Of a stretch of DNA of 48,175 nucleotides, positions 1-48,175 are shown one piece after another; position 1 is the first letter of the stretch; each line of letters starts with the position of its first letter. The notes under the pieces are model-generated. The model saw only the letters and a program-made list of their open reading frames with translations. It searched no databases and was not told the origin of the DNA. A program made the translations under genes and the position numbers. This DNA comes from a virus, in the IMG/VR virus record IMGVR_UViG_3300037133_000006, positions 1 to 48,175 of that record. One strand, written 5' to 3'.

Positions 1-222
1 ATGCCGCGTTGGGCTAGCCGCATCACGCTGGAGATCACCGATGTGCGCGTGCAGCGGTTGCAGAAAATCAGCGATAGCGATGCGATGGACGAAGGTGCGG
101 GAGCGACCGGACCGTTGCACGCGGAGTGGGATGGCGACACTGACGAATACCGCAATAGGTTCCGTGAACTCTGGGAATCGATCTACGCCAAGCAAGGCAA
201 CGGATGGGCCACGAATCCTTGG
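1..222. repeat. terminal direct repeat, left copy
   Basis: These 222 bases recur at 47954-48175. The only difference is base 128 (G here, T at 48081), which changes a TGG codon to TTG (Trp to Leu) in the ASCH-domain gene that crosses the junction. The repeat is what an assembler leaves when it closes a circular or circularly permuted genome. A true short terminal repeat is less likely, because the repeat lies inside one gene and carries a mismatch. Confidence 0.95.
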
Positions 223-258
223 ATATGGGCGATTTCTTTCAAGGCGGTGAAGCCATGA
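1..258 (+). CDS. ASCH/PUA-like domain phage protein, C-terminal part (gene crosses the window ends)
   Basis: This is the 3' part of the gene that starts at 47396 (or 47435); the frame continues across the circular junction. The 85 residues here match the end of a family common in phages and prophages, often labelled morphogenetic protein or ASCH-domain protein. Its C-terminal signature includes MPRWASRITLE and a final Trp-rich NPWIWAISF. ASCH folds resemble PUA RNA-binding domains, but the phage role is unknown. The stop TGA at 256-258 overlaps the ATG of the next gene. Joined across the ends the protein is 271 aa from ATG or 258 aa from TTG. Confidence 0.85.
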   Translation: MPRWASRITLEITDVRVQRLQKISDSDAMDEGAGATGPLHAEWDGDTDEYRNRFRELWESIYAKQGNGWATNPWIWAISFKAVKP

Positions 259-629
259 CCCCACGCCAACTCGAAATCATTCAACATTCACTAGGAGTAG
301 ACCAATATGGCCGGACACCAAAAGGCTTTACGCCATTTACTCGTAATCACTTTTGCGCAGGACCAGCGGATGAGCCAGACTGCCGGGCGCTGATTGCCTT
401 GGGGTTCATGGTCCAGCACAGGACGACAGATATTTTTCCTGATTTCAATTGCTCTGTGACAGTTGAAGGGCAAGACGCCATGAAGAAGGCCAGCCCGAAT
501 CCACCGAAGCTCACACGCTCACAGATGCGATACCGCGAGTACTTGGAAGCCGATGGTTGCCTTGGTGAGACGTTCCGGGAATACCTGAGCAATATCCAGA
601 CCGATTGGTATAAGAGGGAACACGCATGA
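255..629 (+). CDS. conserved phage protein of unknown function
   Basis: A 124-residue protein. I chose ATG 255 because it overlaps the previous stop as ATGA, the pattern used through this operon; a longer frame from 204 would bury the ASCH gene end. The N-terminus MTPRQLEIIQHSLGVDQYG, followed by RNHFCAG and an ALGFM segment, is a motif set I recognise from small conserved prophage proteins with no assigned function. It is soluble, with no membrane segment. Its stop overlaps the next start (ATGA at 626-629), so translation is probably coupled. Confidence 0.75.
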   Translation: MTPRQLEIIQHSLGVDQYGRTPKGFTPFTRNHFCAGPADEPDCRALIALGFMVQHRTTDIFPDFNCSVTVEGQDAMKKASPNPPKLTRSQMRYREYLEADGCLGETFREYLSNIQTDWYKREHA

Positions 630-877
630 ACGACACCGAGCTAGATCCGACCGCACTCAATGGCGAAGTGCTTAGCCTCCTGAGAGAGCATCACGCATGG
701 CATACTCCCTACACGCTCAAGCAGCGCATCGAGGCGCTGACGGGCCGGTGGGTAGCGGACTCCACGATTTGCAGCAGGATACGTGACCTGCGGCTGGACA
801 AGTACGGGGCGCACCAGATCATTACGGAGCGGTTTCCGAACTCGCACACTTGCAGGTATAGGCTGGTGGGGAAATGA
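626..877 (+). CDS. small putative winged-helix DNA-binding protein
   Basis: An 83-residue protein. The middle part (about residues 22-60) reads as a helix-turn-helix: a helix over TPYTLKQRIEALTGRW, then ADSTICSRIRDLRLDKYGAHQI, followed by a short beta-like segment rich in R and Y. This is the arrangement of small phage winged-helix proteins that may sense or bind DNA. No catalytic motif is visible. It overlaps its neighbours on both sides by 4 bases. The function is an inference from fold-like sequence only. Confidence 0.65.
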   Translation: MNDTELDPTALNGEVLSLLREHHAWHTPYTLKQRIEALTGRWVADSTICSRIRDLRLDKYGAHQIITERFPNSHTCRYRLVGK

Positions 878-1239
878 GCAATGACCGCAAGCACGTACTC
901 TGGCAGTGCCCACTTTGTAACGTCACAATGTCCGGGTTCCTGCTTCCAGGCGAGTCAACGGTTCGGTTCTGTCGTCAACTGCCATCGGTATTGTCATGTG
1001 AACGCGACAGTAATGGTTATCCGAAACCGTGCGGTGGCTTGATGAAGGTGCTGATGGACAATCGGCCAATGGTAGACCAGCCGCGAGTGATGGACACAAC
1101 GGAATCAGGGCAGAAGGCTAGAATCATCGCAGCGTGTGAGGCCGCTATCAAGGCAGTGATCGCCGGGACGGGTTCGGCGGCTGATGTGCTGGAAGAGATG
1201 GGCAACGGGTTGAAGGGAATACGGAGGAAGAAAGCATGA
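874..1239 (+). CDS. hypothetical protein with N-terminal Cys pairs
   Basis: 121 residues. The N-terminus has CPLC (residues 12-15) and further cysteines at about residues 33, 42 and 53 (FCRQ, LSCERD, KPCGG), which could coordinate a zinc ion. The C-terminal half is helical and basic at its end. It starts in a GAAATGAG overlap with the preceding stop and ends in an ATGA overlap with the next gene. I do not recognise the family; a zinc-binding accessory protein is the most that can be said. Confidence 0.6.
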   Translation: MSNDRKHVLWQCPLCNVTMSGFLLPGESTVRFCRQLPSVLSCERDSNGYPKPCGGLMKVLMDNRPMVDQPRVMDTTESGQKARIIAACEAAIKAVIAGTGSAADVLEEMGNGLKGIRRKKA

Positions 1240-1433
1240 GCCAAGAAAAGCGCAATCAGATGTATGAATGTATGGCTGGCGACGCCCTTGAATTAGTTAA
1301 AGGATCGCGCAATCCTGCGGCCCAAAGGGATTTCCTAGTTGGGTTATGCTTGGCAGTTCAAATGATGTTAGAGGATGAACCAAACCCTGAAGATGAGCAT
1401 CCATCGCCATTTCCTACCGGAGTAGAGGCATGA
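1236..1433 (+). CDS. small hypothetical protein
   Basis: A 65-residue acidic protein with one predicted helix pair (residues 8-45) and a Pro/Glu-rich tail. It has ATGA overlaps with both neighbours, which supports it as a real gene of the operon. No known family is recognised. Confidence 0.6.
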   Translation: MSQEKRNQMYECMAGDALELVKGSRNPAAQRDFLVGLCLAVQMMLEDEPNPEDEHPSPFPTGVEA

Positions 1434-2167
1434 AAGACACGGAAAGAGTTCGCCGTATGCTGCTAGACGTAGTGGATGATTGCCAAGTGAACGATCTAGT
1501 CACAGGTGCAACATTGCATCCCACGCTCTGCGCTCCTGATTTTCAGGCCATAAGGCAATTGACCAGGGCAGAGGCAGGAACGCGCCTCAAGGCCATTCTG
1601 ACCTCGCTGGTGGGGGCTGAGGAACACGCACTCGACACAATCTTCCATGTGCGCCTGCAATGCTTTCGGATGGTGCGGGAATTGGAGACGTGGAAGGACG
1701 ATGTAGATCCGGAGATGGACCGCCCATTCAAGTCGCTGGACCGCTGGACGGAGTGCTTCTTCCCTGACCAGCCACGGTACGCCAAGGCAGCGAAGGCGGC
1801 TGATGAGTCCCTGGCCGGCGTCCCGATGGAGACGATAAACAAGATCAGCGTGTCGAATCTGATGCTACTCTCCAGCCCCGGAGTGTCTGAGAAGGTGCGC
1901 ACCAAGCCAGACGTATTGCAGACCGCGCAGACCTCCACCAAGCGGGGTTTGCTTGACTACCTGAACGAGAAGCACCACCAGAAGCTCGAACATGCTGAGC
2001 CGGTGATGCTGCCCAAGGATGGGAAGAGCCGTTTTGATGTAGCGATCACAATGGCGCTTGCCTTGGATGCAAAGACACAGCCAGAGGCAATCGAGTACAT
2101 CGCTGAAACGTATATCAGCGAGAACGCGGTGCGGTATGGGAAGTGGCTTGAGGAGCAGAAGGCATGA
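1430..2167 (+). CDS. hypothetical protein, mostly helical
   Basis: A 245-residue soluble protein without signal peptide or membrane segment. It is rich in charged helices, with a short run of Ser/Leu/Pro near residue 145 and a C-terminal helix ending in EEQKA. It overlaps the previous gene and the following 58-codon gene by 4 bases each. I recognise no domain. Its place among HNH and DUF1064 genes suggests a DNA-metabolism accessory role, but this is context only. Confidence 0.65.
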   Translation: MKDTERVRRMLLDVVDDCQVNDLVTGATLHPTLCAPDFQAIRQLTRAEAGTRLKAILTSLVGAEEHALDTIFHVRLQCFRMVRELETWKDDVDPEMDRPFKSLDRWTECFFPDQPRYAKAAKAADESLAGVPMETINKISVSNLMLLSSPGVSEKVRTKPDVLQTAQTSTKRGLLDYLNEKHHQKLEHAEPVMLPKDGKSRFDVAITMALALDAKTQPEAIEYIAETYISENAVRYGKWLEEQKA

Positions 2168-2340
2168 TTGTACGTCAAAAACATTCAGGTGGCAGACCCA
2201 AAGATGCGGTGATGGATGCCTATGCCGAGCGGTACGGATTGAGCAGAAAAAAGAAGACTCTGCTAAAGACGTTTATCGTCCAGTTCGCACTCTGTAAGAC
2301 GGAAGAGTGCCGACGCATTCTGTTGGGAATATCCTCATGA
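2164..2340 (+). CDS. small basic protein, possible HTH
   Basis: A 58-residue gene. It starts at ATG 2164, overlapping the previous stop as ATGA, and ends TGA 2338-2340, overlapping the next ATG at 2337. The N-terminus has a basic GGRPKD motif followed by AYAERYGLSRKKKTLLKTF, which can form a helix-turn-helix-like pair similar to the start of some phage regulators. The perfect overlap pattern is the main support. Confidence 0.6.
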   Translation: MIVRQKHSGGRPKDAVMDAYAERYGLSRKKKTLLKTFIVQFALCKTEECRRILLGISS

Positions 2341-2504
2341 GCAACCCTCCAGTAAATCTCCCTCTGTTGTGGCATCAAGTAGCGGCGATCCAATCGAAAC
2401 TGGCCGCAGAAAAGGCAAAGCATGAAACAGAGAAAGCCGTTAGCAAGAAGCATGGTTCCAATCCCGAAGAAACGGTTAAAGCCTCGCCGCAAGCCGTTTC
2501 CTGA
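2337..2504 (+). CDS. small hypothetical protein overlapping the HNH gene
   Basis: 55 residues from ATG 2337, coupled to the preceding stop. The first half is hydrophobic to amphipathic and the second half is Lys/Glu-rich. Its last 83 bases overlap the start of the HNH nuclease gene in a different frame, an unusually long overlap for this operon. Either this gene or the HNH start may be shorter than drawn. No family is recognised. Confidence 0.45.
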   Translation: MSNPPVNLPLLWHQVAAIQSKLAAEKAKHETEKAVSKKHGSNPEETVKASPQAVS

Positions 2505-2811
2505 CGCGAAGGACAAGCGGGAGCCGGTAGTGGTGCGGGTGCTGGAAGATGGACGCGAGATTGTGAATATGCTCACGGCGGCTGGACGGGAGATATATCG
2601 TAGCCGAAAGCGCAAAGCATGGGAAGCACAAGGCGGATTATGCGCAATATGCGGTAGGTATGTTTCGTGGGAAGAATGTGAAGCAGACCACATCCGGCCC
2701 CGATCATTGGGACATGATGACCGGCAAGAGAACATTCAGGCAACGCATCCCTACTGTAATTTTCGTAAAGGATCGCAACAGAACTATTCACTGAAAGGAA
2801 AGGGGAAATAG
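2422..2811 (+). CDS. HNH endonuclease
   Basis: 129 residues. After a very basic N-terminus (residues 1-35), the C-terminal half is an HNH zinc-finger nuclease. It has Cys74-x2-Cys77, the Asp89-His90 pair of the first beta strand, Asn104, and His109-x2-Cys112 completing the zinc site and the beta-beta-alpha-metal fold. In other phages such proteins nick or cut DNA, often near the terminase, and assist packaging. Here the gene sits in the early plus-strand operon, far from the terminase. Biochemical specificity cannot be read from the sequence. Confidence 0.85.
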   Translation: MKQRKPLARSMVPIPKKRLKPRRKPFPDAKDKREPVVVRVLEDGREIVNMLTAAGREIYRSRKRKAWEAQGGLCAICGRYVSWEECEADHIRPRSLGHDDRQENIQATHPYCNFRKGSQQNYSLKGKGK

Positions 2812-2976
2812 GTGAGTATTACACACGACAAAGCTATCCGCCTACAATGCCTCATTGAAGATGTAACGCAGGCCGCGTTAACCCGCTTTGAGGCAGCACA
2901 GAAGCATGAACGAACTTGCGCCAAACTCAGTGTATTCATTGACTCTCTTGAAAAGGACGAAGAGGAGAAGAAGTGA
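2812..2976 (+). CDS. small coiled-coil protein, GTG start
   Basis: A 54-residue gene starting at GTG 2812, directly after the HNH stop (TAG 2809-2811), with the Shine-Dalgarno-like GGAAAGGGG just upstream. It ends TGA 2974-2976, overlapping the GTG of the DUF1064-like gene. The protein is one long charged helix (heptad-like spacing of I, L, V, F), ending EEEKK. Gene order and overlap support it; its function is unknown. Confidence 0.55.
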   Translation: MSITHDKAIRLQCLIEDVTQAALTRFEAAQKHERTCAKLSVFIDSLEKDEEEKK

Positions 2977-3353
2977 GCAACCGCCAATTTGCACTGGGAC
3001 GTCTGAAGTCTGGGGTTATGAATCGCACCGAAACCAAGTACGCAGAGTTCCTGTGGGGTGAGCAGATTGCAGGGCGCGTGCTCTGGTATCTCTTCGAGGG
3101 CATCACGCTGAAACTTGCGAAGAATCTGAGGTTCACTCCAGACTTCGCTGTGCTGCGTTCCGATGGTCTGATTGAACTGGTAGACTGCAAAGGCCGCACA
3201 AACGTCACTAGAGCCAGCGGGGAGCGCGTGGAGAAGGCTTACGCGCAGGATGACAGCCGTCAGAAAGCGAAGATGGCCGCGAGTTTATTTCCGTTTGTGA
3301 TCGTAACAGTGTTTCAATCGAAAGATGGAACTTGGGTTAGAGAGGAATTTTGA
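2973..3353 (+). CDS. DUF1064-like PD-(D/E)XK nuclease-fold protein
   Basis: 126 residues from GTG 2973. It matches the phage DUF1064 family: an N-terminal basic LKSGVMNRTETKYAE segment, FTPDF in the first core strand, then an ELVDCKG strand giving an acidic residue followed by Asp-x-Lys. That is the PD-(D/E)XK catalytic arrangement, and it is followed by a QKAKMAASLFPF helix. The family is restriction-endonuclease-like and often lies by phage recombination or replication genes. It may process branched DNA as RusA does, but that activity is inferred from family context. Confidence 0.8.
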   Translation: MSNRQFALGRLKSGVMNRTETKYAEFLWGEQIAGRVLWYLFEGITLKLAKNLRFTPDFAVLRSDGLIELVDCKGRTNVTRASGERVEKAYAQDDSRQKAKMAASLFPFVIVTVFQSKDGTWVREEF

Positions 3354-3354
3354 A

Positions 3355-3603
3355 ATGAGCAATGACGGAATGCGCTCACATCAGAGCAAGGGACCGATAC
3401 CAGAACTGTACGCAGCCAAGCCGGTCTGCATCTGCCCAGAGCCAATCGTGATTTATGGCGATACGTTCATAGTCCACAGCGCAGCGTGTGAAGTGGATGG
3501 GCACGGCTGCGTATCAAGGTACATTCCCCAGGTAGGGAAAACCTGGCGGGAGAAGCGGGCAGACAGACACAAGAACACGCAGGTAAGCGGAAAGGCACAA
3601 TAA
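3355..3603 (+). CDS. hypothetical protein, last gene of the plus-strand operon
   Basis: 82 residues from ATG 3355, one base after the previous stop; the longer upstream frame would overlap the DUF1064-like gene. Two Cys-rich stretches (CICPEP, and AACEVDGHGC) could bind metal. The C-terminus is basic and ends at TAA 3601-3603, immediately before the hairpin at 3606-3626. It is the last gene of the early operon when the circle is joined. Confidence 0.6.
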   Translation: MSNDGMRSHQSKGPIPELYAAKPVCICPEPIVIYGDTFIVHSAACEVDGHGCVSRYIPQVGKTWREKRADRHKNTQVSGKAQ

Positions 3604-3605
3604 AA

Positions 3606-3626
3606 GGGAGGCCCCGAAAGCCTCCC
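3606..3626. terminator. hairpin between convergent operons
   Basis: A perfect 7-bp stem, GGGAGGC/GCCTCCC, around loop CCCGAAA lies between the end of the plus-strand operon (3603) and the end of the minus-strand late operon (3655). The symmetric stem could stop transcription from both sides. A clear U-tract is missing on the plus side. Confidence 0.7.
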
Positions 3627-3654
3627 GCTCTGGCGCTATCATACTATTTCTGAT

Positions 3655-4116
3655 TTACACCTCTATAAAAAATAATTGACTCGCGATTTCCCCCGCGTAC
3701 CGCACAGCCTTAGGATTCCACGTTTGCGGAAACGGCACGCTTTCTCCGTTGGGCAGCATGAACGTTTTGGTGGTCTTGATGCCTTTGGGTGAAAAGTAGA
3801 GCGTTGCGCCGATGGTCAAGTCTGCTAGGACGCCCGCATTTGCCTGTTCAGCCAATCCCTGCGCATTTCCCCATGCCAAGAGGTCAGCGCCGGTCGACTT
3901 CGACGGGTCGATGCTGTACTCGGGGTCGCTTCCCACACTCATGGACGTAAATTGCCATGGGGCCATGATGACGCTTTCAATGTCGCTCCAGTGCTTATTC
4001 GGGTGCGCTACTCGGTTCTGGACCACGTTGATGATCGAAGTCATTCCGGGTACGCCGCCGCGCCGATTCTCTTTCCATGCCACGGTAGCCAGTAACTTGA
4101 TTTCTGCGTCTGTCAA
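3655..4116 (-). CDS. SleB-like cell wall hydrolase (endolysin)
   Basis: 153 residues from TTG 4116, preceded by a strong GGGGG Shine-Dalgarno run. It matches the cell wall hydrolase SleB (Hydrolase_2) fold: an N-terminal helix with the predicted catalytic Glu16 in WKENRRG, then SIINVVQNRV, a tip region with WQFTSM, and a GATLYFSP strand. SleB-type enzymes are lytic transglycosylases of peptidoglycan. It has no signal peptide, so it needs a holin or another export route. As the last late gene, behind a broken lysozyme, it is probably the working endolysin. Confidence 0.8.
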   Translation of the reverse strand: MTDAEIKLLATVAWKENRRGGVPGMTSIINVVQNRVAHPNKHWSDIESVIMAPWQFTSMSVGSDPEYSIDPSKSTGADLLAWGNAQGLAEQANAGVLADLTIGATLYFSPKGIKTTKTFMLPNGESVPFPQTWNPKAVRYAGEIASQLFFIEV

Positions 4117-4124
4117 TTATCCCC

Positions 4125-4440
4125 CTACGGTGTATGCCGCGCGATAGCGGCTCCAATGTCGATGAGTTGCCCACTTTTCTTGATAGGCTGCTGCCACCAC
4201 GGCACAGGGCGGATGACGTCGGCAGTAGCCTTGTCTGCGATGGTCTTGAAGTCACCGGAGATTCCCGCCGCGTTGTCGAGCAGTTTGCCGATTGCTTGAC
4301 GCTTGAGAACATCGTTCAGCGTGTCCGTGGTGGCCGTAGCCGATGGCTAACGAGCCGCAGTCCATCTTCGCGACGGTGGTAAAGCCCTCCGAGCGCATTA
4401 CAAGATCGGTACACGCTTGACTTGGTTTAGGTTGGGTCAC
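4125..4440 (-). pseudogene. GH24 (T4-type) lysozyme remnant, frameshifted
   Basis: The first 40 codons from ATG 4440 encode the start of a GH24 muramidase: the catalytic Glu in RSEGF, then CGSLAIGYGHHG, which is the conserved IGYGH turn. The frame then degenerates and stops at 4252. A skip of +1 base near 4322 opens a second frame down to TAG 4125-4127 with natural-looking protein (LNDVLKRQAIGKLLDNAAG, then IADKATADVIRPVPWW). This second frame has a stop upstream and no ATG, GTG or TTG of its own. The total is about 104 aa against about 150 for the family, and the usual lysozyme C-terminal domain is missing. A sequencing indel, programmed frameshift or decayed gene are all possible. Confidence 0.55.
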
Positions 4441-4510
4441 GCTGTCGCCTCTTTCCGAGTCGCCGGTGAGAGCTGCATGGTGAATTGCGCGGGCTAGACT
4501 CCTGATCTAG

Positions 4511-4529
4511 GATGGGCTCGTCGCCCATC
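4511..4529. terminator. short hairpin, possible terminator or spacer
   Basis: GATGGGC/GCCCATC forms a perfect 7-bp stem with a 5-base loop between the lipoprotein gene and the lysozyme remnant. No U-run follows on the minus strand, so termination is uncertain. Confidence 0.35.
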
Positions 4530-4555
4530 AGGGAAACCCCACCGCGCAAACTTTA

Positions 4556-5083
4556 TTACTGTCTAGCCGACGCTAGTTTCGGGTGGGCGTTGACGACGCC
4601 GTTCCATGCAGAGATGAAGTCACCCTTCGGGCTGCGTCCAAGCCTGTGATGAATGCTGGGCAGAGAATACCTCGCAGTCAGATGCGTAGTGGAAACAGCG
4701 TTCGGATTGATGTTGGCAACGAGAATGTCGAGAGCAGCCTCAGCAATTGGAATCAGGGGCGCAATCGCAGCCGTCTGAGGAATAGCCGCAAGTGCAACCT
4801 CGGCCACGTTTAAGGCGTTGTTGATGATTGCGGTTGACGATCCAGTCTGCCAATTCGCCGTCGCCGCGATTAACGAGTTCGCTGCCAAGGTGAGGTTCTG
4901 GGCCAGTGCTGGATTGGTAGATTCCTCGATTTCCGCCACGGAGAGCATGGCTTTGCCGACCGCCGCGCCATCGGCCTGAATCTCAGCCGCCGTAACCGCG
5001 CAGCCAGTGACCGGAACGATTGCAAGGAAGAGTAAGGCAATCATCGCCCATGCCCCTAGTTTCGATTGCAGATTGAATTTCAT
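4556..5083 (-). CDS. putative phage lipoprotein
   Basis: 175 residues. The N-terminus is a classic lipoprotein signal: basic start, hydrophobic core AMIALLFLAIV, then lipobox VTGC with Cys28 as the lipidation site. The mature part is Ala-rich and helical. The last 45 residues are more polar and basic (HHRLGRSPKGDF). The position in the lysis region and the lipobox would fit an outer-membrane spanin component, but the protein is long for an o-spanin and no partner is clear. A superinfection-exclusion lipoprotein is an alternative. Confidence 0.65.
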   Translation of the reverse strand: MKFNLQSKLGAWAMIALLFLAIVPVTGCAVTAAEIQADGAAVGKAMLSVAEIEESTNPALAQNLTLAANSLIAATANWQTGSSTAIINNALNVAEVALAAIPQTAAIAPLIPIAEAALDILVANINPNAVSTTHLTARYSLPSIHHRLGRSPKGDFISAWNGVVNAHPKLASARQ

Positions 5084-5114
5084 TGTACGTCTCTTTTCTC
5101 CGCTGAAGCGGGGG

Positions 5115-5891
5115 TTAAAGTGCGGCCATTGCGGCGGTGAGGCCGTTGAGGTCGAGTCCTGACGGCGATTGTCCTTGAGCGTTAAGCCATGCTGGGGTGA
5201 TCACCGCGTACATTTCATCGGCTAGCTTAGAAGCGAACTCGTTATCGTAGGGAATCAGCAGCCCCCATGAGTCGATATGACCTCCAGCCGCGCCCTGGCC
5301 TACGCGGTTGATGCCGTGGCCACCTTCGATAGGCGAAGATGGATCGTAGGTCCAGTTGCTCGTATTGTCGAGTGCCGACTGTGGGCATTGAATCCCCAAG
5401 AACGATCCGCCGAATGTAAAAGTAGCCCATCTCTGTTGCGCGATACTGGTCAAGTCCAGGGACGCGAAGCCGAGAATCTTGTGCATTACCGTGTTCCCCT
5501 TCGCATCGAGCATCGGGATGCCGGAAGCCTTCCAGTAAGGAAATAGCTGGCTCTCGAAATCTGTGCCTTGGTCGGTAGGGTTGTTCCCTGAAGGTCCAGC
5601 GTTGATGTCGAAGCCAGTGATGGCCGAGTAGACTTCAAGGGTTAGAGATGTGTTCGGCGTGAGCGGGTTTCCAGTGTTCGCCGTCTCGACTTGAGCGTAG
5701 TGCATCGCTGCGGCAATCACGCAGTCGCCCCAGAGATTATTGCCTAGAATGTCGAGGGTTATCGGAACGGGAGCGTACTCCCATCCTTGCGCCTTGACTG
5801 CGGGCCATGCCGTTGTCAGGTCAAGATGGTCAGTGAGCGCTGGTGTGGTCAATAACCGGCGCGGTGATTTCTTTCCTAGTTTGAAGCTCAT
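5115..5891 (-). CDS. papain-like cysteine peptidase/amidase candidate
   Basis: 258 residues without a signal peptide. Cys57 sits in NNLWGDCVIAAAMHYAQ at the start of a helix, as the nucleophile of papain-fold enzymes does. GGHGINRVG places His192 at the start of a strand, and HIDSWG (Asp207, Trp209, Gly210) resembles the third catalytic block with its following Trp-Gly. The order Cys-His-Asp fits clan CA peptidases (C39-like). It lies between a small membrane protein and the lipoprotein, so a role in lysis (cutting peptide bridges) or in host interaction is plausible but inferred. Confidence 0.6.
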   Translation of the reverse strand: MSFKLGKKSPRRLLTTPALTDHLDLTTAWPAVKAQGWEYAPVPITLDILGNNLWGDCVIAAAMHYAQVETANTGNPLTPNTSLTLEVYSAITGFDINAGPSGNNPTDQGTDFESQLFPYWKASGIPMLDAKGNTVMHKILGFASLDLTSIAQQRWATFTFGGSFLGIQCPQSALDNTSNWTYDPSSPIEGGHGINRVGQGAAGGHIDSWGLLIPYDNEFASKLADEMYAVITPAWLNAQGQSPSGLDLNGLTAAMAAL

Positions 5892-5898
5892 CGTGTCC

Positions 5899-6120
5899 TC
5901 ACTGTGGTGTTGCGGTTGTGACAGGCGGAAGGCCGTCTTTGAGAATGTTTATCACAGGCACAATGAATCCAAAAGCGGCGAGTTCTCCGATGTGCGCCCA
6001 TCCTGCCGATGATGTGATGTTAAAATCCTGCGGGGCAACAAAGCAAGCGCCAACCGAACTAGCCGCGCCACTGATGCCTGCCGAAAGAAGATGGTAAAGC
6101 CAAGATTTCCAGACGTTCAT
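5899..6120 (-). CDS. holin-like small membrane protein
   Basis: 73 residues with two hydrophobic segments: about residues 11-30 (Gly/Ala/Ser-rich, ending in CFVAP) and 43-60 (IGELAAFGFIVPVINIL), joined by a polar loop. Size, two membrane helices and position in the lysis region fit a holin or a related pore protein. No family-specific motif is visible. Confidence 0.55.
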   Translation of the reverse strand: MNVWKSWLYHLLSAGISGAASSVGACFVAPQDFNITSSAGWAHIGELAAFGFIVPVINILKDGLPPVTTATPQ

Positions 6121-6147
6121 GGTTTCCTCTCCTTCCTTAATATGACT

Positions 6148-6558
6148 TTATTTCACATACGTTCCGGCCTGTACCCCAATTAATATCGTGCCGTCTGGGT
6201 ACATGGGGCCGTTCGGTCTGTTAACCGGCACGATGGATTTGAAGTCTTCGCTATATTCGAAATCTCCGAAATTCCACCCATTCTTATAGCACTTTATATC
6301 CTCTCTCTTCAAAGAAGAAGTGCATCCAGTAACGAAGAGATCGTCAGTTTTTTTGATTTGCAAGTACGTTTTCCGTATCGAGGCCATGAATGCTTCAGTC
6401 TTTGCAGTCAGCGCCTTTTGCTCATCGTCAAGCGACTTCGCCTGCTTGGCGTCTTCCGGCGAAAGTTGAATCACCTTGGCCGTCTGCCCGTGGCACCAAG
6501 CCGCCGCTGTCATAATGAGAATGATAATCGATGTGTTGATGATAGCTCTGTTCTTCAC
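6148..6558 (-). CDS. secreted hypothetical protein with signal peptide
   Basis: 136 residues from GTG 6558, which overlaps the preceding short frame. The N-terminus is a Sec signal (basic KNR, hydrophobic IINTSIIILIMTAAAW, cleavage near CHGQ). A charged helix with coiled-coil spacing follows (residues 30-65), then a C-terminal domain with two Cys (CTSS and CYKN) that could form a disulfide. A periplasmic location is inferred. A spanin-like or exclusion role is possible from position, but no family is recognised. Confidence 0.55.
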   Translation of the reverse strand: MKNRAIINTSIIILIMTAAAWCHGQTAKVIQLSPEDAKQAKSLDDEQKALTAKTEAFMASIRKTYLQIKKTDDLFVTGCTSSLKREDIKCYKNGWNFGDFEYSEDFKSIVPVNRPNGPMYPDGTILIGVQAGTYVK

Positions 6559-6626
6559 TCACTTGCCTCTTTCTCCTGGCGCCGCTGTTCGATCAGCCGG
6601 TCGAGCAGGTCTTGACTGGTCTCCAC
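6555..6626 (-). CDS. possible 23-codon peptide
   Basis: GTG 6626 opens a 23-residue charged helix (ending RRQEKEASE) that starts shortly after the previous stop (TAA 6631-6633) and overlaps the next start by 4 bases. Only the compact spacing supports it. Confidence 0.25.
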   Translation of the reverse strand: METSQDLLDRLIEQRRQEKEASE

Positions 6627-6630
6627 TATT

Positions 6631-6783
6631 TTACCCTTTCCCTGTGTCGTACTCTTCGGCAATCGCTATCAAGAGGACAATCAAATCCTTGAGCGAGTAC
6701 CCGTTGTTTGGGTTGCAGCGCCATTTAATGATCGCCACCTCTGCCGCTTCAACCTGCTCCTGTGTCAGTTCGTTAGTTTTCAC
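6631..6783 (-). CDS. small hypothetical protein
   Basis: 50 residues from GTG 6783, which overlaps the previous stop (TGA 6780-6782). It has an amphipathic helix (LTQEQVEAAEVAIIKWRC), then a hydrophobic segment (YSLKDLIVLLIAIAEEY). The overlap and consistent frame support a real gene; its role is unknown. Confidence 0.5.
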   Translation of the reverse strand: MKTNELTQEQVEAAEVAIIKWRCNPNNGYSLKDLIVLLIAIAEEYDTGKG

Positions 6784-7022
6784 TTTTTCTTTTCCTTCGC
6801 GAGTGTGAGCCGTTTTTCTAACTCTTCAACAAGACTGGTTTGCGTAAGCTGCCTTTTGAAGGCATCAATAGTTCCAATTACATGGCGATCCGCGTGGAGA
6901 GTGGTTACACACCCAACACTTGATTGCATTCCACCTGAAACTTTGGCTGTCCAGAGGATAATAATTTCATCAGTTTCCACTTCTTTAGTTCGTCGTAAGA
7001 ATTCGTCAATGATTGGGTGCAT
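6780..7022 (-). CDS. small hypothetical protein
   Basis: 80 residues from ATG 7022. It has a compact alpha/beta look with a hydrophobic strand EIIILWTAKVSGG, then a C-terminal helix ending in a Lys run. No membrane segment and no known family. It is followed at once by the overlapping 50-residue gene. Confidence 0.55.
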   Translation of the reverse strand: MHPIIDEFLRRTKEVETDEIIILWTAKVSGGMQSSVGCVTTLHADRHVIGTIDAFKRQLTQTSLVEELEKRLTLAKEKKK

Positions 7023-7116
7023 AAATCCTCAGTTTCATCCTACACGCTCCCCGCAGACTATCAATACAACTAAAGTGCGCACGATGGTAATCAGCGGCTC
7101 GATCATCGCGTCTCGC

Positions 7117-7419
7117 TTACCAGTGCCAGAGGGCACGCGCTGCCAATAAAACGGAGATCAACGAAAGCAGAATTGTGACGAGGCGGTAATGCCTATTTTC
7201 TTTATCCCCCCGCGCCGTCAACGCATCTTTGATCTCCTGATCGCGCTTCTCGTGGAACTCTTTTTGCGCTTTCTCCCATGTGTCGTGGCGCGTATAGAAC
7301 TCCTGAGCCTCAAGGCGAATAGATTGCACGTCTTGCACGATTCCAGGGACGCCGTTTCCGTCAAGCTGTTTCACTACCCTTTTCAGCACTTCGCAAGGTA
7401 TCCTGCATCCATCCGCCAT
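7117..7419 (-). CDS. coiled-coil protein with C-terminal membrane anchor
   Basis: 100 residues. A long charged helix (about 25-75, rich in E, K, Q) is followed by one hydrophobic C-terminal segment, LVTILLSLISVLLAARAL, ending LWHW. This topology (cytoplasmic helix, tail anchor) occurs in phage holin-associated and antiholin-like proteins next to tail fibre genes. Specific function is unproven. Confidence 0.6.
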   Translation of the reverse strand: MADGCRIPCEVLKRVVKQLDGNGVPGIVQDVQSIRLEAQEFYTRHDTWEKAQKEFHEKRDQEIKDALTARGDKENRHYRLVTILLSLISVLLAARALWHW

Positions 7420-7496
7420 TGTCCATTCTCCTTATTGAGATACTTTCGCGAAGATTGCGAATGCTGCGATAATGCGTTTCCTGGTGCTCCCTTGGT

Positions 7497-10400
7497 TTAT
7501 GGCGTGGTGATGGTCCACGATTCCAGTACAGTGCCCACCGCGCTCGTCTGTGGCTGGATCACCGGCCCGATGTAGTTGAATCCCCCGCTGCCAAGGCTGG
7601 TAGCTGACTTTGCCGCCGTGTAGACTTGTGTGAAAAGGATTCCATCGTACGAGAATGAGTAGACAATATTGGTGCCGTCATCCTTCAATCGCAGCCAGAC
7701 AAACGGAGTGTACGGACTGACGGCAGCGTTGGTAAATGCGTGGTTTGTGCTCTGGAGTGCCGGGGTTGTATAGTCGTAGACCACCGCATACCAGCCTGGA
7801 CTGAAGGCCAGCATCCCGAACCACATGGCATTCGTCGTCGTGGTATTGGAGACGGCAAGCCCTGCTCCAACGAATGCCAGTTGCGGAGAGGGTGAGGAAA
7901 AGAGTGCGGTCAGCGTAAATGGTGTGCTGGGATAAGCTTCCAGCAATCCTTCGATGGGCGATGCGATGCCTGCCGAGGTATCTTGCATCACAATTCCCGT
8001 CGCCACGTTAGCCGCGCTGAAAGTGCCTGCCTGGTTGTAGGCTGTGGCAAGCCCGGTGCCTGTAAGCGTTGGCGCACAGGTATTTGTTAGTACCCCGCCT
8101 GTGGTTGTGCAAAGCGGAGACGGGTTTGCGCCGAGCGCCGGAATTGCCGCTCTGCCATCCACAAAGGCTTTGATGACATCTCCTATGCCGGGAGGGGAAC
8201 CCGCGCCGTAAAATCCAAACGCAATATAGTTATTGTTGCTCGGACTTGGGCTGGAGCCGTAGTTGGGATCATACCACCTGACAGCGGCATCTTCGGTGGC
8301 TGTATCCTTGAATTTGTAGAACTCATAAAAGGCGTTGGATGTAAACGGAAGATTGGTCAATGCGGTATTGTTCATTTTCACGACATGATCTTCTGTGTCT
8401 ACCGACATGTCCCACAGTCCATTTGGCACGTCCTGAATATCGCCGACTCGGAGCGTGATTGGACTGTCGAGCCGTCCAATTAAATCGTATCCGGAGCTCG
8501 TTTCGCCGTTGGGAACCATAATAGGGTTAACAACTTTAGAACCACCGTTTGCCATAGCCTCATTGAAATAAGGCGCGGCAATAGCGACTCCCGCCGGGTA
8601 GTACATCCCACCCCACTGGAAAACAGGTGAAGTGTAATTATTGTCTCCCATCGTAACATCGGAGAAATCCACCAAGCTATCTATATACGCTCCCGATGCG
8701 GTGTTGGCGGTGCTCTTGAGCTGCTGCCTGATCCACTGATTCGTTTCTTGCGTTAAAAGCGTGCCAGCAGCACATCCACTGTAACTGCTATTCTGACTTC
8801 CTGGGCGCGTCGTTGCCTGAATGATCTTATAGCCAAGAGTATGCGCCTCGGTCCAGGCGGCAGAGTAATACCCCTCAATCGTTGTAAGGTTGCAGGCGGC
8901 AGGGTTGGACGGAAAGAACACATCCTCGTCTCCGTACATGATCAAAAACCCAGGATTGCCTGTTACTGACGGCGAGACTGGCCCGAAATATGTGGCCATA
9001 TCGGTGGCAGGCAGAACGTCTTGATGAACGTACGGAATACCATGACCGGCAAAGAACTTCTGCTGCATGATCTGAAACACTAAGTAGCCATTGGCTGTAT
9101 ATACGGTCCCTCCCGTTCCCGTGCCGGTATTGAGGGAATAGGCGATTTCGAAGCTGGTGGAAGTAAGTCCCGCCGATAGCACTTGAAACAGAGTTTCGCC
9201 GGTCGAGTACCCTCCGTCTGGATCAGTGAAGAACGAAGGGCTGGTTATCGCATGCGCGTTGATCCAATCACCGGTCGATAAGCCGTTGGTGCCTGAATTA
9301 GTGAATGTGCAGATGCTCGACGCGCACGAGACCGCCGTGACTGTGATAGCGGAACTCAAGGCATTATTATCGCTGCCGATAGAGCTATCGCCCATGAATG
9401 CAATGGTTGTGTTTGAGGGGTTATACTGCACTCCACCACTGACAGAAGCCGCTTTAAGGTCGATATTTGTACCGCTTGGCGTGATGGTCACGCTGCTGTC
9501 AGACGATCCAAGCGTGAGCGCCGGTCCGGTCAAACTGTTGAGACTGGTAAGTCCTCCGCCGCCACCACCACCGCTGATAGCGACAGGAGAGCAAGCTGTT
9601 ATTTGACCGGCGGCATTATAAGTCACCTGCGAGACGTGAGTGGAATCACCGCACGTTGCCGCAGTGACGACCGGAGTAATCGTGGCTACCTGAGACCCAC
9701 TACCCGGTCCAGCAGCCACAGCGCCGGTTATCTGGATAATACCACTGCCTCCGCTGGAATATGCCACCCAGATCGTCCCGTTGCTCTGGCACTGTACATA
9801 AGTGCTTCCGCCCCCCACCGTGCAATCGGTTGCCGTCGTGCCGTCCGAAATAGGCACAATCCAGCCGGTGTCGAATGTTGCTACCGGCAGCGTGGCCACT
9901 GTGGAAGGCACCAGCGCATTGCCGGGAAATTCAGCCTGCGGGCTGATGCTGATCGCATTATTTGACGGATCATATTGCAGCGGCGCAACGACGTTGACCA
10001 GGGTACTTTGCGGGGGTGCGGGGCCGGTGTAGTAGACGATGTAACCCACCAGCGGGATGTCCGTATAAGATGGGCCGCCACCAAAACGCCCCGCCCCGCC
10101 GTCGCCCGAGTTATCCCGCCCCATGCTGATGACCGTCGTGATAGATGGTATATTGGCTCCGGTCATGCCGGTGAGTAGTTGAGTTGTCTGCTGCAAGGTC
10201 CACGGTCCAGCTGACGTTATGTTGCTGGCTGGATTCAACTGCAAGAGAGCAGGCCCGGTCCCGGTACCGCTTGCGCCAAAAAAGATAACCGTGCTAACTC
10301 CCGGAGTAGTGTTCCAGGGTGTCGGTTCAAAGGGGCAATGCAAACCTCCTGCTCCGCTGCCATTTTCCGAGATCGCAAAAGCATAAACCGCTGTCACGTT

Positions 10401-10907
10401 AGCCGGGTTGACATAACTCGGCAATACTGGATCGGACCACGTGAAACTTTGTGAGCTAGGCGCGAAGATGCAATACGGCCCAAATTCGATGTTGAGTCCC
10501 GTTGAACCAGGAGTAGAAACGCCGTTTACGTTCGTCGGGTAGATAATCACATACTGCCCAGCAATCGGCGGCGTGATGCCAGTGGGGGTGATGCTCGTAG
10601 TGAGAGAGCCGCCACCTGGATTGCCGCATCCTGTGCCGTCTGCCTTGGCGTAGAGCCCAGTGCAAGAACCGCTTGCACCGCCGATAGTGACAGGGTCCGT
10701 AGCGCCAGCCGAGACGGTGCCTGAGAACGATGCGCTGGTGCCATTGAGTGCGCCATCCAATTGCGCCGGTCCGGTCACTTCAAGGCTCAGTCCGTTTGTC
10801 GCTACGCCTTTGATCTTGGTAGGCCCCTGTGTGGTTTGCGCAAGCGCATCGACGGGGATGAGCATGAAAAGTGAAAGAGCGAAAATCACCAGAACTGTTC
10901 TGTGCAT
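7497..10907 (-). CDS. large tail fibre / receptor-binding protein with SGNH-like domain
   Basis: 1136 residues. Residues 1-23 form a typical Sec signal peptide (MHRTVLVIFALSLFMLIPVDALA), odd for a virion protein. A Gly/Ser/Thr-rich beta repeat region (about 30-480) precedes an SGNH/GDSL-like segment: IAFMGDSS with Ser508, then IMYGDEDV near 657. The final Asp-x-x-His block of active SGNH esterases is not evident (GGMYYPAG is found there), so it may bind or cut glycans weakly or not at all. The C-terminal 200 residues look like a concanavalin/LamG-type jelly roll. It is the most distal tail gene, which fits host recognition. Confidence 0.75.
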   Translation of the reverse strand: MHRTVLVIFALSLFMLIPVDALAQTTQGPTKIKGVATNGLSLEVTGPAQLDGALNGTSASFSGTVSAGATDPVTIGGASGSCTGLYAKADGTGCGNPGGGSLTTSITPTGITPPIAGQYVIIYPTNVNGVSTPGSTGLNIEFGPYCIFAPSSQSFTWSDPVLPSYVNPANVTAVYAFAISENGSGAGGLHCPFEPTPWNTTPGVSTVIFFGASGTGTGPALLQLNPASNITSAGPWTLQQTTQLLTGMTGANIPSITTVISMGRDNSGDGGAGRFGGGPSYTDIPLVGYIVYYTGPAPPQSTLVNVVAPLQYDPSNNAISISPQAEFPGNALVPSTVATLPVATFDTGWIVPISDGTTATDCTVGGGSTYVQCQSNGTIWVAYSSGGSGIIQITGAVAAGPGSGSQVATITPVVTAATCGDSTHVSQVTYNAAGQITACSPVAISGGGGGGGLTSLNSLTGPALTLGSSDSSVTITPSGTNIDLKAASVSGGVQYNPSNTTIAFMGDSSIGSDNNALSSAITVTAVSCASSICTFTNSGTNGLSTGDWINAHAITSPSFFTDPDGGYSTGETLFQVLSAGLTSTSFEIAYSLNTGTGTGGTVYTANGYLVFQIMQQKFFAGHGIPYVHQDVLPATDMATYFGPVSPSVTGNPGFLIMYGDEDVFFPSNPAACNLTTIEGYYSAAWTEAHTLGYKIIQATTRPGSQNSSYSGCAAGTLLTQETNQWIRQQLKSTANTASGAYIDSLVDFSDVTMGDNNYTSPVFQWGGMYYPAGVAIAAPYFNEAMANGGSKVVNPIMVPNGETSSGYDLIGRLDSPITLRVGDIQDVPNGLWDMSVDTEDHVVKMNNTALTNLPFTSNAFYEFYKFKDTATEDAAVRWYDPNYGSSPSPSNNNYIAFGFYGAGSPPGIGDVIKAFVDGRAAIPALGANPSPLCTTTGGVLTNTCAPTLTGTGLATAYNQAGTFSAANVATGIVMQDTSAGIASPIEGLLEAYPSTPFTLTALFSSPSPQLAFVGAGLAVSNTTTTNAMWFGMLAFSPGWYAVVYDYTTPALQSTNHAFTNAAVSPYTPFVWLRLKDDGTNIVYSFSYDGILFTQVYTAAKSATSLGSGGFNYIGPVIQPQTSAVGTVLESWTITTP

Positions 10908-10915
10908 TGTGTCTC

Positions 10916-11410
10916 CTATGAATACATCATTGGCCCGACAGCGGTTGCGCTGCCATCGGTGTTTACCGCGAACATTTGCACGCTGGTTGAATTGGCGTCC
11001 GTGTTGGGCGTACCAGCATTGAGCATATTGCTAGGCCATGCGAACGTGTGACCTCCTACGCCGTCCTGCACGATGCGAACGACGATGATTGTCGGACCTG
11101 ACGCACCATTGATAAACGTGCTGCTGGTCACGTTGCCAGTCAGGACGATCTTGAATTGAAGGCCCTGCGTTGCGTTGATGACTGGAGTCGCGGAGAATGG
11201 AATAAAAACGAGTCCCGAGGGAATCACCCCCGCGATATATCCCGCCGTCAATGAACCGCTGATGGTCACATTTCCAGAGACATTGATTCCGCCAATAGCC
11301 CGCGTCCCATTCAGAAATTGGTCAAGGAGCATCCACCCTGCATTCGTCGGGTTGCCCCAGTTGTTGGAGCCAATCGACGGCTGCGGAAATCCTAAACTCG
11401 TGTTTGCCAT
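10916..11410 (-). CDS. tail fibre-associated protein
   Basis: 164 residues. The N-terminus (SIGSNNWGNPTNAGWMLLDQFLNG) is like the short conserved starts of phage fibre or baseplate-attached beta proteins. The remainder is beta-rich with repeats of Gly, Ser, Thr and a VNTDGSATAV end. It lies between two fibre genes and is probably part of the same appendage. Confidence 0.6.
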   Translation of the reverse strand: MANTSLGFPQPSIGSNNWGNPTNAGWMLLDQFLNGTRAIGGINVSGNVTISGSLTAGYIAGVIPSGLVFIPFSATPVINATQGLQFKIVLTGNVTSSTFINGASGPTIIVVRIVQDGVGGHTFAWPSNMLNAGTPNTDANSTSVQMFAVNTDGSATAVGPMMYS

Positions 11411-11419
11411 GATCGCTCC

Positions 11420-12430
11420 TTAGTATCCAATTCCTAAAACAACTGGCGTAGCAGGATCATACGCGTGATCGGCATTGCGATGGAAGTAAACCGTTGCCGT
11501 CGATTGATTCCATGCGTCAATTGTGAAGTAGCTCAGGTTTGTTCCATCCCCATCGCCGCCGCTTGCAATTGTGCTGGTAAACGCTGCGAGGCATTGATTT
11601 GCAAAGTTTATATCCCACGAAATACCTTGCGAACCAACTGAGGACATTTCCGATCCGGATGCCCATTGGACCATGAATCCGCCAAGCCATGAAGGAAATT
11701 TTATGTGTCCTTTCGCCGCCAGGTTCACATCGAAACCAAATCTGCACCATGCTGTTGTTGCCGCATTTGTGCTGTTGTCCGAGGATTCCTGAGTTGGGGC
11801 AGTGAGGTTTCCGGATACGGAGACGCTACTCGAAAAGGATGTAGGAGATGCGAAAAAGACCCCATTGTTGCTGATGAGCGGAGATACAGCGCGGGCCGTT
11901 CCGCCAAGGTCCGCACGGAATAGAATCACGCTCACGGAATTAGGTGTGGGGTCCGGCTGCACGGTTCCGGTAAATACCGCTGGCCAGTTTACCGTTCGAC
12001 TGCCCGCCGAGTCCTGCGCAAAATAGAATGCAAGCAACTGACCCGCCGTGATTCCTGGGCATGACGAGGACGAGATATTCCCGCCCAGCGTCATCTGGAA
12101 CCCGTTGGATGCCGCCGCGTTGAATGAAGGCGTGGGCGAGTATGCGACTGAAATCAGATCAGGCAACAGGTCTGCGGTGGTCAGGATATTGGCAAGCACA
12201 GCCGCAAGTGCAGAAACCGAAGCGTCCGAGTTCGTGAAACCTTTGGCCGCAAGCATCTGCCCGAACGCGGCGCAGAACGTAGATGCCTGATAGGTCGCCT
12301 TGTTCAGCAACGGCGAAGGAACAATCTGATCGGTTCCATACCCCGCGATACGCTGGGCGTCTGCAAGATACTGCGCGTCTGTCTCTTGATTAGCTGCGCC
12401 CGGATTCCATTGGATGAAATTGGTTGACAT
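11420..12430 (-). CDS. tail fibre protein with gp53-like C-terminal domain
   Basis: 336 residues. The N-terminus (MSTNFIQWNPGAANQETDAQY) resembles baseplate-attachment starts of prophage fibres. The centre has VSGNLTAPTQ then SSDNSTNAATTAW, a linker seen in many fibres (DNSTxxATTAFV type). The last 90 residues (KFPSWLGGFMVQW... ISWDINFANQCLAAF... VVLGIGY) match the pattern of the gp53-like fibre knob. It likely works with the large fibre in host binding. Confidence 0.75.
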   Translation of the reverse strand: MSTNFIQWNPGAANQETDAQYLADAQRIAGYGTDQIVPSPLLNKATYQASTFCAAFGQMLAAKGFTNSDASVSALAAVLANILTTADLLPDLISVAYSPTPSFNAAASNGFQMTLGGNISSSSCPGITAGQLLAFYFAQDSAGSRTVNWPAVFTGTVQPDPTPNSVSVILFRADLGGTARAVSPLISNNGVFFASPTSFSSSVSVSGNLTAPTQESSDNSTNAATTAWCRFGFDVNLAAKGHIKFPSWLGGFMVQWASGSEMSSVGSQGISWDINFANQCLAAFTSTIASGGDGDGTNLSYFTIDAWNQSTATVYFHRNADHAYDPATPVVLGIGY

Positions 12431-12437
12431 GATTCAC

Positions 12438-13070
12438 CTATACCAAGTGGCCGGTATCTACTCCGGCAATAAGTGCGGTGGATAGATCAGTTCCGAACAG
12501 CGGCTGCTCTGCGAACGTGTATGTATACTGCACGGTCGCCTTGCGCGGAACGATGTAACCGTTGCTGATGAGGTCTTTCACGATGGAAGTGAACGCACCC
12601 GAAAGCACAATTGTGGCAGTCATGTTCTGATTGTCGATGTTCTCGATTGTTCCGCCATGGAATAGCGCCTGCCAAGTTGGCTGAAGGCTTCCATTTGTTC
12701 CATCCCATTGATTCTTTACAATCGTAGCCTTGATAAGCAAACGATACGTTGTGTCATCAAGAACCGGGCTTACACCACCTGAAGGCTGGAATCCAACCGT
12801 GCGGCTTACTCCTGCGATTGCTCCGCAAGTGTCAAGCTGGATACCTACAGCAGAATCCAGATCGAACGATTCGGTTAGCCCCATGAGCATGTTTGTCGTA
12901 TCGTTGAGCGGAGAGAGCAACACCCCGAGCCACGAGTTTAGATTAGGAGCCAGGCGGTATTCGGACGTGAGCAGATTCAGATAATAGCTCACCGGAAGAG
13001 AATAGATCGGCCCTGTATCGCCGATGCCATACTTCCCGCGTCCATAACCGTTTTGGCTGTAAAGTGGCAT
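12438..13070 (-). CDS. DUF2612-type baseplate/tail protein (gpI-like)
   Basis: 210 residues from ATG 13070, which overlaps the baseplate J stop (TAA 13070-13072); a longer upstream reading only runs over the J gene in a wrong frame. The pattern VGIQLDTCGAIAGVSRTVG, then YRLLIKATIVKNQWDGTNGSLQ, then IDNQNMTATIVLSG is that of DUF2612 proteins, which take the place of P2 gpI next to gpJ and connect fibres to the baseplate. Confidence 0.8.
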   Translation of the reverse strand: MPLYSQNGYGRGKYGIGDTGPIYSLPVSYYLNLLTSEYRLAPNLNSWLGVLLSPLNDTTNMLMGLTESFDLDSAVGIQLDTCGAIAGVSRTVGFQPSGGVSPVLDDTTYRLLIKATIVKNQWDGTNGSLQPTWQALFHGGTIENIDNQNMTATIVLSGAFTSIVKDLISNGYIVPRKATVQYTYTFAEQPLFGTDLSTALIAGVDTGHLV

Positions 13071-14248
13071 TATGCTTGGCTCACGATGATGTTGGCTGTC
13101 ACGCCCTGTGCTACCGCATTGTAGGCAATCGCAATATCGGAAGTACCTGAAGGGCTGGCCGAGGTTCCCGTAAAGAGTGACGTGATCGAGAACTGCGGAG
13201 TCAAAAGACTTGGCATGACCGACTGCGCTACCGAATACAGCGATGAGAACGTGACTGACTCGCCAATCTGGAGGCCGTTCAGGTAGGTAACAATCGCGGA
13301 TTGAATAGACGCGAGAACCGCCGTCGTGTATCCGTTCAAACCGTGAATGACCATCGTCGCATAGATCGGTACGTAGGTTGGCCGAGAGAACCCGATTACG
13401 GTCGTTTCCGTGGGGCTTGTGCAGGTTACATGCGTGGTTCCATTCGTAAATGCTCCATCTCCGCGCTTGAGGAAGATTGCATTTGCCACATTGGCATCCG
13501 TGCCACCCTCCACAATGGCGGTAATCGAATGCGGTGGGCATCCGTTCGCATCAGTCACCCCGGTAAAGTTCTCTTCCACCGCATAGCGCGTAACGCCAGA
13601 TACGGCTGCAATGGCGGCATTGATCGAACCAAGTTGCGTGATCGAAGGCATGGCCACAGAATAGGCTTGGCGTGCCCTCAGTTGCGAGTCTGCTTCTGTC
13701 GGTAGGCCAACGCTTGCCGCTGAAGGATTGGACGCGCTTACCCACCCTGCCGTAGCGCCACTGGATATTGTGTTGATGCTTCCCGCCTGCGCCTGGATTG
13801 CTCCGGCTGTCTCACAGGTTGCCCCGACCGTCACACTTTCCCCGCTCGGGATGGTGATCGGTGACGCCAAATCCCAGATGTACCCCTGCGTATCCGTTAC
13901 GGTTCCATTTGTGATGACCGTTCCATAGACGCCAGTGATCGTTACCGGAGCAGTTGAGTACGAAGCAGCCAACCGCGCCAACCCGTTCATCTTCACAATG
14001 CTATCAAGGTCTGCACCAACTGCGGTGATTGGCGAACGCGCATTGTAGGCAAGTTGACTTCCAAGATTCGTGTCGTAAATTTTCAGTGCGAATATCGAAA
14101 GTTCTTGATACTTCGCTGTATCTGTACCAATATAAACAACTTGCGGGTAAATTGCCTGATAGTTGCTGATGAGGTCAGAGAGGGTATCAGCGTAGCTTGG
14201 AATGACTAGTCCGGCAGTCGGAGATATGTACGGTGCCGTATAGCTCAT
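13070..14248 (-). CDS. baseplate wedge protein, gpJ-like
   Basis: 392 residues. It matches the Baseplate_J family (Mu gp47, PBSX XkdT): an N-terminal wedge region with GADLDSIVKMNGLAR, a central beta domain with GYIWDLASPITIPSGESV then AGAIQAQAGSINTI, and LPTEADSQLRARQAYSVA before SVAQSVM near the C-terminus. Gene order gp25-like, J-like, DUF2612 is standard. It overlaps both neighbours by 3-4 bases. Confidence 0.9.
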   Translation of the reverse strand: MSYTAPYISPTAGLVIPSYADTLSDLISNYQAIYPQVVYIGTDTAKYQELSIFALKIYDTNLGSQLAYNARSPITAVGADLDSIVKMNGLARLAASYSTAPVTITGVYGTVITNGTVTDTQGYIWDLASPITIPSGESVTVGATCETAGAIQAQAGSINTISSGATAGWVSASNPSAASVGLPTEADSQLRARQAYSVAMPSITQLGSINAAIAAVSGVTRYAVEENFTGVTDANGCPPHSITAIVEGGTDANVANAIFLKRGDGAFTNGTTHVTCTSPTETTVIGFSRPTYVPIYATMVIHGLNGYTTAVLASIQSAIVTYLNGLQIGESVTFSSLYSVAQSVMPSLLTPQFSITSLFTGTSASPSGTSDIAIAYNAVAQGVTANIIVSQA

Positions 14249-14649
14249 GAATTCACCTGGGCGCTCGAACCGGGCACATTCGTTATCACAATATTACCAA
14301 ACGCGGAACTGACAACTGCGCTGAACGTGCTGGCCATCGTTGCGCTGTTGAATTCAAAGCTAAAATCCACGATTTGCAGCACATACGGGCATGAAAGAAT
14401 AGTCTGCTGGATGATGAGCATGACGCCAGCCTGATCGGTCGGAGAACCTGATGCGCCGATAAGCGATTGAAAGAGCGGGAAGCCGATTGTCAGATTCTGA
14501 AACCATTCTCCTAATAGGAGTCTCAGTGTTGTGTAAATGATCTGCGCTACCGCATCGAGGTCTGATAGAAACACAGGTCCGTTTGGTCCCTCAATAGGAT
14601 CGCAGTTCGCATCGATCTGTTGGACCATGATCGTCGCAGTTGTGCTCAT
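14245..14649 (-). CDS. baseplate wedge protein, gp25/GPW-like (Mu gp46-like)
   Basis: 134 residues from ATG 14649, overlapping the previous stop as ATGA; a start at 14658 adds three residues. The motif LDAVAQIIYTTLRLLLGEWFQN followed by GFPLFQSLIG is typical of gp25/gpW-like wedge subunits. It forms the wedge with the J-like protein. Confidence 0.8.
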   Translation of the reverse strand: MSTTATIMVQQIDANCDPIEGPNGPVFLSDLDAVAQIIYTTLRLLLGEWFQNLTIGFPLFQSLIGASGSPTDQAGVMLIIQQTILSCPYVLQIVDFSFEFNSATMASTFSAVVSSAFGNIVITNVPGSSAQVNS

Positions 14650-15131
14650 ATTGCACATCCAAGATTATGCTGCTTTTCTGCAATATCCGAGTTGAGAGTA
14701 GAGAGCGTGCTGGTTATCGCAGCAGTGAGCGATACGACAACCGCCGATATTCTTGCTATTTGAGTAACCAGAACAGCCTCTTGAGCGATATATGAATCAT
14801 AAGGCCCAGAAAATATCTTTATAACACTAGTTGCCCACGTTATCATTGAAGGCAAATCTGTAGGAGATACCATCAGAGGCGCAAGAATTGCTAGATTTTT
14901 AGTTATTTCTGCATTCATTGCTGTTGTATCCGATGTGATTTTTTCAGAAATTGAGGAGAGTTGTGCGGTGGTAGCGCCGAGTTCCTCTGAAACTTTAATA
15001 ACTAACGCGGCCAAGGCTTCGCATGAACTAGAAACCTGAATCGCTGAAGTCAACTCCTTATCAATTGAACTTAAATGGGTTGTTAACCCATTTATCTGAT
15101 TCACAACCGAATTGAAATATGCGATATTCAT
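14646..15131 (-). CDS. coiled-coil protein inserted in the baseplate operon
   Basis: 161 residues made of long helices with regular I, L, A and V spacing and many Ser/Thr (VSEELGATTAQLSSISEKI type), with no membrane signal except a mildly hydrophobic C-terminal part (ISAVVVSLTAAITSTL). The DNA is visibly richer in A and T than the baseplate genes around it, which suggests separate origin. It could be a trimeric needle, linker or chaperone. No family is recognised. Confidence 0.55.
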   Translation of the reverse strand: MNIAYFNSVVNQINGLTTHLSSIDKELTSAIQVSSSCEALAALVIKVSEELGATTAQLSSISEKITSDTTAMNAEITKNLAILAPLMVSPTDLPSMITWATSVIKIFSGPYDSYIAQEAVLVTQIARISAVVVSLTAAITSTLSTLNSDIAEKQHNLGCAI

Positions 15132-15144
15132 GCATTTCCCTCCC

Positions 15145-15789
15145 TTATTCTATATCAATCACAATTCCATCTTGAACTGTCACTACAGTTCCCGTTGAGG
15201 TCGTAAACGAACCGCTCGCTCCAGATCCTACATGAAGATTTTCTGTCACATTTACATCGCCGCCTAAATTGATTTCCGCCAAAGAAAGGTCAATTGTTAC
15301 CGTCCCATCGTCCGAACGCAACTGGGCGCTCGTGGTGGAGTAGTTGGACAGCACGCGGGTTTGGTTGCGCAGGCCGAAATGCGCCTTAGCGTCTCCAATG
15401 TCGTGCCGATATAGTTTTCCGTCTGGCTGCTTCTGCACCCCGCCCGACTGCCACCACAGATCGAAGGCCATATCGGAGAATACGAGGTCGCACTCGTCTC
15501 CTGGTTTGATCGGGAACGTGAGCGAGAAACCGCCGCCCATCGGAAGCACAATCGGTACATCGTCAAGAATTGGAAGCATCACCTGCGTTGGGACAGCCTT
15601 CACGCGAATCTGCTCTTTGATGAGAGGCTGTACAGAAACTACCTGTCTAATGGCGTCAAAGGAAATTACCTCCGCAGGAATCGACACGCGCAAGTCGCAC
15701 TCGAACTGGTGGAGAGCCTGAGTGATGGGTGCGGATTCAACCGAAAGCCGGTGCTGGATTGGAACGAGGCCAACGTTAGTTGTTCCCAT
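15145..15789 (-). CDS. baseplate spike, Gp138 N-terminal OB-domain type (gpV-like)
   Basis: 214 residues from ATG 15789 with AGGAG eight bases upstream. The N-terminal OB-type region contains VQPLIKEQIRV, LPMGGGFSLTFPIKPGDECDLVF and DLWWQSGGV, as in the Gp138 N-terminal domain of puncturing spikes. The C-terminal 60 residues are repetitive beta (INLGGDVNVTENLHVGSG), fit for a beta-helix tip. It overlaps the hub gene by 14 bases. Confidence 0.85.
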   Translation of the reverse strand: MGTTNVGLVPIQHRLSVESAPITQALHQFECDLRVSIPAEVISFDAIRQVVSVQPLIKEQIRVKAVPTQVMLPILDDVPIVLPMGGGFSLTFPIKPGDECDLVFSDMAFDLWWQSGGVQKQPDGKLYRHDIGDAKAHFGLRNQTRVLSNYSTTSAQLRSDDGTVTIDLSLAEINLGGDVNVTENLHVGSGASGSFTTSTGTVVTVQDGIVIDIE

Positions 15790-16819
15790 AAGGCGCTCTC
15801 CTGTCCAGTGATGGCCCGTTTGGATTCGTGGCATCGTAGATGTAGGCTGCGCGTCCGCCGACGCTGGTAAAGGCCGTAATCTCAGTCTCCCACTGATTAC
15901 CTCGGCTGTCGCCGCGATATTGCAAACCGTTGACTAGATAGTTACCATTCGGGTCAAGAATTGGACGATACCCAGGAGGAGTGAATTGAAGTTGCCGAAT
16001 GATTGAACTGGAGATGTTGATCTGCATGGGCGGAACGCTAACGCGCAGTCGCGGGTCAAGCGTCACCACTAGATTCACACCGTCCTGCGTTTGCTGTGGC
16101 ACCCCAAGAATGCCCGTTGTTGGCGTGTAGGTTATCGTGGTCACTGCGCCAGGATCAGCCATCGTGCTGATTGCAATTCCATTCGATCCGTACCACGATT
16201 GCAGATTGTTTGCCGCCGCCACATCGTCAATGAATTTGTGAGGGTCGCCGAAGAACGGACGGGCGCGGGGAAGCTGAGTTTGCGGAAGCGCCTGCAATGC
16301 GTCCTGTGATCCGGGGTCGATGGGAATAGGCACCTGGGCACCCGCGCACATCTTCGCCACCAGCGCCGATTGCGTCATGTTGGCATTGCCCCTAAACTGC
16401 GCAAAGTTCCCAATTGTTTCTTCAAGGCCGGTGTAGCACATCAGCGTAACCTTGGAATCGATCACTTCAGGCCGCTCATACATGGTCTGGTAGACAGTGC
16501 CAGCGAAGATCACGCCAAACGGGCCAGCCTGGTAACCGGCACTAAGTTCAACCGTGGAACCTTGTCCGTAGATGAACTTTTGTGCCTGATCCGCGCTCAA
16601 ATTATAGAGTTCAATCTTGGCAGTCCAGAACGTTGCATGAGAGGAATAGCCGAGGATGTTTACCTCAAATGATATCTTCATCGTCTCGGGAGTCCACGCC
16701 ACCTCAGAGAGCGTATACGTCTGCGATCCCCCAGTTGCATCGGGCGGAGTGGTCACGACCAGCTTCCATGCCTGACCAAAGTTGGCGATCTGCGAGACGT
16801 TCTGGAATTGGGTACTCAT
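15776..16819 (-). CDS. baseplate hub protein (gpD/gp27-like)
   Basis: 347 residues. Repeated beta domains with SFEVNILGYSSHATFWTAKI, ELYNLSADQAQKF and a GVIFAGTVYQTM strand pair are those of hub proteins of the late-control gene D/gp27 group. Placement directly upstream of the spike gene supports it. It would form the trimeric ring that carries the spike. Confidence 0.75.
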   Translation of the reverse strand: MSTQFQNVSQIANFGQAWKLVVTTPPDATGGSQTYTLSEVAWTPETMKISFEVNILGYSSHATFWTAKIELYNLSADQAQKFIYGQGSTVELSAGYQAGPFGVIFAGTVYQTMYERPEVIDSKVTLMCYTGLEETIGNFAQFRGNANMTQSALVAKMCAGAQVPIPIDPGSQDALQALPQTQLPRARPFFGDPHKFIDDVAAANNLQSWYGSNGIAISTMADPGAVTTITYTPTTGILGVPQQTQDGVNLVVTLDPRLRVSVPPMQINISSSIIRQLQFTPPGYRPILDPNGNYLVNGLQYRGDSRGNQWETEITAFTSVGGRAAYIYDATNPNGPSLDRRAPYGNN

Positions 16820-17151
16820 GCTGTATCGTCCACGAGCAGAAGGAAGTTTGAACCAAGTTCGCTGGCATTCGGATAATCGTCAGGAACCTGCCCCAAGTTG
16901 ATAACGTACCAGCTTCCAATACCCAGATACCCCTGCTGACAAAGAAGATTCGCGGCGGGCCAGCTCCCGGTGATAAGTGGAATACTCGACAAGAGCAGCA
17001 CTCCAGAAGCGTTATAAATGCTCATCAGCCAATACTGAGCCATCTCACTGAAAGTGATGAACAGCGTCATACGCACGACAGCCCCATCGATATTCAGAGC
17101 CACGTTGAGCGTCTGATTCGGTGCGGTCGTGAGTGGAATTATCTGCGCCAT
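16816..17151 (-). CDS. baseplate plug-like protein
   Basis: 111 residues, all beta. The pattern MTLFITFSEMAQYWLMSIYNASGVLLLSSIPLITG, then QQGYLGIGSWYVIN (read as two separate motifs), and a final FLLLVDD strand correspond to the small phage baseplate plug family described from cyanophage Pam3 gp18. It sits between the Dit-like and hub genes as expected. Confidence 0.75.
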   Translation of the reverse strand: MAQIIPLTTAPNQTLNVALNIDGAVVRMTLFITFSEMAQYWLMSIYNASGVLLLSSIPLITGSWPAANLLCQQGYLGIGSWYVINLGQVPDDYPNASELGSNFLLLVDDTA

Positions 17152-17161
17152 GAATCCTCTT

Positions 17162-18118
17162 TTAGTGACACGATGGACACTTCCCGCTATTTCGTAAAAA
17201 GCTAATGGTCTGATTGAAACTGTTATCTGACCAGTTCCCTGAACCGATCATGGTACCCGTCTGCTGCTGAATCGTGGCGGTACTTGTATGTCCGGCGTCG
17301 GAATTCTGCGCTGTTACTCCAGTCGGAACTGTGCTTGTACCCGTCTGGCCGATGGCAGTGGAGTCAGTTGTTTGCGGGCGGGCGCTGGTAACCGAGGTCG
17401 CCACGCTGAAAAGGTTGATCTGCTGAAACTCTACCGTCGCTCGAAGTCCATACCGAGTGCGCACCGTATCGTCAGGCAGCACGTTGAGGATGAACATATT
17501 CTGGTAGGTCTTCAGCCGAGTCGTCACCTGAAGTGGAACCCGCGCATCCCGCAGAGCGCAAAGCGTATTGAAGCAAGCAATCGACTTGGACGAATTCCCC
17601 ACCCATTGCCCTGATGCGTATGCCGGTAGAACGTCGGTCATCAGAATATCGAGCGAAAGATGCGCCGGGTCCAAAACGATGTGATCCGTGAAGTTGGCAT
17701 TATCCTGAATCGGGTGCATCGTGGGTCGCGCCTGCTGCGAGTGTGAGGCTCGCATTACCGCATCGAATACCAGCATCTGCGGAGCGGCAGTTGCTGATTT
17801 TTCTGAGACGGTGATGCTCATGGAAAACGTTGGGTTGCTATCCGTTCCCCCGTTACGTACTGGCTGAGTTGCCACAGTGCTTGCATTTGCGCTTGCAATC
17901 GCCCCCGCATAGGACGCAGGAACCGTAATCATAGTGAGGGCAGGCTGTGACCACTGAGGCGGCCTGAACTGCACGTCAAGGCCCGATAGAGCGCCCGCAA
18001 TAGAACTGTTTCGTCGCGATTGCGCCGCCGCTCCTGCTGCCGACTGTGCATAGACAACAATGCGCCCAGCGCCCGATATGACCGCTGCACTCGCCGAAGG
18101 TAGGGTGATTCCGCCCAT
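17162..18118 (-). CDS. Dit-like baseplate protein
   Basis: 318 residues. The core MLVFDAVMRASHSQQARPTMHPIQD, DHIVLDPAHLSLDILMTDVLP, VPLQVTTRLKTYQNMFILNV (three separated motifs) is typical of the Dit_like N-terminal domain that links tail tube and hub. The N- and C-terminal extensions are Ala/Ser/Thr-rich and low-complexity. It lies between the tape measure and the plug-like gene. Confidence 0.8.
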   Translation of the reverse strand: MGGITLPSASAAVISGAGRIVVYAQSAAGAAAQSRRNSSIAGALSGLDVQFRPPQWSQPALTMITVPASYAGAIASANASTVATQPVRNGGTDSNPTFSMSITVSEKSATAAPQMLVFDAVMRASHSQQARPTMHPIQDNANFTDHIVLDPAHLSLDILMTDVLPAYASGQWVGNSSKSIACFNTLCALRDARVPLQVTTRLKTYQNMFILNVLPDDTVRTRYGLRATVEFQQINLFSVATSVTSARPQTTDSTAIGQTGTSTVPTGVTAQNSDAGHTSTATIQQQTGTMIGSGNWSDNSFNQTISFLRNSGKCPSCH

Positions 18119-18119
18119 G

Positions 18120-19664
18120 CTATTGGTAAGCCCCGCTATGTGCTAGAATGAGCCGCCGTGTGTGTGCAGTCAATCCATCGTCTACTCCCTGCTTTACCGC
18201 CTGGGCCGTCTGGTTTGGCGTCATAGCAGAGGCGGGTACGTTTACGATGATCGAACCGACCTGGATACCTGCCGCCGCTTCCACCTTGCGGATGTAGTCC
18301 TGACCTTGCGGGGAATACTGACTCTTCGCACCACCGTAATCAGCCAGCGCAGCTTCCACATTACCCTGATGCCGCTGTAGCAGTTGGGCAAGGTAACGCG
18401 AACCACCTTCAAGATTCTGCGATGGGTCGTAGGGATTCACACCTAAGCGCCGTGCCGTCGAGGGAATCAACTGCATCATTCCCACGGCACGTTCGCCACT
18501 GGGATTGTCGGGACCAATCTTCACATTTCCATTGCGGTCGTACTGTTGTCCTCCAGATTCTACTTGCGCAATTCCACGCACGAGTTTCTGGAAATCATAT
18601 CCTTGTCCCTGTACAAATCGGTTCATCTGCGCGTTCGGCGCTTCAAATTTATCTCCGCCCCATTCACCAGGAAGTACGGCTGCCCCGATATTCTCGAATC
18701 CGTGTGCTACTTTAACAGCCTCATCGGCAGAATCTTTCAATCCCTGTATGGCGTCTTTGTTGCTCACCCCCGGCATAATGAACTTACCTAAATCCCATAT
18801 CGAGGCTATGCTGTGAACGCCAACCTGTTCTAAACCGACCATCAACTTGATAGCCTCGCCAATCCAGAACACAACGTGCTCTACAGATTTTGCGAAGCTC
18901 TCGAAAGATGCGGTCTTGCGGTCAATGGAATCATCCCCAGAAAGTGTACCTACGAAATCATCGAAGTCAACGGAAAGATCAACAAACAGATTGCCAGTTT
19001 TCTTGAGAATATCCCACATCTGATTTAATGCTGGTACGAGATCATTTGTAATCTCGTCAGACCAACGCGGCATGTTGGCAAGAACGAAATCGTTTAATCG
19101 CTCAAGCTGTTTGGCAATTCCACCATTTCCGAAACCTAACTTTTCGAGCAGGTCAGATGCGAACTTCATGCCGAAATACTGGCCCTTTACTTCGAGACGC
19201 TGAAGTTGAAACGTCACATCCCGAATCTGGCGCATCTGGTCTTCATAGTTCGGCCCAAGCATCAGCGCCAATTGCTTCTGATCGTCAATGAGCGTGTGGA
19301 ATCGGTCTTGAAGCTCTTTTGTGCCAAAGAACACATCATTGAGCGTAACGCCGAGCGTATCGAGTGCAGTGGTAACAGCTCGATACTGCTGCACGCCCAT
19401 CATGTTCTGGGTAGCGAGTAGCTTGGTCTTCAGGTCAGCTTGTCCAAGCTTATCAATGTACGCGACAATGCCAAAACCCACCGTTGCGAAGGCGGTAGTT
19501 GCTGCTACCTGGAATTTAAGAAAGTCTCCTGCGATTCCGCCAACGGAAGAGGCTACCGTTTTTTCTGTTCCAGCGAGAAGATTAGCGAACTTGGCGAAGG
19601 ATGCCTGGTCTACATTGGTGGATAGCGAGACCAGATAGCTCTTAATTGTGTCGGATTGAGCCAT
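18120..19664 (-). CDS. tail tape measure protein with lytic transglycosylase domain
   Basis: 514 residues. Helical from the N-terminus to about residue 340, with hydrophobic stretches near 50-65 and 260-275. A C-terminal SLT domain (about 355-480) has catalytic Glu369 in IAQVESGGQQYD, then AVGMMQLIPSTARRLGV, GGSRYLAQLL and ALADYGGA. Tape proteins set tail length; about 500 residues would suggest a short contractile tail of roughly 75 nm. The transglycosylase probably opens peptidoglycan during DNA entry. Confidence 0.9.
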   Translation of the reverse strand: MAQSDTIKSYLVSLSTNVDQASFAKFANLLAGTEKTVASSVGGIAGDFLKFQVAATTAFATVGFGIVAYIDKLGQADLKTKLLATQNMMGVQQYRAVTTALDTLGVTLNDVFFGTKELQDRFHTLIDDQKQLALMLGPNYEDQMRQIRDVTFQLQRLEVKGQYFGMKFASDLLEKLGFGNGGIAKQLERLNDFVLANMPRWSDEITNDLVPALNQMWDILKKTGNLFVDLSVDFDDFVGTLSGDDSIDRKTASFESFAKSVEHVVFWIGEAIKLMVGLEQVGVHSIASIWDLGKFIMPGVSNKDAIQGLKDSADEAVKVAHGFENIGAAVLPGEWGGDKFEAPNAQMNRFVQGQGYDFQKLVRGIAQVESGGQQYDRNGNVKIGPDNPSGERAVGMMQLIPSTARRLGVNPYDPSQNLEGGSRYLAQLLQRHQGNVEAALADYGGAKSQYSPQGQDYIRKVEAAAGIQVGSIIVNVPASAMTPNQTAQAVKQGVDDGLTAHTRRLILAHSGAYQ

Positions 19665-20332
19665 CTATTTCGCCTCCTGAGCCGCCCGCCAAGCTCGGAA
19701 GTCGGCATCGTTCTTATCCCGAACGTCTAAAAACTCATGCGCATCGCAAAGATCACGGAATGTGAAAACGCCTTCAACCACATCCCGATGCTTCCAAATT
19801 CCTGCGCTCACCGGACGCCATAGAAATGGGTCTAGGCTTGGGTACTCGGTTGGCTCGAATCCGCCGCCGGAGTCTGGTTCGCGTTCGACCCGGCTGCGGG
19901 AAAAAAAGGGGCGATATTGAAGGCGATGCACTGCTTTGTCAGTTCGAGAGCGGTAGGAGCATCAAACTCAAGATCGGGAATAGCGTAACGCCCATCTGCG
20001 AACATGATCGGCTTGGCAATAGGCGTACCCAGGCGCGAGTCATAGCGCCCGCAAACACCCAGGCAAAGCGCCATCACTTCAGCAAGTTCGGTGCGCGAAA
20101 GCTGCTCAGTGAGGAAAGCGGCGGTCATTGCAAATCCGACCTCAGGAGGAACGTCATGAACCTTTACATCAGGATCGGGGACCACTACCTGAAGAGGTGC
20201 GGGCTGTGATTCCTGAAATGCGCGATACCGCTTGACGAACGTCGAGAAAATCCAGCTTCCATCGGACGCCTCAAGCATCCCTATGCGGTACTGATGATCG
20301 CCGATAGTCGTATCTTTGTGATCGAAAGGCAT
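19665..20332 (-). CDS. tail assembly chaperone GT, -1 frameshift product
   Basis: The shorter chaperone frame (20332 to 19832) and the downstream frame ending at 19665 overlap around a run of seven T on the minus strand (19907-19901). In the upstream frame it reads C CCT TTT TTT CCC, so T TTT TTT is a canonical -1 slippery heptamer. A slip joins residues through PFF to SRSRVEREPD and gives a 222-residue product. The extension (WRPVSAGIWKHRDVVEGVF, then DLCDAHEFLDVRDK) is helical, as G-T tails are. The position between tail tube and tape measure is where G/GT pairs occur. Confidence 0.8.
19832..20332 (-). CDS. tail assembly chaperone G (unshifted product)
   Basis: 166 residues. N-terminal beta part TTIGDHQYRIGMLEASD, then a helical core with FAMTAAFLTEQLSRTELAEVMALCLG, and a disordered Gln/Pro/Ser C-terminus that replaces the GT tail when no frameshift occurs. 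By analogy with lambda gpG it would bind and keep the tape measure soluble while the tube polymerises. Confidence 0.8.
   Translation of the reverse strand: MPFDHKDTTIGDHQYRIGMLEASDGSWIFSTFVKRYRAFQESQPAPLQVVVPDPDVKVHDVPPEVGFAMTAAFLTEQLSRTELAEVMALCLGVCGRYDSRLGTPIAKPIMFADGRYAIPDLEFDAPTALELTKQCIAFNIAPFFPAAGSNANQTPAADSSQPSTQA
19901..19907 (-). promoter_or_regulatory. -1 ribosomal frameshift slippery site
   Basis: Seven consecutive T on the minus strand in phase T TTT TTT with the upstream chaperone frame, followed by CCC. Downstream G/C-rich DNA could fold to stimulate slipping, but I did not identify a specific hairpin. Confidence 0.75.
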
Positions 20333-20343
20333 GTGCGCTCCGC

Positions 20344-20799
20344 TTACTGGTTAGCAATGTTGGCTGCGGGAAGATTCCATTCAATGTACTCGCCCTTGCC
20401 GCCGTAAGGCTGCGGCGGCTTCTTCGAGAACGACACGCCGGTGCAGATATTCTGATCGCCCGTAACGGGGTTCTGGAGGTCAAGGGCAATCGCTGCCCAG
20501 TTGCTTGCGTCCCCATTCGCTACTGCTGTCTGGTGAAGATTCTGCGCAGACTTCAGGTAGGCGTTGAGCGCCGAGGTCTGCTGGCAGGAAATCTTGACGA
20601 TGCCATTGAAACCTGGACTCACGGACACCATGACTGCCGCATCCGAAGAATTGTCCTGTTCGGTCCATTCATGCGTCATCTCCACGGTGATCTTTCCCAC
20701 ACCGAGGTTACCTCCTGCAAGAATGAACGGCCCCGCGAGTGGAGAGGCAATCGCCCCCGTCAAGTCCTTGAACGAATACGTGGTGGTTCCGTTTGCCAT
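20344..20799 (-). CDS. tail tube protein
   Basis: 151 residues, beta-rich. TYSFKDLTGAIASPLAGPF, GVGKITVEMTHEWTEQD and a CTGVSFSKKPPQPYGGKGEYIEW end match the DUF3277-like tube proteins that follow DUF3383 sheaths. It is placed directly after the sheath and would form the inner tube of the contractile tail. Confidence 0.85.
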   Translation of the reverse strand: MANGTTTYSFKDLTGAIASPLAGPFILAGGNLGVGKITVEMTHEWTEQDNSSDAAVMVSVSPGFNGIVKISCQQTSALNAYLKSAQNLHQTAVANGDASNWAAIALDLQNPVTGDQNICTGVSFSKKPPQPYGGKGEYIEWNLPAANIANQ

Positions 20800-20811
20800 T
20801 GCGATCTCCTT

Positions 20812-22257
20812 TTACTGCTGGACCGAAACTCCGATGATAAAGCTTTGCTGTGTGCCGGCCAGAATGACGGCGACATAAACGGGCATTCCCTTGAACAGTG
20901 CGCGGTCTGCGCTGGATTGCGTCGAGAACGAAGAAGATCCAACCCAGTACCCGGTTGCCAGCGCCGTTCCAACCGTCAAGCCACCAGTGGGAAGCAGCGG
21001 GATAGCGGGACCATTCCACACGCCCCCGGCGATGAATCCGCGATTAGCTGAACGGCTGCAAGCGCCCCGCACCGCATTCAATACGATAGCCTGGCCGGAA
21101 TCATCCTGCGGAATCGAGGGAAGCGATTGGAGTGCATTTAGAATCGAAATCTGCGCGTCTGCGGCCAGCATATCGAGGCCGAGAACGGTAGTAAAGCTGA
21201 GGCCGTTTCCGTTCACACCCTGATAGTAGAAATCGTAACTGTTGGCGTAGTTATTGTAGCTGTTGCCGTTGTTTCCGAAGCCGAGTCCCGGCGTACCAGC
21301 AAACACGTTGATCTGCGCTTGCGAAAGCGGTTCGGTTGTGCATCCGACCAGCGTCTTGGCGGCGAGAGAAAAATTACTGTTGGCGAGTCCGGTATTCAGG
21401 CCCATAGCCTTCCCCATCAAAGCGCCAGAGATGTAGGCGTTGTTCGGGAATAGACCGCCCTGCGTGGTGGAGTAGCAGCCGTGGGCGCGGCTGTAATTTG
21501 CCGCCTTGATGAGCGAGAACACGTTGCCCACCGAACCAGCGAGAGCAGATGCGCTCTGTGTGCTGTAGAACAGTTGCATGGCAGGCTGTGTACTCTGCGC
21601 ATAAGCGGCAATCGCCACGTTGTCCGAGTCGGTCGCCGTGGTGCAATTAACCAGATACCACGATGGCTCTTTGACGCGGCAGGCGGTCACAGCCTGAAGC
21701 GGCGTCTCGCCGATGTCCGTCACGTTGACTTTGAGACCGGTGCCGACGCTGGTTCCCTGCGCCGTGGTTGAGAGGGCGGCTGAAACCGCGTAGCCGGTGC
21801 CCTGCTGACCGGGAATGGACGCTACAGACGTGACCACGCCGCCGCCGCTGATGCCAGTGACATTGCCATACCCGTAGGATGCGTTCGAGGAGGAAATCAG
21901 AAAGGTGTCATTCAGCGCGTACCCGGTGCCAGCCGCGGCGGAATCGACTGTGATCGCCTGGATGGCGGTCGGGTCTTGGCATCCCATCCAGAGGTACTGC
22001 GCCTGCGGAGTCGAATCCGCGTACAACTGTGCTTCGATGTACTCGGGATCAGATGGCCCGTATCCGAGTGCGGCCAAAGAGGTTGTGGCGGTCGAGGTCG
22101 GAATGAGAACACAGCGCGAACCGGCACCATAGGAGGGAATTCTCCCACTGTTGCCGATGATAAGCGCCTGATTGAATGCGGGGACTGATACCCCTGCCGG
22201 AGTGACTGAAACGCTCACATCGCAGAGAATCGAAAGTGGAAGGGGCTGAGTCGCCAT
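20812..22257 (-). CDS. tail sheath protein (DUF3383-like)
   Basis: 481 residues. The N-terminus with ALIIGNSGRIPSYGAGSR then LGYGPSDPEYIEAQLYADS, and a C-terminus with QDDSGQAIVLNAVRGAC, AALAT-like GYWVGSSSF and KGMPVYVAVILAG, are characteristic of DUF3383 contractile sheaths. Residues about 100-185 hold an inserted Gly-rich beta module (GTGYALNDTFLI, GGGVVTSVASI, GTGYAVSAAL) of a type seen as a surface decoration in many virion proteins. It defines the phage as a myovirus. Confidence 0.9.
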   Translation of the reverse strand: MATQPLPLSILCDVSVSVTPAGVSVPAFNQALIIGNSGRIPSYGAGSRCVLIPTSTATTSLAALGYGPSDPEYIEAQLYADSTPQAQYLWMGCQDPTAIQAITVDSAAAGTGYALNDTFLISSSNASYGYGNVTGISGGGVVTSVASIPGQQGTGYAVSAALSTTAQGTSVGTGLKVNVTDIGETPLQAVTACRVKEPSWYLVNCTTATDSDNVAIAAYAQSTQPAMQLFYSTQSASALAGSVGNVFSLIKAANYSRAHGCYSTTQGGLFPNNAYISGALMGKAMGLNTGLANSNFSLAAKTLVGCTTEPLSQAQINVFAGTPGLGFGNNGNSYNNYANSYDFYYQGVNGNGLSFTTVLGLDMLAADAQISILNALQSLPSIPQDDSGQAIVLNAVRGACSRSANRGFIAGGVWNGPAIPLLPTGGLTVGTALATGYWVGSSSFSTQSSADRALFKGMPVYVAVILAGTQQSFIIGVSVQQ

Positions 22258-22265
22258 GTTCTCTC

Positions 22266-22886
22266 CTATAACTGTACTACCACATCGCTGATTATACCGT
22301 GTTCGGTTTCAAGCGTAACCTCTACGCTCTGCATGGTTTGCTTGGTGAGGGTATCGGTCACATGTTCATTCATTCTTGCCGAGAAGTCGGTACGCTCCCA
22401 CCATTGATTCTGAAAGAGTTCTGGGTTTCTGCTTGGCGTTCCAATGAATGTATCGAGGTACATATTAGATGCCTGTAGAGCATCGTGAACGAAGTCCTGA
22501 TAGAGGCACGCCTTGACCTGCCGTGCCCGGTCGAAAGCATTGGGACCGTAGAAGATGAACGACAATTCCCAAACTCGCGTGTAGATCGTGGTTTCGATGA
22601 ACGTCGTACCAGCGGAATCAACTGGCTGGACCTCGTGTGCAGTGTTGTAGCGGTCTGGCGTTTCGGTTGCGCGGATGAACGCCACATCGTCTGTAATCGC
22701 CCAAGCGGGAGCGCCTGGGGTAGGCCAATCAATCCTTACCTGCGAGTAGGCCGTGGAGTCGGTTGGACCTGATGGCGTGATCCCAAGGCAGCGCAGTACG
22801 ATGTTCTGCCAGATGATAGACACCTGCTGCTGCGTTAGGCCGGTACTGGCCATCGTTCCGACATTCGGTACCGCAAAATTACTCAC
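22266..22886 (-). CDS. neck/tail terminator protein
   Basis: 206 residues from GTG 22886, which overlaps the previous stop within GTGAGTAA; ATG 22922 would overlap by 44 bases. The alpha/beta protein has ELSFIFYGPNAFDRARQVKACL and NPELFQNQWWERTDFSARM, patterns of the phage neck terminator group (gp12-like) that ends the tail tube and joins it to the head. Confidence 0.65.
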   Translation of the reverse strand: MSNFAVPNVGTMASTGLTQQQVSIIWQNIVLRCLGITPSGPTDSTAYSQVRIDWPTPGAPAWAITDDVAFIRATETPDRYNTAHEVQPVDSAGTTFIETTIYTRVWELSFIFYGPNAFDRARQVKACLYQDFVHDALQASNMYLDTFIGTPSRNPELFQNQWWERTDFSARMNEHVTDTLTKQTMQSVEVTLETEHGIISDVVVQL

Positions 22887-23247
22887 CGGAAAGCCTCGCT
22901 GCGATGGCCTTGAAAAACCCAAAGTCGCCCCATTGCGTCACTGCAACCACGCGGTAGTCCTGTCCTCTCCATGTCACGGTATCGCCAATTCCAGACGCCG
23001 AACCTGCCGCCCGCGTCTTGTGCATCGGCTGCTCGGAGATGAATCCCATCATGCCGGTAGAGCGATCACCCTCGGGAACCTGCTGCAAGTCTTCTTCGGT
23101 GGCCGGTTGGACTATCCCCCAGAACGCTATTGCTGTCGTGGTAGAGACGTAGCCGCCCTGTTGAAAGCTTCCCGTCGAGCGATTGACCGTATACGCCTGC
23201 GCGAAAGCTGGACTATTGGCAACGCGAGTGAGCGAGATGGTTGGCAT
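22879..23247 (-). CDS. head-tail joining protein candidate
   Basis: 122 residues, all-beta look: IAFWGIVQPATEEDLQQVPEGDR, then GFISEQPMHKT, and a final TVTWRGQDYRVVAVTQWGDFGFFK. Size, beta pattern and place between the neck genes fit a head-closure/stopper protein. No diagnostic motif is recognised beyond that. Confidence 0.6.
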   Translation of the reverse strand: MPTISLTRVANSPAFAQAYTVNRSTGSFQQGGYVSTTTAIAFWGIVQPATEEDLQQVPEGDRSTGMMGFISEQPMHKTRAAGSASGIGDTVTWRGQDYRVVAVTQWGDFGFFKAIAARLSGE

Positions 23248-23828
23248 TAGACCGCCTCCGCTACTTCGGTTGCTTCTGCCTGAGCGCCAAACGCAATCTC
23301 GGTATCAGGAGAAAACTCCGCTGCATTGCCCGCATGAACACCGTCGCCCGATTCCGTGATGTGCGTGATTGCTCTGCGCATCTGTCCTGTATCAATACCA
23401 GGGCGGTCGCTCCCTTTGGCCCGAATCGTAGAATCCGCATTGGGTGCCCATCCGTTGCGAGGATCGGTAAACCAGCGTTTCGATGCGCTCTCGCCAATCT
23501 GGCCAGCGCGGTCGAGCGCATCCATCATGCCCGCTTCGTCGCCATCGAGAGCGCAAGTAGATGCCTTTGCAAGTTGCTTGGCAATGAGTGATCGAGTCGG
23601 TTCCGCTTCAATGGCCGCTTCGATCACCACACGGGGAGGCTGGCCGTGCAGCGGGGAGCCATTCGTGAAGATGAACAGCAATTCCGCGTTACTGATCTCG
23701 CCCTTCTTGCGTTGTCCATTCTCTTCAGGAATGCCAACCAGCGCATCGGCACCGTTGAGCGCAGCGATTCCCTTGTTGATCTGTGACATTCCCGGCCCGC
23801 TGCTGGTGTAGCTTGCTCCCACTATCAC
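23247..23828 (-). CDS. phage neck/minor tail protein
   Basis: 193 residues from GTG 23828, which overlaps the previous stop as GTGA; an ATG at 23789 is an alternative. The pattern ISNAELLFIFTNGSPLHGQPPR, and DTGQMRRAITHIT near the C-terminus, is common to conserved phage proteins lying between head-tail adaptors and tail terminators. It probably contributes to head or tail completion. Confidence 0.6.
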   Translation of the reverse strand: MIVGASYTSSGPGMSQINKGIAALNGADALVGIPEENGQRKKGEISNAELLFIFTNGSPLHGQPPRVVIEAAIEAEPTRSLIAKQLAKASTCALDGDEAGMMDALDRAGQIGESASKRWFTDPRNGWAPNADSTIRAKGSDRPGIDTGQMRRAITHITESGDGVHAGNAAEFSPDTEIAFGAQAEATEVAEAV

Positions 23829-24592
23829 CGCCTGAAGTACGCTGGTCCTGCGCCTACTACGCGCGCCAAGGTTGCCAACTGCACGCCGTACTGCGTGAGC
23901 GTCCACGCCGCCCATTGTTCCAGTTTTGTGAGCGCCTGAAGTCCCTGCGAAACGCCGTCTGCTCCCTGCGAGATGGTAATACCGGCCTGAAGGCTGTTCG
24001 CCACCACCTGATTTGCTGTACTCTGCGGGTTGCCTTCAGTCTGGCACCAGAGCGTAAGGTAATGCGCGATATAAAGCGCCATTCCCAAGCCCCAGAACTC
24101 CCGCCAGCGCGCTTGCATGAGTGAAGCATAGGCGATGTTCAGATAAAGCTGAATGACCGCAAGAGGGACCACCTGCGCTTCATAGACAGATAATGTCACC
24201 GTGCCTGATGCTGTTGCTTGGCTCGATACAGTCACGGTTGGCATGTTTACTGATAAGATTACCGTTGACGAATTCAGCCCTTGACACGTCACAAGTTGAC
24301 CGATATTCAGGCCCGTTGCGGTCGAATCCACGGTGATCTCGTTGGAGCCTTGTACGAGCGTTCCCGATACCGGCGTGGCAGGACCAAAGAACTTGGCATA
24401 GATCGCTAGGAAGTCATTCACCGCGTAGGGAGGATTCCCGGTCTGCGGAATGCCGGACGCAAGACCAATGAACGCCCCGCACTGGCAACCATACTCTCCA
24501 CCATATCCCCAGTCGCCGCATCCGTTGTAGCCGAACCCGCCGTAGATCGTCATGTAGAAAAGATCGATTGCTTCGGTCGGGAATGCTGGCAT
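23825..24592 (-). CDS. head-tail adaptor (DUF4054-like) with inserted beta domain
   Basis: 255 residues with a good AGGAG upstream of ATG 24592. The start MPAFPTEAIDLFY with FLAIYAKFFGPA and the later ALYIAHYLTLW then SLQAGITISQGADGVSQGL are the two halves of a DUF4054 adaptor. Between them (about residues 75-135) is an inserted beta domain rich in Thr, Ser and Val (SNEITVDSTATGLNIGQLV). The N-terminus has an unusual run of Gly, Tyr and Cys (GFGYNGCGDWGYGGEYGCQC). Confidence 0.7.
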   Translation of the reverse strand: MPAFPTEAIDLFYMTIYGGFGYNGCGDWGYGGEYGCQCGAFIGLASGIPQTGNPPYAVNDFLAIYAKFFGPATPVSGTLVQGSNEITVDSTATGLNIGQLVTCQGLNSSTVILSVNMPTVTVSSQATASGTVTLSVYEAQVVPLAVIQLYLNIAYASLMQARWREFWGLGMALYIAHYLTLWCQTEGNPQSTANQVVANSLQAGITISQGADGVSQGLQALTKLEQWAAWTLTQYGVQLATLARVVGAGPAYFRR

Positions 24593-24692
24593 GGTGGCTC
24601 CTATTAATTTGATTTTACAGCATTTACTCTTTATTTTTTACAAAGCACTTAATAGTCAAAAATGGGTATTTTAGGATATTTACATATTCATA

Positions 24693-24721
24693 TTGACACC
24701 TGTAGCATACTGGCATACATT
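24693..24721 (+). promoter_or_regulatory. sigma70-like promoter of the plus-strand cassette
   Basis: TTGACA (24693-24698) and TACATT (24716-24721) are separated by 17 bases. They lie in an A/T-rich stretch just before ATG 24729, so the transcript would have almost no leader. The whole 24593-24728 gap is A/T-rich and separates divergent genes. Confidence 0.55.
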
Positions 24722-24728
24722 AGGGAAC

Positions 24729-24956
24729 ATGGAAAACACAAATCTCCTTACCGTTCCAGAGTTTGCAAAAGCTCTTGGATTGTCTGCAAAAACCGTTCGC
24801 CAATATGTTTGGTTGCGGAAATTTCCGTTCGTGCGGATCGGCAGAGCAATAAGATTTGAACAATCAACAGTGGATAGGATCATAGCGGAGGGAAGGGTAG
24901 ACGCACTTCCCTATGAGGCAAACCACTTGAAAGCCGATCCTCTTTCTTCAAAATAG
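24729..24956 (+). CDS. MerR/excisionase-like HTH protein (HTH_17 type)
   Basis: 75 residues from ATG 24729. LLTVPEFAKALGLSAKTVRQYVWLRKFPFVRIGRAIRF (split as two motifs: helix-turn-helix, then the basic wing) is the pattern of HTH_17 DNA-binding domains of excisionases and small regulators. It is transcribed against the late operon and A/T-rich. It may be a repressor or an excisionase relic, but no integrase is present. AGGGA only two bases from the ATG is too near for a normal ribosome site, so leaderless translation is possible. Confidence 0.7.
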   Translation: MENTNLLTVPEFAKALGLSAKTVRQYVWLRKFPFVRIGRAIRFEQSTVDRIIAEGRVDALPYEANHLKADPLSSK

Positions 24957-24988
24957 CGAGATGCGCGCATAGCTCCAGAAAGGAAATC

Positions 24989-25228
24989 GTGAATTCGCCA
25001 AACTTTGCAATAGACGAAATGGGAAATAGAGTTCCGATACGTTATTCAGCTTCTGATCTTGTAAATATTCCTCCCCCGGAGGGATATTGCTGGAGAAAGA
25101 AAAATGAGGTTCTTGATCAATATAAGAATTGGATTGCTCAAGAACATGGTGCTATATTTCCTAATTTTCCTCAACCATGGAGTCAATTTGACTATTATGT
25201 TGCCGACAAAATTGGGACAAGGCCATAA
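24989..25228 (+). CDS. hypothetical protein of the plus-strand cassette
   Basis: 79 residues from GTG 24989 with AAAGGA five bases upstream. It is A/T-rich in codon choice, with aromatic residues (GYCWRKKNEVL, PWSQFDYYV) and no membrane segment. It is the second gene of a cassette with its own promoter that interrupts the late genes. I recognise no family. It is a typical moron candidate (a gene added to a phage and often expressed in the host). Confidence 0.6.
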   Translation: MNSPNFAIDEMGNRVPIRYSASDLVNIPPPEGYCWRKKNEVLDQYKNWIAQEHGAIFPNFPQPWSQFDYYVADKIGTRP

Positions 25229-25240
25229 GCCCTGCCCCAA
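25212..25240. terminator. hairpin between cassette and capsid gene
   Basis: TTGGGACAAGGC pairs with GCCCTGCCCCAA except for two A.C mismatches, around a 5-base loop. It lies over the end of the cassette gene and before the convergent capsid gene stop at 25265. It is a reasonable two-way terminator, but the U-tract is weak. Confidence 0.45.
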
Positions 25241-25264
25241 TTGACCGCGTTGCGGATGCGCCGG

Positions 25265-26398
25265 CTAGATGCCGTACTGATAGATCAGCGTGGAAGGCCG
25301 CAGAACCTTGACGATGCCAGTGTTGGCGATGTAGGTCGCAACATAGGCACCTTCCTGAAGGCTGAGCGGGCCACCCATGCGCTGAATGTCCTGAAGGATT
25401 CCGAAGTTTACGAAATCATCGTTGAACACGTAGGAGGTAAGCTGCGTGGTGCTGTTGTGGCTAGCACCGCCGATGGTTTCACCCCAGTACGGGAGCGGGA
25501 CGATCTCAGGCGTCTTGCCGTTGATGCTAATGCCGTAGTACCGAGCCTTGATCCAGTCGAGGATGGTGGTGAATGCCGGAATGGTGCCGAGAGCGGAACC
25601 GAGTGGCAGAACCATTGGCTGCAAGAGGTAATCCCACTTGCTGGCCGGGACCAGGAAACGGTCGGGGATCGAATCGGGAGCGTAGCCGGAATTCGCATAC
25701 GCGAGCTTGGCCGCGCCTTGGAAGTCTTCCACGATTTGAAGTGAAGTAGCGTTTGCCCATCCTCCACCCGACTGTGTAGCGGAAACTTGATTGACAACGC
25801 CGGGAACTACCGAATTCAGCAACCCCTGATTGGCTTCCACGCCCCAGTACACGCGATTGTCGAGCGTCTTGTTCCAGTCCGTACGCACTCCCTTGTCGAG
25901 AATGTCGTTCGGGCTTCGGTTCGCCTGGGCCAGCTTCAGGGATTCAATCAGCGGGATGCGGATATTCACCTGATAGGGCTGAGTGGGGTACACGTCCTGC
26001 GAACGGTTGAAATTCAGCGTGCGAATGTTGTTCGAGGATGTGCCGGTCGTGTTGGGCGAAGCAACGTTGTTCGGCGAAAACACGTTTACGAACTGCGCCG
26101 TCTCAGTGTCAACCCATCCGCCGCCGTTCATCAGAGGAACGTCGCGGAACCAGGTATGGCCTTCGAGTGGCATGTGCAGCCGTGGATCAGGCTTGTTAAG
26201 TTCCGACTGGAGGAAAATCTGACCCGTTGCGGAGGCGTCCTTTGCCCCGAGAAGATTGCCGCCAGACCCGCTCATGCGCAACGCCAGAAGGCTACGCATG
26301 TAGTCGGATTGTGTCATGCCTGCCTGGGCGCATACTTCCGCGAGTGTTTCCGATACGCCTTTGCGCTGCCGGCTGAGATACAGTTCGTTCGTGTTCAT
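25265..26398 (-). CDS. major capsid protein (DUF2184-like)
   Basis: 377 residues. It has an N-terminal helical arm, then TWFRDVPLMNGGGWVD, YQVNIRIPLIESLKLAQANRS, RVYWGVEANQGLLN, and a C-terminal YVATYIANTGIVKVLRPSTLIY. This is the pattern of the DUF2184 structural family, an HK97-fold capsid group. Its order after the prohead protease and cement genes is standard. Confidence 0.85.
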   Translation of the reverse strand: MNTNELYLSRQRKGVSETLAEVCAQAGMTQSDYMRSLLALRMSGSGGNLLGAKDASATGQIFLQSELNKPDPRLHMPLEGHTWFRDVPLMNGGGWVDTETAQFVNVFSPNNVASPNTTGTSSNNIRTLNFNRSQDVYPTQPYQVNIRIPLIESLKLAQANRSPNDILDKGVRTDWNKTLDNRVYWGVEANQGLLNSVVPGVVNQVSATQSGGGWANATSLQIVEDFQGAAKLAYANSGYAPDSIPDRFLVPASKWDYLLQPMVLPLGSALGTIPAFTTILDWIKARYYGISINGKTPEIVPLPYWGETIGGASHNSTTQLTSYVFNDDFVNFGILQDIQRMGGPLSLQEGAYVATYIANTGIVKVLRPSTLIYQYGI

Positions 26399-26413
26399 CG
26401 TCTGTCTCCAGTG

Positions 26414-26992
26414 TTACGGGATGAGTCTGTTCAAAACCGTTACTTGCGCAGAAATCTGGCCCGTTGCGGGGTCGGTCGAGAGAACGCCGGTCGAGAAAAC
26501 GATGCCGTTGGCCAACGCTGTATTGCCGGTCAGGGAGGCACCTTCGATGGAGCCAACCTTGCTGTTGGGATAGCTGCCATTGAGCGCAGTGCGGATGTAG
26601 ACAGGCGCACCGGCCCCGGCGGGAGTTCCGTAGGGAACTGCAACCGTGATAGTGCCGCGAACCAAGCCATCGCAGGGCTGACCGGCAGCATAGAATCCGC
26701 TGTTGGCGATTGCGCCGCTAGAAAGGTTCGGGTAGACCGTGTTGGTCTTGACGTTGGCCAGCGCGAATGCAATGTTCGTTGTGCTGGTAACCGAGGAACT
26801 GTCGGTAACGATGTACGCCTCGACGCTCGAATACGTGTTGTTCGAGTTCAGAACCAGTGCATCGCCAAAGGACGGAACCTTGACGTCAGCCGGGTTGACC
26901 AGACGATTGGTGACTACCGGGAAATCCGACTGCGAGATAGAGCCAATCGGACCTTGGATGAGTCCCGTTACGGGAATGACGGCTGCGGGCAT
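26414..26992 (-). CDS. capsid cement/decoration protein (Gp24-like)
   Basis: 192 residues of beta-rich sequence. It starts with GLIQGPIGSISQSDFPVVTNRLV, then AAGQPCDGLVRGTITV and GTPAGAGAPVYIRTALNG, as in the structural cement protein Gp24 family. Lying between protease/scaffold and capsid, it would bind the capsid surface. Confidence 0.75.
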   Translation of the reverse strand: MPAAVIPVTGLIQGPIGSISQSDFPVVTNRLVNPADVKVPSFGDALVLNSNNTYSSVEAYIVTDSSSVTSTTNIAFALANVKTNTVYPNLSSGAIANSGFYAAGQPCDGLVRGTITVAVPYGTPAGAGAPVYIRTALNGSYPNSKVGSIEGASLTGNTALANGIVFSTGVLSTDPATGQISAQVTVLNRLIP

Positions 26993-27007
26993 GGGATGCT
27001 CCTTCTG

Positions 27008-27700
27008 TTACTTACGAGCCGCGCGCGCGGCATGGTATTCGTTGTACGCCTTCAAGCCTTCTGCATACGGCTTGCCATTGAAGAACGTGAACATGGCCGG
27101 TTCCGGTTCGGAGTCGTTGACGCCGCCTTCATGAACGATGCGGGTCAGCGAAGCGAACGGATCGGAACCGCCCTTGATGGACTCAGAGAGCTTGAGATAG
27201 GCATCTTTCGCGCCCTTGTCGCCGGACTTGGCAACGGCAGGACGTAGGGCCTTGAGAAGATTGGTGGCATCGCCGGTGGAGAAGTCGGATTCCGCATGTT
27301 CATCGGGCGGCAGTACAATCGCGCCCTCGGCATCCTTTTCCGCCTTCTTCTCTTCCGCGTCAAGCTCCTTTTCGGCGTCGGTCATCTCATCGTCGCCGAA
27401 TTCACCATCCTTGCCGCCTTCGCGCTTGTCGATACAGGCGTCGCACATGCATCCCTTGGGATGCTCGGCAGCGTCGCGTGCGGCCTTGCGCTTGGCATCT
27501 TTGGATGCTTTGTCTTTGGCTTCTTTTGCCTTGCGCTCTTTTTCTTCGCGCTTGGCTTCCGCCTCAGACTCTTCCTCATCCTTGCCGCCCTTTTCCTTTT
27601 CGGCGTCCATTGCGGCATCGACGATCTTCTTGGCTTCTTCCGGTTCTGCGTCTTTCAGGGCGGCCTGAAGTCCGAGAGCGACCAGCAAACGATTTGACAT
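27008..27700 (-). CDS. capsid scaffold protein from an internal start
   Basis: Inside the protease gene, ATG 27700 is in frame and preceded by GAGGAG (27713-27708) with a 7-base spacer, the best ribosome-binding site in the region. It gives a 230-residue Glu/Lys/Ala-rich protein with long charged helices and a compact C-terminal part (FNGKPYAEGLKAYNEYH). A scaffold made as a separate product from the 3' part of a prohead protease gene is the arrangement of lambda C/Nu3. Confidence 0.75.
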   Translation of the reverse strand: MSNRLLVALGLQAALKDAEPEEAKKIVDAAMDAEKEKGGKDEEESEAEAKREEKERKAKEAKDKASKDAKRKAARDAAEHPKGCMCDACIDKREGGKDGEFGDDEMTDAEKELDAEEKKAEKDAEGAIVLPPDEHAESDFSTGDATNLLKALRPAVAKSGDKGAKDAYLKLSESIKGGSDPFASLTRIVHEGGVNDSEPEPAMFTFFNGKPYAEGLKAYNEYHAARAARK

Positions 27701-28447
27701 TGTGATTCTCCTCAAACTCGATTTCGGGGCTGAATCCTTGATTCCCACTTCCGACCCCGCCCTGCCCTTTGGAACAATGGCAACGTGGTTTCCGTGAATC
27801 TTGCGCTGGACATATCGGCCTTCGGCGTCCTTGCCCAACTCAAAAGTATATCCACAGGATACATCACGCACCCCATCATCGATTTTTACGTTCAGATCAG
27901 GGTGCTTTACATGGAGGTCTGCCAGGAGAGGCGTCTCGCCGTCATCCATCGGAGAACCCACGCGAATATTCTGCGTATGGCCCTTGCTTACGCCGTCATA
28001 TTCATCCATTGCGTCAACAAGTATTTTGGGGTCTTCGGGATGCTCATCTAATACGGACTTCCCCTCAAATGAGGCCAAAGTCGCTGGCGCGGTGACTTCC
28101 TCAAGTGGCCGGTACACGGTCACAAGTTCATCGTCTCCAATGCCCCACTCTGGTTTGTATCCGGGATTCTTCTTGATCTCGCGCCCGAGGTACTGCTGGA
28201 ATCCGGTACGCGCAATCGGCACGTCTTTGTAAATGCGATACCCCTCGCCTGGAGTTTGGAACCAGTGTTCTTTGCCGGGAAGCAGGCTTGCGTAGTAGCT
28301 CAGGCGACCGCTTGGAGCGGGACTCGCATCGACGCCGCTGATCTTGTGCGCGTTGCGGCTGGCATAGAAGACAGACTTCCCACGCTTGGAACCGTATTCC
28401 GATTCCATTGCGCGGATAATCTTCGATCCTTTAGCGGTCAATGGCAC
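27008..28447 (-). CDS. prohead protease-scaffold fusion (DUF2213)
   Basis: 479 residues. After an N-terminal GSKIIRAMESEYG, then RGKSVFYASRN motif, residues about 60-235 form the DUF2213 protease-like domain: SFEGKSVLDEHPED, VSCGYTFELG, and HGNHVAIVPKGRAG with the conserved His and the RAG turn. From about residue 250 a highly charged helical region follows (the scaffold), with a small Cys cluster (GCMCDACID). The full-length chain would act in capsid assembly and cut scaffold and itself. Confidence 0.8.
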   Translation of the reverse strand: MPLTAKGSKIIRAMESEYGSKRGKSVFYASRNAHKISGVDASPAPSGRLSYYASLLPGKEHWFQTPGEGYRIYKDVPIARTGFQQYLGREIKKNPGYKPEWGIGDDELVTVYRPLEEVTAPATLASFEGKSVLDEHPEDPKILVDAMDEYDGVSKGHTQNIRVGSPMDDGETPLLADLHVKHPDLNVKIDDGVRDVSCGYTFELGKDAEGRYVQRKIHGNHVAIVPKGRAGSEVGIKDSAPKSSLRRITMSNRLLVALGLQAALKDAEPEEAKKIVDAAMDAEKEKGGKDEEESEAEAKREEKERKAKEAKDKASKDAKRKAARDAAEHPKGCMCDACIDKREGGKDGEFGDDEMTDAEKELDAEEKKAEKDAEGAIVLPPDEHAESDFSTGDATNLLKALRPAVAKSGDKGAKDAYLKLSESIKGGSDPFASLTRIVHEGGVNDSEPEPAMFTFFNGKPYAEGLKAYNEYHAARAARK

Positions 28448-28541
28448 GAATTAAGAGTATCACAATCGGAAAACGTACTCCTATTGAAATGTGTGAGTTA
28501 TCCGTCAAGAGCGTTTCTGCATAAAGGAACCAAAGTGATTA

Positions 28542-29168
28542 CTAGATATTAAATGGGCGGCCGAATTTCTCTTCTCCGGGATTGCCTCCCCATTTCTGTG
28601 CATAGTAGAGCTTCCGATACGGGAACATTGCGTTCACCTGGGCGGAGATGAGCGGGTCTGCTTTGAGTGTTTGCGACGGCTCGTGATAGACGGGTAGCGC
28701 GGTTTCGATCAGTTCCCACCCGCGCAGCTTCATGCGATAGTACCAATCACAATCACTTGCGTACCACTGTAGATTGGTGTCCCACTCTCCTGCATCCTCA
28801 GCAGCGTCCATGTTGATCGCGGAGAGCGCATCGTAGTTCGTGAATAGGACTCCCCATTTGCGACCGGACTCGGTGTACTCACGCGCAAGCCTGAGTAGTT
28901 CAGCACAGGTGCCCGGCGCGGCCACGGCGTCTGAGTGCATCCATATGCAGATTTTCACGGGAACAATTCGACACTGCTCAAGCATAAAGTTCATTGTCTG
29001 AGAGAACGATAGCGGAACCGATGGGCGCATGTTCCAATAGATCCGCACATCGTCGCCCGTCTTGGAATTGTCAATCACCATCGGATGAATATCCTTAGCG
29101 CTATCGACCGCCATCTTTAGCAGATCGGGGCGATTCACGTAGGGAATGAAGGCACGATGGTCGGTCAT
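28542..29168 (-). CDS. glycosyltransferase, GT2-like (GT-A fold) candidate
   Basis: 208 residues from ATG 29168, overlapping the previous stop as ATGA. Beta-alpha pattern AFIPYVNRPDLLKMAVDSA, VKICIWMHSDAVAAPGTCAELL (HSDA where a DxD-type metal site is expected), and YASDCDWYYRMKLRGWELIE then VYHEPSQT is like GT2-type enzymes. It is coupled to a GT4-like gene, so both may modify virion proteins or host surface sugar. Substrate unknown. Confidence 0.65.
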   Translation of the reverse strand: MTDHRAFIPYVNRPDLLKMAVDSAKDIHPMVIDNSKTGDDVRIYWNMRPSVPLSFSQTMNFMLEQCRIVPVKICIWMHSDAVAAPGTCAELLRLAREYTESGRKWGVLFTNYDALSAINMDAAEDAGEWDTNLQWYASDCDWYYRMKLRGWELIETALPVYHEPSQTLKADPLISAQVNAMFPYRKLYYAQKWGGNPGEEKFGRPFNI

Positions 29169-30358
29169 GCAATCCCTTTCCGAAACCACGCCTCAAAGAA
29201 CTGCCAGAGATCAGTCCAATCGAGTCCTTCTGTTAACCCGCAATCGAAATTCTCTGGTTTAAGGCGAGGGTCAAGCATTGCAAGCTTCCATTGCTGCGCG
29301 TCAAATACAGGGCGCTTAGATGCGAATGCACCATCGTACCGGAATGCTCTGGGCTTTATTTTCAGTAGAGGATTAAGCCATTCCGCTGCTCCAGCGTAAT
29401 CACCGTGAATGCACGGCGTTCCGCAGGCCAACGATTCAAATATCGGGAATCCGAATCCTTCCCCTAGCCCAATCCCAAGCGTCACATCGCACGCGGAATA
29501 TGCCCACGTCATCTGCTCATCGCTCAGCCGGCCAGTGGTGATGATTGCTCGATTGGCCAGTCCGTAGTCATGCAGCAGCGCAGAGATTGACCAGTAGCGC
29601 TCCAGCGCGTCCGTGTGAATCCAGACCAGCGTATCGCGCTCTTTGGTGACCATCGACACAGCCTCAATCGCCGTACCGTAGTCCTTTCGCGCCTGGTTCG
29701 TTGCCACTATGCCCACGAGGAATTGATCTGTGCCGATGGAGAAATCCACGTCTGGCCCCAGAATCAACTCGCCAAACTTGCGCCGCGCCTTGTCTCTCCC
29801 GCGTGGTTTCCAGATGGCTGTATCGATACCGTGGGGCAAAGCGTCGATAGTCTTGCCGTCGCCCAGTGTGCGCTCGATGATGCGTGCCGACCATTCGCTG
29901 TAGGCTAAAACACGGTCAAAACCCGACAATACAACCTTAAGCAATGACGAAAGCCGGTCATTTGGCCCGGTGGCGTCGATGGCGCTATAGGTCCATAGCT
30001 TGAACGGTTTGGTTGCAAGGAATTCGCGCAAGGCGATGTTCGGGCAATATTGTTCTGGATTCGTGAGCCAGAGCAGACGGGAAGCATCCCATATCACCAG
30101 CATGATGCCCTTTTTGTCACCCGCGAAGTCGTTCCATGCCGCTGGCAATTCCTTGACTACCCAGTTCTCCATGCTCTGAATGTGGTAATCCGGCCAGGGG
30201 ATGTTACGCGAACCGATACCACCATAGCCAATTGTCGCCACGCGGAACACGTCCGGCATGTACTCGTGGATGCGCTGCGCCAGATCGCGGGTGATGCGCC
30301 CGAGGCCAGATGAACTGGTTACGCTATCGGAGAGGATGAGTAGGGGAATTGGCTTCAT
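29165..30358 (-). CDS. glycosyltransferase, GT4-like (GT-B fold)
   Basis: 397 residues. N-terminal SDSVTSSSGLGRITRDLAQRI (sugar/acceptor side, with the Gly-rich turn), ALPHGIDTAIWKP in the linker, and GEGFGFPIFESLACGTPCI, the donor-binding E-x7-E motif, define a GT-B retaining enzyme of GT4 type. It starts in an ATGA overlap with the preceding RHH gene. In a late virion operon it may glycosylate capsid or tail protein, or alter host surface glycans. Confidence 0.8.
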   Translation of the reverse strand: MKPIPLLILSDSVTSSSGLGRITRDLAQRIHEYMPDVFRVATIGYGGIGSRNIPWPDYHIQSMENWVVKELPAAWNDFAGDKKGIMLVIWDASRLLWLTNPEQYCPNIALREFLATKPFKLWTYSAIDATGPNDRLSSLLKVVLSGFDRVLAYSEWSARIIERTLGDGKTIDALPHGIDTAIWKPRGRDKARRKFGELILGPDVDFSIGTDQFLVGIVATNQARKDYGTAIEAVSMVTKERDTLVWIHTDALERYWSISALLHDYGLANRAIITTGRLSDEQMTWAYSACDVTLGIGLGEGFGFPIFESLACGTPCIHGDYAGAAEWLNPLLKIKPRAFRYDGAFASKRPVFDAQQWKLAMLDPRLKPENFDCGLTEGLDWTDLWQFFEAWFRKGIA

Positions 30359-30498
30359 TGCGCGTCCTTCAGCACGTCCTCAATGATCTCCCGCAGCAGC
30401 GAACGCAGTGGCTTGTTGAGCGCCAATGCACGCTTACGGGCGATGGCCAGCGTGTCTTCGTTGACGCGGATGGTGACGGGAGTTCCTATTTTTCGCAT
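30355..30498 (-). CDS. small ribbon-helix-helix protein
   Basis: 47 residues from ATG 30498. A short strand GTPVTIRVNED is followed by two helices (LAIARKRALALNK, LRSLLREIIEDVLKD), the layout of ribbon-helix-helix (CopG/Arc) DNA-binding proteins. Its stop overlaps the glycosyltransferase ATG and its start overlaps the upstream gene by 13 bases. It may regulate the module from the operator at 30827-30837 (inference). Confidence 0.6.
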   Translation of the reverse strand: MRKIGTPVTIRVNEDTLAIARKRALALNKPLRSLLREIIEDVLKDAQ

Positions 30499-30728
30499 GA
30501 TGCCTCGATTTCCCGCACAGCCTCATCGATATTGACAAGGTTCGCGCTTTGGTCTTCAGCCGCGTGGAGTTCCTTGCAATCGCATCCCTTGACGAAGCAG
30601 CGACCTCCGCTAAGCGAATAATCTCGCAGTCCGGTCGTTAGCATCGCTGGAACGTAGTGCTGATGAATGGGGTGCCCACATCCGCATCCGAGATTTGCAA
30701 GCGTTACTGGAGTACCGATCTGGCGCAT
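30486..30728 (-). CDS. small zinc-binding-like protein
   Basis: 80 residues. CGCGHPIHQHY and GGRCFVKGCDC supply at least five Cys and three His that could bind one or two zinc ions, and the C-terminus is an acidic helix. The first ten residues (MRQIGTPVTL) nearly repeat those of the next gene (MRKIGTPVTI), which suggests a duplicated start. It would be the first gene behind the promoter at 30820-30847. Confidence 0.55.
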   Translation of the reverse strand: MRQIGTPVTLANLGCGCGHPIHQHYVPAMLTTGLRDYSLSGGRCFVKGCDCKELHAAEDQSANLVNIDEAVREIEASCEK

Positions 30729-30819
30729 AAATTCCTTTCGATTAGGAGGCCCAGGCCGCGTCAGAAGCTGCGAGAAAGGATAAGCGCATTCGGCGGCGGC
30801 CCAGAATTAACCTGAAACC

Positions 30820-30847
30820 AGTGTACTACGATTCGTACTCTTGTCAA
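30820..30847 (-). promoter_or_regulatory. sigma70-like promoter with operator dyad
   Basis: On the minus strand TTGACA (30847-30842) and TACACT (30825-30820) are 16 bases apart. The spacer contains TACGA-A-TCGTA, an inverted repeat (30827-30837) fit for a repressor. It faces the small zinc and RHH genes, the glycosyltransferases and the capsid genes. Confidence 0.55.
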
Positions 30848-30850
30848 GAG

Positions 30851-30885
30851 ACACATACGCCGCCCGGTTAGGAGCGGCGCTGTGT
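30851..30885 (-). terminator. strong stem-loop after the MuF-like gene
   Basis: ACACA and CGCCGC pair with GCGGCG and TGTGT (a two-base bulge on one arm, one on the other) around a 10-base loop. It lies just downstream of the terminase-portal-MuF genes on the minus strand and just before the new promoter. There is no long U-run. Confidence 0.55.
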
Positions 30886-30911
30886 GCTCTAGCGACTTCC
30901 GCAGCCTCCTT

Positions 30912-31736
30912 TCAAGTTGATATTTGGATGAACTTTGCGCGGGTCATGCGCGTGATGCTGCCACGGCTGTAAACTCGGCACGGCCATGTAACCTCATCTA
31001 AATCAATGATTGGCACTCCTGTGCATCTGCAATTCGGCGCGTGACCGGCGTTGTATTTCCCAAGCGTGGACCGCTGGCCTATCAGGGCTTCAGGCGATGG
31101 AGGGTCACTCCAGTTCACCAGAATCATATCCATCTTGCGGTGGGATAGGCGCACGCGAGAATCTTCACTCGAAAGCCATTGATACCATTTCACGCCAAGA
31201 TTCTCCGACCGTGCCCGCGTAATTGACTCAGCGGCGCTCGATACCTCCGTTCGCGCCAGCATAGCAATATGACTGCGCGTGATGGCAGGGAAGCGACCGC
31301 GAATGTCCTTTGCGATGGTCTCGGCCCGCTCCCCGCGCATCTGACGGGTGGCAATCTGCGAGGCCAGTGTTTGCGCCAGGTCCTGCGGCATGGAGCGTAT
31401 CAGAGCAGCGTGTGTACTCACCAGTGACCGCACAGACGCGCCCACAGGCCCCGCCATTTCGCGCCGCAGCAAGTCGTATATGCGTTTGCCTTGTGAAGAC
31501 TTCGCCGCCGCCTCACGCCAACTCTGTGCGTTCTGGACGGCTACCTGCGTAACCATGCGTCGAGCCAGGAAGTCGGACGCCTTCATTACCCTCTCACCTC
31601 CGCCATTGCCGAGGAACGCGAAGATGCTCTCAAGATCGGCGTCATGCGGGAAAGTGCGCAGCCATATTTCCATGAGCGCATTGAGAGCGCGGCGGTATTC
31701 CTGCTCGATTCGTTGGGGGCGGTGGAAAGCTGGCAT
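30912..31736 (-). CDS. minor head protein, MuF/SPP1 gp7-like
   Basis: 274 residues. The helical N-terminus is followed by the MuF-type core: AITRSHIAMLARTEVSSAAESITRARSENLG (split as HIAMLARTEVSSA), WLSSEDSRVRLSHRKMD, and the Cys motif AGHAPNCRCTGVPI. MuF-like proteins sit with the portal inside the head and may enter with DNA. It is directly behind the portal gene. Confidence 0.85.
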   Translation of the reverse strand: MPAFHRPQRIEQEYRRALNALMEIWLRTFPHDADLESIFAFLGNGGGERVMKASDFLARRMVTQVAVQNAQSWREAAAKSSQGKRIYDLLRREMAGPVGASVRSLVSTHAALIRSMPQDLAQTLASQIATRQMRGERAETIAKDIRGRFPAITRSHIAMLARTEVSSAAESITRARSENLGVKWYQWLSSEDSRVRLSHRKMDMILVNWSDPPSPEALIGQRSTLGKYNAGHAPNCRCTGVPIIDLDEVTWPCRVYSRGSITRMTRAKFIQIST

Positions 31737-31737
31737 A

Positions 31738-33273
31738 TCAGCCCCTTATCCGCTTCCATGCCCGCTCAAACCATGAATCCTTGCCGCCCTCTGTCTTCTC
31801 GGCCTCGGTGTCACCGTGCTCTTCACCGAACGTCTCAGTGCCAGCGCGGGCTTCCGCTTCCTCTACCTGCATGGGAGGCTGTACCTCATCGTCCGCCGCC
31901 TCGATCATTTCATCCGTCACATTGGACCCAAGGCCCGTTTCTGCGCTGGCTGTCTTGATTTCGCGCAACGTGGTCTGCCTTCCAAGCACACCGGCATTGT
32001 AGTAGCCGAGTATGCTCTCGCCGTGGCTCTTTGCTAACTCCGCCTTTTCCTTGCTGTTCATCGTGCGGATTGGCGCGAACGCATAATCCAGATCGTCGGG
32101 AATCTCGCCCCAGGTGGACATGCAAATGATCGGAATCAGCTTGTCCATCAGCGGGCGGTCCTTCTGCCGGCGCTCCTGGTCCGCCGAATCGTAATAGTTC
32201 TGGAGATCACCCTCGTTCGACTGCCCCAGGCCGGTCTGCGTATCGCCAAACAGCCGCGAGAATGGATAACCCGCCGCCCCGCACAGCGCCGTCATCTGCA
32301 TCTTCATCACTTCGGACAGGCCGCTGAAAGAGTAGGAGTTGCTGAATAGTTCACCCTCTTCGCCGAGCGCCAGAATACCGTTTGTGGAGATTGCTTCTGA
32401 TACCGCCGTCATGCGGGCCGCATAGTCCACAAGCTGCTGCTGTGTCAGGTTCAGTCCAGATAGCATCTGTGCCAGCATCGGCTCTTTCATGGCCAGCACG
32501 TTGGCGCGGGCAATCAGGTCCGATACCGCCGCCATGCCGTAGTCGTATCGCTGTAGCTCGTCAAGAATTGCCTCGACCTCGCTCATGCCCCAGTACGTTT
32601 CGATCTGCTTCTCGAATAGCGGCAAGTCCCGGCCCAGGAACCGCAAGCACCGCGAATTATGGACGCGCAAGTTCTGATTCGCTTCCGTATACACATCGTA
32701 GTACACAGGTAAGCCGTATTCGGTGGGGTTGTCCAGATCGGTGATGAGTGCGGAGCTTGGCGACATGCCAGACCAGCGATCCACTACGATCATGCCGCGA
32801 TAGCTTCCCGGTTCCACGTCCTCAATCTTGAGCGGCTTGGACAGGTCATTGTCGCCCTTGAGGATGATGATTCCCAGCGCCCCGCCGAACAGCCTTCCCC
32901 ACTTGCGCCCCTCAATGTACTTCTGGAGCGTGCCCGTCTCGGCCACCACTTTGTCGAACGCGCCAATATCCTCCGGCGTCACATCGCAGAGCAGGGAAGG
33001 GAATGCCTTGAGTTGGTCCTGCGGCTTCACATCCACCACTTGCCGGATGATCCAAGAGCCGCGATACATGAACACAAGCTTTTGGTAATCCAGCGAGATG
33101 CGAAATGGGATGTGCCGACCGGCGTTGACGGCGCTCGACGTTCCAAAGCCTATGTTCGCCGCCTGGTTCGCGTAGACATCGCCCACTCCTGCGTTCTGGT
33201 TTGGTGCCTGGAGGCGCAACCGCTCTGCCGTCCGCTGCTTCGCCGCATTCAATCGCTGCTGTGTGCTGGCCAT
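31738..33273 (-). CDS. portal protein (DUF1073-like)
   Basis: 511 residues. RISLDYQKLVFMYRGSWIIRQVVD, EGRKWGRLFGGALGIIILKG and AALCGAAGYPFSRLFGDTQTGLG (separate motifs), then a C-terminal acidic tail, match the DUF1073 portal family (clan of dodecameric phage portals). It lies between terminase and MuF-like genes. It would form the DNA gate and the anchor of the packaging motor. Confidence 0.9.
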   Translation of the reverse strand: MASTQQRLNAAKQRTAERLRLQAPNQNAGVGDVYANQAANIGFGTSSAVNAGRHIPFRISLDYQKLVFMYRGSWIIRQVVDVKPQDQLKAFPSLLCDVTPEDIGAFDKVVAETGTLQKYIEGRKWGRLFGGALGIIILKGDNDLSKPLKIEDVEPGSYRGMIVVDRWSGMSPSSALITDLDNPTEYGLPVYYDVYTEANQNLRVHNSRCLRFLGRDLPLFEKQIETYWGMSEVEAILDELQRYDYGMAAVSDLIARANVLAMKEPMLAQMLSGLNLTQQQLVDYAARMTAVSEAISTNGILALGEEGELFSNSYSFSGLSEVMKMQMTALCGAAGYPFSRLFGDTQTGLGQSNEGDLQNYYDSADQERRQKDRPLMDKLIPIICMSTWGEIPDDLDYAFAPIRTMNSKEKAELAKSHGESILGYYNAGVLGRQTTLREIKTASAETGLGSNVTDEMIEAADDEVQPPMQVEEAEARAGTETFGEEHGDTEAEKTEGGKDSWFERAWKRIRG

Positions 33274-33321
33274 GGGAATAGTCTACCGCATTGCATGTAT
33301 TGAGGTACGCATCGGAATACG

Positions 33322-34554
33322 CTAGCCCAGCCGATACTTCGGAATGACCTTGCACACGCCTACGCGCATAGCGTCACAACTGTGGTCATGGTTCTTGATC
33401 GGCTGCTCTTCTCCGCGCTTCGCAGCCTTGGGGTCCCAACTGTAGCCCTCATGCTCTTTGATGGTCATAGGGCAGTGCTTGGCGTGAATTTTATACATGC
33501 CGGACTTGAGCGCCATCGAGGTGCGCCGGATGCCCTCTAATACTTCGTTCTCTCCGTTCTTGACCTGGTACCCGCGCCGCACCAGTTCGAGCTTGAAGCT
33601 GGCCGCGCTCGGGTCCACCACCACCACGAGGCCGCGATGCTCAGGACCAACGAACGCATCAAAGTCTTCTCCATATTCTGAGTCTGTTTTCTGCCGCCGC
33701 TCTTTGGCGCTATCCCAATAGAACTCCCGCTCCTGGTAAAGCGTCTTTCCGTCCCCGTAAACGTCGAGGAATACGCAGGGATTGATCGTTCCATAGTCCA
33801 CAAAGACGTAATGCTCGGCGGGGCTAGTGAGCAGCGCAATTGGCCGGCTATCGTCGTCGTACTTGCAGTTCGGCCCCAACACGTCCCGGTAGATGGACGA
33901 TTCCGCAATAACCCACTGGCCCAAGATGTACCGCTGATAGAACACCCCGGAGTACATGTTCTTCTGCGCGTCGATGTACTCAGCGCTCAAGTTTGGGTTG
34001 TCATCCATCGTGTAGTGTCCCGACCAAAGCAGCTTCTTCGTCCGCAGAGTGGGATTGTCGAGGAATTCGGTCTTGAGCCAGTGCATCGGCGTTGCAGGGT
34101 TTGTGGTCCCGTACAGCCGCGCACCATCTGGCGACATGCGGGTGAGCAGCATCTGAAAGAATTCCTGCGGCATGAGCGTGATTTCATCGCCCACCGCCAA
34201 GCCCACGGTAAGCCCGCGAACATACTTCTCGCTGCCTTCATCCTTGGCCCCCATCACCAGCCACGTAGACCCGCACAGACGCAAGAGACCGCTCTGGTGG
34301 TTGTACGTGTAGTTGGAGGGGCCTACGAGGTTGAACATGTCATTCAGGACGTTGTTGAAGATGGTCTGCTTCGATACGCCAGTCAGAACCTTCCAGCCGT
34401 TCACCTGGTACCTGCAGCCCTGGAGAATCTTGGGATGGAGCGCCCAAGTTTTTCCTGACCGGACACTGCCTTCGAGCAAATTGATGCGCCGGTCTAGTTC
34501 GAGAGGGCGGTAGGCGAATTCCTTGAGCCGTGGACCGAAATTTAGGATCGCCAT
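33322..34554 (-). CDS. terL: terminase large subunit
   Basis: 410 residues. ATPase: Walker A GSVRSGKT (29-36), Walker B VGLAVGDE with Asp123-Glu124, and a coupling motif YGTTNPATP. Nuclease: the acidic triad Asp253 (FVDYG), Asp314 (VVVDPS) and Asp394 (HSCDAMR) of the RNase H-fold. The PBSX-type arrangement fits headful packaging in many relatives, but the mode here is not shown. It translocates and cuts DNA at the portal. Confidence 0.92.
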   Translation of the reverse strand: MAILNFGPRLKEFAYRPLELDRRINLLEGSVRSGKTWALHPKILQGCRYQVNGWKVLTGVSKQTIFNNVLNDMFNLVGPSNYTYNHQSGLLRLCGSTWLVMGAKDEGSEKYVRGLTVGLAVGDEITLMPQEFFQMLLTRMSPDGARLYGTTNPATPMHWLKTEFLDNPTLRTKKLLWSGHYTMDDNPNLSAEYIDAQKNMYSGVFYQRYILGQWVIAESSIYRDVLGPNCKYDDDSRPIALLTSPAEHYVFVDYGTINPCVFLDVYGDGKTLYQEREFYWDSAKERRQKTDSEYGEDFDAFVGPEHRGLVVVVDPSAASFKLELVRRGYQVKNGENEVLEGIRRTSMALKSGMYKIHAKHCPMTIKEHEGYSWDPKAAKRGEEQPIKNHDHSCDAMRVGVCKVIPKYRLG

Positions 34555-34608
34555 TTTCGCACCGTTTGTTACTACTTAGTACACATTACTAACTCTTTTG
34601 TTTTCAGT

Positions 34609-34642
34609 AAAAGGTGTCGCCGATTCCGAGGGTGACACTTTT
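34609..34642. terminator. hairpin between terS and terL
   Basis: AAAAGGTGTC pairs with GACACTTTT (one bulged G) around a 15-base loop, with A and U tracts on its flanks. A smaller dyad ATTCTC/GAGAAT follows (34650-34669). In the 153-base A/T-rich terS-terL gap (34555-34707) this could be an attenuator or a two-way terminator. The rest of the gap shows nothing. Confidence 0.5.
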
Positions 34643-34707
34643 CAGAGAGATTCTCAATTCAGAGAGAATGTTTACTATTCCGCCAATATTTAAACCTTTT
34701 AGAATCA

Positions 34708-35214
34708 TTATTCCTCTGATTCCGGCTCTTCCGTCTTCGGCATCTCCTGGTATTCACGGCGAAATTCAGAGAGCAATTCGGTCAGAGGATCGTTGATTGT
34801 GTTGATTTCAACTTTCTCACCATACTTCTTGGGGTCCAACTGGCCGGCGCGTTTCAAGGATGTTTGGACGATCAACTGCGACCGCTGCACGTTATCGATC
34901 ACTTTCCGCTTCGTAATCGTCTTGTCGCCGTCCACTATCGTTTCTTCGATCACCCCAATCAATGCAGTACGTGCATCGATCTGCGCTCGGTCGTGGATCA
35001 ACTCGGCTTGCATACGTCTCGCTCGTGCGGACTGCTCCCGAAATTCTTTGTGAGATTCGAGCCATCTGTATACAGTGGTTGAACTTGGCGCATACCCGTC
35101 TGTGAGGCGAATCTCTTCCAAAACCTGTTCAAGCCCCATTTCAGAGGTAGCTATCCTCTCGCAGATTTTGTCTACGATCTCTGGCGTGTAATCAGTTGGG
35201 CGTCCTGCTGGCAT
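34708..35214 (-). CDS. terS: terminase small subunit
   Basis: 168 residues. An N-terminal helix-turn-helix (GRPTDYTPEIVDKICERIA, then PSSTTVYRWLESH) is followed by a coiled region with RARRMQAELIHDRAQ, a KRKVIDNVQRSQLIVQTSLK helix and an acidic C-terminus. This is typical of small terminase proteins that bind the packaging start site. First large gene of the late operon. Confidence 0.85.
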   Translation of the reverse strand: MPAGRPTDYTPEIVDKICERIATSEMGLEQVLEEIRLTDGYAPSSTTVYRWLESHKEFREQSARARRMQAELIHDRAQIDARTALIGVIEETIVDGDKTITKRKVIDNVQRSQLIVQTSLKRAGQLDPKKYGEKVEINTINDPLTELLSEFRREYQEMPKTEEPESEE

Positions 35215-35235
35215 ATATGGATTATAGTACGGAAC

Positions 35236-35346
35236 TCAAGCCGCTTTCTTCTCCGGCATGATCATCCACCGCTCCGACAGCAGCCCGCCCGGATAGCGCA
35301 CATGCACCACCAGGATTACTCTCGGCTTGGGGATCGGCTTCGTCAT
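35236..35346 (-). CDS. possible small protein before terS
   Basis: 36 residues from ATG 35346, stop TGA 35238-35236. A beta-like KPRVILVVHVRYPGGLL segment and a basic tail. AAGGA lies close to the start. It fits as the first gene of the late operon, but evidence is limited to the open frame and its spacing. Confidence 0.4.
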   Translation of the reverse strand: MTKPIPKPRVILVVHVRYPGGLLSERWMIMPEKKAA

Positions 35347-35393
35347 TGTCCTTACCATGCGAGTATTCTTTTGCCATGTATTCAGTATATCTC

Positions 35394-35418
35394 AATCCTG
35401 TGGTTTATCCACAGGATT
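35394..35418. promoter_or_regulatory. perfect dyad containing a consensus DnaA box
   Basis: AATCCTGTGG and CCACAGGATT form a perfect 10-bp inverted repeat around TTTAT. The right half includes TTATCCACA (35405-35413), the exact consensus DnaA box. An A/T-rich tract follows within 30 bases. Confidence 0.5.
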
Positions 35419-35672
35419 TGCACAGCCTATTCGCTCTTTTCGTATCTTTTCGCTTGCATTTACTCTTTTTACGCTGTACTATTATCACAGATCAGACAGA
35501 GATCGATCTTGGTGAACGCCCACCGTCGGCGCAGGTTGAAATTCCTTCGGGCGGATGTGCTTATGCGGGATCAGTATCCCGTACGTTTAGTGGCCGCTAC
35601 CAGCGGCAATTCATAATCGCAACACGCCTTCAGTGGCTATGCGGGCCGGAGCGCAAAGTGGAATCTCCGGCA

Positions 35673-35705
35673 CAGTACAGCGGTACTCAACTGCATAAGG
35701 AGCAG
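35673..35705 (+). repeat. 33-base leader repeat, copy 1
   Basis: A small hairpin (AGTACagcgGTACT) followed by AAGGAG. The same 33 bases with one change recur at 36278-36310. Here it supplies the ribosome-binding site of the gene at 35711. Confidence 0.75.
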
Positions 35706-35710
35706 AAAAA

Positions 35711-35881
35711 ATGGAAATGAATCAGCTCAAGCAGGACGCCGACAGAATAGCCGCTTTGTACAAGGAAAGCGGAGTGGAATCTGCAACCGAAGAGTTCCGC
35801 CACGTGATCAATCAGCCCAATTATCCGTATTGGATTACGTTAGCCTTGAAAGACGAAGTAAGGAAGCTGGTAGGAGCATGA
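35711..35881 (+). CDS. small hypothetical protein, first early gene
   Basis: 56 residues from ATG 35711, behind the leader repeat with AAGGAG. Charged helix at the start (LKQDADRIAALYKE), then PNYPYWITLALKDEVRKLV. Stop TGA 35879-35881 overlaps the next ATG. No family recognised. Confidence 0.55.
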   Translation: MEMNQLKQDADRIAALYKESGVESATEEFRHVINQPNYPYWITLALKDEVRKLVGA

Positions 35882-36129
35882 GAAACGTTATACACGGCTT
35901 ACGGACATTTGAATTGACAGAGGACGCACTTGAATACATAAACCTCCTGCTTGCATATCGGGAAGGGCACTCCGTCATGGGAAGTGGAAGGGAGTGTTTT
36001 GTTACTGAAGGTTATGACGGTCGATGCTCCCTTTGTAAAGAGACAGACCGCTTGACCGGCAAGGATCAACACGATGGAGCATTAGATGCGATGCTGGCCT
36101 TATTAAGGAGCAAAAACAATGGACTCTGA
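35878..36129 (+). CDS. hypothetical protein
   Basis: 83 residues from ATG 35878, coupled to the previous stop. Contains RCSLCKETDRLTG with a CxxC pair and a helical C-terminus (HDGALDAMLALLRSK). No known family. Confidence 0.55.
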   Translation: MRNVIHGLRTFELTEDALEYINLLLAYREGHSVMGSGRECFVTEGYDGRCSLCKETDRLTGKDQHDGALDAMLALLRSKNNGL

Positions 36130-36244
36130 GCAGAAAACCATTCCATTTGATGCCCTTGTGAGCGATCACTCACTATGCGAAGCGCAGATTCCATGGAAAC
36201 TCTCACGTTTCTTTTCGAGAACTCATTTTCGGGAGGATTCTTGA
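36119..36244 (+). CDS. possible small protein
   Basis: 41 residues from ATG 36119 with AAGGAG eight bases upstream (36105-36110). Mixed sequence ending in RFFSRTHFREDS. It overlaps the previous gene by 11 bases. Support is the ribosome site only. Confidence 0.4.
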   Translation: MDSEQKTIPFDALVSDHSLCEAQIPWKLSRFFSRTHFREDS

Positions 36245-36277
36245 ACGTGAACCGCAAAGATTGGAAAGAGTAACCAG

Positions 36278-36310
36278 CAGTACAGCGGTACTCAACCGCA
36301 TAAGGAGCAG
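36278..36310 (+). repeat. 33-base leader repeat, copy 2
   Basis: Second copy of the repeat at 35673-35705 (one difference: CAACCGC for CAACTGC). Here no ATG follows its AAGGAG. It runs instead straight into the 88-base leader element. Confidence 0.75.
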
Positions 36311-36398
36311 CCCTCCACGCCCTCCGTAGCTCTCAGGGTAGGGGATTGGGCACGGAGATTTTAACGGCTCGTCAGAAAATGGTGCAAAGCATTGCACT
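36311..36398 (+). promoter_or_regulatory. 88-base leader element, copy A
   Basis: Begins CCCTCCACG and ends in the dyad GGTGCAAagcaTTGCACT. An element of the same length with the same start, a central ATTT(T)AAC..GGCT.GTCA block and the dyad lies at 38128-38215. Copy A lies before the pentapeptide-repeat gene. Confidence 0.6.
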
Positions 36399-36422
36399 AA
36401 ACCGAATTCAAGGAGGACAACC

Positions 36423-37145
36423 ATGGAAATCAAGAACATTTACGATGCAGTGATTTTTGTTTCAGCAGCACTCACCATCAAAGACACGCTGATCGAGGCC
36501 ATTAAAGCAAAAACCAACCTGAGCAGTGCCTACCTGCGCGGTGCCAACCTGAGCGGTGCCGACCTGCGCAGTGCCTACCTGAGCAGTGCCGACCTGCGCA
36601 GTGCCTACCTGAGCAGTGCCAACCTGAGCGGTGCCGACCTGAGCGGTGCCTACCTGAGCGGTGCCAACCTGAGCGGTGCCAACCTGAGCAGTGCCAACCT
36701 GAGGGGTGCCGACCTGAGCGGTGCCAACCTGAGCGGTGCCTACCTGAGCGGTGCCAACCTGCGCAGTGCCAACCTGAGCGGTGCCGAGGATATTCCGGCT
36801 ATGGCTATCGCACAAATGCAGTTCATCCCCACCGAAGGCGCATTCATCGGATGGAAGAAATGCAGAAATGGCTTAATTGTCAAGCTCGGCATCTCCGCAT
36901 CTGCCAAGCGCAACCATGGGTCAGAGCGCAAGTGCCGATGCTCAAAAGCTAAGTGCCTCGCCATCTTTGACCGTGACGGCAACGCAATTTCTGAGGCAAC
37001 CAGCGAATATGATGCCTCATTTGTCTACCGTGTTGGCAAAGTGGTAAAACCGGCCAATGGTTTTGACGATGATCGCTGGAATACATGCGGAGCCGGAATT
37101 CATTTCTTCCTGACGCGGCTTGAGGCTGAAGCGTACACGCTATAA
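36423..37145 (+). CDS. pentapeptide-repeat protein with DUF5758-like C-terminus
   Basis: 240 residues from ATG 36423 with AAGGAGG before it. Residues 32-121 are 18 tandem pentapeptides of the form A(D/N/Y)L(S/R)x, which fold as a right-handed four-sided beta-helix. The C-terminal 115 residues ([58 protein letters not shown]) match the DUF5758 domain found with such repeats in phages. Pentapeptide helices can mimic DNA (as Qnr/MfpA do with gyrase), so a DNA-enzyme inhibitor is possible but untested. Confidence 0.85.
36516..36785 (+). repeat. 15-base coding repeats of the pentapeptide region
   Basis: Eighteen 15-base units (type GGTGCCAACCTGAGC) with strong DNA identity. The reading on the opposite strand is also open (a Gly-Thr-Ala-Gln-Val repeat), which is a by-product of the repeat and not a gene. 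Confidence 0.85.
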
Positions 37146-37161
37146 CCTGAAAGGAAATCCA

Positions 37162-37608
37162 ATGACACATACACGCATACAAGCCCTAGCATTTGCCGAC
37201 TACTTGGCCGCACGGAAAGCCTGGGAAGAAGGAAAATCCCAGTATCCCGTGCCACCAGTGCTCACCATCGGACCCCTGGAATTGCTGGAATTGTCTGAGG
37301 CCGCGCAAGCCCGCGCAGACCTCGTGAAAGCCATCGCAGCGGAAACAGCGGCAATCGAAGATGAGTGCAACGCCGCTGGGTACGATGAGCATTGTGCCTG
37401 GCACGACCCGCAGCTCGACGGCCTGCGCATGGACATGGACTATGTGCGCAAGCGCGGCCTGGAGCTGGCGGCGCTCAAGGCTCAGCAGTTGCCCATCCTA
37501 GACCGCGCAAAGCGGGTGCTGATTACCTCCAGCGTGGTCCTGATTGGCTTCCTGGCGCTCATCTGGGCCGTGGCGCATTTTGCGCGGGAAGCAGGACTCC
37601 CGTGGTAG
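37162..37608 (+). CDS. hypothetical protein with C-terminal membrane anchor
   Basis: 148 residues from ATG 37162 with AAAGGAAA upstream. Mostly helical and charged (ELLELSEAAQARADLVKAI), with one hydrophobic C-terminal segment (VLITSSVVLIGFLALIWAVAHF). A tail-anchored inner membrane protein. The stop (TAG 37606-37608) overlaps the next GTG. Confidence 0.65.
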   Translation: MTHTRIQALAFADYLAARKAWEEGKSQYPVPPVLTIGPLELLELSEAAQARADLVKAIAAETAAIEDECNAAGYDEHCAWHDPQLDGLRMDMDYVRKRGLELAALKAQQLPILDRAKRVLITSSVVLIGFLALIWAVAHFAREAGLPW

Positions 37609-37772
37609 CCGCCGTCACTATCATCCTAGTATTGCTCTGGTACGTGCTCGGATGTTTGGCGCTGAATACAGCCCGGGCCGCCGCATATCGCCGGGTCCAC
37701 CACCGTGTGCCGCGCACCAGTGAAACGATGCGAGCTTGGCGCTACAACCAACCGTTCGACCGGCGCGACTAA
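37602..37772 (+). CDS. small single-pass membrane protein
   Basis: 56 residues from GTG 37602, coupled to the previous gene. One hydrophobic N-terminal segment (AVTIILVLLWYVLGCLAL) and a basic cytoplasmic tail rich in Arg. It belongs to a run of four small membrane proteins. Confidence 0.6.
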   Translation: MVAAVTIILVLLWYVLGCLALNTARAAAYRRVHHRVPRTSETMRAWRYNQPFDRRD

Positions 37773-37790
37773 GCGCAGAAAAGAGGATCA

Positions 37791-37895
37791 ATGACCGCCC
37801 TCCTAGTCCTGTCCGCGCCCACCATGCTGGCCGTGGCTGTCGTTATCGTTGTCTACATCTCCGGCCTGCGCCGGGGAAAGAAAGGTGTGCTGTGA
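37791..37895 (+). CDS. very small membrane protein
   Basis: 34 residues from ATG 37791 with AAGAGGA upstream. One hydrophobic segment (MLAVAVVIVVYISGL) and a basic end (RRGKKGV). It overlaps the next start by 4 bases. Confidence 0.55.
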   Translation: MTALLVLSAPTMLAVAVVIVVYISGLRRGKKGVL

Positions 37896-38107
37896 CCCTC
37901 CGCAACGGACAATGGGCCAACCGGCCCGACCCCATGTACGACCACTCCCACGAGTACCCCCTCGCCAATGTACTGCACGAGGGGCCAAACGTAAGCATCA
38001 GGCATGTTCCCCTGTACGACCGCTGGTGGGTCATTGCGCTTCAACTGCTCGTGCTCGTTTCCGCCATCCTGTGCTGCATATACGAGGCTGGATGCTTCGA
38101 CAGATAA
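37892..38107 (+). CDS. small membrane protein
   Basis: 71 residues from GTG 37892. Polar, His- and Pro-containing N-terminal half, then WWVIALQLLVLVSAILCCIYEAG as a membrane segment. With its three neighbours it may alter the host envelope early in infection (inference). Confidence 0.55.
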   Translation: MTLRNGQWANRPDPMYDHSHEYPLANVLHEGPNVSIRHVPLYDRWWVIALQLLVLVSAILCCIYEAGCFDR

Positions 38108-38127
38108 CCATGCTGGCCCGCTTTTGC

Positions 38128-38215
38128 CCCTCCACGGCCTCGCTATGGGGATAGACAGGGAAACGGGCATGGACGATTTAACAGGCTGTCAAACCATTTG
38201 GTGCAACGTTGCACC
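38128..38215 (+). promoter_or_regulatory. 88-base leader element, copy B
   Basis: Same length and start (CCCTCCACG) as the element at 36311-36398. It ends in a perfect 16-base palindrome GGTGCAACGTTGCACC (38200-38215). It stands before the gene at 38237. Confidence 0.6.
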
Positions 38216-38236
38216 TGTTTTCAGAAAGGAAAAACT

Positions 38237-38518
38237 ATGCCGAACTTTACGCCTGGACCCTGGCAAAGACTATCTTCCGGTAGCGTGTGGTCGGAAAATA
38301 ATCAAATCGTCCACATGGATGACATTCACCCCACCCCCATGAACGATGAGTATTTAGCAGAGAGAGAAGCCAACGCCCGACTGATCTCCGCCGCACCTGC
38401 AATGTACGAGGCGCTGCATCGAGCTGTAAACGAAATGGAGTTCTGGTCGAAGGGGCACTCTGACGCAGAGATCGCAATTGCGCGTGCAGCACTCGCCCAA
38501 GCCGAAGGAAAACTATGA
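38237..38518 (+). CDS. conserved small phage protein
   Basis: 93 residues from ATG 38237 with AAAGGAA upstream. The pattern FTPGPW near the start, then EANARLISAAPAMYEAL and a C-terminal helix, is one I recognise in many phage genomes, where it is unassigned. It starts a cluster with the HTH and ParB-like genes. Confidence 0.7.
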   Translation: MPNFTPGPWQRLSSGSVWSENNQIVHMDDIHPTPMNDEYLAEREANARLISAAPAMYEALHRAVNEMEFWSKGHSDAEIAIARAALAQAEGKL

Positions 38519-38703
38519 AAAACGGTATCCCAATCAAAGACGAGTACAGCATCACGGAAGCAGCGAAGATCACCGGCTTCTCCCCCTCGACCATCCGGCG
38601 CTGGATTCTCACTGACCATCTCAAGGCGCATCGGCTGGGCCTGAAGTTCTGGCGGATAAACCAGGAAGATGTGGAACGCATCATTAACCCAAGAGGAAAC
38701 TGA
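38515..38703 (+). CDS. MerR-like HTH DNA-binding protein
   Basis: 62 residues from ATG 38515, in an ATGA overlap. SITEAAKITGFSPSTIRRWILTDHL is a clear MerR/excisionase-type helix-turn-helix, followed by GLKFWRINQEDVERII as wing and helix. It might bind the dyad elements nearby, but this is inference. Confidence 0.75.
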   Translation: MKNGIPIKDEYSITEAAKITGFSPSTIRRWILTDHLKAHRLGLKFWRINQEDVERIINPRGN

Positions 38704-38705
38704 CC

Positions 38706-39626
38706 ATGCCGCAAAATGGAGAACGCCTCTCTCGCGCCGAAGAAGGAACCGCAATCAAGCTCGAAGGCCGCAATCTTCCGCCGCGCTCAATCGTCATTCA
38801 GAAGGAATGGAACCCGCGCGTTATGTCCAGCGATTCGGTAAAGCAGTCCATCGAATCCCTGAAGCAGTCCATCCGCGCCAGAATCAACGCTGGACTTCCC
38901 GGCCTGTTCAAACCGATTCAGGTCCGCTATATCCGCTCTACCGCCCCATGGAGAGGCGCTACGGTCACAGGTGGCACGCCGCTACTCGTCGATGGTGAGC
39001 GGCGGCTCCTTGCCTATCTCCAGCTATGGGACGAGGGCACAGAGGCAAACATCCCCGTCACCGACACGGACGGAGATGAGGCTCAGCTACGCGCCGCTAG
39101 CATTATCGCCAACGATGGCCTTCCGCTTACCGCCCTGGAAATCGGCCGGCAATGCAAAATCCTCCGTGATGGCTGCTGCAAGTCGGTCGAGTGGATCGCC
39201 GAGAACATCGGAAAGTCCCAACGGTTCGTCACCGAGGCAATTGCGCTCCATGACGCGCCCGAGGAAGCCAAGGCGCTGGTTGCATCTGGAGAGGTCACTC
39301 CATCCGCAGTGCGCAGCGCGTGGAAGGCCGAAGTAAAGCAGGCACAGGAAGAGAACCGAGCGCCTGAGCCAGAACGCATCGTAGAACCCCTGAAACAGGC
39401 CGTAGCATCCCAACCGCAGCCCGCACAGGCCACCATCCCCGGCACCGTAAAGCCATCGAAGCAGAAGCCGGTAGCACGTCCCAAGGCAGAAAGCAAATGT
39501 GATCGAGAAATCAAAACAGTTCTGGCGCTTGCCGATGATCTCGCCGCGAAGGCCCTGGACGATGAATTGCCGATCAGTGATGTATGGAAGGCAGCAAAGG
39601 CGTATCAAAAAGCTCGGGGAATCTAG
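38706..39626 (+). CDS. ParB-like nuclease-domain protein
   Basis: 306 residues. The N-terminal ParB-like fold (IVIQKEWNPRVMSSDSV, LFKPIQVRYI, LLVDGERRLLAY with DGERR at 96-100) is followed by a helix-turn-helix (EWIAENIGKSQRFVTEAIAL) and a Lys/Pro/Gln linker. The family includes CTPase clamps for DNA partition and DNA nickases. No ParA lies next to it, so a regulator or a nuclease is as likely as a partition protein. Confidence 0.75.
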   Translation: MPQNGERLSRAEEGTAIKLEGRNLPPRSIVIQKEWNPRVMSSDSVKQSIESLKQSIRARINAGLPGLFKPIQVRYIRSTAPWRGATVTGGTPLLVDGERRLLAYLQLWDEGTEANIPVTDTDGDEAQLRAASIIANDGLPLTALEIGRQCKILRDGCCKSVEWIAENIGKSQRFVTEAIALHDAPEEAKALVASGEVTPSAVRSAWKAEVKQAQEENRAPEPERIVEPLKQAVASQPQPAQATIPGTVKPSKQKPVARPKAESKCDREIKTVLALADDLAAKALDDELPISDVWKAAKAYQKARGI

Positions 39627-39641
39627 GTGCGATCTTGCACC
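39626..39641 (+). promoter_or_regulatory. third copy of the GGTGC/GCACC dyad
   Basis: GGTGCGATCTTGCACC is related to the 16-base palindrome at 38200-38215 (5-bp arms, then a mismatch). It overlaps the end of the ParB-like gene and precedes the hexapeptide-repeat gene at 39665. Confidence 0.5.
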
Positions 39642-39664
39642 AAAACCGGAAAGGAAGAAAAACC

Positions 39665-40498
39665 ATGAAAGTACAGAAGACCGTAATTACTAGCGCAGAT
39701 GTGGATTCTGAAGGATATTACAAAGCCTCTATCGATCTCACAATCGAAGGAGATTTGACCGTCGATGATACTGTTGTAAATTTCAGAGTTATTGGCAATT
39801 TAATCGTGCGCGGAAACCAGTACGTGGGCGGCAACCAGTACGTGGGCGGCAACCAGTACGTGCGCGGCAACCAGTACGTGCGCGGCAACCAGTACGTGGG
39901 CGGCAACCAGGACGTGGGCGGCAACCAGTACGTGCGCGGCTACCAGTACGTGCGCGGCAACCAGGACGTGGGCGGCTACCAGGACGTGCGCGGCAACCAG
40001 GACGTGCGCGGAAACCAGTACGTGGGCGGCAACCAGTACGTGGGCGGCAACCAGTACGTGCGCGGCAACCAGTACGTGGGCGGCAACCAGGACGTGGGCG
40101 GCAACCAGTACGTGCGCGGCTACCAGTACGTGCGCGGCAACCAGGACGTGGGCGGCTACCAGGACGTGCGCGGCAACCAGGACGTGCGCGGCTACCAGGA
40201 CGTGCGCGGAAATCAGGACGTGTCGAAACATCACTTCTGTGTCACGCGCCACTTTACGGGAACCTACGACTATCACGTCATGGTAGCCATCACAAAAAAT
40301 GGAGAAAGGTTTGTTTACATGGGATGTCTGCATTATTCCCTTGAAAAATGGGAGAAGATCGGCATTCGGAAAAGCAACCTTTCAGAATTTCCAGAGGATG
40401 GATCACGGCGAAGTGAAGAGCGCGTTCTGGCTTTTGAATTTGCGAAGGCGGCAGCTCTCGCTCTCAAGGTGCCTACCAAAACTGATCCTCCAAAATAA
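39665..40498 (+). CDS. hexapeptide-repeat beta-helix protein
   Basis: 277 residues from ATG 39665, with AAAGGAAG upstream; an earlier ATG at 39584 would overlap the ParB-like gene. The N-terminus (VDSEGYYKASIDLTIEGDLTV) reads as strands. Residues 51-182 are 22 hexapeptides of type (N/Y)Q(Y/D)V(R/G)G, with Val at a fixed place, as in stacked beta-helix turns. The C-terminus is a separate domain (HHFCVTRHFTGTYDYHVMVAIT, ERVLAFEFAKAAALAL). Units 1-3 and 5-11 recur as 12-14 and 15-21, showing a recent duplication. Function unknown. Confidence 0.8.
   Translation: MKVQKTVITSADVDSEGYYKASIDLTIEGDLTVDDTVVNFRVIGNLIVRGNQYVGGNQYVGGNQYVRGNQYVRGNQYVGGNQDVGGNQYVRGYQYVRGNQDVGGYQDVRGNQDVRGNQYVGGNQYVGGNQYVRGNQYVGGNQDVGGNQYVRGYQYVRGNQDVGGYQDVRGNQDVRGYQDVRGNQDVSKHHFCVTRHFTGTYDYHVMVAITKNGERFVYMGCLHYSLEKWEKIGIRKSNLSEFPEDGSRRSEERVLAFEFAKAAALALKVPTKTDPPK
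39815..40210 (+). repeat. 22 tandem 18-base coding repeats with higher-order duplication
   Basis: Each unit (for example AACCAGTACGTGGGCGGC) encodes one hexapeptide. Two series of units are repeated in order, about 198 bases apart. Such DNA can change copy number by recombination or slipping. The opposite strand is open by chance across this region. Confidence 0.85.
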
Positions 40499-40540
40499 CG
40501 CTAAAACAGAAAGGCCCAATCCGGGAGGAAAGGGCCGATA

Positions 40541-40569
40541 TTGTCCGGTAGGCTCAAACGGCGTATACT
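40541..40569 (+). promoter_or_regulatory. sigma70-like promoter
   Basis: TTGTCC (40541-40546), 17 bases, TATACT (40564-40569). It lies in the 185-base gap before the replication gene. A GGCCC/GGGCC hairpin (40513-40536) precedes it and may end the transcript of the repeat-protein gene. Confidence 0.5.
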
Positions 40570-40604
40570 GGATGTGTCCGAGCGTCCCGCGCAAAGACAT
40601 AAGG

Positions 40605-40674
40605 CCCCGGCTGATCACCGGGATCATGTGGCAGGGGGGAGTCCTCAAGCTCTCCCCTCCAGCCTTACTTGAGG
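40605..40674 (+). promoter_or_regulatory. structured leader that can hide the ribosome-binding site
   Basis: Three stems can form: CCCGG/CCGGG (40606-40622), GGGGAG/CTCCCC (40636-40657), and CCTCAAG (40643-40649) with CTTGAGG (40668-40674). The last covers the GAGGAAGG ribosome site of the gene at 40684. CCTCAAG is also the loop of the middle stem, so a pseudoknot or a switch between forms is possible. Confidence 0.4.
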
Positions 40675-40683
40675 AAGGTACGA

Positions 40684-41091
40684 ATGGCAAATTCATGGTT
40701 ACGTCTGTGGCACGAACTTCCAAATGATCCAAAGTGGCGTACTATCGCCCGTGCATCTGGTCAACCCATCCCGTCAATAATCGCTGTCTACATTCATTTG
40801 CTCGTTTCGGCTTCACAGAATGACCCACGAGGCCAGATCGATGTATGCCCCGAAGACCTTGGCTCTGCCCTAGACATTGGGACCGAGGCTGTGGAGAAGA
40901 TTCTCGATGCGATGCAGGGCAAGGTTCTTGACGGCACAGAAGTCAAAGGATGGGACAAGAGACAGCCGGCCAAAGAGGACAATAGCGCCGAACGGGTGGC
41001 TCGTTTCAGGAAACGGCATTCAGCGTTACGTAACGACGAGTCTGCATCTGTAACGCACAATCCACCCGACTATTCACCATTTAGACAATGA
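40684..41091 (+). CDS. replication initiator-like protein (O-type N-domain)
   Basis: 135 residues from ATG 40684 with GAGGAAGG upstream. SWLRLWHELPNDPKWRTIARASG, PSIIAVYIHLLVSASQN and a DVCPEDLGSALDIG helix-turn-helix fit a conserved phage family of replication-associated winged-helix proteins. The chain ends soon after the basic ERVARFRKRH, so it may be a short form lacking a helicase-loading tail. It probably marks the origin or recruits host replication proteins. Confidence 0.65.
   Translation: MANSWLRLWHELPNDPKWRTIARASGQPIPSIIAVYIHLLVSASQNDPRGQIDVCPEDLGSALDIGTEAVEKILDAMQGKVLDGTEVKGWDKRQPAKEDNSAERVARFRKRHSALRNDESASVTHNPPDYSPFRQ
41024..41035. promoter_or_regulatory. palindrome CGTTACGTAACG, copy 1
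   Basis: A perfect 12-base palindrome in the 3' end of the replication gene. The same 12 bases recur at 41197-41208, and half-sites GTAACG occur nearby. Could be an operator pair or origin iterons. Confidence 0.4.
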
Positions 41092-41196
41092 ATTCAACAG
41101 GATACAGACTTTTTCATCTTCAGGCAGCTTTTGCTTTTTCTGTATCTACTCTGCATCTCTTCTTTATCTTTATCTGTGGTTACATTGCGGATAAAG

Positions 41197-41208
41197 CGTT
41201 ACGTAACG
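41197..41208. promoter_or_regulatory. palindrome CGTTACGTAACG, copy 2
   Basis: Second copy of the 12-base palindrome, in the 138-base gap before the gene at 41230, followed five bases later by another GTAACG half-site. The gap upstream is T-rich and shows no other feature. Confidence 0.4.
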
Positions 41209-41229
41209 AAATGTAACGAAAGGTCGATT

Positions 41230-41550
41230 ATGCCCACACATCACGACTGGAAGCGCACCCAAACTAATGATGGAAAAATCATGGATGCTAAGAGCTTAGT
41301 TCTCAGCCAATTTCCGGATGCGTACATCTACAGAACGAGACCCAACGTAGATGTGCGTCGCCCCAGAACTAAAGATGATCCTCCTGAGCTCGTACACTAT
41401 GCGCTGTTGAGCGGCTATCACGTGACCGATCAGCAAGCGTGGGATGAAGCTGCCCGGCGACTTGTTCCCCGCGACCTGCAAGATAAGCCGTGGGCGTGGG
41501 AAATGTACGTTGCTCTCAAGAAAAAGAACGAAACACAACGGCCCCACTAG
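41230..41550 (+). CDS. hypothetical protein
   Basis: 106 residues from ATG 41230 with AAAGG upstream; a longer hydrophobic start from 41131 lacks a good ribosome site. It has mixed alpha/beta sequence with HYALLSGYHVTDQQAWDEAARRL and WAWEMYVALKKK at the end. No family recognised. Confidence 0.55.
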   Translation: MPTHHDWKRTQTNDGKIMDAKSLVLSQFPDAYIYRTRPNVDVRRPRTKDDPPELVHYALLSGYHVTDQQAWDEAARRLVPRDLQDKPWAWEMYVALKKKNETQRPH

Positions 41551-41583
41551 GGGGAGATGTATTCAACAGAAAGGAAAACGAGA

Positions 41584-41790
41584 ATGATTAACAGACCGCC
41601 AGTACAGCAGATTTGTTTCATTGACGAGAACGGCAATCCGGGCACATACACCGTTGGACGCGGTTGCACGGAGATTCGGAAATTCGAGGAGAATGGAGAA
41701 TACGCGTTTATCCCCTGGGTTGAAGTTTGGGACGGGGAACGACTCATCGCCCGATTCAATCAGCACAAAATTGAAAGCATCATATATTAG
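41584..41790 (+). CDS. small beta-rich hypothetical protein
   Basis: 68 residues from ATG 41584, with AAAGGAAAA upstream. Alternating pattern (QQICFIDENGNPGTYTVG, FIPWVEVWDGERLIARF) suggests a small beta-barrel. Unknown function. Confidence 0.55.
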   Translation: MINRPPVQQICFIDENGNPGTYTVGRGCTEIRKFEENGEYAFIPWVEVWDGERLIARFNQHKIESIIY

Positions 41791-41851
41791 TAAGATTTCC
41801 ACAACTTACTTGCATCTTACCCTTGACAACAATCTTACAGCGGAGTAACTT
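41790..41851 (+). promoter_or_regulatory. promoter region with ATCTTAC repeats
   Basis: TTGACA (41823-41828), 17 bases, TAACTT (41846-41851). ATCTTAC occurs at 41814-41820 and 41832-41838 (18 bases apart) on both sides of the -35 box, and its reverse complement GTAAGAT at 41790-41796. It precedes the small basic gene at 41858 and the recombination genes. Confidence 0.5.
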
Positions 41852-41857
41852 CAACAC

Positions 41858-41995
41858 ATGGGAACGAAAAAGGCAGTACCAAAGCGGATTTACGCTCTGA
41901 CAGACAAGGGGCGCGAGAGGATCGCCAAGGCTCAGCGTAGGCGCTGGCGGGCGTTTCGGAAGGCCAAACGGGAAGCGAAGAAGGAGCTGGCATGA
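41858..41995 (+). CDS. small, very basic protein
   Basis: 45 residues from ATG 41858. Rich in Lys and Arg (AKAQRRRWRAFRKAKREAKKE), likely one helix that binds nucleic acid. Stop TGA 41993-41995 overlaps the next ATG. First gene after the promoter region. Confidence 0.55.
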   Translation: MGTKKAVPKRIYALTDKGRERIAKAQRRRWRAFRKAKREAKKELA

Positions 41996-42357
41996 GCATC
42001 ATCAGAGCAGGACTGGTAGCAATTGAATTGCGCAAGCTGGCAGATGCACTAGACAAGGAGCCGGACACCACCATCGTAAGGCCCAACATCTACTTTATGT
42101 GTTCCTACGTGGGGGACTTCGGCAAGGCTGCGTTTCTGTCTCTCGCCAAGCTCCTGCCCCGGCCATTGGTCAAGAGGTCAACCAACAACGAATACCAGCT
42201 TGTAGGGGAGAACGATGCAATCCGCTTCGAAGCAGCGATTACGCGCTCTCAGGTTTGCACGCTGGTAGAACCGGCCAAGCCTGCTGTCTACGATTGCCCT
42301 TCCATCCTGAGCGAAGCGGAAGAAGCGGCGTTGGGTGAGGAAAGCTTAACCGCATGA
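41992..42357 (+). CDS. hypothetical protein
   Basis: 121 residues from ATG 41992, coupled both sides. An N-terminal helix (RAGLVAIELRKLADALDKEP) is followed by NIYFMCSYVGDFGKAAFLSLAKLL. The sequence is reminiscent of small phage proteins next to Sak/Erf-type genes, but I recognise no family. Confidence 0.6.
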   Translation: MSIIRAGLVAIELRKLADALDKEPDTTIVRPNIYFMCSYVGDFGKAAFLSLAKLLPRPLVKRSTNNEYQLVGENDAIRFEAAITRSQVCTLVEPAKPAVYDCPSILSEAEEAALGEESLTA

Positions 42358-42578
42358 CCATCGACCAGGCAGTAGAGCGGCAAAGGTCCGAGGATGTAGA
42401 GCGCGGCTTCAGCGGTGAGCCGGAGCGGGTGGAGCGGGAATACGATGCCGATACCGACCCGAACTGGAAACCGCACACAGTTCTACCGGGCATCCATTAC
42501 GCTCGGGTGGACGGCAAGCTGCAAGTGGTGAGTGCGGAAGAGTACGGAAAGATGTATCCAACGGAAGGAGTAGCATGA
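42354..42578 (+). CDS. small acidic hypothetical protein
   Basis: 74 residues from ATG 42354 in an ATGA overlap with both neighbours. Many Glu, Asp and Arg; then PGIHYARVDGKLQVV. Unknown function; may be an accessory of the Sak4-like protein that follows. Confidence 0.55.
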   Translation: MTIDQAVERQRSEDVERGFSGEPERVEREYDADTDPNWKPHTVLPGIHYARVDGKLQVVSAEEYGKMYPTEGVA

Positions 42579-43483
42579 GCCTGAAAATCATCAAAGCATC
42601 CGAACCGATGCCCATCAGCAATATCGTTCTAACTGTTTACAGCCAGCCTGGACTTGGAAAGTCGAGTCTGTCCTTTACGGCGGATTCTCCACTGCTTCTG
42701 GACTTCGATCACGGCTCCTACCGTGCCGCTGTTCGTGGCGATTCGGTTCCTGTGGGTCCATGGTCAGATGTGGCTGGGATGAATGCAGCGGACCTGGAGC
42801 CGTACAAGACCATCATCGTGGACACTGCCGGTCGTGTCCTTGACGCTTTGGCGCTGGACATTATCGCTGGCAATCCAAAGATGGGCCGCGCTGATGGGAG
42901 CCTGAGCCTTCAAGGGTTCGGCGCACTCAAGAGCCGGTTCGCTCAATGGCAGTCGTTTCTCCGCTCTCAAGGCAAGGATATTGTTCTGATTTGCCACATG
43001 GATGAGCAGAAGAACGGTGACAACACAAACGAGCGCATCGACGCGCAAGGGTCCAGCAAAAACGAGATTTACAAATCTAGCGATGCGATGTGCCGCATTC
43101 GTTTGGACGCCCAGGACCAGCGATATCTCGACTTCGACCCTCGGCAAGGCGGTTTCGGCAAGAACCCGGCGCAGCTTCCGCGTATGCCCTTCCCGCACCC
43201 CGACAAGAACCCGCGTTTCCTGGCTGAGGTAATCGACCAGATTAAGGGAAGCATAAACAAGCTAACCGAAGAGCAGGCGCAGGCCGTCAAGGAAACCGAA
43301 GAGTGGACCGCAGCCTTGGCCGAGGCCAACACCGTCGAACTGTTCAACAGCGCTGTGGTTCCGCTGATGAAGGAGCGCGGGGGAACATTCAAGACGATGG
43401 CGGCAAAGGTTGCCAAGGATCGCGGCTACACTCCCAACAAGACCACGGGGCACTACGAGGCGACAATATGCGAGTCAGTGTAA
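42575..43483 (+). CDS. Sak4-like RecA-fold ATPase (recombination)
   Basis: 302 residues. Walker A SQPGLGKSS (23-31), strand LLLDFDHGS, Walker B TIIVDTAG (79-86), and VLICHMDEQ where sensor residues lie. This is the phage RecA-like nucleotide-binding family (Sak4), which works with single-strand-binding proteins in phage recombination. The C-terminal part (about 230-300) is helical. It overlaps the exonuclease gene by 16 bases, so both are likely partners. Confidence 0.8.
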   Translation: MSLKIIKASEPMPISNIVLTVYSQPGLGKSSLSFTADSPLLLDFDHGSYRAAVRGDSVPVGPWSDVAGMNAADLEPYKTIIVDTAGRVLDALALDIIAGNPKMGRADGSLSLQGFGALKSRFAQWQSFLRSQGKDIVLICHMDEQKNGDNTNERIDAQGSSKNEIYKSSDAMCRIRLDAQDQRYLDFDPRQGGFGKNPAQLPRMPFPHPDKNPRFLAEVIDQIKGSINKLTEEQAQAVKETEEWTAALAEANTVELFNSAVVPLMKERGGTFKTMAAKVAKDRGYTPNKTTGHYEATICESV

Positions 43484-44043
43484 GCAATCTCGACCTGTAC
43501 CGCTCATGGAAGGCCCAAGAAGACTTAGACATGGGCTGGCTACTCAAGGCGCTTCGGAGCAAGGAGCCAACAGAACCGATGCTCAGGGGACGTGCTTTTG
43601 CAAACTGCATGGAGCGCGTTCGGGAAGGGGAAGTCGATCAGCTTTCGTTTTGTGGCTACACTTTCTGCTTTACTGGCGAATTTACCATCGAATCGTTCCC
43701 GCGCAGGGAAGAGTCAAGGGAGAAGGATTATGGCGATATAGTAGTATCGGCCCGCTGTGACCGCATTCTCGGCAAGGTAATCATCGACGATAAAAACACC
43801 GAACACTTTGACGCGGAGAAGTACCTAGAGAAGTTCCAGAGCCGGTTTTATTTGGACATGTTCGGTGCTGACAAGTTTGTTTGGAACGTATGGGAAGTGA
43901 AGGAAATGGACGAACCAAAGACCTACTGTGTCCACACGCTCCACGTTCTTACCCAGTACCGCTATCCAGAAATGGAAGCTGAGTGCCGTGATCTTGCTCA
44001 GGAATACCGAGACTTTGCGGCGAGGTGGATTCCAGCAGTATAA
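43468..44043 (+). CDS. PD-(D/E)XK exonuclease, Cas4/RecB-like
   Basis: 191 residues from ATG 43468. Asp98 (ARCDRI), then IIDDKNT (Asp107-Asp108 and Lys109) and YLEKFQSRFYLDMF with Tyr119 and Gln124, give the D...D-x-K and the Q-x3-Y motif of RecB-type nucleases. No Cys cluster for an iron-sulfur site is clear. It would resect DNA ends for recombination with the Sak4-like ATPase. Confidence 0.8.
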   Translation: MRVSVSNLDLYRSWKAQEDLDMGWLLKALRSKEPTEPMLRGRAFANCMERVREGEVDQLSFCGYTFCFTGEFTIESFPRREESREKDYGDIVVSARCDRILGKVIIDDKNTEHFDAEKYLEKFQSRFYLDMFGADKFVWNVWEVKEMDEPKTYCVHTLHVLTQYRYPEMEAECRDLAQEYRDFAARWIPAV

Positions 44044-44075
44044 CCCTTCTGATTCACAACCCAAGGAGAGCAGCA

Positions 44076-44252
44076 ATGCCTGAAGCAACAGCAGCAAAGA
44101 AGACGCGCACGAAGCCGGGATTTGTCAGCCGGTACGTGCATATCCCGCAAGCATCGTGGGACAAACTCACAGCCTACATCGACGCGCATGACCTGGACGA
44201 CAGCAAGTTCTTGACGCGCATCGTGGCGAAGGCCGTGGACGAACTGAAGTAG
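44076..44252 (+). CDS. small ribbon-helix-helix-like protein
   Basis: 58 residues from ATG 44076 with AAGGAGAG upstream. Basic N-terminus, RYVHIPQASWDKLTAYIDA then DSKFLTRIVAKAVDEL, a strand-helix-helix layout like CopG proteins. Likely a regulator of the operon. Confidence 0.55.
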   Translation: MPEATAAKKTRTKPGFVSRYVHIPQASWDKLTAYIDAHDLDDSKFLTRIVAKAVDELK

Positions 44253-44260
44253 CTCACCCA

Positions 44261-44280
44261 GGGGCAGTGCAAGCTGCCCC
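44261..44280. terminator. G/C-rich hairpin
   Basis: GGGGCAG/CTGCCCC around TGCAAG, a 7-bp stem eight bases after the stop at 44252. No U-tract; may be a weak terminator or an RNA-stabilising stem. Confidence 0.45.
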
Positions 44281-44301
44281 GCAACCCTACGAGGAACTGA
44301 A

Positions 44302-44895
44302 ATGGCTGAGGCAGTCGAGTTTTTCAAAAAGGATGGAACTGCGGCGGGAGTGTTTTTCTGCTCAGAATGCCGTTGCGTCTACGTTGACAAAAAGATGGCT
44401 GACTGGTGCCACGGTGACCGTCTGTGCGCTTGCGGAAAGAAGATCGAGCGCGGGTATCACACCGAGAAGTGCGACAAGTGCTGTTCGGATGAGATGCAAG
44501 CGAAGGAAGCCTCGAAGGAAGGCGCGCGGTTCGATAAAGCCAAGAAGATCACCGAAGCCGAGTACAAGGAGGGAATGCTCTACGACGGCGACAGGTACTT
44601 CAACGATGTAGAAGATGCCGTCGAGCACTACGAGTGCAACGACTCGGCGCCTCCAGAGTATCTTTGGGCTTGCAAGAGGGCTGAACTTCCAACAGCAAGT
44701 GCCGAAAGCATCTACGAAAACCTGCTCGAAGCCATGTGGGATGATGCAGACACGTCAGACCTGTATGGCGTCAAAGAACTCGAAGCGGCAGTGACGGCGT
44801 TCAATAAGGAAAATAGGTCAATCCAACTTTGGGAGCCAGACTACTCGACAGCGATCTTGGTTGAGAAGCGCAAAGAATCAGATGAGCCAGTGTAA
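44302..44895 (+). CDS. zinc-ribbon phage protein
   Basis: 197 residues from ATG 44302 with GAGGAA upstream. Residues 20-61 contain several Cys pairs (FFCSECRCVYVD, LCACGKKIERG, EKCDKCC), fit for two zinc ribbons. The acidic helical C-terminal part follows (SAESIYENLLEAMWDDADT). A conserved phage protein of unknown function; DNA or protein binding is inferred from the zinc sites. Confidence 0.65.
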   Translation: MAEAVEFFKKDGTAAGVFFCSECRCVYVDKKMADWCHGDRLCACGKKIERGYHTEKCDKCCSDEMQAKEASKEGARFDKAKKITEAEYKEGMLYDGDRYFNDVEDAVEHYECNDSAPPEYLWACKRAELPTASAESIYENLLEAMWDDADTSDLYGVKELEAAVTAFNKENRSIQLWEPDYSTAILVEKRKESDEPV

Positions 44896-44921
44896 GCGGT
44901 GCCAGAAAGACGGCCTACGAA

Positions 44922-47399
44922 ATGATGAAGCGTTCACTTTTTGAAGAAGAACAATCCGAGAATGGTTTTTCTCTTTGGCCGCATCAGGTAAAAGGGAAAG
45001 AGGAACTGCGGGAAGCTGTGAAGCGTGGACACCGCCGCGTTGTGCTTCAGGTGGCCACAGGAGGCGGCAAGACCCGCCTCATGGCCGAGATCATACTAGA
45101 CGCACTGAAGAAGGGCAGCAATGTGGTATTCTGCGTTCCCCTGAAGGCTCTGGTAGACCAGACCGTGAAGGAATTCCAAGAGGCGGGGATCAAGGACATT
45201 GGCGTGATCCAAGCCCAGCATGCCATGACGGATTGGATGGCATCAGTACAAGTGGCAAGCATTCAGACACTCATCCGCCGGCCGATTCCTGAAGCCGACC
45301 TGATTATATGGGACGAGGCGCACGTCCGTTCCAAGGGACTCGAAAAGATCATTGCCAGCGACCAGTGGAAGGACAAGGTGGTAATCGGCCTGTCCGCTAC
45401 GCCGTGGGCAAAGGGAATGGGACAGAAATGGAATGAACTGGTGGTATGCGGAACCACGCGAGAGCTAATTGATTCTGGCGTGTTGTGCCCATATAAGATC
45501 ATGGTTCCACCCGATGAATTCAAGCCTAACCGCGCAGCCGTGAAAGTGAAGGACGGCGAGTTTGTAGACGAAGCGGCCATTGCAGAATTCAGCAAACCGG
45601 CCATCGTGGGCAACGTGGTAGACACTTGGCTGGAGCATGGCCCAGGTTACGAGACGTTCCTGTTCGGCCAGAATTGCGCTCATGCTAGATCGCTTCAAGC
45701 CGAGTTCAATGAGCGGGGAATCTCCTGCGGATACATCGACGGTGAGAGTGAAGAGCAGGACATTCTCGACATGTGGAAGAAGTACGATTCCCATGAATAC
45801 AAGGTAATTGCTTCCGTGGGTTGCCTGGTGGCCGGAGTGGACAAGCGAGTGCGCTGCATCATCCTCGCCATGATGACCAAGAGCCGCATGAAGTACATGC
45901 AGATCGTGGGCCGGTCCTTCCGCACGAACGGAGATCCTTCCAAGGTCGCGTGCATTGCGCGTGACTCCATGGTTCTTACCCAACATGGTCTAATACCAAT
46001 TCAAGATATAACACTTGACCACATGGTATGGGATGGTATAGAGTTTGTACATCACGGTGGTGCTGTATGCAAAGGTATAAAAGAGGTTATCGAGCATGAT
46101 GGCATTATCGGAACTCCTGACCATGAGGTAATGACAGATGACGGTTTCCAAACACTTGCTAACGCGAAATGTGGACACAAACGGATTGTTACGACCGGAA
46201 TTGGTGGGACACCAATATGGTTCATTGGAGATAATCTCACGGGAAACCAATGGACAAGGGGGATTCAACCTGCGGGTGAAGGTAAAGTGCCTACGTTGCG
46301 GTGGAATACACATGGCACGTTTTTACAACATCAAGAAGCGTCCGAATACAGCAGCTTGCCCGCACTGCAACGGAAGAAAACCAATTACTGTACCGAAATG
46401 GCTATACCGGAGATGTCAAGGTCAACAGGATCGGTGCTGCAATCCAAACAATTTGGAATATCGCAACTATGGGAAAAGAGGAATACGGTTTCTGTTTCCA
46501 AGCCCCAACGCTGCTGCTACGTGGATTGCGGAGAATCTTGGGATAAAAGATCGATCTTTTCAACTAGACAGGATCAACAACGAAGGGAATTACGAACCAG
46601 GGAATATTCGCTGGGTGACTTGCGCTTTGCAATGCAACAATACTCGGAAGTCAGACGGTACACGTCGAACAAGAACAATTCAATTCCGAGTGAATCATCC
46701 AGAAGTTCTCTACGCGGACATGACCCTATGTATTTTTATTGGCTGGGGTCTAACAGATCGTCAGATAGTCAACCGATGGAACAGACTCCCAGAATCAAGA
46801 AGGAAGTATGGGACATCGTCAATGCTGGGAATTTACAAAGGTTCACTGTCAATGGGAAATTAGTTCACAACTGCATTCTGGACCACGGAGGCAATACGCT
46901 TGCTCTCGGTGAGCCGGTAGACATTCAGTACGACCACCTGGACATGAGTAAGCCGGGAGACAAGGGAAGCGCGTTCAAGGAAGAGAAGGAACCGCCGAAG
47001 CCCCGCGAGTGCCCGCATTGCCACATGCTGCTACAACGCTCCGCTAAGCATTGCCCGTTCTGCGGCCAACTTATGCTCACTCTCAAGAACAACGAGGTTG
47101 TGCATGAGGACGGCGAACTGGTGAAGTACGGTTCCGGCAAGATAGCAAAGGAACCCCGCAAGGTACGAAGCGACGAGCAAGCATTCTATTCCGGGCTGTT
47201 GCAATTCTCCCAAGGCCATGGATTCAGTGACGGATGGGCAAAGCACAAGTACCACGAACGGTTCGGATCATGGCCGGATGGACTCGACAATGTTCCCATG
47301 ACGCCGCGCAATGTGGTGAAGGACTTCATCAAAGAGTCGATGCTTAAGTGGCGGAAGGAAAAGAAAGCAATGGAAGCACAGAAGGGACAGACAGCATGA
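44922..47399 (+). CDS. superfamily 2 DNA helicase with intein
   Basis: 825-residue precursor; 518 after removal of a 307-residue intein. Walker A ATGGGKT (45-51), DEAH box WDEAH (130-134), SAT motif (158-160) and motif VI QIVGRSFR (327-334) define an SF2 helicase as in phages such as T7-like and lambdoid groups. The intein begins at Cys344, ten residues after motif VI, and ends at Asn650 with Cys651 as +1 residue. Joined exteins read SKVA-CILDHGGN, the normal helicase sequence at this place. A zinc ribbon (CPHCHMLLQRSAKHCPFCG) follows. It would unwind DNA for replication or recombination. Confidence 0.85.
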   Translation: MMKRSLFEEEQSENGFSLWPHQVKGKEELREAVKRGHRRVVLQVATGGGKTRLMAEIILDALKKGSNVVFCVPLKALVDQTVKEFQEAGIKDIGVIQAQHAMTDWMASVQVASIQTLIRRPIPEADLIIWDEAHVRSKGLEKIIASDQWKDKVVIGLSATPWAKGMGQKWNELVVCGTTRELIDSGVLCPYKIMVPPDEFKPNRAAVKVKDGEFVDEAAIAEFSKPAIVGNVVDTWLEHGPGYETFLFGQNCAHARSLQAEFNERGISCGYIDGESEEQDILDMWKKYDSHEYKVIASVGCLVAGVDKRVRCIILAMMTKSRMKYMQIVGRSFRTNGDPSKVACIARDSMVLTQHGLIPIQDITLDHMVWDGIEFVHHGGAVCKGIKEVIEHDGIIGTPDHEVMTDDGFQTLANAKCGHKRIVTTGIGGTPIWFIGDNLTGNQWTRGIQPAGEGKVPTLRWNTHGTFLQHQEASEYSSLPALQRKKTNYCTEMAIPEMSRSTGSVLQSKQFGISQLWEKRNTVSVSKPQRCCYVDCGESWDKRSIFSTRQDQQRRELRTREYSLGDLRFAMQQYSEVRRYTSNKNNSIPSESSRSSLRGHDPMYFYWLGSNRSSDSQPMEQTPRIKKEVWDIVNAGNLQRFTVNGKLVHNCILDHGGNTLALGEPVDIQYDHLDMSKPGDKGSAFKEEKEPPKPRECPHCHMLLQRSAKHCPFCGQLMLTLKNNEVVHEDGELVKYGSGKIAKEPRKVRSDEQAFYSGLLQFSQGHGFSDGWAKHKYHERFGSWPDGLDNVPMTPRNVVKDFIKESMLKWRKEKKAMEAQKGQTA
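45951..46871 (+). mobile_element. intein in the helicase (Cys344-Asn650)
   Basis: Block A: CIARDSMVLTQHGLIPIQDI with the splice Cys. Block B: GTPDHEVMTDDG with Thr398 and His401 (T-x-x-H). Blocks F and G: EVWDIVNAGNLQRFTV and NGKLVHN, with the last His-Asn pair before Cys. All splice residues are present. Between B and F the 190 in-frame residues are rich in Ser, Arg, Gln and show no LAGLIDADG or HNH motif in this frame. The DNA is visibly A/T-richer than the helicase on both sides. Confidence 0.88.
46138..46863 (+). CDS. HNH homing endonuclease nested in the intein in another frame
   Basis: 241 residues from ATG 46138, with GAGGT (46125-46129) eight bases upstream; the frame is +1 relative to the helicase. 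It has a complete phage homing endonuclease pattern: LVGHQYGSLEIISRE, zinc pairs Cys51-x2-Cys54 and Cys74-x2-Cys77, RCCNPNN and YGKRGI (111-116), and LDRINNEGNYEPGNIRW (143-159), the HNH-type core. The C-terminus has a helix-turn-helix-like GWGLTDRQIVNRWNRL. It lies wholly between intein blocks B and G, stopping eight bases before the splice Asn codon ends. Confidence 0.85.
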   Translation: MTVSKHLLTRNVDTNGLLRPELVGHQYGSLEIISRETNGQGGFNLRVKVKCLRCGGIHMARFYNIKKRPNTAACPHCNGRKPITVPKWLYRRCQGQQDRCCNPNNLEYRNYGKRGIRFLFPSPNAAATWIAENLGIKDRSFQLDRINNEGNYEPGNIRWVTCALQCNNTRKSDGTRRTRTIQFRVNHPEVLYADMTLCIFIGWGLTDRQIVNRWNRLPESRRKYGTSSMLGIYKGSLSMGN

Positions 47400-48175
47400 T
47401 CGCTGATGGATCTGAAGAAGAAAAGGAGAGGACATTGAAACAGTATCCAGTGTTATTCAACGGCGAGATGGTGAGAGCCATACTCGAAGGCCGAAAGACG
47501 CAGACGCGGCGCGTGGTGAAACTTCCATCACACTTCAAATGTCCCGTGACTGGAAGAAAATATCCGCTTCCGGTGGACCTCTGGAAGTCCACTACTTTCG
47601 GTGGCGGAGGATCTTTTCGTATTGTTAGGGGCGAAAGGGTTGCTGTTCCCGAAGCTCCGGGGATGTGGAATGACAAGGGTGCGACCCTGATAGGTTCTCC
47701 TTACTCCCCCGGCGACCGGATGTGGGTGCGGGAGACGTGGGGATATCGTGGCGGACCATGGCACAGCAAGACGCCCAAAGTGCAAGACTTTCAGATAGCA
47801 TACAGGGCCGACGGATCACAGATCACATTTTCACGTCCGGCTGAGATTTTCGAATCTCTTGCCAAACAGCGACCACGGAAGACAGATGAGGATGATTGGG
47901 ACTGGCAAGACTACATCTCAAGGTACTGGAAATCGTGGCGTCCTTCTATCCACATGCCGCGTTGGGCTAGCCGCATCACGCTGGAGATCACCGATGTGCG
48001 CGTGCAGCGGTTGCAGAAAATCAGCGATAGCGATGCGATGGACGAAGGTGCGGGAGCGACCGGACCGTTGCACGCGGAGTTGGATGGCGACACTGACGAA
48101 TACCGCAATAGGTTCCGTGAACTCTGGGAATCGATCTACGCCAAGCAAGGCAACGGATGGGCCACGAATCCTTGG
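47396..48175 (+). CDS. ASCH/PUA-like domain phage protein, N-terminal part (continues at base 1)
   Basis: ATG 47396 overlaps the helicase stop as ATGA. TTG 47435 with GGAGAGG just upstream is an equally good start and gives the family's usual beginning (KQYPVLFNGEMVRAILEGRK). GDRMWVRETWGYRGG and RPSIHMPRWASR are the conserved family motifs. The gene has no stop before the end of the window. It continues in frame at base 1 through 258 when the circle is closed. The role is unknown; the fold suggests RNA or modified-base binding. Confidence 0.8.
   Translation, partial: MIADGSEEEKERTLKQYPVLFNGEMVRAILEGRKTQTRRVVKLPSHFKCPVTGRKYPLPVDLWKSTTFGGGGSFRIVRGERVAVPEAPGMWNDKGATLIGSPYSPGDRMWVRETWGYRGGPWHSKTPKVQDFQIAYRADGSQITFSRPAEIFESLAKQRPRKTDEDDWDWQDYISRYWKSWRPSIHMPRWASRITLEITDVRVQRLQKISDSDAMDEGAGATGPLHAELDGDTDEYRNRFRELWESIYAKQGNGWATNPW
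47954..48175. repeat. terminal direct repeat, right copy
   Basis: Same 222 bases as 1-222 except T at 48081 for G at 128. The repeat shows that the window covers the whole genome plus a 222-base overlap. Confidence 0.95.

What the first reader, a model, noticed from the sequence alone, without database searches (positions are those of the whole stretch)
46138..46863. A full HNH homing-endonuclease gene encoded out of frame inside an intein
Seen directly: the helicase frame stays open across 45951-46871 with all intein splice blocks (Cys344, T-x-x-H at 398-401, terminal His-Asn, Cys+1). A second frame, +1 relative to it, encodes a complete 241-residue phage HNH endonuclease with zinc pairs and the DRxNNxGxYxPxN core. 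That second gene has its own GAGGT ribosome site and ATG just after intein block B. Established: large inteins normally carry the endonuclease as an in-frame domain, and small inteins lack it. Inference: here the endonuclease gene is carried by the intein DNA but made as a free protein, while the intein reads through the same DNA as a Ser/Arg/Gln-rich linker. This frees splicing from endonuclease folding and would constrain both frames.
Basis: partly seen in the sequence, partly recalled or inferred. Interest (0 to 1): 0.95.

Follow-up and report, generated by a model that had tools for sequence, protein, structure and literature searches.

The report
Homing-enzyme gene hidden inside phage intein
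A phage helicase gene carries a self-splicing protein insert (an intein) whose DNA also encodes, in a shifted reading frame, a complete DNA-cutting homing enzyme, and the same trick turns out to be the rule in a large family of phage inteins where the enzyme gene has gone largely unannotated.

Summary
In this phage record a DEAD/DEAH helicase ORF (44922-47399) contains a 307-aa class-1-type intein (45951-46871). A 241-codon HNH endonuclease gene (46138-46863) lies in the +1 frame inside it. The arrangement is not two chance indels: 108 distinct inteins from phages and prophages show it, about 103 in the +1 frame and 5 in the +2 frame. None of about 120 complete inteins recovered has the HNH in frame; the rest are mini-inteins or decayed copies. 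In 22,331 HNH codons the intein frame has 0 stops, against 886 expected from codon shuffles. Substitutions in the overlap follow the codon periodicity of the HNH frame in both arrangements; outside it they follow the intein frame. HNH starts carry Shine-Dalgarno sites, and 45 of 99 HNH stops lie in the codons of the last splice motif (LVHN). AlphaFold gives a HINT fold with a disordered middle for one frame and an ordered HNH protein for the other. Close Dhillonvirus relatives with and without the intein show mobility. Correction: the overlapped intein segment is filler constrained mainly to lack stops. Splicing, separate HNH translation and cutting were not shown here. The nearest published case, the ShiLan out-of-frame HNH, is not in an intein.

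The parts
44922..45950 (+). N-extein of a phage DEAD/DEAH (ResIII-type) helicase, ending in motif VI (GRSFRTNGDPSKVA)
   Evidence: Pfam ResIII 2.8e-21, Helicase_C 2.7e-7, phrog_16 DNA helicase 7.1e-70
45951..46871 (+). intein, 307 aa, class-1-type motifs (C1, TPDH, D288, HN, C+1)
   Evidence: family alignment A5 invariant C1, T55, H58, D288, N307; profile hits solved inteins; best Foldseek matches are all inteins at prob 1.00
46107..46142 (+). intein block B (GTPDHEVMTDDG); its Glu-Val codons supply the GAGGT of the HNH gene
46083..46087 (+). upstream Shine-Dalgarno (GAGGT) in the KEV codons, homologous to the SD used by most family members
   Evidence: sequence; family start at intein nt 145 in 59 of 108
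46096..46131 (+). 11-codon mini-ORF (MMALSELLTMR*) in the HNH frame ending at TAA, followed by TGA, just upstream of the HNH start; possible coupling
46125..46129 (+). Shine-Dalgarno GAGGT, 8 nt before ATG 46138
46138..46863 (+). HNH endonuclease gene, 241 aa, +1 frame relative to the helicase/intein
   Evidence: phrog_374 HNH endonuclease 4e-21; BFVD HNH structures at about 1e-10; AlphaFold pLDDT 86.6
46288..46368 (+). HNH protein zinc pairs C51-C54 ... C74-C77
   Evidence: three Cys invariant and C77 in at least 90% of 45 relatives
46432..46641 (+). HNH core (RC...NYGKRGI...LDRINNEGNYEPGNIRW...N)
   Evidence: invariant/near-invariant columns
46239..46760 (+). segment read in the intein frame as a low-complexity, predicted disordered linker (intein residues 97-270)
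   Evidence: pLDDT mostly below 50
46806..46871 (+). intein blocks F and G (VWDIVNAGNLQRFTVNGKLVHN); overlaps the HNH 3' end, whose TAG stop lies at 46861-46863
46872..47399 (+). C-extein of the helicase (CILDHGGN...), Cys+1 first

Best explanation
This is a mobile intein whose homing endonuclease gene is nested out of frame in the same DNA. The helicase mRNA is read through in one frame to give a precursor; the HINT fold (intein residues 1-90 plus 281-307) excises itself and joins a 518-aa helicase (inferred). The middle of the intein is, in that frame, a disordered filler. Ribosomes also initiate at an internal Shine-Dalgarno/ATG next to block B and make a free HNH endonuclease that ends inside block G (inferred from signals). 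The free enzyme is expected to cut intein-less copies of helicase motif VI, and repair copies the whole intein in (inferred). Shown here: both frames open against expectation, purifying selection on the HNH frame, splice blocks conserved, presence/absence polymorphism in relatives. Because the two proteins fold separately, the endonuclease can decay or be lost without harming splicing.
For: [quoted passage not shown] 0 in frame among about 120 complete ones. (2) Stops in 22,331 HNH codons: HNH 0, intein frame 0, third frame 1,329; codon-shuffle expectation for the intein frame 886, P<0.01 in 97 of 108. (3) Eleven pairs (70-90% DNA identity): overlap divergence at host positions 1/2/3 = 0.42/0.20/0.15, i.e. 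HNH positions 3/1/2; outside 0.20/0.11/0.44, intein pattern (chi-square p=5e-73). The +2 group repeats it in its own frame: EP23 vs LP31 overlap 13/63/32, outside 4/0/19. (4) Window vs L056: HNH aa identity 0.56, intein-frame identity in the same DNA 0.32, HNH codon changes 85/72/130. (5) Shine-Dalgarno of 5 nt or more at 82 of 108 HNH starts vs 51 of 1,058 internal start codons. (6) The +1 HNH stop lies in LVHN codons in 45 of 99; Leu codons creating it 51/83 vs 107/547 elsewhere. (7) AlphaFold: intein ends pLDDT about 97, middle below 50; HNH 86.6; Foldseek to inteins and viral HNH proteins. (8) Dhillonviruses: six phages with the intein (intein 98.8-99.1% identical to EP23 in the three carriers listed, their whole genes 93.6-95.3%), many relatives at 92-94% lack it with a clean empty site. 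(9) HNH and splice-block distances correlate, Mantel r 0.69, 0 of 999 permutations.
Against: No experiment: splicing, HNH translation and cutting are inferred. The window has no close relative, so selection on its own copy is inferred from L056/L055 at about 50-56% HNH identity. The Shine-Dalgarno sequences lie in conserved intein codons (KEV, DHEV), so part of the match is forced by coding; codon choice is biased (GAG 38/47 vs 604/1,877) but mini-inteins show it too (6/8). Some members, notably the +2 group, have weak Shine-Dalgarno sites. Foldseek found no significant solved structure for the HNH protein, and Pfam gives no confident HNH domain.
Confidence: 0.85

Rival explanations
1. Sequencing or assembly artefact, or two compensating indels, moved an originally in-frame HNH domain out of frame.
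For: Large inteins usually carry the endonuclease in frame (established knowledge).
Against: The same frame relation occurs in 98 distinct complete +1 loci in the first tally and a separate +2 clade, including many isolate genomes in public records. No in-frame member was found. Start and stop signals of the HNH gene lie in the splice blocks.
Confidence: 0.01
2. The insert is a group I intron carrying an HNH gene; it is spliced as RNA, not as protein (as annotated for Sodalis phage SO-1 gp38/gp39).
For: SO-1 is annotated 'contains type I self-splicing intron' with gp39 HNH inside; HNH genes are common in phage group I introns (established).
Against: No Rfam family matches the window or five relatives. 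The host frame is free of stops in every HNH-bearing member. Splice-block residues C1, TxxH, D, HN, C/S/T+1 are conserved and fold as HINT.
Confidence: 0.02
3. The HNH domain is reached by programmed +1 ribosomal frameshifting from the intein frame, giving an N-intein-HNH fusion rather than a free protein.
For: Frameshifting is used by phages; the frames overlap.
Against: In the window the HNH frame has TAA and TGA directly before ATG 46138, so a shift upstream of them terminates. Shine-Dalgarno sites at optimal spacing occur at most HNH starts. The +2 clade would need a different shift.
Confidence: 0.06
4. The intein splices but the HNH frame is a decaying relic; the element is no longer mobile in this phage.
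For: Decay states exist: L043 has HNH W196* with an open intein, L046/L104/L105/L120 keep remnants, and mini-inteins lack HNH.
Against: In the window the HNH is full length, has all conserved Cys and core residues and an ordered predicted fold; changes versus L056 are concentrated at HNH third positions.
Confidence: 0.1
5. The in-frame 'linker' is itself a selected protein domain and the open HNH frame is a by-product.
For: None found beyond the open frame.
Against: Divergence in the overlap follows HNH codons, not intein codons, in both frame arrangements. The linker is predicted disordered and is absent in mini-inteins.
Confidence: 0.01

Closest known systems
ShiLan domain / Pacc40 gp60 out-of-frame HNH insertions in phage DNA methylase genes (Arsenault, Gosselin, Gogarten 2025, PMC11855218)
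   Same: Phage gene with an insertion whose host frame stays open while a hidden HNH endonuclease is encoded in another frame; HNH frame inferred active from disjunct distribution.
   Different: The authors found no intein motifs, HINT fold or intron, and infer the filler stays in the methylase; no Shine-Dalgarno found, leaderless GTG start proposed. Here the filler is the middle of a HINT intein and most starts have Shine-Dalgarno sites.
Canonical large inteins with in-frame homing endonuclease (e.g. VMA-type LAGLIDADG inteins, in-frame HNH inteins)
   Same: Splicing domain plus homing endonuclease moving as one DNA unit.
   Different: There the endonuclease is a domain of the intein polypeptide; here it is a separate protein from another frame.
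Split inteins with a free-standing endonuclease gene between the halves (Dassa et al. 2009, 'fractured genes'; paper not held, content from memory)
   Same: Separate endonuclease protein encoded between intein halves.
   Different: There the host gene is broken; here it stays continuous because the same DNA is read in both frames.
Group I introns carrying HNH endonucleases (I-HmuI type)
   Same: Free endonuclease encoded inside a self-removing element.
   Different: Removal here is predicted at the protein level; no intron RNA match.
Annotated relatives: Salmonella phage vB_SenS-Ent1 pol intein; Sodalis phage SO-1 gp38/gp39
   Same: Same element family, +2 frame; Ent1 is annotated as intein, SO-1 as HNH gene.
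   Different: Each record notes only one half; SO-1 attributes it to a group I intron.

Membership tests
Intein (class 1) | Conserved splice-block residues: C1, block B TxxH, block F Asp, C-terminal HN, nucleophilic C/S/T at +1 | tested here: met
   All present in the window; invariant or near-invariant across the family
Intein (class 1) | HINT fold formed by the two ends | tested here: met
   pLDDT about 97 for residues 1-90 and 281-307; Foldseek to DnaB, DnaX, RecA, DnaE inteins at prob 1.00; profile hit to PI-MtuI 5e-4
Intein (class 1) | Clean insertion in a conserved host motif, with intein-free homologues | tested here: met
   Vibrio phage 1.233 helicase ...GRGLRTAPGKKR|CLIFDHSG vs window ...SKVA|C..HN|CILDHGG; PTXU06 polymerase empty site
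Intein (class 1) | Protein splicing occurs | not testable with these tools
   Needs expression
HNH homing endonuclease | Sequence family match | tested here: met
   phrog_374 4e-21, phrog_3377 2e-18; Pfam gives no confident hit
HNH homing endonuclease | HNH fold | tested here: inconclusive
   BFVD HNH proteins match strongly; no significant solved-structure match; I-HmuI only at E=0.4 by profile
HNH homing endonuclease | Purifying selection on the protein | tested here: met
HNH homing endonuclease | Cuts the intein-less allele / homing | not testable with these tools
   Indirect support: presence/absence polymorphism in close relatives
Large intein with in-frame endonuclease | Endonuclease in the intein reading frame | tested here: not met
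   HNH is +1; no in-frame case in about 120 complete family inteins
ShiLan-type out-of-frame HNH insertion | No splicing element; insertion retained in the host protein | tested here: not met
   HINT splice domain present
Group I intron | Intron RNA structure | tested here: not met
   No Rfam match in window or relatives

The most novel reading that the evidence does not exclude
A large, phage-wide class of inteins carries its homing endonuclease as an out-of-frame nested gene as its standard architecture, punctuated by start and stop signals written in the codons of the splice motifs themselves, and arisen at least twice (+1 and +2). It makes splicing and mobility genetically separable on the same DNA while preventing stop codons in the host frame.
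Probability: 0.8. Interest if true: 0.85.

Novelty: new variant of a known kind. Interest (0 to 1): 0.8.

Why it matters
It adds a third way to join a splicing element with a homing endonuclease, besides in-frame fusion and an intron-borne gene, and shows it is common in phages, including well-studied Salmonella Jersey-type and E. coli Dhillonvirus phages whose annotation shows only one half. It gives a natural test of why endonucleases and splicing domains are usually fused: here either can be mutated alone (L043 lost its HNH by one TGG-to-TGA change that left the intein frame open). It is also a long, well-replicated example of same-strand gene overlap, found in two independent frame phases, where one frame is selected for its protein and the other mainly for the absence of stops.

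Tried and rejected
Pfam and NCBIfam gave no intein or HNH call for the window proteins. A single-protein viral scan with the 62-aa N block found nothing, and the genome-contig scan with A1 failed. The scan with the helicase N-extein found only distant helicases, so no near empty allele for the window itself. Rfam: no intron. Foldseek of the HNH model against PDB was uninformative. Mini-inteins could not settle whether the Shine-Dalgarno codons are selected for the HNH gene (6/8 GAG). In one sample of 385 genomes of the class of the Methylobacterium hit only 2 matched, so the family is rare there and mainly phage-borne. Literature: ten searches and readings found no published intein with an out-of-frame endonuclease, but bioRxiv 10.1101/2025.01.02.630785 ('Actinobacteriophage Inteins ... 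Non-Canonical Architecture'), cited by PMC11855218 for overlapping frames, is not held and may describe such cases; Dassa 2009 and two papers on Jersey-type Salmonella phages are not held either.

Full report
Observation. The window is a 48,175-base virus record of a contractile-tailed phage (tail sheath, portal, terminase). The helicase ORF 44922-47399 is open for 825 codons and contains a 307-codon insert, 45951-46871, in helicase motif VI. The insert begins with Cys, has TPDH 54 residues on, and ends VHN before Cys. In the +1 frame, 46138-46863 encodes a 241-aa protein with two zinc Cys pairs and a DRINNEGNYEPGNIRW core, matching PHROG HNH endonuclease families at 4e-21.

Not chance. Holding the HNH amino acids and codon counts fixed and shuffling synonymous codons, none of 20,000 shuffles left the helicase frame open; 13.6 stops are expected. 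Relatives settle it. A tblastn of the intein-frame protein found Streptococcus, Gardnerella and Caulobacter phage DNA polymerases, and the HNH protein hit several of the same places in another frame. Searching with only the first 80 residues of the intein, which does not favour any HNH frame, and with the full intein alignment gave about 120 distinct complete inteins: HNH in +1 in 98, in +2 in 5, none in frame, the rest mini-inteins. Counting distinct DNA sequences gives 108 inteins with HNH, remnants included. Over 22,331 HNH codons the intein frame has no stop, the third forward frame 1,329; 886 would be expected in the intein frame from codon shuffles.

Which frame is selected. For eleven independent pairs at 70-90% identity, differences in the overlap at host codon positions 1/2/3 are 0.42/0.20/0.15, which is HNH position 3/1/2: a protein-coding signature of the HNH frame. 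Outside the overlap the same inteins show 0.20/0.11/0.44, the ordinary signature of the intein frame. The +2 clade is an independent control with the phase changed: between Shigella phage EP23 and Salmonella phage LP31 the overlap gives 13/63/32, again HNH position 3 fastest, and outside 4/0/19. HNH third positions evolve as fast as intein third positions outside, so the intein-frame peptide in the overlap carries little constraint beyond having no stops. For the window itself the nearest relative (L056) gives HNH identity 0.56, intein-frame identity 0.32 in the same DNA, and HNH codon changes 85/72/130.

Signals. HNH starts have a Shine-Dalgarno of at least 5 nt in 82 of 108 inteins, against 51 of 1,058 internal start codons (Fisher p=1e-66; sequences are related and the best start was chosen, so p-values are nominal). 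In 59 of 108 the start is at intein nucleotide 145. The Shine-Dalgarno is written in conserved intein codons (K-E-V, or D-H-E-V as in the window), and the Glu codon there is GAG in 38 of 47 against 604 of 1,877 elsewhere; mini-inteins share this, so it is suggestive only. In 45 of 99 +1 members the HNH stop ends 8 nt before the intein end, in the Leu-Val codons of the final LVHN; Leu codons ending in TA, which create a TAG there, are 51 of 83 at that place and 107 of 547 elsewhere. The window has both features. It also keeps the Shine-Dalgarno and ATG at the family's usual position (46096), which here opens an 11-codon mini-ORF ending just before ATG 46138, so re-initiation or coupling is possible.

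Structure. With 47 family members the intein frame folds confidently at residues 1-90 and 281-307 (pLDDT about 97) and is mostly below 50 between. The best structural matches are all inteins, and the family profile hits solved mini-inteins. The HNH frame folds at pLDDT 86.6 and matches viral HNH proteins in BFVD, but no solved structure significantly.

Mobility. In Dhillonviruses six phages carry the intein in DNA polymerase while many relatives at 92-94% DNA identity over the shared gene lack it. Intein DNA of three carriers is 98.8-99.1% identical to EP23 while their whole genes are 93.6-95.3% identical. Phage PTXU06 has the clean empty site GKA|CELGLGYGG. Streptococcus phages show the same presence/absence. 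Host genes include family A DNA polymerases (different sites), DEAD/SNF2-type helicases and a ThyX-like gene. Helicase inteins form most of the window's neighbourhood in the intein tree. HNH and splice-block distances are correlated (Mantel r 0.69), and the five +2 members are monophyletic in both trees, so HNH and intein travel together and the combination arose at least twice (inference). Decay is visible: L043 has an HNH nonsense codon with an intact intein frame; others retain fragments or none.

Mechanism (inferred). Read-through translation gives the precursor and the intein splices out; internal initiation gives a free HNH enzyme; the enzyme cuts intein-less alleles and repair copies in the intein. 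No group I intron was found, and frameshifting is unlikely because two HNH-frame stops sit right before the window's HNH start.

Known. The closest published case is the ShiLan insertion in phage methylases, an out-of-frame HNH in an insert that its authors could not identify as intein or intron (PMC11855218). Database records of this very family note one half each: Ent1 as intein, SO-1 as HNH in a 'type I self-splicing intron'. A 2025 preprint on actinobacteriophage inteins with 'non-canonical architecture' could not be read and may hold related cases. I therefore rate it a new variant of a known kind, strongly supported as an arrangement, with function untested.

Noticed in passing
window 39584-40498 (+) and 39800-40333 (-): A protein made of about two dozen near-identical 6-residue repeats (GNQYVG/GNQDVR...); the opposite strand is also open for 177 codons as an AHVLVA repeat. 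Matches only PHROG families of unknown function.
   Followed up: no
window 36423-37145: Pentapeptide-repeat-like protein ([12 protein letters not shown]...), PHROGs of unknown function only.
   Followed up: no
window 2422-2811: A second, classical HNH endonuclease gene, free-standing, matching other PHROG HNH families than the nested one.
   Followed up: no
L148:3001-3978 and L148:4519-5439: One DNA polymerase gene carries two inteins of this family, each with its own out-of-frame HNH gene.
   Followed up: no
L043:2501-3427: Streptococcus phage copy with one TGG-to-TGA change breaking the HNH frame (W196*) while the intein frame stays open: natural uncoupling.
   Followed up: yes
L216:51-3239: Sodalis phage SO-1 gp38/gp39 is annotated as a polymerase with a type I self-splicing intron; [quoted passage not shown]
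   Followed up: yes
L225:61-957: The Salmonella Jerseyvirus polymerase intein (Ent1; similar inteins in about 150 Salmonella phage records) hides an HNH gene in the +2 frame that the record does not annotate.
   Followed up: yes
L061:454-4551: Host polymerase appears fused to a uracil-DNA-glycosylase-like domain.
   Followed up: no
L047:2453-2845: Moraxella phage Mcat21: 131-aa HNH-less mini-intein of this family in an ORF annotated hypothetical; the one ThyX match is probably this protein.
   Followed up: no
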